Origin: Nitrospirota bacterium
Lineage (GTDB): Bacteria > Nitrospirota > Thermodesulfovibrionia > Thermodesulfovibrionales > UBA9159
Assembly: GCA_021790195.1 (NCBI GenBank)
Contig: JAJYIF010000001.1
Location: 186,001 to 250,000 of the forward strand
Reading direction: 5' to 3'
DNA length: 64,000 nucleotides
Part shown: piece by piece, positions 1 to 64,000 of the stretch
Layout: every line of letters begins with the position of its first letter
How positions within the stretch are numbered: the stretch's first letter is position 1
Program-made: the position numbers and the translations under genes
The notes under the pieces: generated by a model
The model's input: the letters and a program-made list of their open reading frames with translations, nothing else
Database searches by the model: none
Told to the model about the DNA's origin: nothing

Positions 1-1061
1 GCAGGGTCGTAAGCTCTGAGCTTTGCCTTTGCCTCTGAAAGTCTTTGAATCAGAGAAAGGGAAGGCGCCTCCCTCAGGTCGTCCGTATTGGGCTTAAAGG
101 ACAGCCCGAGGACGGCCAAGGTCTTACCCTTGAGATCTCCCATCGCAAGGCTTATCTTCTCAAATACTATGTCCCGCTGCTTCTCATTGGCGGATATGGC
201 CGCCTTAAGGATTCCCATCTCGACTCCCCGCTCCTCGGCGAGCTTGAGAAGGGCCCTCGTGTCCTTCGGAAAACAGGAACCCCCGAAACCCGGACCGGCA
301 TGGAGGAACTTGGAGCCTATCCTCTGGTCGAGCCCCATGCCTTTTGCAACGACATTTACATCGGCGCCCACCTTTTCACACAGGTTTGCGACTTCGTTGA
401 TGAAAGATATCTTTGTAGCGAGGAAGGAGTTTGCGACATATTTTATGAGCTCGGCGGTCTCCACGTCCGTTATCACAAAAGGGGTCTCGATAAGATAGAG
501 AGGCTTATACAGGTCTTTCATTATGGCCACTGCCTGCTGGCTCTTCGTGCCGATCACGACCCTGTTGGGCCTCATAAAATCTTCTATGGCAGCGCCTTCT
601 CTGAGAAACTCCGGATTAGAGACCACGTCAAAACTGCTTCGCTCCTTCAGGTTCTTCGATATTATCTCTGATATCCTCTTTCCGGTCCCAACGGGGACAG
701 TGCTTTTAGTGACGACCACTTTATAGCCGTCCATGTGGCGGGCTATCTCCCGCGCGACCTCATCGATGTATCTCAGGTCTGCAGAACCGTCTCCCCTTGG
801 CGGAGTGCCCACTGCTATGAAAACCACGAGGGAATCCGAAACCGCCTCTTCTATCCTTGTCGTAAACCTGAGCCGGCCCTGCTTCACGTTCCTCTGGACA
901 AGGTCATCGAGCCCCGGCTCATAAAATGGAACGACGCCCTTCTTCAGAGATTTGACCTTCTTTTCGTCCTTATCGACGCAGGTGACAAAAACCCCGAATT
1001 CGGCAAAACAGGCGCCGGTTACCAGGCCTACATATCCAGTCCCAATTATCCCTATGTGCAT
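1..1061 (-). CDS. ugd: UDP-glucose 6-dehydrogenase family protein (3' end outside window)
   Basis: NAD-dependent oxidation of UDP-glucose (or a related UDP-sugar) to the uronate, a cytoplasmic precursor for surface polysaccharide. Translating the minus strand from the ATG at 1061 gives MHIGIIGTGYVGLVTGA, a Rossmann NAD-binding start. Around residues 255-265 it has GFGGSCFPKD with the catalytic cysteine, and it continues into the SFKPNTDDLREAPS region typical of the C-terminal UDP-binding part. About 353 residues are visible; the family is usually 430-450, so the last fifth lies left of position 1. The neighbours are glycosyltransferases, which fits. UDP-ManNAc or GDP-mannose dehydrogenases share the fold, but the cysteine region reads best as the UDP-glucose type. 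Confidence 0.88.
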   Translation of the reverse strand, partial: MHIGIIGTGYVGLVTGACFAEFGVFVTCVDKDEKKVKSLKKGVVPFYEPGLDDLVQRNVKQGRLRFTTRIEEAVSDSLVVFIAVGTPPRGDGSADLRYIDEVAREIARHMDGYKVVVTKSTVPVGTGKRISEIISKNLKERSSFDVVSNPEFLREGAAIEDFMRPNRVVIGTKSQQAVAIMKDLYKPLYLIETPFVITDVETAELIKYVANSFLATKISFINEVANLCEKVGADVNVVAKGMGLDQRIGSKFLHAGPGFGGSCFPKDTRALLKLAEERGVEMGILKAAISANEKQRDIVFEKISLAMGDLKGKTLAVLGLSFKPNTDDLREAPSLSLIQRLSEAKAKLRAYDP

Positions 1062-1268
1062 ATCCTATCCATCTATAACCCGCCTCAATAGTTTTTTATT
1101 ATGGCAAAAAAAGACCCCAAAGTAAACGCCTGTCATATTTCACACATTTCGAGCTCACCGGTTGGTTAACTTAAGGCCGGGGCAGGGCAAACCAGAATCA
1201 TATTGAAAGCGTGAAATCTTTGTGTCAAAATGTCGGCATGTTTTTGATGATGTTACCTGCGCGCCTTC

Positions 1269-2729
1269 ATGCATAACACTGAAGGCGCCGGCGGAAAAGT
1301 GCGACAAAAGATAGCGATAAGCGCCCTCGGCGACTGGAGTGCGCCGAGGGCTGAATTCATATCCTCGGTCCTCGCCTCGCAGATAACAGAAGCCTTCGAT
1401 CTCCTGCTGGTTGTGAGTGCCGATTGTGAACTTCCGGATATAGTCGCCGCATCGGGAGCAAAGATGCACAGATTGTCCGTAAAAGGCGGCGCTTTGCCTT
1501 TTCCGGATCTCATTACGGCCATAAAAGAGATCAGCGACATTTATCGGGAGTTCCCCTTTAACGTAGTTAACACAACCGGCGCGGAGGACCAAAGACTTTT
1601 TTGTTGCTGGTATCTGCTGCACAGGAGGCCTTTTCTGATCATCCGTACGTGGTTCGGCCCGGAGCTCATTTCCGATACGCCCTTCAACAGAATCATATTC
1701 AACCGACTGACCTCCGTAAACTTGTTCTTTAATCGGGACTCGGAAGATCTTATGCGCGATAAGCGTCCTTATGGCGCTCTGTTCCTGCATAACCCCTGCG
1801 TCCTCAACGATGCTTTCACGCTTTCACCTGTCGGTGCAGGTCTCCTTGAACACTGTTACCTCTCTTTGACTGCGCCTTCACGCCGTCACCCCGTCAGCGG
1901 AACAAAGACAGACTGGTCGGGCATCGAGGTCACCTACATTACCCATTTCTATCTGAACCAGGGGTCGCCAGACGCTCTCATGCGGCTGCTCCGGCGTTAT
2001 GAACAGTATTCACCCGAGGTCCTGAACAGGCTCCACTTCGTGGTCGTCGACGACGGCTCTCCCCTCGCGTATGATATACCGGCTTTCAATCTGAATATCA
2101 CTTGGCTCAGGATCAATGAGGATATCCGCTGGAACCAGTCGGGGGCGCGCAATCTCGGCGCAACGTATGCAAAGTCCGACAAGATACTTCTCACTGACCT
2201 GGACCATGAGTTTCCCGAAGAGACTCTCGGGGCCATGATCGCAGCAAAGCCATGCGGCAGGAATATCTATAAGATCTACCGTAGGAATACAGAGAACGGA
2301 AAGCTCCGCAAGGGCCATTCCAATATCTTCTTTATGTCCCGGGCAAGGTTCTTCCGGCTGTGGGGTTATGACGAAGAGTTCAGCGGCCATTACGGCGCTG
2401 AGGATTTCAGGTTCATTAAATACCAGAAGGCGCACGGCTCGCGGCTGCGGTATTTCGACTCCGGATATATCTGTGTCAAGAGGGAAGACATCGACAGGAC
2501 AAAGGAATATCACAGCCTTTCGCGGGACTTGAGCTTTAATACACCGGTAGACGCCAGGAAAAAATTTGAGATGAACCTGTTCGGCCGCAGTGCGGGCCAC
2601 AGCAGGATGTTCCTCGAATTCACATGGACAAGGGTCTATGAGAACCGTCGTGAAGAACGCATCGAACCGAAGATCAACAGGACGTGGAAGCGCCTATGGA
2701 TATGGAGATGGCTTGTGGGCAGCCCTTAA
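1269..2729 (+). CDS. Family 2-type glycosyltransferase with N-terminal extension
   Basis: Probable sugar transferase for LPS or another surface glycan. The first 200 or so residues match nothing I recognise. From about residue 220 there is a GT-A fold: VVDDGSP (nucleotide site), NLGATYAKSDKILLTDLDHE with an acidic metal-binding motif near residue 307, and near residue 365 GYDEEFSGHYGAEDFRF, which resembles the C-terminal galactosyltransferase-type domain. No membrane segment is evident. It is the only plus-strand gene in the left cluster and ends tail to tail with the next gene, the two stops sharing TTAA at 2726-2729. The ATG at 1269 was chosen because the frame is open from there; no clear ribosome binding site is visible. 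Confidence 0.72.
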   Translation: MHNTEGAGGKVRQKIAISALGDWSAPRAEFISSVLASQITEAFDLLLVVSADCELPDIVAASGAKMHRLSVKGGALPFPDLITAIKEISDIYREFPFNVVNTTGAEDQRLFCCWYLLHRRPFLIIRTWFGPELISDTPFNRIIFNRLTSVNLFFNRDSEDLMRDKRPYGALFLHNPCVLNDAFTLSPVGAGLLEHCYLSLTAPSRRHPVSGTKTDWSGIEVTYITHFYLNQGSPDALMRLLRRYEQYSPEVLNRLHFVVVDDGSPLAYDIPAFNLNITWLRINEDIRWNQSGARNLGATYAKSDKILLTDLDHEFPEETLGAMIAAKPCGRNIYKIYRRNTENGKLRKGHSNIFFMSRARFFRLWGYDEEFSGHYGAEDFRFIKYQKAHGSRLRYFDSGYICVKREDIDRTKEYHSLSRDLSFNTPVDARKKFEMNLFGRSAGHSRMFLEFTWTRVYENRREERIEPKINRTWKRLWIWRWLVGSP

Positions 2730-3898
2730 TGCCCCTTTATTTCAGCCTTCATCCTTCCCAGCATGTCCGCTATCCTCTCTGCCCTTTTTTCGTAAGTGAA
2801 GTTACGGGCGTCCTCCTTGGCCTTCCCTGCGATCTCCTCCGCCTTCACGGGATTGTCGATAAGATACTTGATTCCTTCCGCAAGGGCTTCGGGGTTGTTC
2901 GGCTCGACAAGGACGGCGTTTTCCCTGTGAGTGAGGACCTCTCTGAACACCGGCATATCAGAGGCCGCTATTGGAATTCCGCAGGCCATGTATTCGAATA
3001 GTTTCAGGGGAGATGAGAACTGCGAGGGCATCGAAAGAATATTCGGCAGCACTGCCACCTTGGATTGCGAGAGGTATTCCGGGATCAGCATGCGCGGAAC
3101 TGCCCCGGCGAAATCGACCCTGTCCGACACGCCTTCCCTGACAGTCAAATCTTTCAACTCCCCTGTCCTGCCGCCCCCGCCCACTATGACAAGCCTCTCG
3201 CGCGGAAGATATTTCATAGCAGAAATCAGGGTATCTACCCCCTTCCACGAGTAAAGGCTCCCGGTATAGCAGATGTACGAAGCCGTCGGCTTCTTCCGGA
3301 CAGAGAACCACTCCTCCTCCACCCCGTTACGCACCACATGGATAGACCTTCCGGGTATGTTCATCCGGATCAGGTATTCCTTGATCGCCTGAGATATAGA
3401 AACCAGGGCATCTGCGTCACGATATACCCTCGACTCAAGGCTTCTCAATCTTTCCCGGCCCCTTTCGCCCTGTGCGGCGAGATGAAATATCTCATGGACC
3501 TCAAACACGACCGAGGCCCTGAAAAACCTCCTGAATTTCAGGATGAGGTCGGCCAGCTTGAGGTGTCTTATAAAAAATACCGTGCCGCCGTCTCTGTATG
3601 TCCTGTTCCAGAGGAGATGGAGGATAAGGAAAAAATGGAATACCCCGTGGGACGAGAACCTCAGATACTTCTTCCTCTCCCTCCGTATTATGGGGATGCG
3701 GACCAGCCTGAGATTAGGGTGTCCGGATATCCCGTAAAAACCGAGCGCCTTTTCCTCGGAATATTCATGCCTTATGCCGGCCATAAGCACCACTTCAGTC
3801 CCGGTCCTTGCGAGGGCGTGGCACGTCTGTATTATCTGAATAAACCTGGCCCTCTGGTCCGGAAGGAGCTCGGGGACCGGATAGACAATTCTCATCAT
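2726..3898 (-). CDS. GT4 family glycosyltransferase
   Basis: Transfers a sugar from a nucleotide donor in surface polysaccharide assembly; the exact sugar is unknown. GT-B fold: N-terminal MMRIVYPVPELLPDQRAR, a C-terminal donor domain with YTGSLYSWKGVDTLI, VIVGGG, and the GT4 E-x7-E region KLFEYMACGIPIAAS. About 390 residues, normal for the family. The start at 3898 is preferred over upstream in-frame starts because ATGATGAGA overlaps the TGA stop (3895-3897) of the upstream gene and GGGGAGAACGG precedes it, so the pair looks translationally coupled. Confidence 0.85.
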   Translation of the reverse strand: MMRIVYPVPELLPDQRARFIQIIQTCHALARTGTEVVLMAGIRHEYSEEKALGFYGISGHPNLRLVRIPIIRRERKKYLRFSSHGVFHFFLILHLLWNRTYRDGGTVFFIRHLKLADLILKFRRFFRASVVFEVHEIFHLAAQGERGRERLRSLESRVYRDADALVSISQAIKEYLIRMNIPGRSIHVVRNGVEEEWFSVRKKPTASYICYTGSLYSWKGVDTLISAMKYLPRERLVIVGGGGRTGELKDLTVREGVSDRVDFAGAVPRMLIPEYLSQSKVAVLPNILSMPSQFSSPLKLFEYMACGIPIAASDMPVFREVLTHRENAVLVEPNNPEALAEGIKYLIDNPVKAEEIAGKAKEDARNFTYEKRAERIADMLGRMKAEIKGH

Positions 3899-5193
3899 CC
3901 GTTCTCCCCGTCTTTTTTCAGATTCAGATAGGCCCCGGCCATGCTCAGAAGAAGCCCCAGCGGAATCATACTCCGGTCCTCGGTCATACACCGTATTACG
4001 TATTCGCCGAGCACCGAGGCTGCCACCGATATGCCGAAGAGAGACAGCTCGTTATCTCTGTCGGAAAGAAACCTCCTGATGACCCGGTAAAAAAGAACGA
4101 GGAACAGGAGCGCATAGATAGCAAGACCTATGATCCCCTGCTGGTACAGCGTCCTGATAAACTGGTTGTGAGGGGTTATGGGTTTGTCCTCCGCGGGATA
4201 CGAGCCGTTAAGGGCCTTATAGGATTCCTTGTAGTGTTCGGACATCGCGTCGTTGTCGATCCCATGACCGAGCAAGGACCGCTCCCCCGATAATCTTATA
4301 AAAAGCTTCCAGGTCTCAATGCGATACGAGACCGGGGTCTTTTGCATGATGTGCCCTTTCACGAATTTATACTCGCCCGGAAAAAGAGCGACAATAATCA
4401 GGATTATAACCGCTACGCCGGCGGCTCCGGCAGTCAATATGATGAGAACGTTCCTGTACCTCTCTCTCAGAAAATACATCCATAGGCCGAGCACGCCCAG
4501 CAGGCCGAGCCAGCTTCCCCTCACCCCCGTAAGGAGTATCCCTGCCACCGACCCCAGGAGAGGCGCCTTCCATAAGACCTTCGCCGGACCTCTGCTCCGA
4601 TCGTTTTCAAACAAAATAAACGGCAGGAAGAAAAGAATGATCGTGGCGTAGTACCTCGTCCGGTCATAATCGATCGAGCCCGACTTGAGCAGGTCCGTCA
4701 CAATCTTGTGGAACCCTAATACGAGATAGATCGTTCCGGTCACCGCGAGGACAAGAGCGAGTCTTCTCAACTTCCCGGGAGAGACGAACGTAGTCGATAT
4801 CACACAATAGAGCAAGACTATCTCGATATATTCCTTTCTCAGGAGGAGGAATGAGCCTACCGGACCCGAATTGATGAGGGAAGACACTGCGGCGGACAGA
4901 AAAAGGGCCAGCACAACGATGAACAAGGGCTCTTTCCACTCGAGGACCAAGGTCTTTCTTCCGATACTCCGGAGAAGCCAGAGCAAAGCCGGGAGATAGA
5001 CGGCAAGCTCCCTCACGGTGCTGAGTCTGCCACCGAACATGAGCAGAATAAAGACATAAATACCGTATTCCATTGTTAAGGGAACGGCATCTCCCATCCG
5101 TCCCTTGATTGCTTTTATGTCCACGGGTTGTAGTCCATCTCGCAGTATTACCCGGGAAACCTGGTCGGCTTCCTCAGGATTTCGAATCGCCAC
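3895..5193 (-). CDS. O-antigen ligase/polymerase-like membrane protein
   Basis: Polytopic inner-membrane protein of about 432 residues with roughly ten or more hydrophobic segments (for example YGIYVFILLMFGG, VAGILLTGVRGSWLGLLGVL, VLIILTAGAAGVAVIILII). The GVRGSWLGL segment and the large periplasmic loop with GHGIDND and PHNQFIRTLYQQGIIGLAIY are typical of the Wzy/WaaL family (PHNxFL-like motif). It would join or polymerise glycan on the periplasmic face. The GTG at 5193 opens the frame without a good ribosome binding site; an ATG at 5097 (MGDAVPL), shortly before the first clear membrane helix, is an alternative. The stop overlaps the start of the downstream glycosyltransferase. Confidence 0.8.
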   Translation of the reverse strand: MAIRNPEEADQVSRVILRDGLQPVDIKAIKGRMGDAVPLTMEYGIYVFILLMFGGRLSTVRELAVYLPALLWLLRSIGRKTLVLEWKEPLFIVVLALFLSAAVSSLINSGPVGSFLLLRKEYIEIVLLYCVISTTFVSPGKLRRLALVLAVTGTIYLVLGFHKIVTDLLKSGSIDYDRTRYYATIILFFLPFILFENDRSRGPAKVLWKAPLLGSVAGILLTGVRGSWLGLLGVLGLWMYFLRERYRNVLIILTAGAAGVAVIILIIVALFPGEYKFVKGHIMQKTPVSYRIETWKLFIRLSGERSLLGHGIDNDAMSEHYKESYKALNGSYPAEDKPITPHNQFIRTLYQQGIIGLAIYALLFLVLFYRVIRRFLSDRDNELSLFGISVAASVLGEYVIRCMTEDRSMIPLGLLLSMAGAYLNLKKDGENG

Positions 5194-5245
5194 GGATTAT
5201 TGATCGTCCTGCACTTCTTTAGTATCTTCATCGACCTCGCGCGGC

Positions 5246-5399
5246 TTAGCCTACATCATTCATAAAATATGGGCAGGTGCGGCGCAAAACTTTTTTGTTT
5301 CGACACCTTGATGTAGATTTCCAGTAAGCCCTTTGACCATGTTGCCACAGTCGGTCTTCATTAATCCCGGCTTCCCGATCATGATAATCTCGTCGATTT
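5246..5399. repeat. Dispersed intergenic repeat, copy 1
   Basis: A stretch of about 150 bp that recurs at 44991-45144 and, shorter, at 29629-29735. The most conserved part reads ATGGGCAGGTGCGGCGCAAA followed by a T-rich loop and GTTTCGACACC; GGTG/CACC and AAAC/GTTT arms can form an imperfect stem. It then shares CCACAGTCGG and ATCCCGGCTTCCCGATCATG with copy 3. It fills the gap between two minus-strand genes and reaches the stop codon of the GT9 gene. It has no long open frame conserved between copies (a one-base length change breaks the frame), so it is probably non-coding. Confidence 0.85.
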
Positions 5400-6525
5400 A
5401 AGAAAAGGCTTGGCCCAGCATATCCCGGACAGCCTCATAAACTTCTTCTACGGTAATCTGTCCCATACAGAACATCTTCCTGCATCCCTTCTTTGCCGTG
5501 CATGGAGCACAGGGTTTCTCCTTCCTGATCACCCGGTGCAGATGAAGGTCCTGAGAAGGCGCCACGTTTACGGCGTTTGTGGGGCAGAATAGCGACACGG
5601 TCTTCACGCGCAGGGCAACGGCCATATGCATCGGACCGGTGTCATTCGTCACAAGGATACTCATCTTCCTTATCATGGCCCCCAGAGACTTTAACGGTAT
5701 GGCTCCGGCGGATGAAACAGCCCCCTTTCCAATCTTCCCAGCCACAAAAGCGCATATATCCCTTTCCTGTTGCGATCCTATTACAACAATGCGGATCATG
5801 GGCCTTGCGGCAATCAACCTTCTGCCGAGTTCAACAAAGCATTCTTCCGGCCATGCTTTGTACCCCGCTGTCGCGCCTACTTGAAAGCCAATAATTATAG
5901 CACCTTTCGGCACACCGAGGTTTTCCACATAGGCTTCTATGAGGGATTCCTCCTCTTCACCGACAACAAGCGCCATCTCTCTATTTTCTTCGCTGCATCC
6001 CGCCATGGAAGCAGCCTTCAGCCTCAAATCGATGACGTGATGCTCCATCGGGTTGTCAAAACCGCCATAAGTATTGCTCAGGAGAAAACCATATTCTCTT
6101 GATCTCGGCACTTTCAGAATAAAGCGGGCTCCGGATAAGTATGCCATTGGCGTGGCTTGTGGCTCGTTTCCATGAAATATCAGGGCGAGGTCGAACTTGT
6201 GCCTGCGGAATTCCCTTATTGTCCTGAAGAATCTCTTATACCCGCCGTGATAAGGGACAATACCATTTACGTGAGGATTATTTTCAAATAGCTCCGCGTT
6301 CCTAATGTTGAAATGAGCGATGATATTGGCCCGCGGATACCGGTCCCTCACAGCCCTTATCGCCGGAGTCGAGAGCAGGGTGTCCCCTATAGCCGTTGAC
6401 GACACGACAAGGATATTCCTTACCTCTTTCGGATCAAAATACTTTAGATCGGCCTGTCTCTTGTCGAGACATTTCAGTATCTTCATAGAGAAGAACAGCA
6501 GGCCGTCGATAGGGCTGATTCTCAT
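5398..6525 (-). CDS. GT9 family (ADP-heptose:LPS) glycosyltransferase
   Basis: Heptosyltransferase-type GT-B enzyme of about 375 residues, expected on the inner face of the cytoplasmic membrane adding heptose or a related sugar to LPS core. Seen: VRNILVVSSTAIGDTLLSTPA near residue 36, a family hallmark; IIIGFQVGATAGYKAWP at the donor domain; TNDTGPMHMAVAL (the D-x-G-P/S-x-H region) near residue 295; then PCAPCTAKKGCRKMFCMGQI, the Cys-rich tail common in this family. The ATG at 6525 overlaps the TGA of the upstream deacetylase. Which heptosyltransferase it is cannot be told from sequence alone. Confidence 0.86.
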   Translation of the reverse strand: MRISPIDGLLFFSMKILKCLDKRQADLKYFDPKEVRNILVVSSTAIGDTLLSTPAIRAVRDRYPRANIIAHFNIRNAELFENNPHVNGIVPYHGGYKRFFRTIREFRRHKFDLALIFHGNEPQATPMAYLSGARFILKVPRSREYGFLLSNTYGGFDNPMEHHVIDLRLKAASMAGCSEENREMALVVGEEEESLIEAYVENLGVPKGAIIIGFQVGATAGYKAWPEECFVELGRRLIAARPMIRIVVIGSQQERDICAFVAGKIGKGAVSSAGAIPLKSLGAMIRKMSILVTNDTGPMHMAVALRVKTVSLFCPTNAVNVAPSQDLHLHRVIRKEKPCAPCTAKKGCRKMFCMGQITVEEVYEAVRDMLGQAFS

Positions 6526-7313
6526 TTCTTCTTAATGGCGAGATACAGCCCCGAAAGCATGATGTTCGTATAAACAACCATCCTTCTCTTGAACCATTCG
6601 CCCTTGTCCTTGACGACAATCCTCTTTATTGCAAACGGGTCCGAGCCTGCTTTCACAACTCCATGATAGGTCGTGAAGAGGGCCTTGTATCCGAGTTCTT
6701 TTGCGATCTCTATAGCCCTGTCATTATATTTGCCGTACGGCCAGCAGAGATATGGGCATGGCCTTCCGAGGCGTTCTTCCATTACCCTTTTGGACTCGCC
6801 TAGCTCTTCGAAAAGCTCCTCCTCGGACAAAGAATCGCATTTCCTGTGGCTCTTTGTATGGGAATAGAATTCGACCAGCCCGCTCTCTGTCATCTTCCTC
6901 ACGAGATCCCAATTAAGCACCACCTTTTCTTCCTCTCCGTTTCTGATGAGCGCCTTCGACTCCCTGTGCTTCGGTACAGAGGCGGCTGTCTGTCCTGTCT
7001 TCTCCGAGGCCCCTTCCGTCCTGTCCGTGACTATGAAGACGGTCGCCCGGATCGCGTATTCTTCAAGTACGCGAAAGGCATAGATATAATTATCGAGCCA
7101 GCCGTCATCGAAGGTCACAACCACAGCCTTCTCCTTCGGACAATATTCCCCGCGCGCATACGACAAGAGTTCAGAAACAGTCAAAGTCTTGTAGCCCGAC
7201 TCGCGAAGATATCTCATCTGCTCCCCGAAGATCCGCGGCGTCACGGTAACGATGTCCCCATGATGGGGATTGACATGGTGATACATAAGGACCGGGACCG
7301 TGTTCATCGTCAT
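6522..7313 (-). CDS. NodB-type polysaccharide deacetylase
   Basis: Carbohydrate esterase 4 fold, predicted to remove acetyl groups from a GlcNAc-containing glycan. Seen: MNTVPVLMYHHVNPHHGD at the N-terminus, VVVTFDDGWLDNY (catalytic and metal Asp pair in TFDDG), a histidine pair motif in EFYSHTKSHRK (S/T-H-x3-H), and LCWPYGKYNDRAIEIA further on. About 263 residues. An earlier in-frame start exists, but the ATG at 7313 overlaps the upstream stop (7310-7312) as ATGA and leads straight into the conserved N-terminus. No signal peptide is evident, so it may be cytoplasmic or peripheral. It probably trims a lipid-linked precursor. Confidence 0.85.
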   Translation of the reverse strand: MTMNTVPVLMYHHVNPHHGDIVTVTPRIFGEQMRYLRESGYKTLTVSELLSYARGEYCPKEKAVVVTFDDGWLDNYIYAFRVLEEYAIRATVFIVTDRTEGASEKTGQTAASVPKHRESKALIRNGEEEKVVLNWDLVRKMTESGLVEFYSHTKSHRKCDSLSEEELFEELGESKRVMEERLGRPCPYLCWPYGKYNDRAIEIAKELGYKALFTTYHGVVKAGSDPFAIKRIVVKDKGEWFKRRMVVYTNIMLSGLYLAIKKK

Positions 7314-8401
7314 CTTCTTTCCCCGATCAGGCCCGTATAGAGGTCGAACATGCTCTTGCACATCTTTTCGACGTCAAAGTGCTCCTCGGCCATCTTTCTT
7401 CCCTCTATGCCCATAGCCCCGGCCCTTTCCCTGTCCCGGAGCATAGTGACAACCGCCCTTGCCAAAGATGAAGGGTCGTTCGGTTGAACGAGATAACCGT
7501 TCACGCCGTCCTTTATCACCTCTCCCACTCCGCCCACGTCCGTCCCGATGACCGGCTTTCCCATGGCCATCGCCTCCACAAATACCCCGCCGTGCGCCTC
7601 CTGAAGTGTGGGCAGCACAAACAGATCAATGGACTTAAGGATATTGGGGATGTCCCATCTCATGCCGAGCATGAGCACGCTTCCGGACAAGCCGAGGTCC
7701 TCTATCTTCTTCGTGATGTTCCTTTTTTGGGGGCCGTCGCCGACGAATACAAATCTTGCCCCGGGGATCTCTTTCAGGACTGCTGGAATAGCGTCCAGCA
7801 GGACCTGATATCCCTTCTTGAATCTGAGGATCGCAACGGTCCCTATAAGCGGGACTTCGGAGGAGACCCCTATTTCCTCCCTCAGGCCGCCGCGAGTTGC
7901 CCCCGGATCGAATTTCCTTAGATCTATACCGGTGTGTATCGTTACTACCTTCCCCGGCCGGACACCCTCGTCTATCAGATATCGCCGGATATAGTCGCTT
8001 GTAGTGACCACCCTGTGAGGCAGCAGGCTGTAAGTGATCCTTGACGTTATAGGCATCGCAATATGCCGCGTCCTGACTATAACGGGCCTCCTTCTCGACA
8101 GCCTGCCCGCAATGCCCGCAAGGAAACTGTCCCTTCCGCTATGGGTGCTGACAACGTCGACAGCCTCCTTTCTTATCACTCTCAGGATATGCTGCACAGC
8201 CGCAAGGTCGTAGTGCTTCTTCATTCTGCAGACCCTGACCTCTATGCCTTTAGATGCGGCCTTCTCTTCGAGCATGCTTCCGGGCTGGCATAGGACGATC
8301 ACCTTTACGCCGAGGTCCCTGAGGCCGAGGGACTCCTTCATTATCCTGTTTTCCTGTCCGCCCCAGCCTTTTGAAGATTCTGTATGGAGCACCGTGAACA
8401 T
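7310..8401 (-). CDS. GT4 family glycosyltransferase
   Basis: About 363 residues, GT-B fold. N-terminal MFTVLHTESSKGWGGQENRI carries the acceptor-side glycine loop; the donor domain has GTVAILRFKKGYQVLLDAI, FVFVGDGPQ and VEAMAMGKPVIGTDVGGVGE, the GT4 E-x7-E region. It belongs to the LPS/O-antigen block and follows the upstream heptosyltransferase with no spacing (stop TAG at 8402-8404 directly followed by ATG at 8401). It overlaps the deacetylase by four bases. The sugar specificity is unknown; GT4 enzymes in such blocks are usually core or O-unit transferases. Confidence 0.87.
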   Translation of the reverse strand: MFTVLHTESSKGWGGQENRIMKESLGLRDLGVKVIVLCQPGSMLEEKAASKGIEVRVCRMKKHYDLAAVQHILRVIRKEAVDVVSTHSGRDSFLAGIAGRLSRRRPVIVRTRHIAMPITSRITYSLLPHRVVTTSDYIRRYLIDEGVRPGKVVTIHTGIDLRKFDPGATRGGLREEIGVSSEVPLIGTVAILRFKKGYQVLLDAIPAVLKEIPGARFVFVGDGPQKRNITKKIEDLGLSGSVLMLGMRWDIPNILKSIDLFVLPTLQEAHGGVFVEAMAMGKPVIGTDVGGVGEVIKDGVNGYLVQPNDPSSLARAVVTMLRDRERAGAMGIEGRKMAEEHFDVEKMCKSMFDLYTGLIGERR

Positions 8402-9616
8402 CTACTTCCTGGTCCCTTTCAATTTTTCGGAAATAACTTCTTTCACTTCCGAAACGGAAATATCCTCAAGACATTTGCTTATCTTGCTCCCTCCGCATCC
8501 GTCTTCTCCGCAAGGGATGCAGTCCCACCCCCGCTGAATAACTGTATGGATGCCGAAGGCCTGCATACCGTTTCTCTGAGAGTACGGACTAAGAATTGTT
8601 GAGCTTTGGACCCCGGACTTTGAACTTTCTTTATTATCATTGTGTGTGGTATTGTCTGACATTGGACTCTGGACTTTGAACTTGGAACTCTCCTTATTGT
8701 CCCACGGCCCCCAGTTAAAGGCCCCGCTCGGCCCGAACAGGGCCACAACAGGGGTATCCACTGCCGCCGCAACGTGCATCGGCGCAGAATCGACCCCGAA
8801 GAACATCCTCGCGGCAGAAGCGACTGCGGCGAGCTGTTTCATCGTTGTCTTTCCGCAGAGATCGATCAGTCTACGGTGAGGACCGGCAAGAGACAGAATC
8901 CTCGCGGCCTTCCCCATCTCACGTTTCTCGGGAGAAGACGTGACTATGACAGTCACGCCTTCTTCAAGTAGCCATCTTATTATCTCCGCCATATGCTTGT
9001 CGTTCCAGCACTTGAAGAGCCACCTGGATGTAGGATGGACATGGACGATAACGTCGTCTCTTCCCACACCGTTCTCAGCAATAATCCTTGCGACGAAGCG
9101 CATGTCGCTTTCGGGCACAAATAAATCCACCGAAAGATCCGACGTATCTATGCCGTGCCGCCTCACGATGTCGAGATTCTGAAGGATCGTATGTATCTTG
9201 CGGTCTGGTTTCGAAAGATGGGTATAAAGACGCCTCTTGCCAGGCAGTCCGTTTCTGGGTCTCCATCCGAGCCTGTACCGGGCTCCCGATATAAAGGAGA
9301 GGATGGCCGGCCTGTCCCCACCGGTCAGATCGACGGTCATGTCGAATCCTCCCGCCCTGATCTGCCTCAGGAAACCCAGCTCCTTTCCGTATCGTCGCAG
9401 GGGAGGCAACCCTTTTATAGCCCTCTCAAAGACTATCACATCGTCAATAAGGGGATTCCCCTTCAGGACATCCTCGGTCCCCGAGTTCACGAGGGCGGAT
9501 ATACTGGCATCCGGAAAATTCTCTCTCAGCGCCCTGAATACAGGTACCGTTATGAGAACATCGCCTATATGCCGAAGTTTTATTACCAGGATCTTTCTTA
9601 CGTTTCTAAAGACCAT
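8402..9616 (-). CDS. GT9 heptosyltransferase (WaaQ/WaaF-like) with in-frame repeat insertion
   Basis: LPS core heptosyltransferase-like enzyme. Seen: NVRKILVIKLRHIGDVLIT at the start, VDLTGGDRPAILSF, VHVHPTSRWLFKCW, and FGVDSAPMHVAAAVDTPVVA in the donor domain. KLRHIGDVL reads most like the heptosyltransferase III (WaaQ) group. Between FGPSGAFNWGPW and HTVIQRGWDCIPCGEDGCGG there are about 45 extra, Ser/Asn-rich residues with two related 21-residue units (DNKESSKFKVQS and DNKESSKSGVQS), encoded by a nucleotide repeat at about 8590-8700. Without them the length would be normal. The ATG at 9616 was chosen because it precedes the conserved N-terminus; the frame is open further upstream. Confidence 0.83.
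   Translation of the reverse strand: MVFRNVRKILVIKLRHIGDVLITVPVFRALRENFPDASISALVNSGTEDVLKGNPLIDDVIVFERAIKGLPPLRRYGKELGFLRQIRAGGFDMTVDLTGGDRPAILSFISGARYRLGWRPRNGLPGKRRLYTHLSKPDRKIHTILQNLDIVRRHGIDTSDLSVDLFVPESDMRFVARIIAENGVGRDDVIVHVHPTSRWLFKCWNDKHMAEIIRWLLEEGVTVIVTSSPEKREMGKAARILSLAGPHRRLIDLCGKTTMKQLAAVASAARMFFGVDSAPMHVAAAVDTPVVALFGPSGAFNWGPWDNKESSKFKVQSPMSDNTTHNDNKESSKSGVQSSTILSPYSQRNGMQAFGIHTVIQRGWDCIPCGEDGCGGSKISKCLEDISVSEVKEVISEKLKGTRK
8590..8700. repeat. Tandem repeat inside the GT9 gene
   Basis: Two imperfect copies, about 63 bp apart, of a sequence reading (plus strand) TTGGAC, a CC or TC variable step, then GGACTTTGAACTT and a CTTATTGTC or TTTATTATC end. The unit is low-complexity and looks like an intergenic-type repeat that has become part of the reading frame without breaking it. 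It encodes a hydrophilic loop in the heptosyltransferase-like protein. Confidence 0.75.
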
Positions 9617-9792
9617 CTCTATTAATATCCAAGCACGCCAGGCCTCTCGTACAGGCATAAGTGGCCCCGCAGAGGCATGGAGGCTGAAAAGAGCTTTATC
9701 TGCGACACCTGTCAGGACCACACTGATTGCGAGGTCCGGCCATGATATTGCAAATATGGAATCATCCCGTCGTTATTATAAAGTTTTTTCGG

Positions 9793-9814
9793 GCCTGCCT
9801 GCCGGCAGGCAGGC
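9793..9814. repeat. Perfect palindrome with arm GCCTGCCTGCC
   Basis: A 22-bp perfect palindrome built from arm GCCTGCCTGCC and its complement, in the short gap between the waaG-like gene and the heptosyltransferase. A related copy with one central difference is at 43007-43027, and a half copy lies in the element inside hisF (13874-13890). It behaves like a small interspersed palindromic repeat. Confidence 0.8.
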
Positions 9815-9848
9815 TTCATGCCTCTGCGGAATGCAACATTAACTTCAA

Positions 9849-10967
9849 TCAGATATTATTTACCTTTTTGATCGCTTCTGTAAATTCACAGACAGCACGC
9901 TGAATGGAAAAGAGCTCTGCTTTCTTCCTCGCCTTCCCGCCCATCTCTCCGGGATCGCGGAGAGAGCGACGGACAGCTTCACCAAGCTCGCGCGCATCGA
10001 ACAGGTCTTCCACGACAAAGCCCTCGTGTCCGTTTTCAACAAGCTCGTTCACTCCGTTGTTCTTCGTGGTAACCACCGGGAGCCCGGAGGCCATGGCCTC
10101 CAGAGTTGCATTGCTGAAGGGATCATAAAGGGTGGGCAGGACAAAGAGATCTGCCGCAGCGTAATATCTTTCTATCTCACTCCTTGGGCCGAGAAAGATA
10201 ACCCCGCCCCCGACACCTTTTCCCTTTGCGAGACTCCTGAACCGGCCGGGATTGTCCCTTCCGATCACCAGCACCTTCACGTCTTCGTCTCCCAGAAACG
10301 ATATGGCGTCTATCAAGGTCCCAAGCCCTTTTCTCTTGAAGCCCGTGCCCACAAAAAGAACTACCTTTGATCCTTCGGATATGCCGAGGTCCCCCCTCAC
10401 CCGCCTTCTCCACTTCCCTCTATTGTCCTGAGAGAATCTATCGAGATCGACGCCGTTATAAATGGTCATCAGCCTTTCCTCGGGAACGGCATAGTGGCTG
10501 ACAATCTGCTCCTTGACCATCCTTGAGTTGGCTATGATAAGCCGTGTGTCCGAAAAAAGTTTCCTCTCGATGTCAAGGAGCGAAAGGTGAAGAGGGTTCA
10601 GTCTGAAGGAAACCCTCTTGTGGAAAGGCTCGACTGCCGACCTGATCTTCAGCCACTCGGCATGGCATCCCTCGCCGGCGCGGTAGATGTCCTGACAGTT
10701 CGTCCTCTCAAAACTGATAATGCAATCCATCTGCTGCTCTTCTTCTATCGCCCTCGCCGCATTCCTGCTGAACGTTATCGTGGAGAGAAAGGAATTGAAG
10801 GCCGCAGCCTCAACCTTATGAAAGACCACTCCTTCCCCGTCCGACCATTGGTTTGCGAATATATGTATTTCGTGCCCTTCCTTCCGCAGATGTTCCATCA
10901 GGGTCTGGAGATACCTCTCGGCGCCCCCGTGAATCGAGAACTTCTTTTTTATAAATGCAAGCTTCAT
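9849..10967 (-). CDS. waaG: WaaG-like LPS core glycosyltransferase (GT4)
   Basis: Probable glucosyltransferase I-type enzyme of the LPS core. About 372 residues. N-terminal MKLAFIKKKFSIHGGAERYL; the acceptor domain has CQDIYRAGEGCHAEWLK, at the place where E. coli WaaG has its Asp-Val-Tyr-x-Ala-Asp region; the donor domain has LFVGTGFKRKGLGTLIDAI, VLVIGRDNPGRF and ATLEAMASGLPVVTTKNNG. It sits between another core transferase and a GT2 gene. The ATG at 10967 is the only start near the conserved N-terminus. The symbol rests on overall resemblance; another GT4 specificity is possible. Confidence 0.75.
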   Translation of the reverse strand: MKLAFIKKKFSIHGGAERYLQTLMEHLRKEGHEIHIFANQWSDGEGVVFHKVEAAAFNSFLSTITFSRNAARAIEEEQQMDCIISFERTNCQDIYRAGEGCHAEWLKIRSAVEPFHKRVSFRLNPLHLSLLDIERKLFSDTRLIIANSRMVKEQIVSHYAVPEERLMTIYNGVDLDRFSQDNRGKWRRRVRGDLGISEGSKVVLFVGTGFKRKGLGTLIDAISFLGDEDVKVLVIGRDNPGRFRSLAKGKGVGGGVIFLGPRSEIERYYAAADLFVLPTLYDPFSNATLEAMASGLPVVTTKNNGVNELVENGHEGFVVEDLFDARELGEAVRRSLRDPGEMGGKARKKAELFSIQRAVCEFTEAIKKVNNI

Positions 10968-11012
10968 AGTAATCCTGATCGCTGTGAAGCAGGGGGGACG
11001 GTCACCGACCTG

Positions 11013-11759
11013 CTACCCGTCCTTTTTCTTCTCCCACATCTTCGCATACTTGAGGAATGTGTAAGAGCTGTATAGCCCGGCGAGTATGAAGCCGTGCATT
11101 CCATCCCTGAACCCCTGCCTGAGGAAGAACATCTTCGCAAACACACAAAAAGGGTTTATGAGCATAGAGAGGACATGAGGCGCAGACTTCTTGTTATGCA
11201 GTTCAGCAGCGGAGAGGGTGGAATAGTTCTCCATCTTTCCGACGTAATCGGAAATAGTACCGTAAGTGTAATGCTCAAGCGGCTGCCCCAGGTAGTCCAC
11301 AGGGCCGTCCACTACAACCTTCTCATGGACCTCCCGGAACTCCACGTGCGACACATCCTTTCTGAAAAGTCTAAGCGTATAGTCAGGCCACCATCCGCTG
11401 TGGCGGATCCATTTGCCGAGAAAGAAATTCTTCCGGGGGACATAAAACCCCATGGGACCGTTTCCCTTTATCTTCTCCTTGATCTCCTCGGCCAGTCCCT
11501 CGGTGACTCTCTCGTCGGCATCGAGTATGAGTACCCACTGGTTTTCGGCAAGATCGACCGCCGCCTGTTTCTGCCTCGCATAGCCCATCCATTCCCTCTG
11601 ATAAACCCTGTCGGTATATCTCCTGCATATCTCTACAGTGCCATCCGAGCTGAAGGCATCTATCACGACGATGTCATCGAAGGCGCTTACGCTCTTCAGC
11701 GCCCGCTCTATGTTCCTTGCTTCGTCCTTTGTCACGACGGCGACCGAAACGGGTATCAA
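11013..11759 (-). CDS. GT2 glycosyltransferase (WaaE/KdtX-like), TTG start
   Basis: Cytoplasmic GT-A enzyme, about 248 residues, resembling LPS core beta-1,4-glucosyltransferases. Seen: IPVSVAVVTKDEARNIERAL at the very start, DDIVVIDAFSSDGTVEI, WVLILDADERV (metal-binding DAD), and GKWIRHSGWWPDYTLRLFRK. The frame is open far upstream, but the family begins at this point. The TTG at 11759 has AGGAGG six bases upstream, and its TTGA contains the stop of the preceding DUF3108 gene, so the start is well supported as translationally coupled. Confidence 0.84.
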   Translation of the reverse strand: MIPVSVAVVTKDEARNIERALKSVSAFDDIVVIDAFSSDGTVEICRRYTDRVYQREWMGYARQKQAAVDLAENQWVLILDADERVTEGLAEEIKEKIKGNGPMGFYVPRKNFFLGKWIRHSGWWPDYTLRLFRKDVSHVEFREVHEKVVVDGPVDYLGQPLEHYTYGTISDYVGKMENYSTLSAAELHNKKSAPHVLSMLINPFCVFAKMFFLRQGFRDGMHGFILAGLYSSYTFLKYAKMWEKKKDG

Positions 11760-12523
11760 TAGATTCCTCCTGTGAGGCTTGCGTTTATCGAGCCGACCTT
11801 CACCTTTGTCTTGAGCAGGACCGGTATGCGTCTTTGATCGTCGGTCAGCCAGATATAGATCTCTCCCTTCCGGTAAAAAATGCCCTCCGACTTCATAAGC
11901 GGCTTGACCAATATCGTATCGAAGACGCCGGCCGGCACCTCTATTCTTTCCTTCCTCAGCACCTGGACTTCGACATGCCAAACCTTCTTGCTGTCAAAGA
12001 TCGTGACATGGACGGGTTTGCCGACTTCGAGACGCAACGTCCTGAGATAATAAAAGCTCGAAATCGGGTCGAACGTCATGGCGGGCACCGCGAACTCTTT
12101 TCTTTCCTTGTCGAGATAATCTATGTAAGTGACCTTCGAGTTATGCTGGTCGAATATCACCTCTTTGTTCTTCCTGTGCCTTCCTTCTCTCAGCGCGAGC
12201 CTATAATTCAGAGGGCGTCCCATTGAGCGCAAAGAGCGCTCCTTCGAAAGCCTGCTCTCGACCCTGTCGTCTACGACATAGAAAAGAGATAACCATTTTG
12301 CAGACCTCGCCGTGGAGATTATACTTATCCACGCCCCTTCGTCCCTCACTTCCAGCGAGGCCTCGCCCGCCTTGATCCCGGCCCATGTAAGGTCGTACTG
12401 AAGTTTCTCGGGCAAATTGAAGGAATGTGCGGCGCCGGGACATGCGAGTGACGCAAAAACCAAAACTGCAAATGCTCTCCCGAGGAGAAAGAAATCCTTC
12501 AATTTTGAGCCGTAATTCCTCAT
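11756..12523 (-). CDS. Exported DUF3108 family protein
   Basis: About 255 residues. The N-terminus KLKDFFLLGRAFAVLVFASLACPGAAHS is a signal peptide, so the mature protein should be periplasmic. The rest is beta-rich, with LQYDLTWAGIKAGEASLEV, PLNYRLALREGRHRKNKEV, FDPISSFYYLRTL and VPAGVFDTILVKP, the conserved pattern of DUF3108. The molecular function of this family is not settled. It is the first gene of the minus-strand LPS run; its start codon is only 42 bp from the divergent hisA start. Confidence 0.82.
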   Translation of the reverse strand: MRNYGSKLKDFFLLGRAFAVLVFASLACPGAAHSFNLPEKLQYDLTWAGIKAGEASLEVRDEGAWISIISTARSAKWLSLFYVVDDRVESRLSKERSLRSMGRPLNYRLALREGRHRKNKEVIFDQHNSKVTYIDYLDKERKEFAVPAMTFDPISSFYYLRTLRLEVGKPVHVTIFDSKKVWHVEVQVLRKERIEVPAGVFDTILVKPLMKSEGIFYRKGEIYIWLTDDQRRIPVLLKTKVKVGSINASLTGGIY

Positions 12524-12565
12524 TTTTCTCTTTAATATTAAATATTAGGCTTGTGGTATATTAAT

Positions 12566-13294
12566 ATGATGTTTGTTATTCCTGCAATAGATTTAAAGGG
12601 CGGAGAGTGCGTAAGGCTGCTCCAGGGGAAGGAAGACGCGGTCACCGTTTACTCGGATGACCCCGGCTCGACGGCAAAGCGCTGGGAGTCATGCGGGGCA
12701 AGAATGCTCCATGTAGTTGACCTGGACGGCGCCTTCCGAGGAAGCCAGATGAATTTCAGCGCCATCAAGAAGATCCGCGAATCGGTCTCAATGCAAATAG
12801 AGGTCGGGGGCGGCATCAGAGATATGGAAAAGATCGACGAGTTGATAGGTATCGGGATAGACCGGGTAATCCTCGGGACCGTTGCGATCGAAAAGCCGGC
12901 CCTGTTGGTCGAGGCTTGCGGGAAATATCCCGGGCGGGTCGTCGTCGGTATCGACGCAAGGGACGGAAGAGTAGCGGTTAAAGGATGGGTTGAGGTAACG
13001 CCGGTCGGCGCAAGAGATCTCGCGAGAGATGTCGCCGCAAAGGGCGCCGCAGGGATCATCTATACCGATATTTCGAGAGACGGCATGATGACAGGGCCGA
13101 ACGTAAAGGCCATGGAAGAGATGGTCAGATCTGTCAATGTACCGGTAATCGCTTCCGGAGGCGTCTCTTCGATGCAGGATGTCATGGATTTGATGCGGAT
13201 CAAAGGCCTGTGGGGAGTTATTACGGGAAAGGCGATATATTCGGGGGCGATTGACCTGAAAGAGGCGATAAGGATTGCGATGCGGGATTCATGA
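12566..13294 (+). CDS. hisA: HisA, ProFAR isomerase
   Basis: Fourth step of histidine biosynthesis: isomerisation of 5-ProFAR to PRFAR by a TIM barrel. Seen: FVIPAIDLKGGECVRL (catalytic Asp), HVVDLDGAFRG, IEVGGGIRDMEKI, VVVGIDARDGRVAVKGW, IYTDISRDGMMTGPN (second catalytic Asp) and IASGGVSSMQDV with phosphate-binding glycines. About 242 residues, the normal length. Two ATGs lie in tandem (12566, 12569) with no clear ribosome binding site; TATATT at 12557-12562 is close enough that the mRNA may be nearly leaderless. hisF follows after 76 bp. Confidence 0.94.
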   Translation: MMFVIPAIDLKGGECVRLLQGKEDAVTVYSDDPGSTAKRWESCGARMLHVVDLDGAFRGSQMNFSAIKKIRESVSMQIEVGGGIRDMEKIDELIGIGIDRVILGTVAIEKPALLVEACGKYPGRVVVGIDARDGRVAVKGWVEVTPVGARDLARDVAAKGAAGIIYTDISRDGMMTGPNVKAMEEMVRSVNVPVIASGGVSSMQDVMDLMRIKGLWGVITGKAIYSGAIDLKEAIRIAMRDS

Positions 13295-13361
13295 TGCAGG
13301 ATGCAGGGAGAAGCAGCGACGATTATGATCGCGTTATCTTGTATCGTGCATTTTGCATCAT
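13291..13361 (+). repeat. Inverted repeat between hisA and hisF
   Basis: Arms ATGATGCAGGATGCA (13291-13305) and TGCATTTTGCATCAT (13347-13361) pair over 8 bp, a 2x2 internal loop and 5 bp. The left arm contains the hisA stop, and the right arm ends just before the GGAGG of hisF. It could couple or attenuate hisF translation. Confidence 0.6.
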
Positions 13362-13370
13362 GGAGGACAG

Positions 13371-14330
13371 ATGCTTGCTAAGCGGATAATACCTTGCCTG
13401 GACGTAAAAGATGGTCGTGTCGTCAAGGGCGTGAGCTTTGTGAACTTGATAGATGCCGGCGACCCGGTGGAGAACGCCAGGTTCTACGATGAGCAGGGCG
13501 CCGACGAACTCATTTTTCTCGATATCACGGCCTCTCATGAAAAGAGGAAGATAATTATCGACGTGGTTGAAAGGACCGCCGCCGATGTCTTTATGCCGTT
13601 GACTGTGGGAGGGGGGATAAAGACGCTTGAGGATATCAGGGACCTCCTCCGCGCGGGGTGCGATAAGGTATCCATTAACACTTCAGCCGTAAAGGATCCA
13701 TTTTTCATCAGCAAGGCCGCGGAGAGATTCGGAAGCCAGTGCATCGTAGTCGCTATCGATGCTAAAAGGGTGCTCGGCGGCATATCGTGGGCCGAAGACG
13801 AGAAGTGGTTCAGTGATCCGGCGTTGGAGGATGTGTGTCTTAGTCCCCAATTTGTCATTCCCGCAAGCGCCATGCCGGCAGGCAGGCAGGAAGCGCGTCG
13901 GGAATCCTTCTTAAAGGATAGGAAAGATTCCGGACAAGCCGGAATGACATGTCATGAGTCCAAGAGTGGCGAAAACAGACTGATATGGGCCATCTCGACC
14001 CACGGCGGGAGAAAGATGAAGCGGATCGACGCCGTCAAATGGGCAAAGAAGATGGAAGTTCTGGGCGCGGGCGAGATAATGCTCACAAGCATGGACAAAG
14101 ACGGGACAAAGGACGGCTATGATATAGAGCTCACAAGGGCCGTCTCCGAGGCGGTATCCATCCCTGTGATCGCCTCCGGGGGAGCCGGTACGCTTGAACA
14201 CCTTTATGATGGACTTGTATCCGGCAAGGCTGACGCGGTCCTCGCAGCTTCAATTTTTCACTTCAGGGAATATACAGTCAAAGAAGCGAAAGAATATCTG
14301 AGATCAAAGGGCGTGGCGGTTAGGTTATAA
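13371..14330 (+). CDS. hisF: HisF, imidazole glycerol phosphate synthase cyclase subunit, with internal insertion
   Basis: Cyclase that uses ammonia from HisH to make IGP and AICAR. Seen: [20 protein letters not shown] with the catalytic Asp, [67 protein letters not shown] (second catalytic Asp) and [17 protein letters not shown] precedes the ATG at 13371. At 319 residues it is about 65 longer than usual. The excess lies between VVAIDAKRV and STHGGRK; residues about 161-193 are encoded by a palindromic repeat (13853-13949). The frame and all catalytic motifs are intact, so the enzyme may work with an enlarged loop. No hisH is in the window. Confidence 0.92.
13853..13949. repeat. MITE-like palindromic element inside hisF
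   Basis: About 97 bp bounded by TGTCATTCCCGC on the left and GCCGGAATGACA on the right, an inverted pair of the widespread TGTCATTCC type. It also contains GCCGGCAGGCAGGCAGG, half of the palindrome found at 9793 and 43007. It lies wholly within the hisF frame, encoding [19 protein letters not shown] and what follows, without introducing a stop. Confidence 0.85.
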
Positions 14331-14343
14331 TACGCCCACGCAG

Positions 14344-15459
14344 TCATCTCTGATCCGCGGAGCTTAGCACATTACGCCCTTTCCCGTCCGGCTTTTCTAT
14401 CCGGTAAACCCTTATAAGTTCATTGTTTGCCGGAGGAACAGCGACCTTGAAGATTCTATCAGCGACCTGCTCGCCGCCAAAAATATCTCTTACAGGCGAT
14501 TCAGCGGTTACGTCCGATATACTATTGCCTTTCCTCACTGTCACCTCGACTTCCGGAAAGCCTTTCGCGTCCGAATAACGCGCGCAAAGCGAGGCAGCCA
14601 CGGGAACAAAACTTTCCGAGCCGGCCCCGTATAAGAGCGCAACCGGACTTCCCACGCCCTCGACGGTCAGCAGATAATCATTATTGCGCGCTAATGACTC
14701 AATTACCACATTCTCCCTTTCGTCCCTACCCACAACGGTCTTGCATGTCGGTGAAAGCCTGAAATGCCTTCCAACCCTCAACAGATGGAAGCTGTCGAGA
14801 GAAGGATCGGGGTCATGGCCAAGAAGTTCTTTGAGCCGGTGAGAATAATTCGGTTCAGTAAGAAGGCACCCGCCGGCAGGGGCGGGATAGTCGGTCAGTC
14901 CGAACTCCTCCGCAAGGGCCATCTGCGGTCTTCTCGAACGACCGTTGAAGGCATATAACCTTCCCCGGTCAATAAGTCCGTCCTTTTCCGGCATCGTCAT
15001 TTCCATCAGCTTTGCGCTCAGCGGTCTCAGCACGTATCCTTTGAGGCCTGCCTCCTTGTCGATCATGGCGAGTGTGTTCCTCTGCTGACTCATAGGTCTC
15101 TGTCCGAGCACCTCGCCCGTGACGATAAAATCCGCACCCGTCATCTGCATAAGCTCCCGTGCCTCTTTCAGCATCAGTATCCGGCAATCGATGCAGGGGT
15201 TCATGTTCCTGCCGTGCCCGTGCCTGGGATTCTTGACTATCTCTACGAATTTGTCCGCAAGGTGGGAAAGCTTTACCTGAAAGCCGAACTTTTCAGCGGC
15301 GGGGAACGGATTTCTTGAGCAGGAAGAACTGTCGCTTATGTCACAGCCGAAGTGCGTCAGAAAAGTCACGGCGGTGACTTCTATTCCCTGCCTCATAACC
15401 GCGAGGACCGACAGGGTGCTGTCCAGCCCGCCTGAAAGTAGTGCTATTACCTTAGCCAC
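14344..15459 (-). CDS. ThiI/MnmA-like PP-loop protein with NFACT-like C-terminus
   Basis: ATP pyrophosphatase of the AANH superfamily, probably a tRNA thiolation-type enzyme. IALLSGGLDSTLSVLAVM near residue 5 is the PP-loop; CDISDSSSCSR, NMNPCIDCRILML (Cys-x2-Cys) and FIVTGEVLGQRPMSQQ follow the arrangement of the 4-thiouridine synthase-like group, and DYPAPAGGCLLTEPNYS continues it. The C-terminal 130 residues (LRVGRHFRLSPTCKTVVGRD) resemble the NFACT-type RNA-binding domain often fused to these proteins. The start is GTG at 15459. It lies downstream of rfaE1 on the same strand and convergent with hisF, 13 bp apart. The exact tRNA or sulfur substrate is not known. Confidence 0.75.
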   Translation of the reverse strand: MAKVIALLSGGLDSTLSVLAVMRQGIEVTAVTFLTHFGCDISDSSSCSRNPFPAAEKFGFQVKLSHLADKFVEIVKNPRHGHGRNMNPCIDCRILMLKEARELMQMTGADFIVTGEVLGQRPMSQQRNTLAMIDKEAGLKGYVLRPLSAKLMEMTMPEKDGLIDRGRLYAFNGRSRRPQMALAEEFGLTDYPAPAGGCLLTEPNYSHRLKELLGHDPDPSLDSFHLLRVGRHFRLSPTCKTVVGRDERENVVIESLARNNDYLLTVEGVGSPVALLYGAGSESFVPVAASLCARYSDAKGFPEVEVTVRKGNSISDVTAESPVRDIFGGEQVADRIFKVAVPPANNELIRVYRIEKPDGKGRNVLSSADQR

Positions 15460-15516
15460 ATCAAAACCGTTGCGCGTAATGTGTAACGCGCAATAATAAC
15501 AAATTCACCAAACCCA

Positions 15517-16488
15517 TCACGCCTTACGCGCCACCTTTAGCGATCTTATCAGCTTCTCAGGCGCAACTACGGCTGTCCCCACTTCACCGACCACGATACC
15601 GGCGGCATGGTTCGCCACTATGGCGGCCTCCTGCAACGTGGCGCCTGCGGCATAGGCAAGGGCAAATGCGGCGATCACCGTATCTCCGGCGCCGGTAACA
15701 TCGAAGACATGTCTTGCCACAGTCGGGATATGGGTGATCCTTTCCTTCTCGAAAAGGCTCATGCCCTCTTCGCCCCTCGTAATCAGAACGGCCCCGCAGG
15801 CAAGCTGTCTCAAAAGGGTCCTGCCCGCCTTGATGAGGGTCCTTTCGTCCTTTATCTCGACCCCCGAGCCCTGGGAAGCCTCCATAACATTGGGAGTGAT
15901 CAGCCCCGCGCCTTTATAGAAATGGAAATGGCCCACTTTCGGATCGACCGCGAGCAGCTTCCGCTTCTGCTTCGCATGTTTCAGCATCTCCCGTATGAGG
16001 GAGCGGTAAACAACACCCTTCTTATAGTCGGAGACGATAACCGCCTCATGTTCATGGACGGCATGTCCTAAAAAAGAATTAAGTCTCTTCAGAAGGCTTC
16101 CCGAGATGCCTTTCTTTTCCTCTTTGTCGAAACGGACCACCTGCTGGTTGTGAGCTATGACCCTTGTCTTTACAGTAGTGGGTCTTGAATCTTCGAATAT
16201 CTCACATACCACACCCTTGTCTTCAAGAAGCTGCCTAAGGACCTGACCGGCCCTGTCCCGGCCGGCAACGCCAGCCACCGTGACCCGGCCGCCGAGGGCG
16301 ATTATGTTGTTGGCCACATTCGCCGCCCCTCCAAGCTTGAAGTCGTCGGCGATGACCTCCACCACGGGAACAGGGGCCTCAGGAGAGATCCTGCTGACCT
16401 TCCCCCATATGTATCGGTCGAGTATAAGGTCGCCGACCACCAATACCTTACTCTTATCGAAATTCTTCACAATATCCCGAAGACCCAT
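15517..16488 (-). CDS. rfaE1: D-glycero-beta-D-manno-heptose-7-phosphate kinase
   Basis: Ribokinase/PfkB-family kinase making heptose-1,7-bisphosphate for ADP-heptose, feeding the GT9 enzymes of this window. Seen: KVLVVGDLILDRYIWGKVS with the RISPEAPVPVVEV substrate segment, GGAANVANNIIALG, VSDYKKGV, LITRGEEGMSLFE, and DVTGAGDTVIAAFALA with the catalytic Asp. At 323 residues it is the kinase domain alone; the adenylyltransferase half found in bifunctional HldE is absent and should be elsewhere. The start at 16488 (MGLRDIVKNF) was chosen over an upstream in-frame ATG because it matches the family start. Confidence 0.93.
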   Translation of the reverse strand: MGLRDIVKNFDKSKVLVVGDLILDRYIWGKVSRISPEAPVPVVEVIADDFKLGGAANVANNIIALGGRVTVAGVAGRDRAGQVLRQLLEDKGVVCEIFEDSRPTTVKTRVIAHNQQVVRFDKEEKKGISGSLLKRLNSFLGHAVHEHEAVIVSDYKKGVVYRSLIREMLKHAKQKRKLLAVDPKVGHFHFYKGAGLITPNVMEASQGSGVEIKDERTLIKAGRTLLRQLACGAVLITRGEEGMSLFEKERITHIPTVARHVFDVTGAGDTVIAAFALAYAAGATLQEAAIVANHAAGIVVGEVGTAVVAPEKLIRSLKVARKA

Positions 16489-16596
16489 CTTTCCAAAATA
16501 ACTTACCGGGACGCCAAAAATCAACAAAGCAGCAATGTACAACGGACAAGCGTACCCGGACTTCGGATGAACGATTGCGGCCGGAAACAATTTTGC

Positions 16597-16627
16597 TTGA
16601 TTTTCTAACTTAATAATGTTTTATAAT
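16597..16627 (+). promoter_or_regulatory. Promoter with 19-bp spacer before merR-like gene
   Basis: TTGATT (16597-16602) and TATAAT (16622-16627) are separated by 19 bp, the long spacing typical of MerR-family targets. The spacer holds an imperfect dyad, AACTTAATAATGTT. This suggests autoregulation by the product of the next gene. Confidence 0.5.
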
Positions 16628-16648
16628 TACAGATATCGATTATCTGAT

Positions 16649-17101
16649 ATGGCCGGAAGAAAACTGACAAAAGAACTGTCTGAAGACGAAAAGAAGAGCA
16701 TGCCCCTCTACTCCATCGGGGTCGTCTCCGAACTGCTGGGAACGACCGATCAGACGCTGAGGTTATATGAAAAGCACGGCCTGATCAAGCCTGCCAGGCG
16801 TAACAAGAACAGGTTTTTTTCGGAAAACGACATAAAGTGGCTCAGGTGCGTGAGGGACCTTATCCACGTCAAGAAGATAAGCATCGAAGGAATAAAGAAG
16901 CTCCTCGAGTATGCCCCGTGCTGGGAGATAACCGCGTGTCCCGAAGAGAGAAAGCTGAGATGTTCGGCCTTCATCTCGAGGACAAAGTCATGCTGGGAGT
17001 TGAACAGGATGATCTGCAACAAGGAGGCAGGAAAGATCTGCGAGGATTGCGTAGTCTATATTGCCCGCCACAATAACAGGAAGAACAAGAAGTCCGCTTA
17101 G
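16649..17101 (+). CDS. MerR-family regulator with Cys-rich C-terminus
   Basis: About 150 residues. The N-terminal winged helix reads YSIGVVSELLGTTDQTLRLY then EKHGLIKPARRNKNRFFS and the usual MerR second wing. The C-terminal 60 residues carry seven cysteines: CWEITACPEER, LRCSAF, SCWELNRMICNKEAGKICED, C. The pattern of two Cys-Trp pairs resembles small two-CW proteins and may bind zinc or an iron-sulfur cluster; what it senses is unknown. The ATG at 16649 is preferred because an earlier ATG at 16616 would overlap the promoter. The gene is divergent from rfaE1. Confidence 0.82.
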   Translation: MAGRKLTKELSEDEKKSMPLYSIGVVSELLGTTDQTLRLYEKHGLIKPARRNKNRFFSENDIKWLRCVRDLIHVKKISIEGIKKLLEYAPCWEITACPEERKLRCSAFISRTKSCWELNRMICNKEAGKICEDCVVYIARHNNRKNKKSA

Positions 17102-17123
17102 GAAATGAGTCTGACGTCTCCCT

Positions 17124-17456
17124 TTATTTTCTGAAGATAGTGCGAGGTGAAAAGTCGGGGTCGATACGGTATGCTTCCCTGAAATATTTCGCAGTCTCAG
17201 TATCACCCCAAAAGTCTTTCCGTCCGTGTTTATTCCCCGATCTCCGCTTTGATTCGTAGCTTGCATAGCCGAGAAGGTAATAGCCTTTTGCGTCCGGTTT
17301 AGCGGCCACGTACTCTTTCAGATATTTCACCGCAGCGCTATAATCCTTCTTGAGATAAGCCTGCAGCCCCTTCTCATAAGCGCCCTCCTGAGCGCATACA
17401 ACCGAAGCCGAAAATAAGATGGCTAACAATTCAGCAAGAAACAAAGCCTTGAGCAT
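17124..17456 (-). CDS. Small exported TPR-like protein
   Basis: About 110 residues. A signal peptide (LKALFLAELLAILFSASVVCAQ) precedes one and a half TPR-like helical repeats: YEKGLQAYLKKDYSAAVKYL, then YYLLGYASYESKRR and ETAKYFREAYRIDPDFSPR. It is probably periplasmic. It lies 11 bp downstream of the PBP1A gene on the same strand, so it may be co-transcribed and have an envelope role. No more specific function can be read. Confidence 0.7.
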   Translation of the reverse strand: MLKALFLAELLAILFSASVVCAQEGAYEKGLQAYLKKDYSAAVKYLKEYVAAKPDAKGYYLLGYASYESKRRSGNKHGRKDFWGDTETAKYFREAYRIDPDFSPRTIFRK

Positions 17457-17467
17457 ATTGCACCCCC

Positions 17468-19780
17468 TTAATCGAAATCGAGCTTCGAAGGTTCCCTAGG
17501 CGACCCTATCATCGGCCCGGATGAGAATTCCTTCGGCTGCGTACCTTTCTTGAAATACTCTTTGATTCCAAAGCCGTCTTTCGCCAGGAGACCGTTTGCG
17601 GGATCTATTGAATAAGTGACGATGTTTTCGGGCACACTAAAATCCAGGTGGTCTCCGAGGTCCACATTTCTCATAAAATCGACCCAGATGGGAGAGGCAG
17701 CCCGCGCGCCTGTTTCGAGGTTGCCGAGCGACCGCATATCGTCGAAGCCCACCCATACGCACGCCAGCAAATCCGGAACATATCCCACAAACCACGCGTC
17801 CTTGTAATCGTTTGTGGTCCCTGTCTTAGCCGCAACGGGTCTCCCCAGGGCCTTTGCACGCCAACCCGTTCCATAGTTTACTACGTCCTCCATCATCGAG
17901 GTCGTAAGGAAGGCGGTCTCAGGGCTGACGATCTGTTCTCCTTCCGGTTCATTGCTCTCCAGGATCCTGCCCTTTGAATCCGTGATATATTTTACGGCTA
18001 TGGACTTCATCTTCATTCCGCCGTCGGCGAATACGCTATATGCAGATGCAAGTTCGAGCGGTGTAACACTTATACTGCCCAACGCTATGCTGAGGTTGTG
18101 CGGTATATCACCATGGATTCCCAGGCTCCTGGCCAAATCGATCACCTTGTCCACCCCCATCATGTCCACAAGCTTCACCGTCACCACATTCCTCGAATAT
18201 GCAAGGGCGTCACGCAATCTCGTGGGACCATAATGTATATGATCGTAATTCTCGGGACTCCAGTCGCCTTTCGGGCCCCCTTTATAAGTGACTGCCTCGT
18301 CATCTATCATGCTGGCGGGAGTAAACCCATTGTCCATAGCGGCAGCATATATTATCGGCTTGAAGGCAGAGCCAGGCTGCCTCTGGGCAAGAACCGTCCT
18401 GTTGAACTCAGAGGTGGAATAATCATACCCTCCGACCATGGCCCTTATATATCCCGTAGCGGGATCGACCGCCACAATGGCGCCCTCCACTTCAGGGTCC
18501 TGCTCAAGCTGAAGCTCCCTGCCCTTTGCAGACTTGAAACCGACCTTGACGACATCCCCGACTTTCAGTATCTTGTCGAGAGTAAAGTTCTTTATCTGGC
18601 GCACCTTGCCTTTTCCTTCCCTGACAGTGCTGGCCCACCGAGCATTCTCCAGAGACAACCTGCCTACCACTCCTCTTGCCCTTATAAGCGCCTCCTTGGG
18701 ACCCACCTTCAGGACGATGCCGGGGACGATATCACCGGCATTAGCGACCATGGCATTGGCCGGCTCTTTCTTCTTCAACTCCTTCCCCGCATCCACTTCT
18801 CTGTGATCAATGCGCCCCCTCCATCCCCTCCTCTTGTCAAGGTCCCTCAGGCCCTCCTGGAGCGCCCTGGCGGCCGTAGCCTGCGCCCTTCTGTCAAGCG
18901 TTGTATAGACACTGAGTCCACCTTTATAGACTGTGTCGACTCCATACTTGTCCTCGAGATACTTTCTCACATACTCGATGAAGTATTGGTTCGCCTCTAG
19001 TCCCCTCCGGATGGAAGACAGATAAAGCGGCTGCTTCAAGGCCTTCTCTTTTTCGGACGGCTTAATATAGCCTTCCTCTTCCATCCTGGAAAGGACCGTC
19101 TCCTGCCTTTCTTTGGCCTTTGTCAGATTATTAAAGGGTGAATAGGTGGTGGGCGCTCTGATGAGTCCGGCCAAAAGGGCCGCCTCGGGGAGTGTAATGT
19201 CCCTGACAGACTTGCCAAAATACACCCTTGACGCCATTTCCATGCCATAGGCGCCGTGTCCGAGATAGACCCTGTTGAGGTAAAGCTCGAGGATCTCCTT
19301 CTTGTCAAGCTTCTTTTCAATCTTCAAGGCGAGCGCAGCCTCCCTGACCTTCCTTTGCAACGTCTTCTCGGGACTTAGGAAGGTGATCTTGGCAAGCTGC
19401 TGCGTTATCGTGCTTCCGCCCTCTTTGAGTCCTACATGGAGGACGTCCTTGACAGCGGCCCTCAAAATGGCGACATAATCGAGACCCTTGTGCTTCCAAA
19501 ACCTTGAGTCCTCCACCGCCACTACCGCATTTATGAGATATTGCGGCATCCGGTTCAGGGGAACGAATATGCCCTTCTCCACTTTGAGCTCGCCGATAAG
19601 GGTGTCATCGTCGGCATATATCTTTGTACCCGGAACACCCCTATATTGCTTTAGCTCCTCGACAGAAGGAACACCCTTCGCAAGCGCGATATAAACGCCC
19701 GCGGATATCCCTATTACTACTGCGGCAGCTACAAAGAGGCCGAGATTACGCCAGAACTTGGCAGATCGCATGAAGACCAC
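17468..19780 (-). CDS. mrcA: Penicillin-binding protein 1A (bifunctional)
   Basis: Class A PBP for peptidoglycan polymerisation and crosslinking, anchored in the inner membrane with its catalytic domains in the periplasm. One N-terminal helix (LGLFVAAAVVIGISAGVYIA) precedes the GT51 domain with VAVEDSRFWKHKGLDY (catalytic Glu) and GGSTITQQLAK. The transpeptidase has GSAFKPIIYAAAM (SxxK), AYSRNVVTVKL (SxN) and AAKTGTTNDYKDAWFVGY (KTG). An OB-like insert precedes the transpeptidase. At 770 residues the length is normal. The start may be GTG at 19780 or ATG at 19771; no ribosome binding site is clear. Confidence 0.95.
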   Translation of the reverse strand: MVFMRSAKFWRNLGLFVAAAVVIGISAGVYIALAKGVPSVEELKQYRGVPGTKIYADDDTLIGELKVEKGIFVPLNRMPQYLINAVVAVEDSRFWKHKGLDYVAILRAAVKDVLHVGLKEGGSTITQQLAKITFLSPEKTLQRKVREAALALKIEKKLDKKEILELYLNRVYLGHGAYGMEMASRVYFGKSVRDITLPEAALLAGLIRAPTTYSPFNNLTKAKERQETVLSRMEEEGYIKPSEKEKALKQPLYLSSIRRGLEANQYFIEYVRKYLEDKYGVDTVYKGGLSVYTTLDRRAQATAARALQEGLRDLDKRRGWRGRIDHREVDAGKELKKKEPANAMVANAGDIVPGIVLKVGPKEALIRARGVVGRLSLENARWASTVREGKGKVRQIKNFTLDKILKVGDVVKVGFKSAKGRELQLEQDPEVEGAIVAVDPATGYIRAMVGGYDYSTSEFNRTVLAQRQPGSAFKPIIYAAAMDNGFTPASMIDDEAVTYKGGPKGDWSPENYDHIHYGPTRLRDALAYSRNVVTVKLVDMMGVDKVIDLARSLGIHGDIPHNLSIALGSISVTPLELASAYSVFADGGMKMKSIAVKYITDSKGRILESNEPEGEQIVSPETAFLTTSMMEDVVNYGTGWRAKALGRPVAAKTGTTNDYKDAWFVGYVPDLLACVWVGFDDMRSLGNLETGARAASPIWVDFMRNVDLGDHLDFSVPENIVTYSIDPANGLLAKDGFGIKEYFKKGTQPKEFSSGPMIGSPREPSKLDFD

Positions 19781-19800
19781 TAATTACTGTCATTTAGAGA

Positions 19801-19830
19801 ATTATACTCCCCGAAAACCTTTTCTGTCAA
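19801..19830 (-). promoter_or_regulatory. Sigma-70-type promoter for PBP1A
   Basis: On the minus strand TTGACA (19830-19825) and TATAAT (19806-19801) are separated by 18 bp. Transcription would start near 19794, about 14-23 bases before the possible PBP1A start codons. Confidence 0.65.
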
Positions 19831-19934
19831 AGACCCGAAAAGGTGTGATAATCTTTATTTCACAAGACTTCAACAAACACTTCACAGCAAAAATAGAATT
19901 GATTCAAAGGCTTATATTCTTTCTATTTTTTCTC

Positions 19935-19963
19935 TTGACAGATACAATATATTGTGGTTAAAT
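19935..19963 (+). promoter_or_regulatory. nrdJ promoter with NrdR-type box in the spacer
   Basis: TTGACA (19935-19940) and TTAAAT (19958-19963) are 17 bp apart. The spacer and its edge contain ATACAATATATTGTGG (19942-19957), matching 14 of 16 positions of the NrdR consensus acaCwAtATaTwGtgt. A weaker AATACAAAATTTAGAA lies about 40 bp downstream. The rest of 19781-20100 is AT-rich with no gene seen. NrdR binding here would block RNA polymerase when dATP is high. Confidence 0.72.
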
Positions 19964-20100
19964 CTTCAAGAAGCGCTTAAAAATACAAAATTTAGAAGTC
20001 AAATTTCCCAATGTTCACTTTTGAAAAATGTTTGATCTTTATTTTAATGATGGCGACTAAATTTTAATACAAATCCGAGAAATCTTTTTCAGGAGGAGTC

Positions 20101-22359
20101 ATGAAGGCGTTAGACGGTTTTAGCCTTACTCAGAATGCATTGAAAGTCCTTGAGAAGAGGTATCTTAAGAAGAACGAGGAAGGGAAGATAGTGGAGACCC
20201 CCGAGGAACTCTTCAGGAGGATAGCCCGGGCGATCGCCGCAGCCGACCTCAAATACGGAAAACCTTCCGATGACGTCAAGAGACTCGAGGCGGAGCTCTA
20301 TTCGATGCTGACCTCGATGGAATTCCTTCCCAACAGTCCGACCCTCATGAACGCCGGCAGAAGGCTCGGCCAGTTGAGCGCATGCTTTGTCCTGCCTGTG
20401 GAAGACTCCATGGAGTCCATATTCGACGCGGTGAAAAGCGCGGCTATAATCCACAAATCGGGAGGAGGGACCGGCTTCAGTTTCTCCCGACTGCGTCCCA
20501 ACGGGGACGTTGTAGGTTCCACAAAGGGCATCTCCTCGGGGCCCATATCCTTCATGACGGTCTTTGATACCGCTACCGAGGCGGTAAAACAGGGAGGGAC
20601 AAGACGCGGCGCCAACATGGGTCTCCTCAGGGTGGACCATCCGGACATCCTGAATTTCATCACATGCAAGGACGAAAACACCAAGCTTAACAATTTCAAT
20701 ATCTCTGTCGGCCTGACGGAAGAGTTCATGAAGGCCCTGGAAGAAGACAGGGAATTTGCGTTGATTAATCCCAGGACAAAGCAGGTCGCCAGAAAACTAA
20801 GGGCAAGAGACGTTTTTGTACTCATAGTCAACCACGCCTGGAAGAACGGGGAGCCGGGCATTGTATTTCTCGACAGGCTGAACGGATCGAATCCGACCCC
20901 GCAATTAGGCGGAATAGAATCCACGAACCCCTGCGGCGAGCAGCCGCTTCTTCCTTTTGAATCGTGCAACCTCGGTTCGATAAACCTTTCGAAGATGGTC
21001 AGGAAAGAGGAAAGGACGGTTGATTGGGAGAGACTCAAGGCCACTGTCTGGAAGGCTGTCCATTTCCTGGACAATGTAATCGAGGTCAACAAGTATCCCC
21101 TTTCACAGATCGAGGAGATGACGAAGTCCAACAGAAAGATCGGTCTCGGTGTAATGGGATGGGCCGATATGCTCATTCAGATGGGCGTCCCTTACAACTC
21201 CGGGGAAGCGGTAAGGCTTGCAGAAGAGGTAATGGGCTTTATCCAGCGCGAAGGTAAAGACGCATCCTCTGTCCTTGCAGAGGAGCGAGGCGTATTCCAC
21301 AATTACAAGGGCAGCATCTATGACGGAAAGCTCAGAGTGAGAAACGCCACGGTCACTACCATAGCCCCGACCGGGACCCTTTCGATAATCGCGGGCTGTT
21401 CCTCCGGCATAGAGCCCTTGTTTGCGGTCTCATATGTGAGAACGGTGATGGAGGGGACAAAGCTGATAGAGGTGAATCCCTATTTCGAGGAGGTTGCAAA
21501 GGAAAAGGGCTTCTGGTCGAGGCAGCTCATGGAGCGCATCGCGGAAAAAGGCACTCTCCACGGCTTTGACGAGATTCCCGAGGAGATAAAGAGGACCTTT
21601 GTGACGGCCCACGACATAACTCCCCGCGACCATATAGAGATGCAGGCCGCTTTTCAGAAATATGTGGACAATGCGGTCTCGAAGACCGTGAACTTCCCCC
21701 ATCAGGCCTCACCCAAGGACGTGGAAGACGTCTATCTCCTGGCCTATAAACTCGGTTGCAAAGGCGTAACGGTCTACCGGGACGGGTCGAGGGAGGAACA
21801 GGTCCTTTCCACTGGAAAAACGAAGGAGACTGCTCAGCCTGTGGCCCACGGCCAGTCTTCAACTTCGACCCCGCCCGCCAAGATAGTGCCGAAGAAGAGG
21901 CCTGAGGTGATAAAGGGCACGACGAGATTCATGAAGACGGGATGCGGCAACCTCTACGTCACGATAAATGAGGATGAAAAAGGCCACCTCTTCGAACTCT
22001 TCACTTCGATGGGAAAGGCCGGTGGATGCGCTGCCAGCCAGGCGGAGGCGATCGGCAGGCTCGTCTCCCTTGCCTTCAGGTCCGATATCGACCCCCTGGA
22101 AGTTATGAAGCAACTCAAAGGGATCTCGTGCCACCAGCCGGCGTGGTGTAACGGAGGCAAGATCCTCTCCTGCTCGGACGCCATCGCAAAGGCCATAGAG
22201 AAATATCACGCGAAGTCCGATAAGGGAAACGGCAACGGCCACAAGGAGGGCCATCAGGAGATAATGATGATGGGTGCCTGTCCCGAATGCGGGGGGGCCG
22301 TGGAACATGAGGGCGGCTGCGCAGTCTGCCATAACTGCGGTTTCACCAAGTGCGGTTAG
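20101..22359 (+). CDS. nrdJ: Adenosylcobalamin-dependent (class II) ribonucleotide reductase
   Basis: Makes deoxyribonucleotides without oxygen, using coenzyme B12 to form the thiyl radical. About 752 residues. Seen: EFLPNSPTLMNAGRRLGQLS, SGGGTGFSFSRLRP, TRRGANMGLL, STNPCGEQPLLPFESCNLGS (active-site Cys and the NPCGE loop) and TIAPTGTLSIIAGCSSGIEP. After a linker rich in Thr, Pro and Lys, the C-terminal part has GGCAASQAEAIGRLVSLA and ends with a Cys-rich tail (CPECGG, CAVCHNCGFTKCG) that shuttles reducing equivalents or binds zinc. A GGAGGAGTC precedes the ATG. dCMP deaminase follows in the same direction, making a deoxynucleotide supply unit. Confidence 0.96.
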   Translation: MKALDGFSLTQNALKVLEKRYLKKNEEGKIVETPEELFRRIARAIAAADLKYGKPSDDVKRLEAELYSMLTSMEFLPNSPTLMNAGRRLGQLSACFVLPVEDSMESIFDAVKSAAIIHKSGGGTGFSFSRLRPNGDVVGSTKGISSGPISFMTVFDTATEAVKQGGTRRGANMGLLRVDHPDILNFITCKDENTKLNNFNISVGLTEEFMKALEEDREFALINPRTKQVARKLRARDVFVLIVNHAWKNGEPGIVFLDRLNGSNPTPQLGGIESTNPCGEQPLLPFESCNLGSINLSKMVRKEERTVDWERLKATVWKAVHFLDNVIEVNKYPLSQIEEMTKSNRKIGLGVMGWADMLIQMGVPYNSGEAVRLAEEVMGFIQREGKDASSVLAEERGVFHNYKGSIYDGKLRVRNATVTTIAPTGTLSIIAGCSSGIEPLFAVSYVRTVMEGTKLIEVNPYFEEVAKEKGFWSRQLMERIAEKGTLHGFDEIPEEIKRTFVTAHDITPRDHIEMQAAFQKYVDNAVSKTVNFPHQASPKDVEDVYLLAYKLGCKGVTVYRDGSREEQVLSTGKTKETAQPVAHGQSSTSTPPAKIVPKKRPEVIKGTTRFMKTGCGNLYVTINEDEKGHLFELFTSMGKAGGCAASQAEAIGRLVSLAFRSDIDPLEVMKQLKGISCHQPAWCNGGKILSCSDAIAKAIEKYHAKSDKGNGNGHKEGHQEIMMMGACPECGGAVEHEGGCAVCHNCGFTKCG

Positions 22360-22385
22360 CCAAAATCCCCCGGGAGGAACAGTAA

Positions 22386-22919
22386 GTGAATAACCGGAAT
22401 AATGGAGGAAGCTCTTTCAAAAGGCCCGATTGGGATGAGTATTTCATCGAGATAGCGAAAGTAGTCTCTTCACGCTCCACTTGCCTCAGAAGGAGGTATG
22501 GGGCGGTCATTGTGAAGGACAATGTGATCATTAGCACAGGCTATAATGGTGCGCCTCGCGGTTCCACGAACTGCATAGATACCGGAAGATGCAGAAGGAA
22601 GGAGCTGAATGTCCCGTCCGGTGAGCGCTATGAACTTTGCGAGGCCGTACATGCCGAGCAGAACGCCATCATCAACGGTTCGCCGGAAAGAATGAAGGAC
22701 GGCACGATTTATGTTGCAGGGTTCGAAGACGATAGTTCCACAGCTGAGGGGAAGCCTTGCCTTCTGTGCAAGAGGATGATACGCAATGCGCAGTTGCAAC
22801 AGGTAGTGTTCCTTTCAAAAAGCGGAGAGCTCGTCAAAGTGGGAGATTTGAAGGAGCTGGATGCGCATTCGGCCCATATCGAACAAGAAGATAATTCAGC
22901 GATCAAGGAGAAGAGATGA
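22386..22919 (+). CDS. dCMP deaminase family protein
   Basis: Zinc-dependent deamination of dCMP to dUMP, giving the substrate for thymidylate synthase. About 177 residues. Seen: RPDWDEYFIEIAKVVSSRS, GAVIVKDNVIISTGYNGAPR, CEAVHAEQNAII (HAE) and GKPCLLCKRMI (PCxxC), the complete cytidine deaminase zinc site. The start is GTG at 22386 after GGGAGGAAC. It lies 26 bp after nrdJ and overlaps the next gene by four bases (ATGA). Confidence 0.92.
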   Translation: MNNRNNGGSSFKRPDWDEYFIEIAKVVSSRSTCLRRRYGAVIVKDNVIISTGYNGAPRGSTNCIDTGRCRRKELNVPSGERYELCEAVHAEQNAIINGSPERMKDGTIYVAGFEDDSSTAEGKPCLLCKRMIRNAQLQQVVFLSKSGELVKVGDLKELDAHSAHIEQEDNSAIKEKR

Positions 22920-24214
22920 AACCGAGAATTAATACGGCGCTCAGCTTAATTGCCGTTCCGATCCTGACGTCTTTGCTCTTGGCTCCGTGCCCTGTGAGGG
23001 CTGAAGAGAAGAAGCCGCCGGTGACCCGGTATTGGATGAGCGTCGAGACGCATAGTATGAGCATGCCGGGGATGGAGCAGATGCAAGGCATGCCGGGCAT
23101 GAGTTCCGCCTTCGGGCCGAACCGGACGCTCCATTTACAGCTCAATTCGCCTAAGGCATTGCCGCCTGACCCCGAGGCTACCCATGACATTCCGCCCGGT
23201 CAGAACATGGGAAAGACCCTTCCCCTGCTGAGCCCGGAGCACGAAAAAGCGGCCGAGAGGTATACTCCCGAGGAACGTGGAAAGCAGAAGTACGAGAAAC
23301 CAAAGTTCCGGATGCTCATTTATTGGGGATGCGGCGAAGAGGTCAGGGCGGGTCAGCCGCTCGTTATCGACACCGAAAAGATGAGCCCTGCGGATTTTGC
23401 AAAGGCCTTCAGCGGACGCGCTGTATCCCACCAGTCGCCGCCCTCGGAAAGGGACGGATGGATTTACGCTGAGTGGCCCAACAGGAAGAGCTCTATTAAG
23501 GTGCCTGTTGACGGATCTCTCGTCGGAGACCATTTTATCCACGGCAATTACGCGCCTGACATCAGGTTCTCGATAGACAGGATGCATGACTTCATGGCGC
23601 CAGTGGAATTCACATCGGTGCAGGGCGCTCTAACGGAGAGCATAAGATTTCAGTGGAAGGTGATACCGACGGCCATCGGATATTTCGCCCAGGCAATGGC
23701 GCGTAACGAGAAGGCAGGAGAGACGATTTTCTGGTCTTCCAGCGAGGTGAAGGATTCGGGTTTCGGCCTTATGGACTATCTCACACCTGCGGATGTCCGG
23801 AAGTTAATCAAAGAAGGGGTTGTGATGGAGCCGAAGACCACGAGCTGCGCCATACCGAAGGGGATCTTTAAAGACACTTCCGGCAGCATGCTCAACTTTA
23901 TCGCATATGGAGAAGAGATGAACGTCGTCTATCCCCCGAAACCTGCTGATCCGACGGAGCCCTGGAATCCCATCTGGGCTGTAAAGGTGAGGCTCAAATC
24001 GACTGGAATGACAATGCTCGGCAGGGAGCAGAGAGGGCCAGGAGGAATAAGAGAAAGACAGCGGCAGAAGTATCAGGGAGAGGGCCCCCGGGAGCAGCCG
24101 CAGGAGCAATACCGCGAGCAGGAAAAGAGTGCCGAAACCCCGCCGCCGCCTCCGCCTCAGGAAGAAGGCACCATGGACAAGGTTAAGAAGCTCAAGGGGT
24201 TCTTCGGTTTTTAG
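22916..24214 (+). CDS. Exported protein of unknown function, Met-rich N-terminus
   Basis: I do not recognise this family. 432 residues. A signal peptide (INTALSLIAVPILTSLLLAP) is followed by a Met/Gly stretch (SMSMPGMEQMQGMPGMSS) that could bind copper or be a flexible linker. The middle is beta-rich with FRMLIYWGCGEEVRAGQP, WPNRKSSIKVPVDGSLVGDH and QGALTESIRFQWKVIPTAIG. The last 70 residues are Gln/Glu/Arg-rich, then six prolines and a Lys-rich end. Its start codon overlaps the dCMP deaminase stop, so it is translated from the nrdJ transcript or a co-regulated one, which is unexpected for a periplasmic protein. Confidence 0.75.
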   Translation: MKPRINTALSLIAVPILTSLLLAPCPVRAEEKKPPVTRYWMSVETHSMSMPGMEQMQGMPGMSSAFGPNRTLHLQLNSPKALPPDPEATHDIPPGQNMGKTLPLLSPEHEKAAERYTPEERGKQKYEKPKFRMLIYWGCGEEVRAGQPLVIDTEKMSPADFAKAFSGRAVSHQSPPSERDGWIYAEWPNRKSSIKVPVDGSLVGDHFIHGNYAPDIRFSIDRMHDFMAPVEFTSVQGALTESIRFQWKVIPTAIGYFAQAMARNEKAGETIFWSSSEVKDSGFGLMDYLTPADVRKLIKEGVVMEPKTTSCAIPKGIFKDTSGSMLNFIAYGEEMNVVYPPKPADPTEPWNPIWAVKVRLKSTGMTMLGREQRGPGGIRERQRQKYQGEGPREQPQEQYREQEKSAETPPPPPPQEEGTMDKVKKLKGFFGF

Positions 24215-24298
24215 GATAAGGCCGCCGAAAGAAATGGATTCGCTCTTCAATACCAACAGGCTGGAGAGGGTTCTCTGACAAACTCTTAGGGAGATTGT

Positions 24299-24667
24299 AT
24301 GCAATCGAGACGGATGACATTTTGGGTCCTTGTACTGGCAATAGTTCTTGCAGGTGCAGTTCACGCCTCGAGCGAAGATAAGTTCGGCGTTCCGGTTTAC
24401 CCCGGCGCAATATTTGACAGCGATGTGACCAACATCCTGAAGCGGGCCTCTCGCGAAGCCGCAGGCTATCGCACTCACGACAGCATAACAAAGGTGGTGG
24501 GTTTCTACAAAAGGCAGGCCGGCATGGCGTTGCTGGACAGCAACGCCGAGGCTGCGCTGTTCATAAAAGGCAACGTGACCGTCACAATCCAGAACCCCTG
24601 GCTGGACAGGAGATCGATGAGGATTGTGAAGGGCACACTCATCTCCATCAGAAGGCATACAAACTGA
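24299..24667 (+). CDS. Small exported protein, unknown function
   Basis: 122 residues. A signal peptide (RMTFWVLVLAIVLAGAVHAS) precedes a compact domain with FGVPVYPGAIFDSDVTNIL and THDSITKVVGFYKRQAGMAL, ending in a beta-rich part (FIKGNVTVTIQNPW). The VPVYPGA motif followed by a helix occurs in several exported proteins of unknown role. AGGGAGATTGT before the ATG is a usable ribosome binding site. It follows the Met-rich protein by 84 bp and may be in the same transcript. Confidence 0.7.
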   Translation: MQSRRMTFWVLVLAIVLAGAVHASSEDKFGVPVYPGAIFDSDVTNILKRASREAAGYRTHDSITKVVGFYKRQAGMALLDSNAEAALFIKGNVTVTIQNPWLDRRSMRIVKGTLISIRRHTN

Positions 24668-24700
24668 ATGATGCTGAGCTGAATATTTCAGTGCACCTGC

Positions 24701-24925
24701 ATGCTCTTCTTGAATCCTACAAGAATTAAAGGTCTGTTTATCACCTTACTCGTAGTCGTTATAATAGTCAGTTACTTCTGGTTCCGCTTCGGGCCGAGAC
24801 GCTGCCCCAAATGCGGGAAGCTCTTGTGGGGGGTGATGGGTCCGCATTTCGGGGTCCGAAGGATGCGTTTCAAATGTCCGAACTGCGGGACAAAGTTTGA
24901 GGCACGGAAGCGGCTGCCCTTGTGA
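24701..24925 (+). CDS. Small membrane-anchored zinc ribbon protein
   Basis: 74 residues. One hydrophobic segment (GLFITLLVVVIIVSYFWF) is followed by a zinc ribbon with two Cys pairs, RRCPKCGKLLW and FKCPNCGTKFEARKR, separated by a short basic stretch. The protein would sit in the inner membrane with the ribbon probably cytoplasmic. There is no clear ribosome binding site before the ATG. The function is unknown; the Cys pairs make a real gene likely. Confidence 0.68.
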   Translation: MLFLNPTRIKGLFITLLVVVIIVSYFWFRFGPRRCPKCGKLLWGVMGPHFGVRRMRFKCPNCGTKFEARKRLPL

Positions 24926-24931
24926 CCACTG

Positions 24932-25105
24932 ATGGAGATAGAAGGGACAAACAGGAAGGTAGATTATGACAGGGGAATTTACATGATAACCCCGACCGGA
25001 CGGCTCTCAGGAAACGGATGTCCCATAGCTGTAATAAGGGGATGGAAAGGGGGCAGGATTATTAAAGAAAAAGAGGTAGAGGTTTGCGAATGCAGGGCGA
25101 AGTGA
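24932..25105 (+). CDS. Small protein of 57 residues, unknown
   Basis: Read from the ATG at 24932: MEIEGTNRKVDYDRGIYM, then ITPTGRLSGNGCPIAVIRGW, KGGRIIKEKEVEV and CECRAK. It has three cysteines, a Gly-rich turn and a compact mixed composition like a small folded domain. It starts six bases after the zinc ribbon gene and overlaps the next gene by 16 bases, which fits a tightly packed operon. I recognise no family. Being this short, it could also be a chance frame. Confidence 0.5.
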   Translation: MEIEGTNRKVDYDRGIYMITPTGRLSGNGCPIAVIRGWKGGRIIKEKEVEVCECRAK

Positions 25106-25803
25106 CGGCTGCGGCCGCCAAAGAGAAAGTCCTTTTCACCTGGAGCGGGGGCAAGGACAGCGCAATGGCGCTTTATACATTGAAGCAGGACCCGGCTTAC
25201 GATGTTGCGGCCCTGCTCACTACCGTGACAAGAGACTACGACAGGATCAGTATGCACGGCGTGAGGACCGCTTTACTCGACCGCCAGGCCGCTTCTCTCG
25301 GGCTTCCGCTCGAAAAGGTGTTCATTTCAACAACATCTTCCAATGAAGAATACGAAGCCGCTATGAGGTCGGCGCTCAGGAGGTATAGAATGGCCGGAGT
25401 CACATCTGTCGCCTTCGGCGACATCTTTCTCGAAGACCTGAGGAAGTATCGTGAAGACAATCTTTCGAGGGCCGATATGAAAGCTATTTTCCCCGTCTGG
25501 AAGAGGGACAGTTCGAAACTCGCAAGGGACTTCATCGCCCTTGGCTTTAAGGCAAAGATTTCCTGCATAGATTCCCATGTCCTCGGGAAGCAGTTCGCAG
25601 GCCGCGAGTTCGACGACGAATTCCTCTCTGAACTTCCGGCCCACGTCGATCCCTGCGGCGAGAACGGGGAATTCCATTCTTTTGTCTATGACGGACCGAT
25701 ATTCGGCAAGAGGATAGACTGCCTTGCAGGAGAGGTAATTCTGAGAAACGGCAGGTTCTTCTATTGTGATCTTCTTCCTGCCTCATCGAGCCTGATCGCT
25801 TAG
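25090..25803 (+). CDS. Dph6-like ATP pyrophosphatase
   Basis: Adenylating enzyme of the diphthine-ammonia ligase group. 237 residues. LFTWSGGKDSAMALYTL near residue 15 is the PP-loop; DRISMHGVRTALLDRQAASL, AFGDIFLEDLRKYRED and HVDPCGENGEFHSFVYDGP are conserved family blocks. Bacteria lack diphthamide, so the real substrate is unknown; bacterial members are usually annotated only as adenine nucleotide alpha hydrolases. The ATG at 25090 has GAGG seven bases upstream; a TTG at 25084 is also in frame. Confidence 0.85.
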   Translation: MQGEVTAAAAKEKVLFTWSGGKDSAMALYTLKQDPAYDVAALLTTVTRDYDRISMHGVRTALLDRQAASLGLPLEKVFISTTSSNEEYEAAMRSALRRYRMAGVTSVAFGDIFLEDLRKYREDNLSRADMKAIFPVWKRDSSKLARDFIALGFKAKISCIDSHVLGKQFAGREFDDEFLSELPAHVDPCGENGEFHSFVYDGPIFGKRIDCLAGEVILRNGRFFYCDLLPASSSLIA

Positions 25804-25805
25804 CC

Positions 25806-26066
25806 ATGCGCTTTCAGTGGACGATTGTAATCGGGTTTCTGGCAGCTGCTTTTACAACTATCTCCTATGTCCCGCAGGTTATGAAGACCTTGAAGACAAA
25901 AGAGACGAAAGACATATCGCTTCTCATGTTCGTGATCTTGTCCTCGGGTCTCTTCCTGTGGTTCGTATACGGAATTCTTCTTGGCGATCTTCCCATAATA
26001 ATCGCAAATGGCATAACGCTGGTCCTTGCATCGGTAGTGTTATTCCTCAAGATCAAATACGGATAG
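25806..26066 (+). CDS. SemiSWEET sugar transporter
   Basis: 86 residues with three hydrophobic helices: WTIVIGFLAAAFTTISYVPQ, LLMFVILSSGLFLWFVYGIL and IIIANGITLVLASVVLFLKI. The PQ motif (TTISYVPQVMKT) in the first helix and the Trp/Tyr-rich second helix are those of bacterial SemiSWEETs, which dimerise into a six-helix facilitator for small sugars. It starts two bases after the upstream stop. The substrate is unknown. Confidence 0.9.
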   Translation: MRFQWTIVIGFLAAAFTTISYVPQVMKTLKTKETKDISLLMFVILSSGLFLWFVYGILLGDLPIIIANGITLVLASVVLFLKIKYG

Positions 26067-26125
26067 ACAGGTTTGACAGAAGAACTGTTTCATAGGCTTA
26101 TAGAATAAACAAGGGGGGAGAAGAT

Positions 26126-27265
26126 TTGCGTTGGATTGCAGGCAGCTTTTTGTGGGCGATGATGATCTGCCTTTCCATGTCGTACGTTGCCCAGGGGCAA
26201 TCGGAAAACTCTGCCGAACACGCAAAAAGACAATTTATTGAAAGCGTGAACAGGGACCTGGACCGCCTTTCTTCCGAGCTTCAAGGCAAGGAGAAAGGCC
26301 ACATGTCTTTCGGCGCTAACCTTGTCTTTGCCCACGGGGCTTTCATAAAGGGCTTCCCTGCCGAGGCACTTCTGAAGTATGTGGATGCGCTGAAGGAAAG
26401 CGGCGCTCATCGCATAGAGATCAATCCGGCAATCGATCCCTGGGTGGACGGCGATGCCGCTACCATCCGAAAATATGATGCGCTCGTGGAACACATACAT
26501 AGGTCCGGCCTTCAGCTCGCAATCAATCCCGAATTTGTCAGAAAGGAAGATAGGGCCTTTGACTTCAAGACATGGGCGGCCTCTGCCCTGCAGGTCTACT
26601 CGGAGATAAGTCGCCGCTACCGTCCCGATATCTTCGTGGTTGTCCATGAACCTGCTATAATGGCCGCGAGGATGGGGCAGGAGGTGGCTCCCGGACAGTG
26701 GTCCAAATTTGCGGACTCTGCAATTCGAAGTGTAAAGGAGTCCTCGCCCTCGACGAAGTGCGGCGTGGGAGTCCTGTTCAATGAAGGGGCATATCTCGAT
26801 CAGTTCCTGCTGCTCAAAGGCCTCGATACGGTGTCGGTAGATATCTATTCCATCTCCGACCTTAGCGCATACGATTCCTTAATTTCTGCCGCCAAGAAGA
26901 AGGGAAAGACGGTCTATATCGAAGAGACCTGGCGGCCTGCTTATGTCGAGGATAATTCCGGGCCGAAGGAGAAACTGGAAACGTCCGCCTCTCAGGGCGT
27001 GGGCGACCACGATTTCATGAAGGTCGACATAAAATGGCTCGAAACCATGTCCCTCTATTCAAGCGTGCGCGGTCTCGAATCGATAACCCCTTTCTGGACT
27101 CAGACCTTTTTCCTTTATGTAAAGCAGGGGGACAGCGACGGCAGGGGTACAGCTTACAACAGCCGCGTGGTTGCGGCTATCGAAAGGGGAGAGCGGACAG
27201 ACACCTTCCATGCTTTTGAGAGGCTTACCGGCGTCTTTGCCGGTCCTCCGCGGAGACCCGAATAG
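26126..27265 (+). CDS. Exported TIM-barrel, glycoside hydrolase-like protein
   Basis: About 379 residues. A signal peptide (RWIAGSFLWAMMICLSMSYVAQG) precedes a barrel-like domain: AHRIEINPAIDPW, GLQLAINPEFVRKED, RPDIFVVVHEPAIMAARMGQ (possible catalytic acid in HEP) and GKTVYIEETWRPAYVED (possible nucleophile in EET). The two Glu-containing strand ends fit a clan GH-A arrangement, but no specific family is recognised. It starts with TTG after GGGGGGAG and ends directly before the next gene. It would act in the periplasm or outside. Confidence 0.62.
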   Translation: MRWIAGSFLWAMMICLSMSYVAQGQSENSAEHAKRQFIESVNRDLDRLSSELQGKEKGHMSFGANLVFAHGAFIKGFPAEALLKYVDALKESGAHRIEINPAIDPWVDGDAATIRKYDALVEHIHRSGLQLAINPEFVRKEDRAFDFKTWAASALQVYSEISRRYRPDIFVVVHEPAIMAARMGQEVAPGQWSKFADSAIRSVKESSPSTKCGVGVLFNEGAYLDQFLLLKGLDTVSVDIYSISDLSAYDSLISAAKKKGKTVYIEETWRPAYVEDNSGPKEKLETSASQGVGDHDFMKVDIKWLETMSLYSSVRGLESITPFWTQTFFLYVKQGDSDGRGTAYNSRVVAAIERGERTDTFHAFERLTGVFAGPPRRPE

Positions 27266-27991
27266 GTGGATCTTTCGGGCCGGCATTCGGAGGGCGACGC
27301 AGGGAAGGAGATGATGATCTCACAGGCACTTCTCACTATTGCAGGCGACGGGGCAGTGAAGAGAGAGATCCCCGGCATAGACTGTTATGCCGAACGTATG
27401 GTCGGGGCCATGGAGCAAGGAGATCCTTCTTTCGAACCGGCAATGATGGGGCTCTACCTGAAGCTCCACGGAGCCGGCTCCGTATATTCCCCCTCGGAGC
27501 GCGGAATTCTTAATCGGAGGCAGGGCTATTCATGTATTTCCGGTGGCCTTGACCCTCTCATCAAGGCGGGGCCTTACGTAAAGACCGAATCGGTAGTCGC
27601 CGACCTCGGGGCAGCCAACGGACTCCAGGGACTGCTGCTGCAGCACCTTTATCCACACAGAAGAACGCTCCAGATCGAACTCTCCTCCGGGATGATCCGG
27701 ATGGGAAGGCTCTTCCAGAACGCCCTCGGAATAAACGACGACCGTGTCACGTGGATCAATAAGGACATTGCCGACGCAACCCTCGAATCGGTCGACTTCG
27801 TCTATGTCTTTAGGCCGGCAAGGCCCTCGGACTCCGGACGCGACCTTTACAGGACTATAGCCTCGAAACTCGCCACGGTCAGGAAGCCGCTTGTCGTTTT
27901 CAGCGTTGCGGACTGCCTCTCGGAATTTCTCGATGAATACTTCTCGATATTCTATTCGGACGGCCATCTCACGTGCTTCAGCAAGGAATGA
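27266..27991 (+). CDS. SAM methyltransferase-like protein
   Basis: 241 residues, GTG start immediately after the upstream stop. The central VVADLGAANGLQGLLLQHLY is a Rossmann motif I, followed by an acidic strand end (TLQIELSSGMIRMGRLF), a motif II-like VTWINKDIADATLESVDFVY and a VVFSVADCLSEFLDEYFSIF end. The N-terminal 100 residues (ALLTIAGDGAVKREIPGID) are not recognised. Substrate unknown; it could be a non-catalytic relative because no motif IV is obvious. Confidence 0.58.
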   Translation: MDLSGRHSEGDAGKEMMISQALLTIAGDGAVKREIPGIDCYAERMVGAMEQGDPSFEPAMMGLYLKLHGAGSVYSPSERGILNRRQGYSCISGGLDPLIKAGPYVKTESVVADLGAANGLQGLLLQHLYPHRRTLQIELSSGMIRMGRLFQNALGINDDRVTWINKDIADATLESVDFVYVFRPARPSDSGRDLYRTIASKLATVRKPLVVFSVADCLSEFLDEYFSIFYSDGHLTCFSKE

Positions 27992-28065
27992 CTGAGTCCC
28001 TCCGCAGCAAGGGCGGGCGAAGCATAGATACCGGATCTCCTTAGAGGCGGGAAGAAGCGGATAGA

Positions 28066-28093
28066 AAAGCGGCCCGGCAACGCCGGACCGCTT
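28066..28093. terminator. Bidirectional stem-loop
   Basis: AAGCGGCCCGGC and GCCGGACCGCTT pair with a short loop (one mismatch) between two converging genes, just downstream of the FKBP stop. It has a T-rich tail on the minus strand (TTTTCTATCC) and serves the isomerase gene best. Confidence 0.75.
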
Positions 28094-28100
28094 CAGTTGC

Positions 28101-28790
28101 TTACTTGACGGAGATAAGTTCGACCTCAAATATCAGGGTTGACTCGGGGCCGATCACATTCCCCGCTCCCCTTTCGCCGTACGCAAGGTCAGGCGGGATG
28201 AACAACTCCCACTTTGCGCCCGGCTTCATGAGCTGAAGGGCCTCCGTCCATCCTTTGATCACGCCGTTCACCGGGAAGGTAGCAGGCTGTCCACGCTTAT
28301 ATGAACTGTCAAACTCGGTCCCGTTGATCAGGGTCCCGCGGTAGTTGACGGTTACAGTGTCGGTGGCCTTCGGAGACTTGCCGCTGCCTTCTTTTATCAC
28401 CTTATACTGCAGTCCGCTCGGCAGGGTCTTTACACCTTTCTTCTTCTTGTTGGCCTCAAGAAACGCCTCCCCTTCCTTCTTGTTCTTCTCTGCAAGCTTC
28501 TTGATCTCCTGAGCCTGTTTTTCCATTATCTCCTGCCTCAATGCAGTCGAAGTCGCCCTCATCTCCTCTTCGGTCATCAAGGTCTTACCTCCGGACAAGA
28601 CGTCCTTCATGCCTTTCAGGACCAAGTCCGGATCGACGTCGATGGCTTCTCTCTTCAGGTTCGTAGCCAGGTCCGCGCCGATGACGTAGCTCGTCTTGTC
28701 TTTCTTGCTCTTCAGAACCGTCTGCTCTCCGGCGCTCACCTGAGTCGCTACAAGCAGAATACCCAATACAGCTATTGATACAAGTCGCAT
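28101..28790 (-). CDS. FKBP-type peptidyl-prolyl isomerase (Mip/FkpA type), exported
   Basis: Periplasmic folding helper that isomerises X-Pro bonds. 229 residues: signal peptide (RLVSIAVLGILLVATQVSA), an N-terminal helical dimerisation domain rich in Lys/Glu (YVIGADLATNLKREAIDV, then the long EKQAQEIKKLAEKNKKEGEA helix), and a C-terminal FKBP domain with VTVNYRGTLINGTEFDSSYK, VIKGWTEALQLMKPGAKWEL and PPDLAYGERGAG. The start at 28790 follows AAAGGAGTT; an upstream in-frame start would spoil the signal peptide. A terminator follows. Confidence 0.93.
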   Translation of the reverse strand: MRLVSIAVLGILLVATQVSAGEQTVLKSKKDKTSYVIGADLATNLKREAIDVDPDLVLKGMKDVLSGGKTLMTEEEMRATSTALRQEIMEKQAQEIKKLAEKNKKEGEAFLEANKKKKGVKTLPSGLQYKVIKEGSGKSPKATDTVTVNYRGTLINGTEFDSSYKRGQPATFPVNGVIKGWTEALQLMKPGAKWELFIPPDLAYGERGAGNVIGPESTLIFEVELISVK

Positions 28791-28912
28791 TGAAACTCCT
28801 TTCAGATCGCAGCATGGCGGCACACTGTGACACAATTTATAGAATGACTACTGCTGTATATTCTATCTTTTGAACACGAAGAATGCAATCGGGCCAGGCC
28901 GGATTCGCCCAC

Positions 28913-28947
28913 AAAAAAAGACAGGCGATAATCACACCTGCCTTTTT
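28913..28947 (-). terminator. Intrinsic terminator of the SWIB gene
   Basis: On the minus strand GGCAGG and CCTGTC form a stem, followed by a run of seven T. It lies 25 bp downstream of the stop of the SWIB gene; the A run on the other flank could help it work from the plus strand as well. Confidence 0.7.
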
Positions 28948-28972
28948 CTGTTCCGCCGGCAATGCCGGGGTC

Positions 28973-29308
28973 TTAGCTTAAGTGCTTGTTCACGAGCTTG
29001 GTCATCTCGAACATCGTGACCGTCTTCTTTCCTCCGAATACCGCCTTCAGGTTTTCATCCGCATTGATATTGCGTTTGTTCACCGTGTCCTGCAATTTAT
29101 TCTTCTTGATGTACTGCCAGAGCTTCTTCGTGACCTCTGTTCTCGGAAGAGGTTTGCCTCCGACGATCTTCGCGAGGGCCTCACTGATCTTCATGGGCTT
29201 CATGAATGCGGGGTTCGGCTTCCTCTTCGACTTTACGGCCTTCTTCTTCGCGACAGGCTTCTTGGCTACCTTTTTCACGACCTTCTTCTTAGCCACTTTC
29301 TTCGCCAT
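28973..29308 (-). CDS. SWIB/MDM2 domain protein with Lys-rich tail
   Basis: 111 residues. The first 35 residues are Lys/Ala/Val repeats (KKVAKKKVVKKVAKKPVAKK), like histone H1-type tails that bind DNA. The rest is a SWIB fold: MKISEALAKIVGGKPLPRTE, KLWQYIKKNKLQD, NINADENLKAVFGGKKTVTM and FEMTKLVNKHL. Bacterial SWIB proteins of this size are known from chlamydiae, deltaproteobacteria and others and are thought to be nucleoid-associated. AAAGGAGGACAGAG precedes the ATG. It is a single-gene unit with its own terminator. Confidence 0.9.
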   Translation of the reverse strand: MAKKVAKKKVVKKVAKKPVAKKKAVKSKRKPNPAFMKPMKISEALAKIVGGKPLPRTEVTKKLWQYIKKNKLQDTVNKRNINADENLKAVFGGKKTVTMFEMTKLVNKHLS

Positions 29309-29442
29309 CTCTGTCCTCCTTTAATTTTTTTGCACCGTAATGATGCAATCGGAACTCTTCACGATTACAAAAAATCCTACCAGACATTCTTCATATTGTC
29401 AATAAATTTTCTTCTGTTTTCACTCTAAGGACACGATCGCAG

Positions 29443-29473
29443 GATCGGCGCCGGCCCCATCAAAACGCCGATC
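29443..29473 (-). terminator. Stem-loop after the 47-residue frame
   Basis: GATCGGCG (29443-29450) and CGCCGATC (29466-29473) form an 8-bp stem 17 bp downstream of the stop of the small frame at 29490. No T run follows, so this is a weak terminator or an RNA-processing site. Confidence 0.4.
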
Positions 29474-29489
29474 AAACAAAACAGCCCCC

Positions 29490-29633
29490 CTAAAACTTCA
29501 TGGACTCGAGCAGACGCAGTTTATCTTCCAGCTCTTTTTCGGAAAGAAAAGCGTATCTCCACAACATCGTAAGCATATCCGTCAGTTCGCTCTTTGTCCT
29601 TCCCGATTGGACCGGTGCGGCCTGTATTATCAT
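29490..29633 (-). CDS. Small frame of 47 residues beside repeat copy 2, possible gene remnant
   Basis: Minus-strand frame starting at an ATG that lies in the edge of the dispersed repeat: MIIQAAPVQSGRTKSEL, then TDMLTMLWRYAFLSEKEL and EDKLRLLESMKF. It is amphipathic and helix-rich like a genuine protein end. The repeat sits exactly where an N-terminal part would be expected, so this may be the C-terminus of a gene cut by repeat insertion. It could also be an intact small protein or chance. No ribosome binding site is clear. Confidence 0.38.
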   Translation of the reverse strand: MIIQAAPVQSGRTKSELTDMLTMLWRYAFLSEKELEDKLRLLESMKF

Positions 29634-29735
29634 TCATAAAACATGGGCAGGTGCGGCGAAGACTTTTTTGTTTCGACACCTTAATGTAAATTTCCAATAG
29701 GCACCTTGATACATGTTTTCACAGTCGACTCATCT
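29629..29735. repeat. Dispersed intergenic repeat, copy 2 (shortened)
   Basis: Shares ATCATTCATAAAA, ATGGGCAGGTGCGGCG, CTTTTTTGTTTCGACACCTT and CACAGTCG with copies 1 and 3 but lacks the right-hand CCCGGCTTCCCGATCATG part. It has diverged at the AAAC arm of the stem. Confidence 0.8.
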
Positions 29736-29832
29736 TTTTTTTCTTAATTTTATCACAATTTTTTTCACTCTTCCGGCGGGCCTCAGGGTCATTGAGGCTC
29801 ATCATTTTGCATTAGGTTTGCCGCCCGAATTC

Positions 29833-29841
29833 TGATATAAT
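29833..29841 (+). promoter_or_regulatory. Extended -10 promoter
   Basis: TGATATAAT matches the extended -10 form (TGnTATAAT). Transcription would start near 29848, about 45 bases before the diguanylate cyclase start. Confidence 0.5.
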
Positions 29842-29892
29842 AGGCCGATATGGGATAGGTTAGTTCTTGAAGAAGAAGGGAGGGCAATCTTC

Positions 29893-30825
29893 TTGAACGG
29901 GGATGAGTCGCACATGTCCGAAAGGTTTCTGAACACAATTCTCGACAGCATTCGCGACCCCTTCTGTATCTTTGACCGGAAGTTCAGGATGGTCAGGGTA
30001 AACGACGCGTATGCCCGGATGAAGGGCAGGACGTCCGCTGAAATGGAGGGCAAGACCTGTTACGAGTTCTTAGAAGACAGAGGCGTTGTCTGCGACACCT
30101 GCGTTGTCGAAAAGACCTTGACCTCCGGGGACCCCTGTGCAAAGGAAAAGCGAATCTTCCTCAGCGATCAGTCTGAGGTCTGGGTGGAGATCTATACTTA
30201 TCCGATAATAACCGAAGACGGCAGGGTATCGCACGTCATCGAATACACCAGGGACATAACGGACCGCAAGAGATCGGAGGAAGAGAAGAAGCTCCTGATA
30301 GCACGGCTCGAATATCTCTCCATGACGGACAGTCTCACCGGCTTGTTAAACAGGCGGGCGCTGACCGAAAGGATCGATTTCGAGATCAGCAGGGCAAAGA
30401 GATACGGCTCCGGACTGTCGATCATCCTCTGCGATGTCGACGACTTTAAGAAGATAAACGATACTTACGGGCACCACATAGGCGACAGGGCGCTCCGGGC
30501 CCTGTGCGGGACTTTGGCAGACGCGGTCAGGAAGGCCGATATCGTCGGCCGCCACGGAGGAGACGAATTCTTGTTTGTCCTGCCCGAAACGACCCTGGAA
30601 GGGGCTGAAAGGCTGGCCGAGAAGATCCGCCTGGCGGTCGAGGAGAGGGAGTTCAATCTTGCGGAGGGACTGGTTGCCAGGATGTCGTTGAGTCTCGGCG
30701 TCTCCTGTTTTGACGAGCCTTTGGACGACAGCGACAGTCTAGTAAAGCGCTGTGACAGGGCCTTGTATATCTCGAAACAGTCCGGCAAGAACATGGTCCG
30801 CTCGCTGAGACCTGAAAGGTCCTGA
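29893..30825 (+). CDS. PAS-GGDEF diguanylate cyclase
   Basis: Makes cyclic di-GMP from two GTP. 310 residues, no membrane segment. The N-terminal PAS domain reads LNTILDSIRDPFCIFDRKFR, with ARMKGRTSAEMEGKTCYEFL and a PAC-like VSHVIEYTRDITDRK. The GGDEF domain has DSLTGLLNRRALTERID, DVDDFKKINDTYGHHIGDRA and VGRHGGDEFLF. RKAD lies five residues before GGDEF, a complete inhibitory site, so the enzyme should be product-inhibited. Cysteines in the PAS domain (CYEF, CDTC) may sense redox state or a cofactor. The TTG at 29893 has GGAGGG upstream; an ATG at 29914 is an alternative. Confidence 0.93.
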   Translation: MNGDESHMSERFLNTILDSIRDPFCIFDRKFRMVRVNDAYARMKGRTSAEMEGKTCYEFLEDRGVVCDTCVVEKTLTSGDPCAKEKRIFLSDQSEVWVEIYTYPIITEDGRVSHVIEYTRDITDRKRSEEEKKLLIARLEYLSMTDSLTGLLNRRALTERIDFEISRAKRYGSGLSIILCDVDDFKKINDTYGHHIGDRALRALCGTLADAVRKADIVGRHGGDEFLFVLPETTLEGAERLAEKIRLAVEEREFNLAEGLVARMSLSLGVSCFDEPLDDSDSLVKRCDRALYISKQSGKNMVRSLRPERS

Positions 30826-30845
30826 CTGCTTCTCGCCGAATATGT

Positions 30846-30863
30846 TATAATCCCGCAGGAGGG
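30846..30863 (+). promoter_or_regulatory. Extended -10 box and ribosome binding site for the radical SAM gene
   Basis: TGTTATAAT (30843-30851) is an extended -10 box; AGGAGGG (30857-30863) follows. The AGGAGG is eight bases before the ATC at 30871, which decides that start. Confidence 0.6.
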
Positions 30864-30870
30864 ATTCTCC

Positions 30871-32703
30871 ATCAAAAAAGTATACTTCATCGAAGCCAAG
30901 TCTCCCGGAGTTCATATATACAGCAGGACGCCTCTGCCGAGGTTAGGCACTGTGCTGCTTGCCACGATACTCAAGGGCAAGGGATACGATTCGCGGGTCT
31001 TTATCGAAGACATCTCGGAGCCCGACTGGGAGGCGTTGAAAGAGGCCGATATCATAGGCATCTCTTCCATAACATCTACCGCCCCGAGGGCCTTCGCGCT
31101 GGCAAAGAAGTTTCACTCCCTGGGCATTCCTGTAGTAATGGGAGGCCCTCACTCGACCTTTCTTCCGGAGGAAAGTCTTCAATATGCCGACTACGTGGTG
31201 AGAGGCGAAGGAGAAGAGACGATAGTAGAACTGCTGGAGCGGCTCGAATCCGGCAGGTCCATCGAGGACATCAGGGGCCTTTCCTACAGAAAGGGCGACG
31301 CCCTTTTCCATAACCCGGACCGGCAACTGATCGACGATATCGAAAGCGCTCCGATTCCTGACTTTGATCTCGTTCACAACTGGGGGAAAAGAACCACGGT
31401 CCCCATCGCGACATCGAGGGGATGTCCGTTCGGCTGCAAGTTCTGCTCCGTCATACAGATGTTCGGCAGGAAATACCGCTTCAAGACGGTGGACAGGGTC
31501 ATACAGGAGATAAGACAGGCCGCGGCCAAGAACACGCACATCTTTTTCATAGACGACAATTTCGCTGCGAACAAGGAAAGGACCAAGACCCTTTTGAGGA
31601 GAATCATAGCCGAAGGCATGAAGATAGAGTGGTCCGCGCAGGTCCGCACGGATGTCGCGAGAGACCCGGAGCTTATAGACCTCATGGCCCGCTCCGGCTG
31701 CTTTATGGTCTACGTCGGGTTCGAGTCGATAAACCCCCGGACGCTCGCCCTTTACGACAAGAAGCAGGACCTGGATGACATCGTAAAGTGCATCGGGATT
31801 CTAAAGGAGGCCTCCATACGCGTGCACGGGATGTTTGTCTTCGGAGGGGATACGGATGATATAAGAACCATAAGGGACACCGAGAAGTTCGCCAAGCGCC
31901 TGAACATAAATTCGGTCCAGTTCATGATGCTCACGCCGCTTCCCGGAACGCCGGTGTTCAAAGAGCTTACACAGGCAAAACGCGTTATACACACCGACTG
32001 GGCAAACTATGACGCTCATCACGCCGTTTTCGAGCCAAAGCTTATGACGGCCTTTGAGCTCCACACCGAGACCCTGAAGGCCATGGCAAACTTTTATTCA
32101 TACGGCGCCATCTTTAGGAACCTCTTCCGGGGCGACCTCTTCTCCCTTATCGTGGGGATATACGGAAAGAGATCCCTGAGCAAGATAAGGCTCCCGAGCA
32201 AGGAGTACCTTAAGGACCTCAAAGACATCGTGCGGGCCGACTTCGACGCAAAGACCGGCAGATTAAGGGAGTATCTAGTCGCAAAAAGGAGAGAGGTAAA
32301 GAATGTAGTCGTGAACCATATCGCAGAGGGCGGGGTGGAATCGAAGTTCTTCAAGACCTTTTTTGAAAAAATAGGCAGGAGATTGGTCATAAGCCCCGAG
32401 GTGCCGGCGCCGTCTGCAGATACCCTCATGATCACGCCCCTTTTGCGGCTGCCGGATTCCGATGAGAAACCGGACAAGACCCTGTTGTCGGAATTGCACG
32501 AAAAATACAGGGCGAAGTTCGGCCATGTGAAGATAATACCGCTCGAGACCAATTCCCTCTACAGGGCGTGCGTCGATGTGGGACTGCTCCTGGGAGTCAA
32601 GATGAAGAAGATTCGGCAGGCCTACGAGAAGGCGGTCGAGGGCATCAACGGAAAGTCCTTCGACTGCTATGCGATCCTGGTCATTTCTGCCGGCGATATG
32701 TAG
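30871..32703 (+). CDS. B12-binding radical SAM protein, probable AUC start
   Basis: About 610 residues. An N-terminal cobalamin-binding-like domain (IGISSITSTAPRAFALAKKF, VVMGGPHSTFLPEE) is followed by a radical SAM core with CPFGCKFCSVIQMFGRKYR (Cys-x3-Cys-x2-Cys), FFIDDNFAANKERTK and GMFVFGGDTDD. The reaction is unknown. Family members begin like KKVYFIEAKSPGVHIYSRTP, and this sequence is encoded from the ATC at 30871. No ATG, GTG or TTG is in frame between there and the upstream promoter; the nearest ordinary start is GTG at 30952, which would delete 27 conserved residues. An AGGAGG lies eight bases before the ATC. Confidence 0.85.
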   Translation: MKKVYFIEAKSPGVHIYSRTPLPRLGTVLLATILKGKGYDSRVFIEDISEPDWEALKEADIIGISSITSTAPRAFALAKKFHSLGIPVVMGGPHSTFLPEESLQYADYVVRGEGEETIVELLERLESGRSIEDIRGLSYRKGDALFHNPDRQLIDDIESAPIPDFDLVHNWGKRTTVPIATSRGCPFGCKFCSVIQMFGRKYRFKTVDRVIQEIRQAAAKNTHIFFIDDNFAANKERTKTLLRRIIAEGMKIEWSAQVRTDVARDPELIDLMARSGCFMVYVGFESINPRTLALYDKKQDLDDIVKCIGILKEASIRVHGMFVFGGDTDDIRTIRDTEKFAKRLNINSVQFMMLTPLPGTPVFKELTQAKRVIHTDWANYDAHHAVFEPKLMTAFELHTETLKAMANFYSYGAIFRNLFRGDLFSLIVGIYGKRSLSKIRLPSKEYLKDLKDIVRADFDAKTGRLREYLVAKRREVKNVVVNHIAEGGVESKFFKTFFEKIGRRLVISPEVPAPSADTLMITPLLRLPDSDEKPDKTLLSELHEKYRAKFGHVKIIPLETNSLYRACVDVGLLLGVKMKKIRQAYEKAVEGINGKSFDCYAILVISAGDM

Positions 32704-32832
32704 TTATACGCCTCTTTACTCACAAACCGCAAAAGAGCACAGTTGAGCATCTCCCTATTGTTTTAATACCGCCGGAGTTGTAAAATAATTGAATGTATTT
32801 ATAAGCAAACCTTATAGGAGAGCCCTGTCCGA

Positions 32833-33177
32833 ATGGATAAAGAGACTAACGAGACGAACAACAACCGCGGTTCCCGGGAGGAATCGATAGTCAGGATAAT
32901 GCAGGCCGTCAGAAAAGGACTGTCCTTTGATCAGGCCTGTGCCCTCATACTTGTGGAGGATGCGGAATCGAGGGAGGCGATAATAGCCGAGGCCCTCATG
33001 CTCCTTATAGAGGAGCTGCACTTTTCGGAGGGAATGCCGTTGAAACAACTCGCCATGAAGCTCAGGATTTCGATGAGCCGCGTATTGAGGGCAAAGGAGA
33101 ATATGGCAAAAGAACGCGAAGAGGACATGCGGGTCAAGAGCAGGAAGGCGCTTGCAGGAAGGCTGGGGATATCCTGA
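32833..33177 (+). CDS. Small helical protein, paralogue of 34981-35310
   Basis: 114 residues, no known family. Predicted helical, with GLSFDQACALILVEDAESRE, IIAEALMLLIEELHFSEGMP and LKQLAMKLRISMSRVLRAKE; the last part resembles a helix-turn-helix (QLAMKLRISMSRVLRA). It aligns over about 70 residues with the product of 34981-35310, including FDxAC, IEELH versus IAELH and the KLxxxMxRxLxA end. The two genes flank the oppositely oriented triple-GAF gene, so they are likely functional partners of it or small regulators. Its start has GGAGAG about 13 bases upstream, longer than ideal. Confidence 0.7.
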   Translation: MDKETNETNNNRGSREESIVRIMQAVRKGLSFDQACALILVEDAESREAIIAEALMLLIEELHFSEGMPLKQLAMKLRISMSRVLRAKENMAKEREEDMRVKSRKALAGRLGIS

Positions 33178-33191
33178 CGCAGAGACCTGTT

Positions 33192-34871
33192 TCAGCCGCC
33201 GGCTGAGAATGCCTTCGCGTATTCAATAGCAATGGCCGCCTGCTCGGCAAGGGCGGTGGCGAACTCGATCTCGTCCTCCTTGAAGGTCCTGCACTCCCCT
33301 TTCGCAAGCACCCGCAGTACCCCGATCACGCTGCCGCGGAACATCATCGGGATGACGAGCATACTGCATACACCCTCTTCTGCGGCCTCCTCCTTGTAAA
33401 CTATCCTCGCGTCCCGGCGGACGTCATAAATCGCAACGGGCTTTCCCTCGAGGGCGTCTGCCACGCTCTTCTCCGCATCCACGGGCCCCTTGTTCAGATA
33501 GCGCTCGCTGAGCCCGTAAGAAGCGACCAGCTCCAGTCTCTTCCCCCCGAGATCGAGGAGCCTTATGGTTGCGGCGTCTGCATTCATGGCGCCGGCGATC
33601 TTTTCGACTATGAGACCGGTCACCTCCTGGACGCTCAAAGTAGAGCTCACCGCCTTGGCGATGTCTTGGAGCGCGCTGAGGTACTTTGCCTCCTTGTATT
33701 GTCTTTCGTACATCCTCGCGTTCTCTATGGCGGTGCCGCACTGTTCGGCGAGGGCCGCCGCGAAATCGATGTCCTGCTGGTTGAAATGCCTCACATGCGA
33801 AGTAAGGAGCCTCAGTATCCCGATGACCTTACCCCTTACGACAACCGGCAGGGTCAGCATGCTTTTTATACCTTCCTCCTCCGCCTCTTTCCGGTAGTGC
33901 ACCCTCGGGTCTGTTGAAACATCGTGGATCGCCACGGGTTTCTCTTGCAGGGCTTCTCTGATGTTTGCCTCCATGTCCACCGGCCCCCTGTTCAGATACT
34001 TTTCGCTCAGGCCATATGCCGCGACAAGCTTCAGCTCTTTCGCTGCGTCATCGAACAGCCTTATGGTCGCCGCCTTCAAACCCATGACCTCCGGAAGGGT
34101 CCTCACTATCATGTCCAGGACCTCATCGAGCTGGAGGGAAGAGCTCACCGCTCCCGTGACATCCTGGAAAACCCTGAGATACTCCTTTTCCCTCGACACG
34201 ATCCCCTCAAAAACCCTTGCGTTGACGATCGCGATAGCGGCCTGCTCCGCAATGGCCGAGACGAATTTGAGGTCTTCGCCCGCGTATTCGAGAGGCTCGG
34301 ACGTATACATCCTGAGCACCCCGATTACTTCGTCGTGAAAGCGAAGGGGAAGGGACAGGATGCTCCTGATCCCCTCCTCAAGGGCCTCTCTTCTGTACTT
34401 TGAATTCTCATCGGAGGTTATGTCATAGATGGACACCGGCTTTCCGGCCAGGGCGTCGATAACGCTGCCGTCCGATTCCACCGGGCCCTTGTTGGCATAT
34501 CTGTCGCTCAGTCCGTGATAGGCCACGAGCTCAAGTCGCCTGGTGTCCTTGTTCAGAAGGCGGAGGGAACAGGCCTTCACATTCATGACCTTCACGACAT
34601 TCGTAACGATGAGGTTAAGCACCTCGCTCAGGGTAAGGCTTGTGCTTATCGCTTTGCAGATATTCTGGTAGCTTTCGAGATATATCCTCTTTGAGAATAT
34701 CTTATCGGCGCAGTCCGGACACATGGAATGCGTGAACTCGCCCAGCCCGGCCCGCGCAAAATAGGTCTCGATATCTTCCCACGCCTCCTGCGCGGTCCTC
34801 ACCTTCTTGCACCATCCGCAGATGGGAATAAATCCTCCTCCGCCCGACTTCAATCTTCTTTCTCCTTCCAT
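33192..34871 (-). CDS. Triple-GAF protein with N-terminal Cys-x2-Cys module
   Basis: 559 residues. The N-terminal 60 residues hold FIPICGWCKKVRTAQEAW and FTHSMCPDCADKIF, a zinc-type module also seen at 42209-42385. Three GAF domains follow (about 70-215, 230-390, 395-555) with the same repeated features: GLSDRYANKGPV / GLSEKYLNRGPV / GLSERYLNKGPV, KPVSIYDI / KPVAIHDV / KPVAIYDV, and an EEG(I/V)xS then IGVLR stretch. There is no kinase, cyclase or DNA-binding domain, so it must act through a partner. The ligand is unknown. Encoded alone, opposite to both flanking paralogues. Confidence 0.88.
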   Translation of the reverse strand: MEGERRLKSGGGGFIPICGWCKKVRTAQEAWEDIETYFARAGLGEFTHSMCPDCADKIFSKRIYLESYQNICKAISTSLTLSEVLNLIVTNVVKVMNVKACSLRLLNKDTRRLELVAYHGLSDRYANKGPVESDGSVIDALAGKPVSIYDITSDENSKYRREALEEGIRSILSLPLRFHDEVIGVLRMYTSEPLEYAGEDLKFVSAIAEQAAIAIVNARVFEGIVSREKEYLRVFQDVTGAVSSSLQLDEVLDMIVRTLPEVMGLKAATIRLFDDAAKELKLVAAYGLSEKYLNRGPVDMEANIREALQEKPVAIHDVSTDPRVHYRKEAEEEGIKSMLTLPVVVRGKVIGILRLLTSHVRHFNQQDIDFAAALAEQCGTAIENARMYERQYKEAKYLSALQDIAKAVSSTLSVQEVTGLIVEKIAGAMNADAATIRLLDLGGKRLELVASYGLSERYLNKGPVDAEKSVADALEGKPVAIYDVRRDARIVYKEEAAEEGVCSMLVIPMMFRGSVIGVLRVLAKGECRTFKEDEIEFATALAEQAAIAIEYAKAFSAGG

Positions 34872-34967
34872 ATTCTTCCCCCCATGCCCTCAGAAGTCAA
34901 GTAACACACATAAATTATTTTAATGGATCCCATCCTCTTGATTAAGGACGGAAGAGGCCGGCCATAT

Positions 34968-34975
34968 GCTATAAT
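34968..34975 (+). promoter_or_regulatory. Extended -10 promoter, probable leaderless start
   Basis: TGCTATAAT (34967-34975) ends five bases before the ATG at 34981, so transcription should begin at or next to the start codon. Confidence 0.45.
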
Positions 34976-34980
34976 TAAGC

Positions 34981-35310
34981 ATGAAAAATTTTACCGAAGA
35001 AGAGAACCGCATCTATATCAGGGGCGTCGAGCTGCTCCGGTCGAGCATCGGCAGCGGCGTAAAATTCGACGTCGCCTGTGAGTTCATCGAGGCCGACAAG
35101 GAATTGAAGGAGATGATCATCGACGACGCCCTCAAGATTGAGATAGCTGAGCTGCATTACGGCAAAAGGGTCCCACTCATAGACCTATCCAAGAAATTGG
35201 GCGTTGGCATGGAGCGGCTCCTGAAGGCGACCGACGAGATGATGGAGGATATCTTAAACACTGCTGACGAGGCGGCAAAAGAGCAGCCGCGCAGCTCCAT
35301 GACGCACTGA
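34981..35310 (+). CDS. Small helical protein, paralogue of 32833-33177
   Basis: 109 residues, unknown family. Contains GVKFDVACEFIEADKELKE, IIDDALKIEIAELHYGKRVP and LIDLSKKLGVGMERLLKATD; the second half looks like a helix-turn-helix. It pairs with the gene at 32833 (see there). The ATG follows an extended -10 box so closely that the mRNA is probably leaderless. A glutaredoxin-like gene starts five bases after its stop, so these three plus-strand genes likely form one operon. Confidence 0.72.
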   Translation: MKNFTEEENRIYIRGVELLRSSIGSGVKFDVACEFIEADKELKEMIIDDALKIEIAELHYGKRVPLIDLSKKLGVGMERLLKATDEMMEDILNTADEAAKEQPRSSMTH

Positions 35311-35315
35311 GCAAT

Positions 35316-35570
35316 ATGCCCCGCGTGACCTTATACTCGCTGAGCACCTGTGCCGTCTGCAAGAAGGTGAAGACATTCCTTGACGGCAACGAGATACCCT
35401 ATGACCTGATCGAGGTGGACAGGCTCGACAGCGGGGAGCAGTGGATCATGACGAAAGAGCTCAAGAAACATAATCCTCAGTGCACTTATCCCACCGTAGT
35501 CGTGGAGGAGGTCATAAAGGGCTATGATGAAGAGGCACTGAAGACGAAGCTTCTTCATGCTGCAAGCTGA
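35316..35570 (+). CDS. Glutaredoxin-like protein
   Basis: 84 residues with a thioredoxin fold: RVTLYSLSTCAVCKKVKTFL at the N-terminus (redox pair Cys-Ala-Val-Cys), the cis-Pro segment CTYPTVVVEE and a final helix. A thiol-disulfide exchange role in the cytoplasm is likely. The CAVC active site differs from the usual CPYC. It is co-directional and close to a small helical protein and an unknown protein. Confidence 0.88.
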   Translation: MPRVTLYSLSTCAVCKKVKTFLDGNEIPYDLIEVDRLDSGEQWIMTKELKKHNPQCTYPTVVVEEVIKGYDEEALKTKLLHAAS

Positions 35571-35588
35571 AGCCTGGAGGTGAAGGAT

Positions 35589-35987
35589 ATGGATTTCACG
35601 AGATGCGATCTTGAAAATGACCTTAGCGATACACTGAATCTGTCCGGCATGAAGACGATGCCGGACATACTCGACAGCATTCGATGGGACATGACGCCCG
35701 AGATCATGATGGAGCCGAGGTTCCAGTCGAACCCCGAAGATTTACGGAGGCTTAGAGATATCACCGGCTATATGTTCTACATAGAGACCCAGTGCGAGCC
35801 GCCCGTCGTGATGCTCATGAAGGTGGGCAAGACCGATATCAGCAGCACCGTAGGAAAGATCGACGAAGTCCCCCGGGAGATGATCCGGAGGGCGATGGAC
35901 AATCCCGTTCACAAGCCGTCTTTTGGGATGTACGCGATTACGGAAGAGATCAAAAGCTGGCTGAAAAAGGAATTGGGAGTTAAGTAA
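35589..35987 (+). CDS. Conserved-looking protein of unknown function
   Basis: 132 residues. The N-terminal half is acidic with DLENDLSDTLNLSGMKTMPD; the second half reads PEDLRRLRDITGYMFYIETQ then CEPPVVMLMKVGKTDISSTV and EEIKSWLKKEL. No motif is recognised. The ATG at 35589 was chosen over the upstream GTG because GGAGGTGAAGG lies at the right distance. It follows the glutaredoxin-like gene by 18 bp; an intrinsic terminator ends the unit. A redox-linked role is only a guess from position. Confidence 0.65.
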   Translation: MDFTRCDLENDLSDTLNLSGMKTMPDILDSIRWDMTPEIMMEPRFQSNPEDLRRLRDITGYMFYIETQCEPPVVMLMKVGKTDISSTVGKIDEVPREMIRRAMDNPVHKPSFGMYAITEEIKSWLKKELGVK

Positions 35988-35992
35988 AAAAG

Positions 35993-36016
35993 AGAGCCCG
36001 GCGAATGCCGGGCTCT
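35993..36016. terminator. Terminator after 35987
   Basis: A 10-bp perfect stem, AGAGCCCGGC and GCCGGGCTCT, with a four-base loop, immediately after the stop of the unknown protein gene. The downstream sequence is only weakly T-rich. Confidence 0.75.
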
Positions 36017-36057
36017 TAAGTTAAATAGTTCCTGCCCCTATTTTCGTTTCTGTTGGT

Positions 36058-36291
36058 TTAGCAAGGCTGGCATACCCAGCCAGTACCTGCCACATATCTC
36101 CAGCAACAAGGATTGGTGTACAATAGGCGACTGGTGCGCTTTCCGCCGTGGAATTTCTTATTCTCCGCTATCTCATTCGGACCGTAAGGTATCTCCATAT
36201 CATTAGGAACGCCGGTCACAGGATCCACATTCTTCGCGCCTATAATCACTCCGTCATCGTTCACATATACTAAAAGCCTTGCTCCCTTCAT
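36058..36291 (-). CDS. Small protein with Cys-rich C-terminal tail
   Basis: 77 residues. It starts MKGARLLVYVNDDGVIIGAK, then NVDPVTGVPNDMEIPYGPNE and ends LLYTNPCCWRYVAGTG-WVCQPC, four cysteines and two Trp in the last 16 residues. No signal peptide. AAGGAGG lies right before the ATG at 36291, the best ribosome binding site nearby; an earlier start at 36336 has none. It is the third gene of the CHASE2-cyclase/FecR-barrel run. The shape (conserved-looking front, short Cys-rich end) resembles a peptide precursor, but no modifying enzyme is adjacent; a small metal-binding protein is as likely. Confidence 0.6.
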   Translation of the reverse strand: MKGARLLVYVNDDGVIIGAKNVDPVTGVPNDMEIPYGPNEIAENKKFHGGKRTSRLLYTNPCCWRYVAGTGWVCQPC

Positions 36292-36395
36292 ACCGCACCT
36301 CCTTCTAATTATTTGTTTCAATACCATCTCACTCACTAATTCCTATCTATTAGTCACCTCCATTCCTACATCTTTCGCAGTATTGTTTAGCCCCT

Positions 36396-39300
36396 CTAAA
36401 AAGCCAGTGTCAGTCTTGCCAGAATCAACCGCTTTGGTTGAATCCTTGGATCATATGGGTCTGTGTCCTGGAAATTGAATGTCTTGTTAAACAGGTTCTT
36501 TGCCATAATTGAGAAGATGCCCAATCTCTTTGGAAGACGGTAACCCACAGAAGCATCAAAGACCCAGAAATGATCAACCTTGGAGACGATATTATAATTC
36601 CAGGGCTCCGGTCCCAGCGCCTGAAGGAACTTGCCGTCCTGCGAGATATATGTGGGATTGAACTGAGCGAATAAACCGGAAGGATGAAAAAACACCACCC
36701 CAAAAAGAACCCTGTGAGTATTCAGCCGAGTTATATTATCACCGGCAAAATCCTCCGGCCTCTTGAACCCTTCATATTGGTATTCCGTTCTCAGGGCTAA
36801 CCAGGGATGCGGGGTCCAGTTCAAATATGCCCGCCCCAATCTTTCTTCCCATCGTCTTTCGATAAGACTCGTTGCGCCCGTTTCGAAATCAGGCAGCAGA
36901 CCGAATACGTCCAAGTCCCTTTTCGAAATCTCTGCACCTCCGTATAACTGAGAAGAAAACTTCTGGTCAATTCCTATCCCATATCTCCATGTCTTCGTCC
37001 CTTCGGCGTCATCGAAAAACTGATTGAATCCTGCCACTTGTGTCGGCTCAATCGTCTGGTCCGTTACAAGGCCGCGAGACACTGCCCTGAAGGCGGCTGC
37101 CCTCAGAGTGGTGCCGAAAAAGGGACTCCAGGTGACGCCGAATTTCGGATTGAACACGTTCCGCTCTATGGCCTGGTCGCCTATGGCCGACTTCAAGAAA
37201 TCCCCACTTCCCCCGATTGTCCATGTAACGTTCTGGGGATAATTGATAAGAGCATACAAATAAATATTTGTATGCCTTGGATGTGTCGTCGCGGTTTCCC
37301 CAAATAACGAAGTATTGAGCCGGTCCCGGAAATATCCTGCGCCGCTGATTAGTCTCGCGATCTCCATGTCAAAGAGATGTTGAATCTCGCCCGTGAAACC
37401 GTCTCTCTCAGTGTCCAGATCAAGTCCGGGACCAAAGTAGTTGCCGTTAACAAAGTCGGCATTTCGATAGATTGCGGACACTATGAGGTCCGAATCAGGC
37501 GCAAAGGAATGGTGCAGGCCGAGGCGTATCGACCTGTTATGTTCCTTATCGCGTTCATCCTGACTAAAGTCATTCGGATCAAACAGAAGTCTCAAATCTC
37601 CTGCTTCAGAATCCTTGTATCGAAACTCCGTTTGAATGCTTGTCTTTTCAGAAAGACTATATTGCGCAAAAACATCATAGATGTTTTGTTTCTGATCATC
37701 GTTCGGCCTGAACCCGTCCGTCTTGTAATGAAATTGTCCCGCGCTCATAGAGAAGTTGTTATATACCCCTGAGGCAACAGCCTCATCGCCCCAAGTGCTT
37801 TCGCCGCCGACAACGCCGCTTGCCTGGAGGGCAAGCCTGTTTCTGTTGAAGAGCGGATTGAATTCGTTGAATGAAGGGTCGGAAGGTCCCGTGCCTTCCA
37901 GGATGAAGAGCTGGCTCTCGGCGGCCTCGGGCCGGACAGGAGTGATGTTGATAGGCTGAAGGAGCTGCGATTGTAACAGCTCGCTGACCCTTGCTATCTC
38001 GTGGCGAGGAAGAGCCGAGTAGGAATCCGAAAGGAACCTGTGGGCCGAATAATTTGCCGGGTCGGTATTTACCGATTTTGCCGCCTCTTCGAGTGCGAGC
38101 TGCTGAAAGCCGAGATCGCTGTAGATCCCGGAAAGGCTCGCGCTCCGCGCCGCAAGATCGGAATCAAGGAGCAACTTTGACCGGTAGACCGCGCGGTTGT
38201 CGTTTAACTCCATCGATTTCTGAAGGTCGTGCAGTGCCTCAACAGGCCTGTTTTCGCTCTGCTTCTTTATAGCGTCATAGAAATATGGCGTAGGGTCGTT
38301 GGGATCGAATTCCTCTGCCTTTGCGAACTGCTCGGTCGCCTTCTCATCGCGCTTTTCGTCGTAATATGCCTTGCCGAGATAGCTCCGGACAATCGAATTC
38401 TGTGGGTCAAGTGTCTCTGCTATCTCTATCTCGGCCCTCCCTTCTGCAAGGTGCCCTTCCCTTATCTTTGCCAAACCCAGACCGAGCCGCGGCAAAGGGT
38501 CCGCCTGATCGAGTGCAATCGCCTTTTCAAAGTTCTCTTTGGCAAGCTTTGTCGCTATCTCTGTCAAATGGGCAAAGCCGAGGACCGTCTGCGTGCGAGA
38601 AAGAGCGGGATTCAGAGACACTGCCTTTTCCGCGGCCTCAAGCGCCTTGGCGTGTTCTCCGAAGGAAAGCTGAAGCTCGGACAATCTGGCCCAAGCAAGT
38701 GCATTCTTAGGCTCCAGTCTCACAGCATCCTGAAGGCTTCCGAGCGCGCCTTTCAGGTCAAAACGCGCTTGTAAGGCATAAGACAGGGCTATTCGCGCAG
38801 AGGCTGACTTAGAATCTGAATCGACTGCCTTCTTCGCAAGATCGAAGGCCCTGTCTTTGTTGTTTTGAGCAATGGCGATCACCGATTGAACAGCGAGGGC
38901 ATCGCTGTTTCCCGGAGACTTCTTCAGGCTTTTCTTGATCTCCCTGTTTGCCTCATCGACCCTTCCGACCGAGAGAAGATATGCGACCTTCTCCCGCCAG
39001 CCGGCCGCTGAAGAAAGCTTTGCCGGCATTGTGGGGAAAACCGGAGGATAGTAAAGCGTCCACTGCACCGCATCCCGTGGATGGGCCACAACCCGGATCT
39101 GGGGCGCCTTCCCCTTTTCGGCAATAGCGGATTGCCCGGAGGCGACCATTATAGTCCCTGCGTCATTTGACGCACTTACTGCGCCTTCGTATATCGAGAG
39201 GAAGGTCTTGTCCGTATCCACCTTGACGAGGAATTCAGTGCCCTCGACCGTTGCATTCACAAAAGGGGTAACAACTGTCAGGCTACGCTTAAAGCGGCTG

Positions 39301-39653
39301 AAGAAATGGGCGATGCCGTTAACGAGGTCAATGAGAAAGGTCTTTCCTGTCTCGGCGCCGGAGATAACCACAGCGGTCTTTTCGTCAAGGCGGAGTATTG
39401 CATCATTCGCCAGAAGGATGTCCGCGCGGCTTCTTTCGCCTACGCGGATAGAATCTCCGGCGCAGTAAGCGTCATTGAAACGGACGCGCTGCCATTCCCT
39501 TTCGCCGCGTCTTTTTGCCTCCACGCTGCCCTGCACAGAGACCGCCTTTGCGGCCCATTGACTGCATGTCTGCGCAGCTGCCGGAGAAGGTGAGAAAAAA
39601 CCTGCAACAATTACAGCAACCACCACCGCCAAAACCGACCTGATCCGCTCCAT
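36396..39653 (-). CDS. FecR-TPR-TonB-type barrel chimeric outer-membrane protein
   Basis: 1085 residues. Signal peptide (VLAVVVAVIVAGFFSPSPAAA); FecR-like domain at about 30-230 (VRVGERSRADILLANDAILR-type core and VVTPFVNATVEGTEFLV); a run of TPR units at about 240-570 (SDALAVQSVIAIAQNNKD, LEPKNALAWARLSELQL); then a beta-barrel of about 450 residues with alternating aromatic strands, SIMAKNLFNKTFNFQDTDPY near the end and a terminal Phe (ILARLTLAF), as in TonB-dependent receptors. There is no plug domain and no TonB box that I can see. The start at 39653 follows AAGGGGTG. It lies 138 bp after the CHASE2-cyclase stop, suggesting co-transcription. Confidence 0.83.
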   Translation of the reverse strand: MERIRSVLAVVVAVIVAGFFSPSPAAAQTCSQWAAKAVSVQGSVEAKRRGEREWQRVRFNDAYCAGDSIRVGERSRADILLANDAILRLDEKTAVVISGAETGKTFLIDLVNGIAHFFSRFKRSLTVVTPFVNATVEGTEFLVKVDTDKTFLSIYEGAVSASNDAGTIMVASGQSAIAEKGKAPQIRVVAHPRDAVQWTLYYPPVFPTMPAKLSSAAGWREKVAYLLSVGRVDEANREIKKSLKKSPGNSDALAVQSVIAIAQNNKDRAFDLAKKAVDSDSKSASARIALSYALQARFDLKGALGSLQDAVRLEPKNALAWARLSELQLSFGEHAKALEAAEKAVSLNPALSRTQTVLGFAHLTEIATKLAKENFEKAIALDQADPLPRLGLGLAKIREGHLAEGRAEIEIAETLDPQNSIVRSYLGKAYYDEKRDEKATEQFAKAEEFDPNDPTPYFYDAIKKQSENRPVEALHDLQKSMELNDNRAVYRSKLLLDSDLAARSASLSGIYSDLGFQQLALEEAAKSVNTDPANYSAHRFLSDSYSALPRHEIARVSELLQSQLLQPINITPVRPEAAESQLFILEGTGPSDPSFNEFNPLFNRNRLALQASGVVGGESTWGDEAVASGVYNNFSMSAGQFHYKTDGFRPNDDQKQNIYDVFAQYSLSEKTSIQTEFRYKDSEAGDLRLLFDPNDFSQDERDKEHNRSIRLGLHHSFAPDSDLIVSAIYRNADFVNGNYFGPGLDLDTERDGFTGEIQHLFDMEIARLISGAGYFRDRLNTSLFGETATTHPRHTNIYLYALINYPQNVTWTIGGSGDFLKSAIGDQAIERNVFNPKFGVTWSPFFGTTLRAAAFRAVSRGLVTDQTIEPTQVAGFNQFFDDAEGTKTWRYGIGIDQKFSSQLYGGAEISKRDLDVFGLLPDFETGATSLIERRWEERLGRAYLNWTPHPWLALRTEYQYEGFKRPEDFAGDNITRLNTHRVLFGVVFFHPSGLFAQFNPTYISQDGKFLQALGPEPWNYNIVSKVDHFWVFDASVGYRLPKRLGIFSIMAKNLFNKTFNFQDTDPYDPRIQPKRLILARLTLAF

Positions 39654-39790
39654 CTTCACACCCCTTTTGTAGTTTTTTATAAGTTTAAATATCCGCCAAA
39701 TTGTATGGAATTGCACGAAACATGCCATTTTCGTTCTCTGATCTTCTATATTTCCTCTGTGTTCTGCGATCTCTGTGGCGAAAGACTCTC

Positions 39791-42109
39791 TCATTTCTTG
39801 TCCATGTGTACCACGCCGTTCCAAGCCTCCCCCGGCGGATTATTCTTGTAATGGAGACAGAGCGTGATATAGAAATGCGACGGGCCGTCACCTTCCGAAA
39901 TCCGCATGACCTCGTTGAATAGTTCAATGGCCTTGTCCCATTCCTGCCTTCTGAAGACATCGAGGGCGCCGGAAAAGACCGCGCATATCTCCCTCTGTTC
40001 CTCCGAAATATCCTCCGAGCGCGACAGCAGCTCGCGGACCACAAGCGGTCTTGACTTGCCGGCCAGAAGGAACTTCCCGATCTCTCTTGTCACGAGACCG
40101 TCGAGCTGATTGGCCGCCTCTTGGGACACGAGCACCCGAGTGCCGAGATATTTATTTAGCCCCTCTATCCTCGTTGCGGTGTTGACAATGTCCCCTATAG
40201 GGCGATACTCGTAGTGGTCAATCGCCCCGAGGTTTCCGAGGACTATATGGCCCGAATGCAGTCCGATCCGGGTAGGGAGCTGAGAGTTCTCATTGGATTG
40301 ATTGAACCTGCTTATAGAGGCCGCAATGTCGAGGGCCGCGAGACACGCTTTATTCCGCAGGGAAGGGTCAGGGTCTGTAGATACCCATATCGCCAGCATG
40401 GAGTCCCCGATAACGTTCGAAACCACCCCCTCATGTCTCTTCACCGGATCAAATACCGCCGCGTAATACTTGTTCATGAAACTGCTCAGTTTGTCTGGCG
40501 CCATGCTTTCGCAGAGGGCAGTGTATTGCTCCGCGTCCGTGGAGAGGCAGGTCCCATAGACAAGCTGCTTGCTCTCCCTGAGGTCCGTCATGTTCTTTTC
40601 AAGGCTGCCGATCACCTCGCCCGGCAGATAATAGCCGAGGGCCTTTCTCACGTTCCGGCGCTCCCTATTTGAGTCGAAAGACTTCCACAGAAGCGCTGTG
40701 TTGAAGGCAAAGAGGGTCTGGAAGGACAGGGGGAGGACAACAGGAAACCAGATTCCCGCCCTTGAAAATACATACAGGGCGCCTGAAAGATAAAGGATGC
40801 TCAGGCCGATGATGCTGAGCGCTGCAATACCGTTCGAGTAGAAACGGCAGATGACACCTATCAACGCGCCCCACAGGAAGACAACCGCGACATGAGCCGG
40901 AAGGCTTATGGGTCGAATCGGCATGTCTTCGAGCAGATTGGCAAATGCGGTAGCCGCGATCTCCACGCCGGAGATGTCGAGGCCGTCCGCCTGAGTGAAG
41001 ACTGTGTTGAAGCCGTCCTTCTGCTCCGGCTGTATAATGTCGGAGAGCCCGACAAAAACCGCCTTGCCTTTAAGGTCGGGTAGATTTCCCGCTTCACCGC
41101 CTCCCCGAAGCCGGAGGGCCTTGTAATAGGGTATTGTAGTGATCGTCCGTGGAGGACCGTAGAAGTTCAGATATCTGCTGTTCGGACCTTCGTACATATT
41201 TACAAGAGATGCAAGGAGTCTGCTTTTCTTTGGATCAGATAAAGGACCCCCTGAGCTTGCGCTACCCCCGAGCGTCTTCTCCCGCGATAACGGCTCTTTC
41301 TCGAAGACGTCCCTCACGTCGAGGATAAGTCTCCTGATGTTCCTTGTACCAACTGCTTTCTTTCTGTCAAGAAGGAATCTGTCCATGGGATAGGCGCTGA
41401 TCTTTTCGAGAGAATGCTCCAGCTCATCATATGCCTGCCCTGCGAAGATCTGAAAGGCTACGACGGGGAGAGTGGGCGTGTCTCCGGCGCCGGTCTTGAA
41501 CGTCCAGTATTGGCTTACCTTCACCGGGACCTTGGGCAAGGGGAATGGCGCTAGCGCGGCGGCCGAGCGCTCAAGGATGGGCAGCGGGGGGACCAGCTTG
41601 ACAAGGCTGATATTTCCCCTTGACGAGCCGCTCCGGTCGGACAAGAGGACCTTGTCGGTCCTTATGCGCTCACATAGCACAACGTTGCCGGCCTTGCTCA
41701 CGGCCTCCGAGAATGCGTCGTCGTCCGCCGGCGAACGGGGGTCCTCAAAGATGACGTCAAAGGCGATAACTGCGGCCCCCTGTCTTGCAAGGACCTCGAT
41801 GAGGCGGGCATACAGCGAACGGGGCCATTTCCTCGGGTCGTTGGGCAGACCCAGATTGTCGGAAGAGCTTTTGTCTATACCGATTATAACGACATCAGGA
41901 GGGGGCCGTCTTGCTCCGCGCAGGTGGAACAGGACATCAAGCCCAAGGTCCTCTTCCAGCTCAAGACCCAAAGAAAGAAGGCTCGCAATCAGCCCCACCA
42001 TGCCGGTGAGAAGGCCAAGTATTATTGCCTTGGATAATCGAGTCTCCACACCTCCCCCAGTCATCAATTTTCCCTGAACAGCGTCCGGCTTGTCAAGAAA
42101 AATGCTCAC
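39791..42109 (-). CDS. CHASE2-class III adenylate/guanylate cyclase
   Basis: 772 residues. A first helix (AIILGLLTGMVGLIASLLSL) is followed by an extracellular CHASE2 sensor (VVIIGIDKSSSDNLGLP, VIAFDVIFEDPRSPADD, LKGKAVFVGLSDIIQPEQ), then three hydrophobic helices (PAHVAVVFLWGALIGVICRF, IAALSIIGLSILYLSGALYV and the next), and a cytoplasmic cyclase domain with LSTDAEQYTALCE and VIGDSMLAIW (metal Asp pair) and GDIVNTATRIEGLNKYLG (Asn/Arg transition-state stabilisers). A TPR-like tail ends the protein. It would turn an envelope signal into cAMP or cGMP. An ATG at 42064 is an alternative start. It heads the run with the FecR-barrel and Cys peptide genes. Confidence 0.92.
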   Translation of the reverse strand: MSIFLDKPDAVQGKLMTGGGVETRLSKAIILGLLTGMVGLIASLLSLGLELEEDLGLDVLFHLRGARRPPPDVVIIGIDKSSSDNLGLPNDPRKWPRSLYARLIEVLARQGAAVIAFDVIFEDPRSPADDDAFSEAVSKAGNVVLCERIRTDKVLLSDRSGSSRGNISLVKLVPPLPILERSAAALAPFPLPKVPVKVSQYWTFKTGAGDTPTLPVVAFQIFAGQAYDELEHSLEKISAYPMDRFLLDRKKAVGTRNIRRLILDVRDVFEKEPLSREKTLGGSASSGGPLSDPKKSRLLASLVNMYEGPNSRYLNFYGPPRTITTIPYYKALRLRGGGEAGNLPDLKGKAVFVGLSDIIQPEQKDGFNTVFTQADGLDISGVEIAATAFANLLEDMPIRPISLPAHVAVVFLWGALIGVICRFYSNGIAALSIIGLSILYLSGALYVFSRAGIWFPVVLPLSFQTLFAFNTALLWKSFDSNRERRNVRKALGYYLPGEVIGSLEKNMTDLRESKQLVYGTCLSTDAEQYTALCESMAPDKLSSFMNKYYAAVFDPVKRHEGVVSNVIGDSMLAIWVSTDPDPSLRNKACLAALDIAASISRFNQSNENSQLPTRIGLHSGHIVLGNLGAIDHYEYRPIGDIVNTATRIEGLNKYLGTRVLVSQEAANQLDGLVTREIGKFLLAGKSRPLVVRELLSRSEDISEEQREICAVFSGALDVFRRQEWDKAIELFNEVMRISEGDGPSHFYITLCLHYKNNPPGEAWNGVVHMDKK

Positions 42110-42208
42110 GAGGAGAATCTAAAGAACTATGCGCTGCGAAAAAAACTGAGGTATCAGACGGAACGCCTCCGGACGGCAAGAAACCTATTATCTCACGCCA
42201 CAGGACCG

Positions 42209-42385
42209 TTAGCTGTCTTCTTCGTCATTTCCGAGCATTTCGCCGTAGAGCTGCGGGTCTTGTTCCTTCAGGCAATCCGGGCAGATGCCGTGCGTAAATA
42301 TTGTGTTTGAATGCTCTTCGTCGGCGCTTTCCCAGCGACCATCTTTGGTGCGTATCCTCTTGCACCATGCGCACAAGGTTATCAT
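42209..42385 (-). CDS. Small zinc-type protein of 58 residues
   Basis: Minus-strand frame: MITLCAWCKRIRTKDGRW, then ESADEEHSNTIFTHGICPDC and LKEQDPQLYGEMLGNDEEDS. The CAWCK and CPDC pairs with FTHG between them match the N-terminal module of the triple-GAF protein at 33192-34871 and similar segments fused to sensor proteins, so a stand-alone zinc-binding module is likely. Function unknown. AAGAAG before the ATG is a weak ribosome binding site. It is nine bases from the next gene upstream. Confidence 0.72.
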   Translation of the reverse strand: MITLCAWCKRIRTKDGRWESADEEHSNTIFTHGICPDCLKEQDPQLYGEMLGNDEEDS

Positions 42386-42394
42386 CTTCTTATG

Positions 42395-42754
42395 TCATCC
42401 ATTGCGGGAAAGCGTCTTATCGTAAAATCGGGATTCGCCGGCGCGTTGCCCTTCGGCCTCTCTCAATTTCTCCAGGATCACAGCGGACAACTGAAAGTCC
42501 GGGAATTCTTCTCTCCGCACTGTCTTATAGAAATCACAGGCACTGCAGCTCTTAATGTCTTTTGCAAAGATACACTTCATCTCTCCCCTGCAGAAGGTTC
42601 CTGCAATGACCCAGCAGGCCCTGCCGGCATTCTTGCCCTCATGGATTCCGTCAAGCCTTTTTTCGACGGAAGAAGGACAAACGCCGAGGTCGCTGACTCT
42701 ATTGCCTCCCCGCTGTCTTCCGCATTTCTTGAATTCCCAGCAATTCTCTTTCAC
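42395..42754 (-). CDS. Two-CW domain Cys-rich protein
   Basis: About 119 residues with the pattern of two-CW domain proteins: ENCWEFKKCGRQRGG, DLGVCPSSVEKRLDG, NAGRACWVIAGTFC, GEMKCIFAKDIKSCSACDFY, nine cysteines in about 75 residues. It probably binds zinc or an iron-sulfur cluster. The GTG at 42754 matches where the family starts; AAGAGG is four bases before it. An ATG at 42826 would add 24 residues with no family match. It lies in the signalling locus next to the small zinc-type gene and downstream of the response regulator. Target or partner unknown. Confidence 0.7.
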   Translation of the reverse strand: MKENCWEFKKCGRQRGGNRVSDLGVCPSSVEKRLDGIHEGKNAGRACWVIAGTFCRGEMKCIFAKDIKSCSACDFYKTVRREEFPDFQLSAVILEKLREAEGQRAGESRFYDKTLSRNG

Positions 42755-43083
42755 AATGCCTCTTCTCAGACCCTCTACGTCATCACTCTTCCCCTCCCTA
42801 ATAAGGTTAACTCCCGCGTCAGACAATGTCTATCACCGTATATGGGTATTTTTGGGGGACAAGGACGGAAGGCATATGACCCGGGAAAGAGCAGTCATCC
42901 ACAGAGATCACAGAGACAAATCCACCACCTTAAGACCAATGGCCTTTTGTCAACTTGGTGGACTTTCTTGGAAAGAGAAGCATTTGAATTTTCTTGCGCT
43001 CTTTGCGCCTGCCTGCTGGCAGGCAGGGCTGTGCATGACCAATTGCCGTTTTTCAGAATAAAGAGAGACCGTTACGATAGGCC
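42755..43083. other. Intergenic region, no gene seen
   Basis: About 329 bp between the two-CW gene and the response regulator. It contains the imperfect palindrome at 43007-43027 and otherwise nothing I can identify. Confidence 0.5.
43007..43027. repeat. Palindromic repeat, second copy
   Basis: GCCTGCCTGC and its partner GGCAGGCAGG, with one differing base at the centre compared with the perfect copy at 9793-9814. Confidence 0.7.
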
Positions 43084-43707
43084 TTAAATAATCCCCTTCT
43101 TCCGGGCCTTGATGACCGCTTCCCGTCTGTCCTTTGCATGAAGTTTGTCGTAGATCCTCTTGATGTGAGTATGGACGGTGTGCGCGCTTATGTTGAACTT
43201 CTTAGCGATCTCTTTATACGTAAGACCTTCCTCAATGCTCCTGACCACCTCGGTTTCCCTATGGCTGAGGAGATATTGTTCGGTCACGCCCTCCTCCTGG
43301 AACTCCATTATCACCTTTCTCGCTATCTTCGGGCTCATTGGAGCTCCGCCCCGGGAAAGGTCATTGAGGGCCTCCACGATCTCTCTCGGACTGCTTCCCT
43401 TGAGTATATAGCCGGATGCGCCGGCCTTGATGGCAGAAAAGACATTTCCCTTGTCTTCGTATATGGTGTGAGCCATAATGTCCACTCCCGGCATGTCTCT
43501 CTTCACCTTCTTTATTAGTTCAATTCCAGGCATCCCGGGAAGACCGAGATCCACGAGCACCACATCGGGCCGCGATTCCTTCAGTCCGCCCAGGGCTTCC
43601 TCCGCCGACCCAAAGGCGCCGGTAATCAAGATTCCCGGCTCTCCGCTAAGAAGCAGCCTGAGGTTTTCAAGAAGAAGAAGATTGTCCTCAACTATGACAA
43701 CGTTCAT
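43084..43707 (-). CDS. NarL/LuxR-type response regulator
   Basis: 207 residues. Receiver domain: MNVVIVEDNLLLLENLRLL, phospho-acceptor Asp in VVLVDLGLPGMPGI, Lys in GYILKGSSPREI; then a LuxR-type helix-turn-helix with LSHRETEVVRSIEEGLTYKE and FNISAHTVHTHIKRIYDKLH. It is the partner of the sensor kinase 27 bp upstream. Targets are unknown. Confidence 0.95.
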   Translation of the reverse strand: MNVVIVEDNLLLLENLRLLLSGEPGILITGAFGSAEEALGGLKESRPDVVLVDLGLPGMPGIELIKKVKRDMPGVDIMAHTIYEDKGNVFSAIKAGASGYILKGSSPREIVEALNDLSRGGAPMSPKIARKVIMEFQEEGVTEQYLLSHRETEVVRSIEEGLTYKEIAKKFNISAHTVHTHIKRIYDKLHAKDRREAVIKARKKGII

Positions 43708-43734
43708 AACCGCTTAATTATCCTTATTCGCACG

Positions 43735-44967
43735 TCAGAATTCAATATCGACCCCCGGATATTTCAGAGGAAAGGGGACATCGAGCAATACGCATGCGCC
43801 CTTTCCCGATGCAACTTCAAGCCTCCCCCCTATCTCCTCGGCCCTCGTCTTCATGTTCAGCAGGCCCCTTCCCTTGCCTTTCGCCCCGGCCAGACCTCTG
43901 CCGTCATCCCTTACCGCGAGACGAAGCCCCGAGGGACCGACTTCCATCGTCACATGCACCGATCCGGCCCCCGAATGTTTTATGACATTTGTCATCGCTT
44001 CTTTGTATATCCTGAAGACGTTTATGGAGAGGAGACCGCGCGGATATTCCTTCTGATCGCAGTCTGCCGCGTCCATCGCAAAGGAAATCCCGAGAGGCTC
44101 AACCATACTGCTGCCTATCCTCCTTAGTTCGGCCGTCATGGCACGCCAGTTGTCCTCCTTGATATCAAGGCTGCACATGAAGCTCTTTATTTCGGAGAGT
44201 CCTTCCCGTGACAGCTCTGCTATAGTAGCAAGCGTCTTCCTGACCTCGCCTAAAGAGGACTTCTTCCTGCCGATTTCCGCAAGAAGACTGATGTTCGTGG
44301 TTATGCCGCCTATGCCGTCATGAAGGTCCCTGAGCATCTTTTCTTTTTCCGAGGCGTGCCGCTTTTCTTCCGCCAATCTCGACTTGAGTTGTCTTATGTT
44401 TTCTTCATAAAGGATTGCGTTCTCCATCGCAAGGGCCACATGATCGGCAAAGGCGGCGAGTATCTCAAGGTCGTCGGAATCGAAGCTGCCCTTTCTCTTG
44501 TTTACCGCTTCCAGGATCCCGAGCGCCTTTTCCTTTGTCCTCACAGGCACGCAGATCATGTTCTTCGTCGTAAACTCGCTGATCATGTCCGCATTCCTAA
44601 AGAAGCGCGAATCGGCGCCCACGTCATGGACAATCTGCGGAGAGCCGTGCTCTGCGACCCAGCCTGCTATCCCCTCGCCCTTCTTGAGTCTGACCTCCGT
44701 CAGCCTCTCCCCTTTTCTCAGCGCGTATTCAAAATACAGCTCGCCTGTCTTCTGGTCGATAAGAAGCAGACTGCCGGTCTCGGCATCGAGAAGCTCTGCG
44801 GCCGCCCGTATCGCTCTCTTCTTTATCTCTTTCAGGTCCAGTGTAGAGTTGACAAGGGCGGCCATTTCTATCAGGGCCCTGAGTTGCCTAAGCCTCCTGT
44901 TAGCCCGCCTCTCGCCCCGCGTCGATTCCAGCGATTTACTCCCGGTCTTTCCCCTTGTCGTTGTCAC
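43735..44967 (-). CDS. GAF-domain sensor histidine kinase (NarX/DesK type)
   Basis: 410 residues, no membrane segment, so it senses a cytoplasmic signal. GAF domain at about 50-190 (GSLLLIDQKTGELYFEYALR, GEGIAGWVAEHGSPQIVHD, NMICVPVRTKEKALGILEA), a coiled coil, then a HisKA_3 dimerisation region with MLRDLHDGIGGITTNISLL (phospho-His) and an HATPase domain with IYKEAMTNVIKHSGA, VRDDGRGL and GKGRGLLNMKTRAEEIGG. The GTG/ATG start at 44967 gives a basic, disordered N-terminus. It is in one unit with the response regulator downstream. Confidence 0.94.
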   Translation of the reverse strand: MTTTRGKTGSKSLESTRGERRANRRLRQLRALIEMAALVNSTLDLKEIKKRAIRAAAELLDAETGSLLLIDQKTGELYFEYALRKGERLTEVRLKKGEGIAGWVAEHGSPQIVHDVGADSRFFRNADMISEFTTKNMICVPVRTKEKALGILEAVNKRKGSFDSDDLEILAAFADHVALAMENAILYEENIRQLKSRLAEEKRHASEKEKMLRDLHDGIGGITTNISLLAEIGRKKSSLGEVRKTLATIAELSREGLSEIKSFMCSLDIKEDNWRAMTAELRRIGSSMVEPLGISFAMDAADCDQKEYPRGLLSINVFRIYKEAMTNVIKHSGAGSVHVTMEVGPSGLRLAVRDDGRGLAGAKGKGRGLLNMKTRAEEIGGRLEVASGKGACVLLDVPFPLKYPGVDIEF

Positions 44968-44990
44968 TCAGTATCCGTCCCGCGATACGA

Positions 44991-45144
44991 TTTAGCCCAC
45001 ATCATTCATAATATATGGGCAGGTGCGGCGCAAAACTTTTTTGTTTCGACACCTTAATGTAAATTTCCAATAAGCGCTTTAACACACATTGCCACAGTCG
45101 GTTTTCATCAATCCCGGCTTCCCGATCATGATATCCCGTCGATT
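44991..45144. repeat. Dispersed intergenic repeat, copy 3
   Basis: Aligns with copy 1 (5246-5399) along its length, sharing ATGGGCAGGTGCGGCGCAAA, the T-rich loop, GTTTCGACACCTT, CCACAGTCGG and ATCCCGGCTTCCCGATCATG. It begins 24 bp before the histidine kinase start codon on the minus strand, so kinase transcription must pass through or start within it. Confidence 0.85.
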
Positions 45145-45408
45145 GCAAAAAAGTTCTGAGTCGTGTCTGCCCGTCATGCAACGAAGTTTATGAATAATCC
45201 GGATTAGAACACATTTTATACGAAAGCATGGAATTTTTCAGCCAAAAAATGACATCTCTGTCAGACGCTCAGCGGCGCAACGGCACGGGACTGTAAATTA
45301 TCGAAGATTGCAGAAGCTCTGCAGTGCGGAAGTAAGACTATGGGAAAGGAAGGTCCTCCCTATGGGACTATAAGCAACTGATAGTCGCCCCATCTAAGAT
45401 AAGACCTG
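45145..45408. other. Intergenic region, no gene seen
   Basis: About 264 bp between the repeat and the YkgJ-type gene. There are short palindromic stretches near 45340 (CTATGGGAAAGG and CCTCCCTATGG) but no gene or known RNA that I can support. Confidence 0.4.
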
Positions 45409-46173
45409 TTATTTTGGCTTTGCCTTCAGCGTCTGTTCCATCATCAGGATATACTTCACGAACTTGAAACCGAACAACATGAGTTCAATGTCATCGGTGC
45501 GCATCTTTTCCCTCGAGGTCTCATTCACCTCGAAATGGTTAAGGAATCCGCTCTCGAAGATGAAACTGCGAAACCGATCCATATCATAGCACGCAAGATA
45601 GAACATCGCCAGCTTCTTTCCGTCAAGAGCCTCCGCAGGAACATTCCTGAAAAGCACGATGCCCTTCCATTCCTTGTTCAGTTCGTCGTATCTGTCGACG
45701 CCCTGGTCTTCCCTCCAGCTCGCGATGCTCCACGCATCGGTCTCCTCGAACCCCTTGCAGTGTTCTTCTTTTACAAAAAAGAAGAACTCCTCATCAACCG
45801 TCTTATTGTCTACCGCCTTCTTGTAGGTCCCCTGCCCAATGGGGTAATATCTGCAGTTCGCAGGTCTGTCGTCATAGATGCTGCAGCCTTCAGGCGTTAC
45901 AAAGGGGCAGCTTCTCTTTTCATCGCTGTTCATCTTCAAATAGAGGATCGGAAAGGCCGCTCTTCCCTCGGCCTGCGTGTGAGTATACTTCGCAAGAAAC
46001 TCCTCAGATGTAAGGCCGAGCCTCTTCTTCATGGCAACAATATCGTACGGCGTCAGCATGATATCTATGTTGCTGCAGCATCTTGTAAAACATGAAATCC
46101 CCTTATGACATTTGAACCTGAATTTACTGTCCAGCGTAAGCTGAACCATATCCACTGCCGACATGTTAGCCAT
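45409..46173 (-). CDS. YkgJ-family Cys-cluster protein
   Basis: 254 residues. The cluster CHKGISCFTRCCSNIDIMLT at about 25-45, then CPFVTPEGCSIYDDRPANCR, fits the YkgJ/Fe-S-type zinc or iron family; one further Cys is in EEHCKGFEETDAWS. Members are thought to bind metal or an iron-sulfur cluster; the role is unknown. GGAGG five bases before the ATG at 46173 supports this start. A frame further upstream runs into the terminator region and is rejected. Confidence 0.86.
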   Translation of the reverse strand: MANMSAVDMVQLTLDSKFRFKCHKGISCFTRCCSNIDIMLTPYDIVAMKKRLGLTSEEFLAKYTHTQAEGRAAFPILYLKMNSDEKRSCPFVTPEGCSIYDDRPANCRYYPIGQGTYKKAVDNKTVDEEFFFFVKEEHCKGFEETDAWSIASWREDQGVDRYDELNKEWKGIVLFRNVPAEALDGKKLAMFYLACYDMDRFRSFIFESGFLNHFEVNETSREKMRTDDIELMLFGFKFVKYILMMEQTLKAKPK

Positions 46174-46279
46174 TAATGCCTCCGAAGAACTTGGTTTCTG
46201 TATTATAAACGGACGTATGCGGAAAAAGCCATTTGACGGATGCTCCATCAAAGCGGTGAGTCTGTATTGTCCGCGCAAG

Positions 46280-46313
46280 AAAAAAGGCCGGTCCACCCTG
46301 GGCCGGCCTTTTT
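46280..46313. terminator. Bidirectional terminator
   Basis: AAAAAAGGCCGG and CCGGCCTTTTT form a stem flanked by A and T runs, just after the hppA stop. It should end hppA transcription on the minus strand; it lies upstream of the YkgJ-type gene. Confidence 0.85.
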
Positions 46314-46330
46314 CGTTCTACGTTACAAAA

Positions 46331-48400
46331 CTATTTCAACAACGGCACGATCAGCAATGCGACGATATTGATGACCTTGATCATCGGGTTGATCGCCGGA
46401 CCTGCTGTATCTTTGTAAGGATCGCCGACTGTATCCCCGGTAACAGAGGCCTTATGTCCGTCGCTGCCCTTCTTATGCATTTTGCCTGAGTCGTCGGTAA
46501 CTCCGTCTTCAAAGGACTTCTTTGCATTGTCCCATGCTCCGCCTCCCGACGTCATGGCGATCGCCTGGAACAGTCCCGTCAGGATGCTGCCGATGAGCAG
46601 GCCGCCGAGGGCCTTGGGGCCAAGGATAAAGCCGACAAGGATAGGGGCCGCCACCGGGATGAGGGCCGGCAGCATCATCTCCTTGATGGCCGACTTGGTG
46701 ACGATATCGACGCACTTGCCGTACTCTGGCTTGCCGGTGCCCTCCATAATCCCCTTGATCTCGCGGAATTGCCTGCGGACCTCGTTAACAACGCCTCCGG
46801 CAGCCTTGCCGACCGCGAGCATCAGCCTTCCACCGTAATAGTAAGGAATCAGGCCGCCGATGAAGAGACCCGCAATGATATATGGATCGGAAAGATCGAA
46901 ATTAACGGTGCCCATCTTGCTCGTGAGCTCTCTTGAATACTCTGCAAAGAGAACGAGGGCTGCGAGGGCTGCAGAGCCTATCGCATAGCCCTTTGTGACG
47001 GCCTTGGTGGTATTGCCGACCGCATCGAGCGGGTCGGTTACGTCCCTGACCGCTGACGGAAGTTCGGCCATTTCCGCGATACCTCCGGCGTTATCTGTAA
47101 TCGGACCATAAGAGTCGATTGCGACAACAATGCCGGTCATCGAAAGCATGGACACGGCAGAGAGCGCTATTGCGAAAAGGCCGCCGCCCATATTGCCGCC
47201 GAATCCGCCGCCAAGGTAATAAGAGCCCATAATGGCCCCGACAATTACTATTGCGGGAAGCGCGGTCGCTTCCATGCTCATGGCAAGACCGGCGATAACG
47301 TTGGTGCCGTGGCCGGTGAGGCTGGCCCTTGCGATGGTCTGAACAGGCCTGTATTCCTTTGCGGTGTAATACTCCGTGATCCAGACTATAAGGCCGGTCA
47401 GGACTAGACCGATAACAGCGGTGCCGAACACGCTCATCGGAGTAAATCCGCCCGTGTCACCGCCAAGCTGCCCTATGAACCACTGCGACACCGCATAAAA
47501 TGCGATCGCGGCGAGCACACCGGAAACGGCGAGGCCCTTGTAAAGTGCGCCCATTATATATTGGCTTTTGCCGAGTTTCACGAAAAATGTCCCTATGATC
47601 GACGCTATTATCGAGACCCCGCCAAGAAGGAGAGGGAACTCAACCCATGGGCTGTCGGCGCCGAATACTGACTTCGCCAGCAGCATAGCCGCAACCAGCG
47701 TAACGGTATATGTTTCGTAAAGGTCGGCCGCCATGCCTGCGCAGTCGCCGACGTTATCACCGACGTTGTCTGCTATAACGGCGGGATTCCTCGGATCGTC
47801 CTCAGGGATGCCTGCCTCGACCTTGCCGACGAGATCTGCGCCCACGTCAGCAGCCTTTGTGTAAATGCCGCCGGCAATACGGGCGAACACGCTCATCAGA
47901 GAGCATCCGAAACCGAGGCCTACGAGTGCGTGAAATGCCGACTCTCCCGCAAAGCTCTTGACAATGGCAAAGTAACCCGAGAGGCCGATAATGCCGAGGC
48001 CGACAACCATGATGCCCGTGACGGAGCCGCCCTTAAATGACAGCGTAAGAGCACTCTGAAGACCCTTTGACGCTGCCTGGGTCGTGCGTACGTTCGCACG
48101 GACAGTGACCATCATGCCGATGTATCCGGCAAGGGCGGAACCGACCGTACCGATCAGGAAACCGATAGCCGTCCACGAGTTGAGGAGTGCGAAAATCACT
48201 ATGAAAAGAACTACCGCAACCATTGCGACCGTCTTATACTCGCGGGCGAGAAACGCATAAGCGCCCTCCTTGACCGCGTTCGAAATCTGCTGCATACGTT
48301 CACTTCCGGCATCCTGCTTGGACACCCATCCTGCGGTCGAAAGGGCATATGCCACGCCCAGAGCGCCGCAGATTAACGCGAAGACAATAGTGAGACTCAT
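46331..48400 (-). CDS. hppA: Membrane-bound proton-pumping pyrophosphatase
   Basis: Hydrolyses PPi and pumps ions across the inner membrane. 689 residues, 15-16 helices. Seen: [20 protein letters not shown] (PPi/Mg site), [20 protein letters not shown], and [20 protein letters not shown] near the end. [16 protein letters not shown] carries Lys and Thr where K-dependent enzymes have Ala and Gly/Ala, which points to the K-independent, H-pumping class. AGGAGGAAGATAA precedes the ATG. It closes the sulfate-reduction run and would recover the energy of PPi released by Sat. Confidence 0.96.
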
Positions 48401-48559
48401 TTATCTTCCTCCTTTGGTTAGATTTCTACGCAAAAGAAAACCACTAAAACAATCTATACAGCGATATTCGAAAACCTGCTGGCTTCTGGAAAGACGGCCT
48501 CCCCGACCGTAACGCAACCTTTCCTCACCTCCTTTTGGATTCTCCTCCGGGAAACTGCT

Positions 48560-48991
48560 TCAGGAACCGCGTATGTAGTCCTTGAGATAGTGGACCTCTG
48601 CTTCCAGATTGCCTATGTGATACTTCACCACGTCACGTATCGAAATCAGACCGACGACCCTTCCGTCTTCGATAACCGGCAAATGCCTTATCTTCTTGTT
48701 CGTCATTATAGTCATTGCGTAGTCCAGATCATTATGCGGCTCTATGACCAGAAGGTCCCTGCTCATGACATCCTTAATCGCCACCTTTTCAAACGAACTG
48801 TGTTTCGTCCAGCACTTAAGGACGTCGCGCTCCGTGAACACGCCGACACACTTACCGTCTTCCATCACAAGTATTGCGCCTATGTTCCTTTCGACCATCT
48901 TGTTGACGGCGGCATCGACAGTAGAACCGCTGTCTATCGCTATTACCTCAAGCCCCTTGTCTTTCAATATGTCTTTGACCCTGAGTGCCAT
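48560..48991 (-). CDS. CBS-domain pair protein
   Basis: 143 residues: two CBS domains, VIAIDSGSTVDAAVNKMVER ... GVFTERDVLKCW and DVMSRDLLVIEPHNDLDYAM ... VVGLISIRDVVKYHI, with a short coiled C-terminus. Such stand-alone pairs bind AMP, ADP or ATP or related ligands and regulate a partner. It lies between qmoC (start 6 bp downstream of its stop) and hppA. A regulatory role sensing AMP made by APS reduction is plausible but only inferred from position. Confidence 0.9.
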   Translation of the reverse strand: MALRVKDILKDKGLEVIAIDSGSTVDAAVNKMVERNIGAILVMEDGKCVGVFTERDVLKCWTKHSSFEKVAIKDVMSRDLLVIEPHNDLDYAMTIMTNKKIRHLPVIEDGRVVGLISIRDVVKYHIGNLEAEVHYLKDYIRGS

Positions 48992-48996
48992 GAGTC

Positions 48997-50109
48997 TTAT
49001 TCTCTCCCCGAATATTTGTTAAAGCAAATAGCGGCCCCCCTGTAAAACATATGGGCCAGCTTTGAAAACGGGAGATAGATGAACAGGGAGAGGACAAAAA
49101 CCAGATGAATAAAATAAACGGGATAGGCTATGGTTGCCACGCCTGCTATTCTAGATAATTGAGCGAGAAATCCTGAGATTCCTAAAACTGCAATAATGGT
49201 TATCAGCAGCCAATCGAAATAGCTTCCCGCCCCGCCCAATTTTTCTGCATGCTTAAAGCGGTTGCTCATCATGAGTATTATCCCCGCGATAATGCCTATG
49301 GCTCCAAGGTTGCCGAAAATCTTGACGGGTGTGCCGTATCCCAGACGGAAAGGGGATTCCATACCCATGATGTCTATGTAAAGGACACCAAGGGCCGTGG
49401 CAATTGCAGCAGCCACAAACCCGTAAAACACCAGGAAGTGAGATGTAAATCTGTCGGCGTTTTCATTGCATTTCTTAAACCTGTTATGTCCGGCAATGTC
49501 TTTAACTGTGCTTATCAGACTTGTCATGAAATCGCCCGAATACACTTTATTGGCCTTCTTCATGTCGTCCCAGAACCTTTTCATTCCAACTGCCCCCACT
49601 GCAAGTCCAAAAAGCAGAGCGGGGGTAAAAACAACCTGGATGAAACGTATTGGGGCGAACTTTGAAAATACGATATCGCCTTCGGGTATTCCGAAGGTGC
49701 CCGCGGCCGACAAGAGAACCGCAAGAAGCACGGCAGGGAAAATGAATATCAAAGGCAGCAACGCCTTCTTGTTCACCATGTCCACCAGCGCACCCGGGGC
49801 CGAGTATTGCTTAATAGACTGCTTTCTGATGGCCCCCAGGACCTCTCCGGGCTTCGCGCCCCTGGGGCAGTAAGCCGTGCAATCGCTGCACTGATGACAG
49901 AGCCATACGTCGGGGTTACCCTGGAATTTTTCTTTCAGCCCCCACTGGGCCCAAACCATTTCTTTTCTTGGGAAGGGATTCTTATCAGGCGTCACTTTGC
50001 AGACTACCGAACATGTGGCGCACTGATAGCATTTCTTCAGGGAGTCGCCGCCTGCCGCCATTACACCCTTTACAAACTCCAGATCCGGCTTTATTACTTG
50101 CTCTGCCAT
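48997..50109 (-). CDS. qmoC: QmoC, membrane subunit of the quinone-interacting oxidoreductase
   Basis: 370 residues. N-terminal HdrC-like domain with two 4Fe-4S motifs, CYQCATCSVVCKVTP and CHQCSDCTAYCPRGAKP; C-terminal HdrE/NarI-like cytochrome b with about six helices (ALLPLIFIFPAVLLAVLLSA, FLVFYGFVAAAIATALGVLY, YPVYFIHLVFVLSLFIYLPF) and haem-ligand His candidates. It takes electrons from menaquinol and passes them to QmoAB and then AprAB. Last qmo gene of the run. Confidence 0.95.
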   Translation of the reverse strand: MAEQVIKPDLEFVKGVMAAGGDSLKKCYQCATCSVVCKVTPDKNPFPRKEMVWAQWGLKEKFQGNPDVWLCHQCSDCTAYCPRGAKPGEVLGAIRKQSIKQYSAPGALVDMVNKKALLPLIFIFPAVLLAVLLSAAGTFGIPEGDIVFSKFAPIRFIQVVFTPALLFGLAVGAVGMKRFWDDMKKANKVYSGDFMTSLISTVKDIAGHNRFKKCNENADRFTSHFLVFYGFVAAAIATALGVLYIDIMGMESPFRLGYGTPVKIFGNLGAIGIIAGIILMMSNRFKHAEKLGGAGSYFDWLLITIIAVLGISGFLAQLSRIAGVATIAYPVYFIHLVFVLSLFIYLPFSKLAHMFYRGAAICFNKYSGRE

Positions 50110-50133
50110 CTGTAATTACCTCCATCTTAAAGA

Positions 50134-50230
50134 AAGGTTGAGGTTAAGGCTAAGGTTAAGAGAGAAAGCCCGAGTAAGATTGTGCATCATCTCCGCTCTT
50201 TTCTCAACCTTAACCTCTGCCTCGACCTGT
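50134..50230. repeat. Imperfect inverted repeat between qmoB and qmoC
   Basis: Arms AGGTTGAGGTTAAGGCTAAG and CTTAACCTCTGCCTCGACCT flank about 40 bp. GGTTAAGG-type units recur within each arm. The hairpin lies between the qmoB stop and the qmoC start and could stabilise or limit qmoC mRNA. Confidence 0.6.
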
Positions 50231-50235
50231 CGTTT

Positions 50236-52467
50236 TTAGAATTCCTTAAACGGATTAGGCCCTATCTCCTTGACCTTTTCGACAAACTCGTTGATCATAT
50301 CGGGGAGCTTGTCATACTCATTGATCGCGACTTGCATCATCGTGACCCTTTCGGCCTCGAGCTGCAGCCTGTTCAGGGTCTCGCCGATCTTGCTGAACCT
50401 GTAATTTGCAAGCTCGCTGCCCTTTACAAAGTGGCACTGATAATTTTCCCCGAATTTGCATCCGAGGAGGAGCACTCCGTCGACGCCTTTGGAAAGGGCG
50501 TCCGCAACCCATACGAGGTTCATACCGCCGAGACATCTGAGGGAGACAAACCTTACGCTAGGATCTATCTGTTTGTGGTTAATGCCCGCCGTGTCAAGCG
50601 CGGGATATGCGTCATTTTCGCAGACAAGGCAGATGATCCTGAACTCGTCCTCGGGACACTCAACCGATTTGATCATAGACCCTATTATATCTACGCTGTA
50701 ATCCTTGAACTGCACGATCCTTTCAGGACAAGCGCCCATACATGTCCCGCAGCGCCTGCACCTGTTGACCTTGTAAAAAGGTATGCCCTTTTCGTCTTCT
50801 TCAATGGCGCCGAAAGGACATTCCTCAGTGCATCTCTTGCAGGCCGTGCATCTTATGAGCATGGGGTCGGGGAATGTGACATCCCATGCTCTGGGATGAA
50901 CGGCAACGCCTCTGGCGGCGTGATCGACACACTGTATTGCTTTAAAAGCGGCCCCGGCCGCGTCCTCCTGCGCCTCCGACATATTCATCGGCTGCCTTAC
51001 GCATCCGGCCGCATACACACCAGTCCTCCTGGTCTCGTACTGGAAGCAGATGAAGTTCGAATCCGCAAAGCCATAGGCACCCTCAAGGGAAGGTATCTCA
51101 GGGCCCTGCCTGTAGGCAAGATTGAGAATGTATTCAGGCTTCGGAGTCGACTCCAGGTATGCCTTCTTCGCGTCATCTCCCTTGGCTGCTTCCTTAACCA
51201 GATTATCGAGGTATTCCTGAGGCTCCCGCGTAGTCGGGATCATTCCTGTTGCGAGAACAACGAGGTCGGCCTCAACCTTTATCTTCTCGCCGAGAAGTGT
51301 ATTGTCCGCCTCAACGAACAGATTTCCGCTTGCGGCCTCACTTACGCCCGTTACGTCGGCCTTGGTAAGCATAACGCCGGGGTCGTTCTGCGCCTCCTTG
51401 TAGTAACCCTCAAGTCTTCCAGGCGTTCTCATATCTATATAAAAAATCATCGCAGTAGCATCCGGGTTCTGTCTCACATACTTGGCCTGCTTCAGGGACG
51501 TTGCACAGCACATAGAAGAACAGTAGGGAAGATGGTTTGCATTTCGTTGCCCGGCGCACTGGATGAAGGCCACTCTCTTTGCCTCTTTGCCGTCCGAAGG
51601 TCTCAGGATCTTTCCGTTGTTCTTCTTTGCGATCTCTTCAAATTCAATGTTTGTAACCACGTTTTTGGATTTCCCGTAACCGAGATAATCCAGCTTGGAT
51701 GCATCGTACGGTTTCCAGCCCGTGGCCATCACGATAGCGCCTATCTTTTCGGTCGTGGAATTGCCATTGGAATCTATAGTGACATCGTACAGGCCAGGTT
51801 GCCCATCCGTCTTTGCAACCTTTGCCGATTTGTATACCTTGATATCCGGATTGCTTTCGACTTCCTTCGCAAGCTTATCTATATCGGTATCTACGATCAG
51901 CGGCTCCCTGTAAAATGCACCCATTGGGATCTTCTTGTAAAGCTTGTTGGCGAAGCCGCCGAGCTGGGCCTCCTTTTCAACAAGAACAACCTTCTGGCCA
52001 GCCTTTGCAGCCTCAAGCGCGGCGGTCATTCCGGTAATACCACCGCCGATCACAAGGATCGTGCTGGTCAGATCCTCGAGGATCTTCGGCTCAGGCAAGT
52101 CGCCTTTCTGGGTCTTAATAATGCCCATGGTCAGATAATCGTTTGCCAGGGACTGGGTATCCTCTGTCTTCGGCGCCTGGCTCCAGGCAACGAACTCCCT
52201 TATATTCACCCTCTCCGTAATAGTGCCCGCAAAAGCGAACTCTTCATATTTCACACGAGGGGAACAGGCCGCAATAATAATAGTATTGACCCCATCCTTC
52301 ATATCGTCCTTTATGACCTGGACGCCGGCCGGACTGCATAGGGCATCATGGGTCTTGCAATTGGCGATCTTCATGTCCTTTATCGCCACATTGGAAAGCT
52401 TCTCTATATCAATGGCGTCGCCTATGCCGCAGCCTTTACAGATATATACGCCGAACTTCTTCTCCAT
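50236..52467 (-). CDS. qmoB: QmoB, HdrA-like subunit with MvhD-like C-terminus
   Basis: 743 residues. N-terminal YICKGCGIGDAIDIEKLSN, then an FAD-binding HdrA-like domain (ILVIGGGITGMTAALEAAKA) and the HdrA loop VAFIQCAGQRNANHLPYCSS. Two 4Fe-4S motifs follow at CTACKRCTEECPFGAIEED and CRRCGTCMGACPERIVQF, and an MvhD-like end with CLVCENDAYPALDTAGINHK. It relays electrons between QmoC and QmoA. It begins two bases after the qmoA stop. Confidence 0.95.
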   Translation of the reverse strand: MEKKFGVYICKGCGIGDAIDIEKLSNVAIKDMKIANCKTHDALCSPAGVQVIKDDMKDGVNTIIIAACSPRVKYEEFAFAGTITERVNIREFVAWSQAPKTEDTQSLANDYLTMGIIKTQKGDLPEPKILEDLTSTILVIGGGITGMTAALEAAKAGQKVVLVEKEAQLGGFANKLYKKIPMGAFYREPLIVDTDIDKLAKEVESNPDIKVYKSAKVAKTDGQPGLYDVTIDSNGNSTTEKIGAIVMATGWKPYDASKLDYLGYGKSKNVVTNIEFEEIAKKNNGKILRPSDGKEAKRVAFIQCAGQRNANHLPYCSSMCCATSLKQAKYVRQNPDATAMIFYIDMRTPGRLEGYYKEAQNDPGVMLTKADVTGVSEAASGNLFVEADNTLLGEKIKVEADLVVLATGMIPTTREPQEYLDNLVKEAAKGDDAKKAYLESTPKPEYILNLAYRQGPEIPSLEGAYGFADSNFICFQYETRRTGVYAAGCVRQPMNMSEAQEDAAGAAFKAIQCVDHAARGVAVHPRAWDVTFPDPMLIRCTACKRCTEECPFGAIEEDEKGIPFYKVNRCRRCGTCMGACPERIVQFKDYSVDIIGSMIKSVECPEDEFRIICLVCENDAYPALDTAGINHKQIDPSVRFVSLRCLGGMNLVWVADALSKGVDGVLLLGCKFGENYQCHFVKGSELANYRFSKIGETLNRLQLEAERVTMMQVAINEYDKLPDMINEFVEKVKEIGPNPFKEF

Positions 52468-52469
52468 TC

Positions 52470-53729
52470 CTACCTCCTCCTCAAGCTCTGGATGCTCTTC
52501 ATCGCAACACCCGTGGCGTCTTGAACTGACCGCACAACATCGGCCGGACTCTTCAGGGTCCCGACAGCGTAGATGCCTTTTTTAGCAGTTGAGGCGTCCA
52601 CAAAACCGTCCGGCGTATAGGAGACATCTTTCACGATCTTCGAATCCTTTGTGCCCGGGACCATGCCTGCGGCAAGGACCACCATATCGAAGGTCGCCTT
52701 GACCTTTCCGCCGCTGAAGATGTCTTCGACCTCGACAATGACGTCTTTCGTCGCCGGGTCCTCGGTAATCCCCGCAACCTTTCCTTTGGTCAGGGTGACA
52801 TTAGGGTCTTCCTTCGCCTTCCACAGAAATCTATGCTCGTAGAGGCCGGGTGTCCTAAGGTCTATGTAGAATATCGTCGCTTTTGAATCGGGGTATTGTT
52901 CCCTTATATACATGCTCTGTTTCAGCGATGCAAGGCAGCATATATAGGAGCAATAGGGGAGATGGTTTTCATCTCTTGAGCCCGCGCACTGGACAAAGGC
53001 TATGTTCTTTACTTCTTTGCCGTCCGAGGGGCGGACGATCTTGCCGCCGGTAGGACCGTTCGGCGCGGAAAGTCTTTCCATCATCATATTTGTGATGACG
53101 TTCTGTACCTTGCCGAAGCCCAGAATGTCCATCCTTGTCGCATCATAAAGGTCCCACCCGGTCGCCATGACAATGGCGCCGACCTTGAGATTTATCGTCT
53201 CGGGTTTCATATTGAGATCTATGGCGTCGTATTTGCAGGCCGCAGCGCATGCCTTGCCGCAATCCTTGGAACACGCCTTTGCATCTATCACATATGTAAA
53301 GGGGAATGCCTGGTTAAAGGGTATGTAGGCCGCCTTCGTCTTGTCCATTCCGAAATTGAATTCATTGCTCCGATACGAAGGACAGGCCTGCGCACAGGCA
53401 TCGCAGGCAACGCACTTGTCATTAACATAGCGCGGATTGACCTTTACGGTCACATCGAAATTACCCTCTTCGCCCTTGATGTCCTGCACCTCGGCGAGGG
53501 TATAAAACCTGACCTGACCGTTGTTCTTTATCCTCTTGAAATTGATCTCGAGTCCGCAGACCGGCGGACAGAGCTTCCAAAAGTATTTGTTGAGTTGGGC
53601 AACCTTGCCGCCGAGATAGGGATTCTTTTCGACGATAACGACATCCTGTCCCGCCTCGGCGATCTCGACCGCAGCCGTAAGCCCGCTGAAGCCTCCTCCA
53701 ATTACTAAAGCTGTTTTATTTTCTGCCAT
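52470..53729 (-). CDS. qmoA: QmoA, HdrA-like flavoprotein
   Basis: 419 residues. FAD-binding VIGGGFSGLTAAVEIAEAG at residues 9-27, then IVEKNPYLGGKVAQLNKYF; a Cys cluster CVACDACAQACPSYRSNEF binds a 4Fe-4S centre. VAFVQCAGSRDENHLPYCSY matches the QmoB loop, so A and B are paralogues. It is thought to contact AprAB. AAGGAGGACAAGAG precedes the ATG. Sequence up to 53849 has a stable hairpin separating it from aprA. Confidence 0.95.
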   Translation of the reverse strand: MAENKTALVIGGGFSGLTAAVEIAEAGQDVVIVEKNPYLGGKVAQLNKYFWKLCPPVCGLEINFKRIKNNGQVRFYTLAEVQDIKGEEGNFDVTVKVNPRYVNDKCVACDACAQACPSYRSNEFNFGMDKTKAAYIPFNQAFPFTYVIDAKACSKDCGKACAAACKYDAIDLNMKPETINLKVGAIVMATGWDLYDATRMDILGFGKVQNVITNMMMERLSAPNGPTGGKIVRPSDGKEVKNIAFVQCAGSRDENHLPYCSYICCLASLKQSMYIREQYPDSKATIFYIDLRTPGLYEHRFLWKAKEDPNVTLTKGKVAGITEDPATKDVIVEVEDIFSGGKVKATFDMVVLAAGMVPGTKDSKIVKDVSYTPDGFVDASTAKKGIYAVGTLKSPADVVRSVQDATGVAMKSIQSLRRR

Positions 53730-53849
53730 CTCTTGTCCTCCTTCTCGCCTCTGCGAGTCCGCCCGGGGCGGAAAGGCAGTAAGTCACAAAGAGAAATTCA
53801 TAACTTGCCGCGCAAATCCTGATAAACGCCTCTTTTTGACCTACTGAAA

Positions 53850-53894
53850 GATGGGGAGAGGGCAAATGCCCTCTCCCCATCGTAGTTAACTACG
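53850..53894. promoter_or_regulatory. Perfect hairpin and palindrome between aprA and qmoA
   Basis: A 15-bp perfect stem, GATGGGGAGAGGGCA with its complement and a two-base loop (53850-53881), runs straight into a 14-bp palindrome CGTAGTTAACTACG that spans the aprA stop codon. There is no T run. It could protect or attenuate the aprBA part of the message. Confidence 0.75.
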
Positions 53895-55893
53895 GATACA
53901 TCTGGACATAGGGAACCTTCTTCAATTCCCATTTGTTGTTCGCTGCGTCATACTTAGAATTGGTGAAGCACTTCCAGTTTGTGTCGTCGATCTTGTTATG
54001 GTCGCCCCTGTAGTAGTAGCCGGGGTACCTGGACTCCTCCCTGAAGAGGATGTGCCTTGCATGTGCCTCGACCGACAGGATTCTGTGATAGTTCTCATTG
54101 CACCTGAGAAGCTCGTGGAGGTCTTTCGCCGCCATCTTGCCGGCATCCTCCTTGAGCATCTCGAGCTTCCTGAGACCTTCCTCCAGCATAGTCTTTGAGG
54201 TCATATACCATGTGGCTACGCCGCCGAAGTATTCGTCGGCGATCTTCTGGAGCCTCAGCTGAAGGGCCTTCGGGCCGATGTAATTAGGGTTGATCGTCGG
54301 ATCAGTCGAGTATGTCTTGTACTTCTCATACATCTCAAACGGCAGGTACATCTCGGCCGTGACTTCATCCGCGCTCTTCTTCGGGTTCGGCTTGTAATCC
54401 GCATGGTCGAGGATGTAAGCAAGCGCAGCCTTCGCGGCAATTCTACCCTCCGCATGGGAACCGGAGGAGAATTTGTGTCCGGAGGCGCCGACAACGTCGC
54501 CAGCCATAAAGAGACCGGGCACCGTCGACATCCTGTTATATCCCCAACTGTAGTGCTCCGGCGTTCCCGGAAGGTCGCCGGGGCCGCTCACCCAGAAGCC
54601 CGCGCAGCCTGCGTGAGAACCTAAGAGATACGGCTCGGTCGGCATGATCTCGGAAACGCTCTTGTCGGGCTCGATGTTGCTGGCCGCCCAGAGTGAAGCC
54701 TGTCCGATAGCCATGTCGAGGAAGTCTTCCCAGGCCTCTGCCTCGAGGTGCTTCATCTTCTTGGCGCCTTCTTTGTCGCCAAGCTTCTCTTTAAACGCCT
54801 TACCTAACGCAGCCATAGCATCAGGGGTCTGCATAAGGATCGGGCCCCTGCCGTCTCTCATCGCCCTCATCATGAGGTGGTTTCTGATAGCGGTGCCGAG
54901 ACCTTTTGCATAGTCGCCATATCTGGCAACTGCATCGTCAAAGTACTCCTTGTCCGCGCAGTAATCATTCCCGTGACTGTCGGTCGCCTTTGCCTTGAAG
55001 AAGAGGAACCATGCTCCGACAGGACCATATCCGTCCTTAAACCTGGCAGGCACGAACCTGTTCTCCATCAGGGTCATCTCGGCTCCGGCGAGCATTCCGA
55101 AGGCATAACCCGAACCCGCACTGAACACAGGGTACCAGGTCCTTCCCATACCCTCGCCGACCGACCTCGGCCTGAAGCAGTTAACCGCTCCGGCGCAGGC
55201 ATTGATAATTGCCCTTGCCTTAAAGATATAGGTCTTGTTCTCTCTGACACTGAAGCCTGCCGCGCCTGCGACGTGCTTTCCGTCCGCATCCATGAGAGGG
55301 CTGTGGATCAGGACCCTTTCGAAATGGTTCTGCGCCATTCCGGTCTTTTCCCTGTTGGTCTGGAGGGCCTTCTTCGCGGCCTCCGCAACGACGACCTTGT
55401 ATGATTCGCCGTTGATCATGATCTGCCACTTGCCGGACCTTACCGGAACACCGCCGTCCTTAAGGCTGGGTTTTCCCGCGTCCCTTGCCTGGAAACCGTC
55501 GAGGGAGAAGCCGTCGTCCCCCTTCTTCCAGATCGGGAGGCCCCATTCCTCAAACAGCTGGACGGAACTGTCGACATGCCTGCCGAGGTCGAATACTAGG
55601 TCTTCCCTTATGATGCCCATAAGGTCGTTCCTGACGTACTTGACGTAGTCAGCGCATTTATTCTCGCCGACATATGTATTGATTGCGGAGAGGCCCATCG
55701 CGACCGCGCCGCTTCTGTCTGTTGCAGCCTTGTCTACGAGGACAACCTTCAGTCCCTTTTCGTTTGCCCAGCGGCACGCCTCAAAAGCTGCGCCGCAACC
55801 CGCCATACCGCCGCCCATGATAAGGAGATCGGTTTCGACTTCGGTTACTTCGGGCTTCTTACAAAATGAAAATGTACAAGTCTCTTTTTCCAT
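53890..55893 (-). CDS. aprA: Adenylylsulfate reductase alpha subunit
   Basis: Reduces APS to sulfite and AMP in the cytoplasm using FAD. 667 residues, the usual length. Seen: ETDLLIMGGGMAGCGAAFEA with FAD glycines, DRSGAVAMGLSAINTYVG, VFDLGRHVDSSVQLFEEWGL, CAGAVNCFRPRSVGEGMGRT and AGDVVGASGHKFSSGSHAEG near the C-terminal third. GGAGGTGGATATAA precedes the ATG. It is 13 bp downstream of aprB. The direction (reduction or oxidation) cannot be read from the sequence, but QmoABC points to reduction. Confidence 0.96.
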   Translation of the reverse strand: MEKETCTFSFCKKPEVTEVETDLLIMGGGMAGCGAAFEACRWANEKGLKVVLVDKAATDRSGAVAMGLSAINTYVGENKCADYVKYVRNDLMGIIREDLVFDLGRHVDSSVQLFEEWGLPIWKKGDDGFSLDGFQARDAGKPSLKDGGVPVRSGKWQIMINGESYKVVVAEAAKKALQTNREKTGMAQNHFERVLIHSPLMDADGKHVAGAAGFSVRENKTYIFKARAIINACAGAVNCFRPRSVGEGMGRTWYPVFSAGSGYAFGMLAGAEMTLMENRFVPARFKDGYGPVGAWFLFFKAKATDSHGNDYCADKEYFDDAVARYGDYAKGLGTAIRNHLMMRAMRDGRGPILMQTPDAMAALGKAFKEKLGDKEGAKKMKHLEAEAWEDFLDMAIGQASLWAASNIEPDKSVSEIMPTEPYLLGSHAGCAGFWVSGPGDLPGTPEHYSWGYNRMSTVPGLFMAGDVVGASGHKFSSGSHAEGRIAAKAALAYILDHADYKPNPKKSADEVTAEMYLPFEMYEKYKTYSTDPTINPNYIGPKALQLRLQKIADEYFGGVATWYMTSKTMLEEGLRKLEMLKEDAGKMAAKDLHELLRCNENYHRILSVEAHARHILFREESRYPGYYYRGDHNKIDDTNWKCFTNSKYDAANNKWELKKVPYVQMYP

Positions 55894-55906
55894 TTATATC
55901 CACCTC

Positions 55907-56326
55907 CTATTCGCTTCTTGCCGGACCGGTAAAATAGCCGGGCTTCTTAATTGTCGAAAAGTCAGGCGCCGGCTTTCCGGCATACGGGTCCACCGAACCT
56001 TCAGCGGTCGTCCTGATGGGGAATTTGAACCTCTTGAGGACGCCGTTTCTGAACTTGATCGTCCACATAATGGAGTCGGTTCCTCTCAAAGGTATTGTGC
56101 TCGATCCGAGGGGAACGAAGTCCGAATAACCCCTGACCTCGATAGCCTGCTGCGGGCAGATCTTTACGCAGTTGAAGCACTCCCAGCACTGTTCGGGCTC
56201 CTGATTGTAGGCCTTCATCTTCTCTCTGTTGAGGGTCATCAGGTCATGAGGACAGATGTACTGACACGCTGTCTTATCCTGAGCCTTGCATCCATCACAC
56301 TTTTCGGTAATCACAAAACTTGGCAT
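55907..56326 (-). CDS. aprB: Adenylylsulfate reductase beta subunit
   Basis: 139 residues carrying two 4Fe-4S clusters: CDGCKAQDKTACQYICPHD and CWECFNCVKICPQQAI. It forms a heterodimer with AprA and passes electrons to its FAD. The remaining length is the C-terminal tail that wraps around AprA (EVRGYSDFVPLGSSTIPLRG). AAAGGAGGTCAAGCAAC precedes the ATG. Confidence 0.96.
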   Translation of the reverse strand: MPSFVITEKCDGCKAQDKTACQYICPHDLMTLNREKMKAYNQEPEQCWECFNCVKICPQQAIEVRGYSDFVPLGSSTIPLRGTDSIMWTIKFRNGVLKRFKFPIRTTAEGSVDPYAGKPAPDFSTIKKPGYFTGPARSE

Positions 56327-56439
56327 GTTGCTTGACCTCCTTTACGGTTTCTAAATATCAGCCTTAACATTTAAGGCGGTTAATCCAAAACTTACGATGA
56401 GCTGAATCCCACCTCCTCTCATTGAATAGTAACGCCTCT

Positions 56440-57657
56440 CTATTTTATGCCTTCCGAATATTTGTGCACCTTTATCTCGACCTTTTCGGTCAGGCCGGCA
56501 TAGTACTCTCTCAGGATTTCCAGGACCTCCGGACGGCTGAAGTGATCAGGAACATCCAGGTTTTCGGAGAGCATCTTTCTCAATTTTGTACCGCTGAGGA
56601 GGAGCCTGTCTTCTTTACCGTGCGGGCATGTCCTCATAGAGGCCATACCGTCGCATTTCGTGCAATAGAAGGTCCAGTCAATCTTAAGCGGCTTTGTCTC
56701 AAGTGCTCCTTCCGGTATCTCATCGAATATCTTCTGCGCGTCGAACGGGCCGTAATACTCGCCCACGCCCGCATGGTCGCGGCCGATGATCTGGTGGCTG
56801 CATCCGTAGTTCTGCCTGAAGAGGGCATGCAAAAGGGCCTCGCGAGGTCCTGCATATCTCATATCAAGGGGATAGCCCGCCTGTATGCTTGTGTCTTTCA
56901 CAAAATAAAGCTCGGTGAGCTTATTGATGGCCTTCACTCTGACCTCTGCGGGTATATCGCCGGGCTTCAGTTTCCCCAGAAGCTGATGGATAAGCACCCC
57001 GTCGCAGGTCTCGATGGCGATCTTAGCCAGATACTCATGGGACCTGTGCATCGGGTTTCTCAACTGAAGGCACGCCACAGTGCTCCAGCCTTTCTCCTCG
57101 AACATCTTCCTCGTCTCGGCAGGCCTCATATAGATACCTGCAAACTGTTTCGGGAACATTCCCTCGCTCAGTACCTTGACCGGCCCTTCGAGGTTGACTT
57201 CGGCCTGTGCCATGACCTTTGCAACCCCGGGATGCTCCATTTCAGTTGTCTTGAAGACCTGTTTGCACTCATGGGCCTTGTCGATCTTGTATTTTTCCTT
57301 AACTTTCATGGTCGCCATGAGTTCGCCCGATTCTTCATCCACCAACGCGATTTCCTGACTCTTCTTTATGCTGTTTGCATTGCCCTCGGAAGTAGAGACC
57401 GTCACCGGTATCGGCCAGAAGGTGCCGTCTGCCATCTTGAACTCATCGCAAACGCCCTTCCAGTCATCATGTCCCATAAAGCCTTTGAGCGGGGTAAAGC
57501 CCCCGATTCCCATCATTATGAGATCGCCGGACTCTCTCGAGGACACCCTGATCTCCGTGAGGGTCTTAGCTTTTTTCTTCTCTTCCTTAAGCTCTTCCCC
57601 TGTCAGCAACAAGGGCATCAGTTTCTTCTGTTTTCCATGCGGATTTACAAGTGCCAT
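56440..57657 (-). CDS. sat: Sulfate adenylyltransferase (ATP sulfurylase)
   Basis: Makes APS and PPi from sulfate and ATP, the activation step of sulfate reduction. 405 residues. Seen: [19 protein letters not shown] (QxRNPxHxxH), [17 protein letters not shown], and a zinc-type cluster [18 protein letters not shown] as in dissimilatory enzymes. GGAGGAAAA precedes the ATG, and adk ends 39 bp upstream, so adk and sat are likely co-transcribed. Confidence 0.96.
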
Positions 57658-57696
57658 TTTTCCTCCTTGCTCTTACGGATCAATTTTGAGTCCTTA

Positions 57697-58344
57697 TTAT
57701 TTACCGCCCAACGCGGCACATACCTTGTCAAAAATAGCATCGATGCTGCCCACTCCCGCTACTGCCTTCAATATCCCTTTTTTCTTGTAGTAGTCCATAA
57801 GAGGAGCGGTCTGGGAATTATAGACCTCCAGCCTCTTCTTTATAGTTGCTTCCTTATCGTCGTCACGCTGGAACAAATCGCCATTGCATTTGTCGCATTT
57901 GCCTTCTTTTTTCGGCGCATTGAAATATACGTTAAACATCTGTCCGCAGGCCTTACAGGTCCTCCTTCCCGTAAGCCTTTTCATAAGGTCCTCAAAAGGA
58001 ACATCAACACTGAGGGCCGAATCCAGGGGCATTTTCAAAGATGTCAGCATCTTGTCGAGCGCCTCTGCCTGAACAGTATTCCTCGGAAAACCGTCAAGGA
58101 TGTAACCTTTCTTGCAGTCGTCCTTCTTGAGCCTTTCCTCGACCATCCCCAAAACGACCTTGTCGGGGACAAGTTCGCCCTTGTCCATGTAGGACTTCGC
58201 CTCTTTACCCAGCGGAGTTCCGGCGGACACTGCAGCCCGCAAAAGATCTCCCGTGGATATCTGGGGAATCGCATATTTTTCGATAAGTTTCTTGGCCTGA
58301 GTCCCCTTCCCGGCCCCTGGTGCACCAAGCAATACTAGTCTCAT
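57697..58344 (-). CDS. adk: Adenylate kinase, zinc-LID type
   Basis: AMP plus ATP to two ADP. 215 residues. P-loop GAPGAGKGTQAKKLIEKYA, DGFPRNTVQAEALD, and a LID with CKACGQMFNVYFNAPKKEGK then CDKCNGDLF, four cysteines that bind zinc. In this location it should recycle AMP released by APS reduction. GGAGG precedes the ATG at 58344. It is the first gene of the sulfate-reduction run. Confidence 0.96.
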   Translation of the reverse strand: MRLVLLGAPGAGKGTQAKKLIEKYAIPQISTGDLLRAAVSAGTPLGKEAKSYMDKGELVPDKVVLGMVEERLKKDDCKKGYILDGFPRNTVQAEALDKMLTSLKMPLDSALSVDVPFEDLMKRLTGRRTCKACGQMFNVYFNAPKKEGKCDKCNGDLFQRDDDKEATIKKRLEVYNSQTAPLMDYYKKKGILKAVAGVGSIDAIFDKVCAALGGK

Positions 58345-58825
58345 AATGCCTCCATAAAATAGACCGATATTGAAAAATTCAGGTATGCACGCAAAAGACG
58401 CAGCTTTTTCGGCATTCCCTGACTTTAAAGCAATTGTGACGCTTGGCAGGACTATTTACTTTAGTTACTTAAACAGTCTTTCCCAAATCGAAAGATACTT
58501 TATGTGAAAGATTTATCCTTTTTCAAGAAAAAAATTAAAATCAGAACATTAATTTTTCTTATAAATAAGGATACCGGGCGGTCTTTGTTGCAAGGCGAAT
58601 CAGTCTCAAAGATTGGCGACGTTGGGCACGGAGGCCAAAGAAAGCTTTATCGACGACACCTTGTGCTCGCTTACAGAAAAATTTGCGGCGTTTTTCAGGA
58701 CCGCATTGAATGTTAAGTCAAGCTGTCATCTTGAGGGATAATAAATCTCTTGTCGCCATTATAAAGACTTTTTCGGACGCCTGCCCTAACGCACACATCA
58801 ACGTTAGAGTCAACCTTATGTTTGG
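58345..58825. other. Intergenic region before adk, no gene seen
   Basis: About 480 bp, AT-rich between 58480 and 58570. It should contain the promoter of the sulfate-reduction run, but I cannot point to a single convincing box. A segment near 58590-58640 looks superficially like a c-di-GMP riboswitch (see rejected items). Confidence 0.4.
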
Positions 58826-59416
58826 CTAACCGGAAAGATATTCCCTCAGTTTCTTAAGCGCCATGCCCCTGTGGCTGAGGGCATCCTTCTCGCCCGCGTT
58901 CATCTCGGCAAATGTCCTGTCATAGCCCGCCGGATAGAAAATAGGGTCATACCCGAAGCCGCTGGAACCTCTTGGCTCGGTCCCGAGGCTGCCTTCTACG
59001 AAGCCTTCGAATGTTTCAACTTTGCCGTCGGGGAAGGCGAGGGCCACATAGCAGACAAAACGCGCTCCCCGTTTGTTCTCTTCAATTCCATTCATCTCGG
59101 ACAGCAGCCTTTCCCGGTTCTTCCGGTCATTCGAGTCCGGTCCGGCATACCGGGCCGAAAAAACCCCCGGAGCCCGGTTCAGGGCATATACCTCTAGTCC
59201 AGAATCATCCGCGATGGCGGGTCTTCCCGAAAAGCGGGCCACCGTGAGCGCCTTTTTCGCTGCGTTCCCCTCAAAAGTGTCCGTGTCCTCTTCAACCTCG
59301 GGACAGCCGGGGAAGTCGTCGATGGAATAGAAGGTCGCCGGCAGGCCCTCAAGTATCCTCCGGATCTCCTCGACCTTCTTCTTGTTTCTTGTCGCGATTA
59401 CGAGCTCAATTGGCAC
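58826..59416 (-). CDS. rdgB: Non-canonical purine NTP pyrophosphatase (HAM1/RdgB)
   Basis: Removes ITP, dITP and XTP from the nucleotide pool. 196 residues. Seen: IELVIATRNKKKVEEIRRIL, ADDSGLEVYALNRAPGVFSA, ARYAGPDSNDRKNRERL, GSSGFGYDPIFYPAGYDRTF and ALSHRGMALKKLREYL, all family blocks. It is a single gene, transcribed toward the adk side. Confidence 0.95.
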   Translation of the reverse strand: MPIELVIATRNKKKVEEIRRILEGLPATFYSIDDFPGCPEVEEDTDTFEGNAAKKALTVARFSGRPAIADDSGLEVYALNRAPGVFSARYAGPDSNDRKNRERLLSEMNGIEENKRGARFVCYVALAFPDGKVETFEGFVEGSLGTEPRGSSGFGYDPIFYPAGYDRTFAEMNAGEKDALSHRGMALKKLREYLSG

Positions 59417-59603
59417 CGTAAACCGTATTATCCGGAAATCGGGGTCTTTTTACAACATCGCAGAAGTGAAAAAGGAACTCGCTGAATTAGATGTGACGAC
59501 AAAGGAAGAAGTTGAAGCGCGTCCGACTTCTGACTATGCAAAAACTGTCGTGCGCCATTTCCCACATACGATTTCTCTTCTGCGCATCTTCAGGAAGCGA
59601 GGG

Positions 59604-59846
59604 TCATCCCTTTTTGTGGCAGCGTATGCAGCGCTGATCGCTTGCCATCAGTCTTTTTTCATCTTCCGGAGACCGCTTGTCTCCAATACCATGACAGTTC
59701 AAACAGTCCTTGAACTCAAGCTCTTTATGCATCTTGACCATTTTAGGGTTCTTGCTGTGGCAAACAGTGCATCCGACGGCACCGGACTGAAGCAGAAGCG
59801 ACACAAGGATGGCCAAAGACAAACCGCATATTTTGGCGTTGTTCAT
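59604..59846 (-). CDS. Small exported triheme c-type cytochrome
   Basis: 80 residues. A signal peptide (NAKICGLSLAILVSLLLQSG) is followed by three haem-binding motifs, CTVCH, CLNCH and CIRCH, and extra His residues (MVKMHKELEF) that can be distal ligands. It resembles small c7-type cytochromes that carry electrons in the periplasm. The start at 59846 was chosen because it begins the signal peptide; a frame open further upstream has no such feature. It is divergent from bamD. Confidence 0.88.
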   Translation of the reverse strand: MNNAKICGLSLAILVSLLLQSGAVGCTVCHSKNPKMVKMHKELEFKDCLNCHGIGDKRSPEDEKRLMASDQRCIRCHKKG

Positions 59847-59955
59847 ATAATTATAGTATCCCTGAATAGAAAGAAATTCGTAATGATCTATATCATAGCC
59901 TCCGGCAGTCATGCGGCCCTTGACATAAAACTTCCGCGAAGGTTTAAATATATTA

Positions 59956-60759
59956 ATGCAATTTGCCGATTTTCTCATGCCGGGCGCAAGAAAATTCCCA
60001 GTTCGCATCTTTTCCTTGCTGTGCGCGGCTTTTATGATCGCAGCACTTCTTGCGGCTTGCTCAGCCAAGAAGGAAGTGAGGTCTGACGAAGCCTTCGATG
60101 CCGAAAAGTCATTTTCCAAGGCCGTAGAACTCATGGACAAGAAGGATTATGAAGACGCCAGGAGACTGCTTCTTGAGATCAAGAACAGAGACCTCACAAA
60201 GAAATACGCCCCTTTTGCGCAGTTGAAGATTGCCGACTCATACGTCAAGGAAGAGGAATACGATACAGCGGTAGAGGAATACAAGAAGTTCCTCGAGATC
60301 TATCCTGATCATAAAGACGCCTCCTATGCCCAGTACCAAATCGCAATGGCTTACTATGTTCAGATCGAGGGCTATGAAAGAGGTTACGGGGCTGCCGAAA
60401 AGGCCCTCGAGGAATTCGAGAAACTGAAGAGGATGTTCCCGAGAAATCCCTATCGCGAGGTGATTGAGCTCAGAATCGAGAGATGCAAGAATACCATAGC
60501 GGACTACGAGTTTTCTGTCGGAGAGTTTTATTTTAATAAAGGGTCCTATAATGCGGCTCTTGGAAGATTCCAGGAAGTGCTCTCGTCGTTTCCGGAGTAT
60601 CGGAAAGGACCGACATTGCTCTTTAAAATGGCGATTTGTTATAAGAAACTGGGCGATAAGGCAAAGGCCGGTGAATATTTGAACCGCCTCATAGAAAAAT
60701 ACCCGGATGACAAACTCATTAAAGAAGCCAGGAAAGAGTCCGCGTCCCTCAACAAATAA
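59956..60759 (+). CDS. bamD: BamD-like outer-membrane assembly lipoprotein
   Basis: 267 residues. A lipobox LLAACS after a hydrophobic segment (IFSLLCAAFMIAALLAACSA) marks a lipoprotein. Then five TPR-like helical pairs, for example SFSKAVELMDKKDYEDARRL, VEEYKKFLEIYPDHKDASYA and ALGRFQEVLSSFPEYRKGPT. The arrangement is that of BamD (YfiO), which helps insert outer-membrane proteins. An ATG at 59977 is an alternative start. The 3' end overlaps the start of the next gene by 53 bp. Confidence 0.85.
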   Translation: MQFADFLMPGARKFPVRIFSLLCAAFMIAALLAACSAKKEVRSDEAFDAEKSFSKAVELMDKKDYEDARRLLLEIKNRDLTKKYAPFAQLKIADSYVKEEEYDTAVEEYKKFLEIYPDHKDASYAQYQIAMAYYVQIEGYERGYGAAEKALEEFEKLKRMFPRNPYREVIELRIERCKNTIADYEFSVGEFYFNKGSYNAALGRFQEVLSSFPEYRKGPTLLFKMAICYKKLGDKAKAGEYLNRLIEKYPDDKLIKEARKESASLNK

Positions 60760-61402
60760 GCAATATTATCCTGCCTTTTTGGATATCGCCGGCAAGAGAT
60801 GTTTAGTCATCGGCGGGGGAAGGGTGGCTGAGAGAAAATGTGTCCCTCTGTTGAAGGCAGGAGCAAGAGTCACGATCGTAAGCCCTGCGATCTCGACGCT
60901 TCTTGAAAAATATAAAAGAAAGGGCGCGCTCACCCATCTCGAACGCAATTACAGGACCGAAGACATAAAGAGCGCTTTTCTCGCAGTCGTGGCTACCGAT
61001 TCGGCGCCCATAAACAGGAAAGTTGCTTCTGATGCAGGCGCACACAGGGTTTTGCTGAACGTCGTGGACAATCCTTCCCTCTGCAATTTCATTATGCCTT
61101 CGGTGCTCAGACGAGGACCCCTTACCATAGCGGTTTCCTCGGGGGGAGCAAGTCCTACCATGGCGAGATCCATAAGGAAGAGACTCGAAGGGCTTTACGG
61201 GAGCGATTTTTCAAGGTACCTGAAGTTTCTCGGGGTTGTCAGGTCGAGGGTCATGGAGGCGACGCAGGACAAGAAGAAGAGAGGTAGCTTGTTGAAAGCG
61301 CTCGCCTCGGACGACATAATGGAAATACTCTTTAAGAGGGGATTCCATGCAGCGAGGAGGGAGGCACTCGGCCGTCTTCAGGGCGACGGCATAGTTTTAT
61401 AG
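60707..61402 (+). CDS. Precorrin-2 dehydrogenase/sirohydrochlorin ferrochelatase-type protein
   Basis: Sirohaem pathway enzyme (Met8p/SirC/CysG N-terminal type). 231 residues. YYPAFLDIAGKRCLVIGGGR with VAERKCVPLLKAGARVTIVSP forms the NAD site; SAFLAVVATDSAPINRKV, NVVDNPSLCNFIMPSVLRRG and LTIAVSSGGASPTMARSIRK are family motifs. It would supply sirohaem for sulfite reductase. The conserved part begins at YYPAF (about residue 20), but no usual start codon lies there; the only in-frame ATG is at 60707, inside bamD. It may be translated by re-initiation after bamD. Confidence 0.86.
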   Translation: MTNSLKKPGKSPRPSTNKQYYPAFLDIAGKRCLVIGGGRVAERKCVPLLKAGARVTIVSPAISTLLEKYKRKGALTHLERNYRTEDIKSAFLAVVATDSAPINRKVASDAGAHRVLLNVVDNPSLCNFIMPSVLRRGPLTIAVSSGGASPTMARSIRKRLEGLYGSDFSRYLKFLGVVRSRVMEATQDKKKRGSLLKALASDDIMEILFKRGFHAARREALGRLQGDGIVL

Positions 61403-61410
61403 AAATTACT

Positions 61411-62160
61411 ATGAAGAAAAACATAATCAGGATGACGTCAAAGTTCGGAAGCGAGTTTGACTCCGAAGTCCTTGTAGGCAAGAAGCGGTATCTCGTGCAG
61501 ACTGAAAGCGGCGGGGAGAAGAGGCCTCTCATTATCACCCACGTTTATCTCAATGGACAGATAATGCATACGCGGAAGACCGACTTTGGCGCTATAGTCG
61601 ATACGCCCGATGTGGAGCAGAGGGTGCGGGAGCTTATGCAAAACCAGCACGATCTGTCTATTAAGATGCTCGGCGAAGAAGGTGCGAAAGAGTCAAGGAG
61701 CACCTCGGATTACATGTCGGAAGTGAAAGAACTCCTGAAGAGCAAGAATAACAAAAGTGCCCTCGTGGTGCTGAATGAGGCGATCGAACGCCATCCCGAT
61801 GATCCCTTTCTCCTCTCTTATTACGGCTGTCTCGATGCAGTGGCAAATAAGAACTATAAAGCAGGGATAGAGACATGCCGCAGGGCCATCGAGAGTCTCA
61901 AGAAAAAGGTGCCTTTCGGAGAGGAGTTCTTTTTCCCGGTCTTTTATCTCAATCTCGGCAGGGCCTATCTCGCCGCGGGTAAGAAGAGGGAGGCAGTTGA
62001 GGCCTTCAGCAGGGGGCTCAGCGCCGACAGGGAAAACAGCGACCTGCTCTGGGAAGTCAGGAAACTCGGGGTAAGGCGGAAGCCTGCTGTTCCATTTCTC
62101 AAGAGATCCAATCCTATCAACCGATATATAGGACAAATTCTGCACTCGGTAAGAAAATAA
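61411..62160 (+). CDS. TPR protein, unknown function
   Basis: 249 residues. The N-terminal 90 residues are beta-rich with FDSEVLVGKKRYLVQTESGG and VYLNGQIMHTRKTDFGAIVD and are not recognised. From residue 105 TPR-like helices: VLNEAIERHPDDPFLLSYYG, AGIETCRRAIESLKKK, YLNLGRAYLAAGKKREAVEA. It is cytoplasmic (no signal peptide) and follows the sirohaem gene by eight bases, so it is probably in the same operon. Partner unknown. Confidence 0.72.
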   Translation: MKKNIIRMTSKFGSEFDSEVLVGKKRYLVQTESGGEKRPLIITHVYLNGQIMHTRKTDFGAIVDTPDVEQRVRELMQNQHDLSIKMLGEEGAKESRSTSDYMSEVKELLKSKNNKSALVVLNEAIERHPDDPFLLSYYGCLDAVANKNYKAGIETCRRAIESLKKKVPFGEEFFFPVFYLNLGRAYLAAGKKREAVEAFSRGLSADRENSDLLWEVRKLGVRRKPAVPFLKRSNPINRYIGQILHSVRK

Positions 62161-62397
62161 TTCATTTTTCCGATTCGGCGCCGGGCTGCGATCTCTTGAC
62201 TGCATCATCATGTTGCCCGGCGATTCCGCTCTGTTGTGGAGGCGGCCCTTAGACGTTAGGCTATTAACAGGGAACGGTACCGACTGTCGCGGCAGAGTCT
62301 TCAGAGCGGTGTTTGGCAACAGCACGGGAGAGCTTACACCCTTATAGCTATCACAAGCATCGACCAGACAAAAACCAGACAATTAAGGAAAATAAAA
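62161..62397. other. Intergenic region with a long stem
   Basis: CGCCGGGC and GCCCGGCG (around 62177-62224) could pair around a loop of about 30 bases, after the TPR gene. There is no T run; otherwise nothing is recognised up to the tRNA. Confidence 0.35.
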
Positions 62398-62473
<76 letters not shown>

Positions 62474-62642
62474 GCTTAGACGACTCAACTAAGCGTCTAT
62501 AAAATAACACACTGCTTCGTATTATGACAATACGTCCTCTCCGGCCGGAACTGGAGAAGAAGATGCGGGAATTCTCTTCATGTCTTTCCGGTGATTCATT
62601 AGGATTTGTGAGCTAACAGCTGAAACGCAGGAAGGGGAATTG

Positions 62643-62651
62643 TGGTATAAT
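62643..62651 (+). promoter_or_regulatory. Extended -10 promoter for tRNA operon
   Basis: TGGTATAAT matches TGnTATAAT; transcription would start near 62658, about 73 bases before tRNA-His. No good -35 is seen. Confidence 0.5.
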
Positions 62652-62730
62652 TCCAATTCGGTTTGAAGTGGCCTGGCGGTTGACTGAAAGACGCGTTTCT
62701 GTTTTACTAATAATTGAACGTGTCGCAAGT

Positions 62731-62807
62731 GGTGGGCGTAGTTCAACGGTTAGAGCACTGGACTGTGGCTCCAGGTGTTGGGGGTTCGAATCCCCTCGCC
62801 CACCCCA
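62731..62807 (+). tRNA. tRNA-His (anticodon GTG)
   Basis: GTGGGCG pairs with CGCCCAC; the extra G at 62731 pairs with the C discriminator, the tRNA-His identity element. Anticodon stem CTGGA/TCCAG with loop CTGTGGC; T-arm GGGGGTTCGAATCCCC; CCA encoded. Confidence 0.97.
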
Positions 62808-62909
62808 ATTACAATTGCGAATTTTGGAATCGGGAATGCGAAATGTCCCGGATTCATCGTCGCCTTTGGTTAATCCCGCAATCCGAAATCGGAATTAAGC
62901 ATTCGGGAT

Positions 62910-62986
62910 GCGCCTGTAGCTCAGTTGGATAGAGCATCAGCCTCCGGAGCTGAGGGTCGGAGGTTCAAATCCTCTCAGGCGCGCCA
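62910..62986 (+). tRNA. tRNA-Arg (anticodon CCG)
   Basis: GCGCCTG pairs with CAGGCGC; anticodon stem TCAGC/GCTGA with loop CTCCGGA; T-arm GAGGTTCAAATCCTC; discriminator G and encoded CCA. 77 nt. Confidence 0.97.
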
Positions 62987-63118
62987 TCTGATTTCCGAAA
63001 AGGAAATCTGCCGCGAAGAGTAAAGCGTGATGCGTGAGCTGCGAATTTGACTAATAGCATCATACTTCTTTAATATATCTACTCGTCACCGATTACTGAT
63101 CACTCATCACTGTCTAAC

Positions 63119-63191
<73 letters not shown>

Positions 63192-63202
63192 CTTACTCCC
63201 AC

Positions 63203-63236
63203 AAGGGTTTGCGAGGTTTCCTGCAAATCCTTTTTT
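63203..63236 (+). terminator. Terminator of the tRNA operon
   Basis: AAGGGTTTGC and GCAAATCCTT form a 10-bp stem with one G-U, followed by six T. It lies 11 bases after tRNA-Lys. Confidence 0.85.
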
Positions 63237-63239
63237 GGT

Positions 63240-63295
63240 GAAGTGTCCGTATAAGTGTCCACTGCTACATCAATCCCAACGAAAACCTCGGCCAT
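63240..63295 (-). pseudogene. Truncated 5' end of an IS110-type transposase
   Basis: From the ATG at 63295, with AAGGAGGG upstream, the minus strand reads MAEVFVGIDVAVDTYTDT. VFVGIDVA is the usual start of IS110-family DEDD transposases, but the resemblance ends after about 12 codons and the frame runs into the tRNA terminator. It looks like a broken remnant. Only a few residues support this. Confidence 0.35.
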
Positions 63296-63618
63296 TTGGA
63301 TTCCCTCCTTATGATAGATTTTGAAGGGAAGGATATGCCTCTCAGCCAATACACCCGCGTTAACAGGGCTCTTAGGCCCAATCAACTGATCAGGGCTAGG
63401 GGAGGCAGGGGATAGACAGTACTAAGGATTCTAAGACCCAGTGAGTAGCTAATCCTCCTGCCCTTCCTGAATCCTTTATAACACAATCTATCGGTAGGTG
63501 TGAGAATTACTTCACGGCGAAGAAACCTGTCAGAAATGTAACGACTTAATTGTGCGCACTTTTCGCTGTTCGTCCCAATTTGCAACGACTTATTAATGGT
63601 CTCAAAATAGTCTGAACA
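63296..63618. other. Region with no gene seen
   Basis: About 320 bp between the IS110-like fragment and the transposase at the right edge. I see no intact gene or RNA; it may be degraded mobile-element DNA. Confidence 0.4.
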
Positions 63619-64000
63619 TTATGCTGCATATTTGGTGGTTTCACCTTGGAAATAGGCACGCACCCGATCAGGTGATTTCTGTATGCGGCGCAGATGACTC
63701 ACAACGGCGCCGTGCAACTGATCAGAATTGACTATGGCCTTTCTTCCAATGGAACCATTCTTGAGATCATTCCATACCCGCTCATCGGGATTGAGTTCCG
63801 GCGAGTACGGGGGAAGAAAAAAAAGCCGAAAGCGTTTCTTTATTGGTCTGGATTCGATAAACTGGGTAACCTTGCGAGCTTTATGAGACGGATGCCCATC
63901 AACTATCAGGAATATCTTGCGAGCGGAGCCATGGAGCAACCGCTTAATGAATTCGATAAAACGCGTTGCACCCACACGGCCCTTGATGACCATGAATCTA
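63619..64000 (-). mobile_element. IS630-family transposase, C-terminal part (continues beyond window)
   Basis: The C-terminal half of an IS630-type DDE transposase: KIFLIVDGHPSHKARKVTQF, LFFLPPYSPELNPDERVWND and HLRRIQKSPDRVRAYFQ. The second catalytic Asp (VDGHPSH) and the final Glu (NPDERVW) are present. The N-terminus lies right of 64000, so whether the gene is intact cannot be told. Confidence 0.9.

Follow-up and report, generated by a model that had tools for sequence, protein, structure and literature searches.

A FecR-TPR-barrel protein encoded with a CHASE2-cyclase and a small Cys/Trp-tailed protein in Nitrospirota: a candidate trans-envelope signalling module homologous to NsrA/CyaK

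To our knowledge, there is one experimental case of an outer-membrane barrel activating an inner-membrane cyclase, NsrA/CyaK, whose ligand is a foreign protein. This system of Sinorhizobium meliloti pairs an outer-membrane receptor, NsrA, with the CHASE2 adenylate cyclase CyaK (PMC7529298, PMC13001267); the signal is a protein, and the output requires CyaK (PMC7529298). Two other described systems contain some of the same domains. A cluster of Campylobacterota includes a CHASE2-cyclase, a FecR-domain outer-membrane protein, a TPR protein, and a phosphodiesterase (PMC9239204), and the BiofilmReg operon of Burkholderia combines a FecR-LysM protein with a CHASE2 histidine kinase (PMC5192318).

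The stretch of DNA analysed here (64,000 nucleotides, hereafter the window) belongs to a draft genome of 3.3 Mb in 54 contigs. It carries three genes lying head to tail on the minus strand, and the initial annotation had placed all three correctly: a CHASE2-cyclase (39791..42109), a FecR-TPR-β-barrel protein (36396..39653), and a 77-residue small protein (36058..36291). The small gene starts at ATG 36291, preceded by a strong Shine-Dalgarno sequence (AGGAGGTG, in the region 36292..36306), and is followed directly on its 3' side by an intrinsic terminator with a 10-bp stem (8 GC pairs) and a T-run (35993..36016, minus strand), where the operon likely ends. Upstream of the cyclase, we observe a two-CW domain protein (42395-42826, minus strand; NCBIfam NF045718, E=5e-31), which has a homologue on the downstream side of the small gene in the group L044-L047. 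A GAF-HisKA_3 histidine kinase and a LuxR-type response regulator are also encoded upstream of the trio (43084-44967, minus strand); in the nearest relative (L009, 13044-14835), their homologues are found downstream of the small gene instead. Similar 'CACAGAGATC..CACAGAGG' stretches, possibly a dispersed repeat, occur in the gap between cyclase and barrel genes (about 39785-39750) and upstream of the two-CW gene (about 42920-42890).

The barrel ORF as listed opens at TTG 39824, but ATG 39653 is the likelier start, giving a protein of 1085 residues with a hydrophobic leader (residues 1 to about 30). Pfam identifies a FecR domain (E=2e-12, residues ~67-159) and many TPRs. The AlphaFold2 model, built with 15 orthologues, shows a TPR superhelix (residues 219-565) and about 22 β-strands (607-1084) in a barrel region that runs from residue 607 to the C-terminus, all at moderate confidence (mean pLDDT 65, pTM 0.42). 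In this model, the first strand begins only about 40 residues after the TPRs, and no match to the Plug family was found in the protein with Pfam, which is why we call the barrel plug-less. The best solved matches retrieved by Foldseek are TPR superhelices and the TonB-type receptor barrels FpvA, BtuB, and FrpB, suggesting a TonB-receptor-like barrel of about 22 strands. The domain assignments of the initial annotation, including the missing plug, thus agree with both Pfam and the AlphaFold2 model.

The relation to NsrA extends over the length of the barrel protein: the window barrel family (51-77% identity to the window protein, alignment A1) aligns with the NsrA group over 1007 columns, with an hhalign probability of 100% and E=2.4e-66. 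This group, found on rhizobial plasmids, encodes proteins of about 1200 residues in which FecR and TPR domains were identified with Pfam and whose genes overlap that of a CHASE2-cyclase. It includes nsrA-cyaK of S. meliloti pSymB, in which nsrA comes first and overlaps the following cyaK by 1 bp; a group member matches pSymB nsrA at 55% identity. Since the barrel-cyclase pair is homologous over its length to NsrA/CyaK (PMC7529298), the earlier statement that the system had no described function was too strong, and the FecR-TPR-barrel fusion, also present in NsrA relatives, is not unique to this locus. Next to nsrA-cyaK (L156:3810-4355) and next to a relative of this pair in Rhizobium (L144:6253-6792), a divergent gene encodes a DUF5706/PycTM-like protein of the Pycsar effector family, which suggests a cyclic-nucleotide effector beside the receptor.

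The cyclase is a protein of 772 residues (42109..39791, from a GTG whose choice as exact start is uncertain) and matches the Pfam families CHASE2 (E=2e-29; residues 41-418, about 41989-40856) and Guanylate_cyc (E=5e-13; residues 522-686, about 40546-40052). Alignment to solved cyclases places the metal-binding residues at Asp525 and Asp569 and the catalytic pair at Asn643 and Arg647. In a residue census of 62 aligned window-type cyclases, the Asp pair and the catalytic Asn/Arg are kept in 59, the remainder being mostly gaps. Base choice in class III cyclases is governed by two other positions, which correspond to Asn565 and Arg636 in the window enzyme, in a register confirmed by the alignment with solved cyclases. 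Among the 62, the adenylate-cyclase Lys is replaced by Asp in 28 and by Asn in 20, and Arg stands at the Thr/Ser/Asp position in 42, whereas NsrA-type enzymes and others mostly have Lys and Thr/Ser. With Asp/Asn and Arg instead of Lys and Thr/Ser, the product need not be cAMP. For the cyclic nucleotide named in the initial annotation, cAMP cannot be assumed. New in these alignments is a clade of cyclases that combines intact catalytic residues with an altered base-recognition pair.

The genome carries four class III cyclase domains and 11 matches to cNMP-binding proteins. Another FecR-domain ORF (L012, G000:C39:14230-15624) adjoins a class III cyclase domain for which no CHASE2 was found. Two further FecR ORFs of 271 residues with identical scores lie 5.9 kb apart (L011, G000:C50:48712-48957 and 54635-54880), apparently a duplication. 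A Pycsar (cCMP/cUMP) defence role was considered for the trio and rejected, as the likeness to PycC is confined to the catalytic domain of the cyclase and the trio includes no PycTM or PycTIR effector.

The three genes had been proposed to belong together, and their distribution bears this out: the lack of co-occurrence in relatives that would have spoken against it is not seen. Among 200 genomes of the class, 18 contain a barrel orthologue (best E below 1e-60), with a CHASE2-cyclase directly upstream in all 18; a profile of the small-protein family finds members in 12 of these 18 genomes vs none of the 182 barrel-less ones, and in all 12 the small gene is beside the barrel gene (Fisher p=3e-15). 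A GTDB scan with the barrel alignment returned 360 relatives, the best 80 of which include Nitrospirota, Desulfobacterota, Methylococcales, other Gammaproteobacteria, Nitrosospira/Nitrosovibrio, Brocadia, and Methylomirabilota; a Nitrospirae MAG is the nearest of the named ones. Of the named loci, 57 have usable flanks: the cyclase is directly upstream of the barrel in 38 and elsewhere within the stored flanks in 12 more, often on the other strand, which indicates a functional link and not mere synteny; in the remaining seven, no CHASE2-cyclase was found within the stored flanks. This recurrence across phyla puts the trio beyond chance. The other recurring neighbours are mostly genes common to close relatives, and a class II cAMP-phosphodiesterase-like protein is encoded in or near seven loci.

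The small protein ends in TNPCCWRYVAGTGWVCQPC and includes the conserved Cys/Trp tail NPCCWRYVAGTGWVCQPC (36061..36114, minus strand). BLAST with this protein gives matches in only 2 further genomes of the 200, as if the gene were an accident, a possibility that was rejected by the profile and by reading the region 3' of every barrel. Most barrel loci indeed encode there a protein of 60-140 residues with an unrelated-looking body and a common tail, [N/S]P-x-C-x-W...G-x-W/Y...C, at the C-terminus. The regular expression for this tail was written after inspection of the data and its p-values are only descriptive; a leave-one-out profile, whose training sets exclude relatives of at least 45% identity and for which two members (L092 and L102) were added by eye, is the fairer test. 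Of the 41 representatives, 37 rank in the top 1% of 689 control C-termini, and these also outscore nearly all shuffles. Searched against 17,773 six-frame segments from about 100 loci, the family profile, for which training members score high by construction, gives no hits other than at third-gene positions, in second tandem copies, and in one copy 3.6 kb away. In the same two loci, L092 and L102, the small gene is read from the other strand towards the barrel gene and keeps its tail; the linkage to the barrel is therefore not a read-through artefact.

Beyond the nearest relative, the small proteins are only 10-38% identical to that of the window. A Pfam and NCBIfam scan of 25 members gave isolated, mutually unrelated matches in single members and no model describing the family, an absence explained by the body: its identity drops to about 20%, while that of the barrel remains above 50%. 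These comparisons show a new hypervariable family with a conserved tail. AlphaFold2 predicts an N-terminal β-hairpin (residues 5-22), an ill-defined middle, and a C-terminal β-hairpin (residues 62-76) for the window protein, and a structure search with this model (pLDDT 57) gave no significant match.

No Sec or lipoprotein signal was detected in 41 of 49 small proteins, that of the window included, using a crude hydrophobicity test. Wrong start codons were rejected as the cause, since the in-frame upstream extensions (the last 30 residues of each) show no evident signal sequence. Members of the Sec and lipoprotein type (L065, L070, L081, L111, and L142) carry the same tail, and two loci (L048 and L050) have two tandem small proteins with this tail 3' of the barrel, of which only the second has a Sec-like signal peptide. 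The genome of the window encodes a single tail-bearing protein, so the tail was rejected as a general C-terminal sorting signal. In a distant barrel clade, the small gene is replaced by genes for larger secreted proteins of 150-310 residues, some with Cys-containing tails. Such a larger secreted Cys-containing protein is the third gene product in L067, L098, L101, and L109, and in two distant members (L088 and L132) the barrel is followed by a gene for a PEP-CTERM-like protein.

We consider it fairly probable that the trio is a trans-envelope signalling module of the NsrA/CyaK type with a small protein of its own as partner or ligand. The outer-membrane barrel would bind an extracellular ligand, and in the periplasm its TPR and FecR parts would touch the CHASE2 domain of the inner-membrane cyclase. 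On this contact, the cyclase would start to make a cyclic nucleotide, which some of the 11 cNMP-binding proteins would read. The small protein would be the cognate partner of the receptor, either a ligand or a plug or co-receptor, and would act through its C-terminal Cys/Trp hairpin. The homology of barrel and cyclase to NsrA/CyaK, the conserved catalytic residues, the genomic linkage of all three genes, the 11 cNMP-binding proteins, and the phosphodiesterase-like protein in or near seven loci speak for this model, in which the contacts, the direction of the signal, the role of the small protein, and the nucleotide are inferred. Several observations count against this signalling model. The frequent lack of a signal peptide leaves the route of the small protein to the barrel unexplained; NsrA has a foreign protein as its ligand, and a small gene of this kind is absent from the NsrA-type loci examined; distant barrels are accompanied by larger secreted proteins; seven of the 57 loci are without a cyclase in their stored flanks; and the barrel model has moderate confidence. 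A further proposal, to which we give a small probability, makes the small protein a self-encoded, strain-specific signal, either a pheromone or, since a signal peptide is often lacking, a kin-lysis signal; the organism's own outer-membrane receptor would read it through the Cys/Trp hairpin, with a cyclic nucleotide other than cAMP as output and in several phyla.

The initial annotation had left the choice between sensing and export. The plug-less TPR barrel could secrete the small protein in the manner of PgaA or BcsC, with the C-terminal hairpin as the signal and the cyclase reporting on or controlling the process. TPRs combined with a barrel do recall the porins of exopolysaccharide export, the tail always stands at the C-terminus, where several sorting signals are also located, and the third gene of distant members encodes a secreted protein. 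Nevertheless, the nearest solved barrels are TonB-type receptors and not 16-strand PgaA-type porins, the loci share no conserved inner-membrane transporter, a signal peptide is lacking in most small proteins, there is only one tail-bearing protein in the genome to be exported, and the homologue NsrA is a receptor. This leaves export rather unlikely, and less likely than trans-envelope signalling.

The small protein could instead remain in the cytosol and, without involving the barrel, modulate the cyclase or bind a metal via its Cys residues. Its gene is encoded with the cyclase, and a cytosolic location would suit the members without a signal peptide, the window's among them. The same tail on exported members, including one of the two copies in each tandem pair, does not fit such a role, and in six loci with both flanks the small gene is kept by the barrel even though the cyclase is not directly upstream; we regard a cytoplasmic regulator as improbable. 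A very improbable alternative is a RiPP-like precursor or other peptide natural product, in which a Cys/Trp-containing C-terminal core would be modified and released. The gene is short with a Cys/Trp/Tyr-rich C-terminal segment, and two NCBIfam models of cyclases annotated in peptide-modification systems (TIGR04510 and TIGR03903) weakly match the barrel TPRs and the cyclase, but both matches are far below the cut-off, and the presumed core is conserved and the leader variable, the reverse of most RiPPs. As no maturase, peptidase, or other enzyme recurs in the neighbourhoods, this alternative was rejected.

The signalling model would make the trio a widespread sister system of NsrA/CyaK that brings its own candidate partner or ligand, so that recognition of the ligand and signalling from barrel to CHASE2 become open to direct tests. 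The altered base-recognition residues also pose the question which cyclic nucleotide the enzyme produces. Like NsrA-CyaK, the window has a FecR-TPR-barrel protein (~1100-1260 residues) beside a CHASE2 class III cyclase, the barrel proteins being homologous over their length. Unlike in NsrA-CyaK, where the barrel precedes the cyclase, the cyclase comes first, a third gene encodes the small protein, of whose family the profile finds no member in the NsrA-type loci examined, and the cyclase clade has Asp/Asn and mostly Arg in place of Lys and Thr/Ser with the catalytic residues kept. Because of the reversed gene order and the different base-recognition residues, the window pair is a homologous variant of NsrA/CyaK rather than a strict member. 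The Campylobacterota cluster shares the CHASE2 cyclase with a FecR-domain outer-membrane protein and a phosphodiesterase nearby, but in that description TPR and FecR belong to separate proteins and no small partner is reported (PMC9239204). In BiofilmReg, FecR and CHASE2 partners again share one operon, with a histidine kinase output and no barrel, TPR, or small protein of the window family. Finally, the predicted ~22-strand barrel and a FecR domain in a trans-envelope path recall the TonB-dependent transducers (FecA/FecR/FecI, FpvA), from which the window system differs in that no plug or signalling domain was found in it, FecR is fused to the barrel, and the output is a cyclase instead of a sigma factor.
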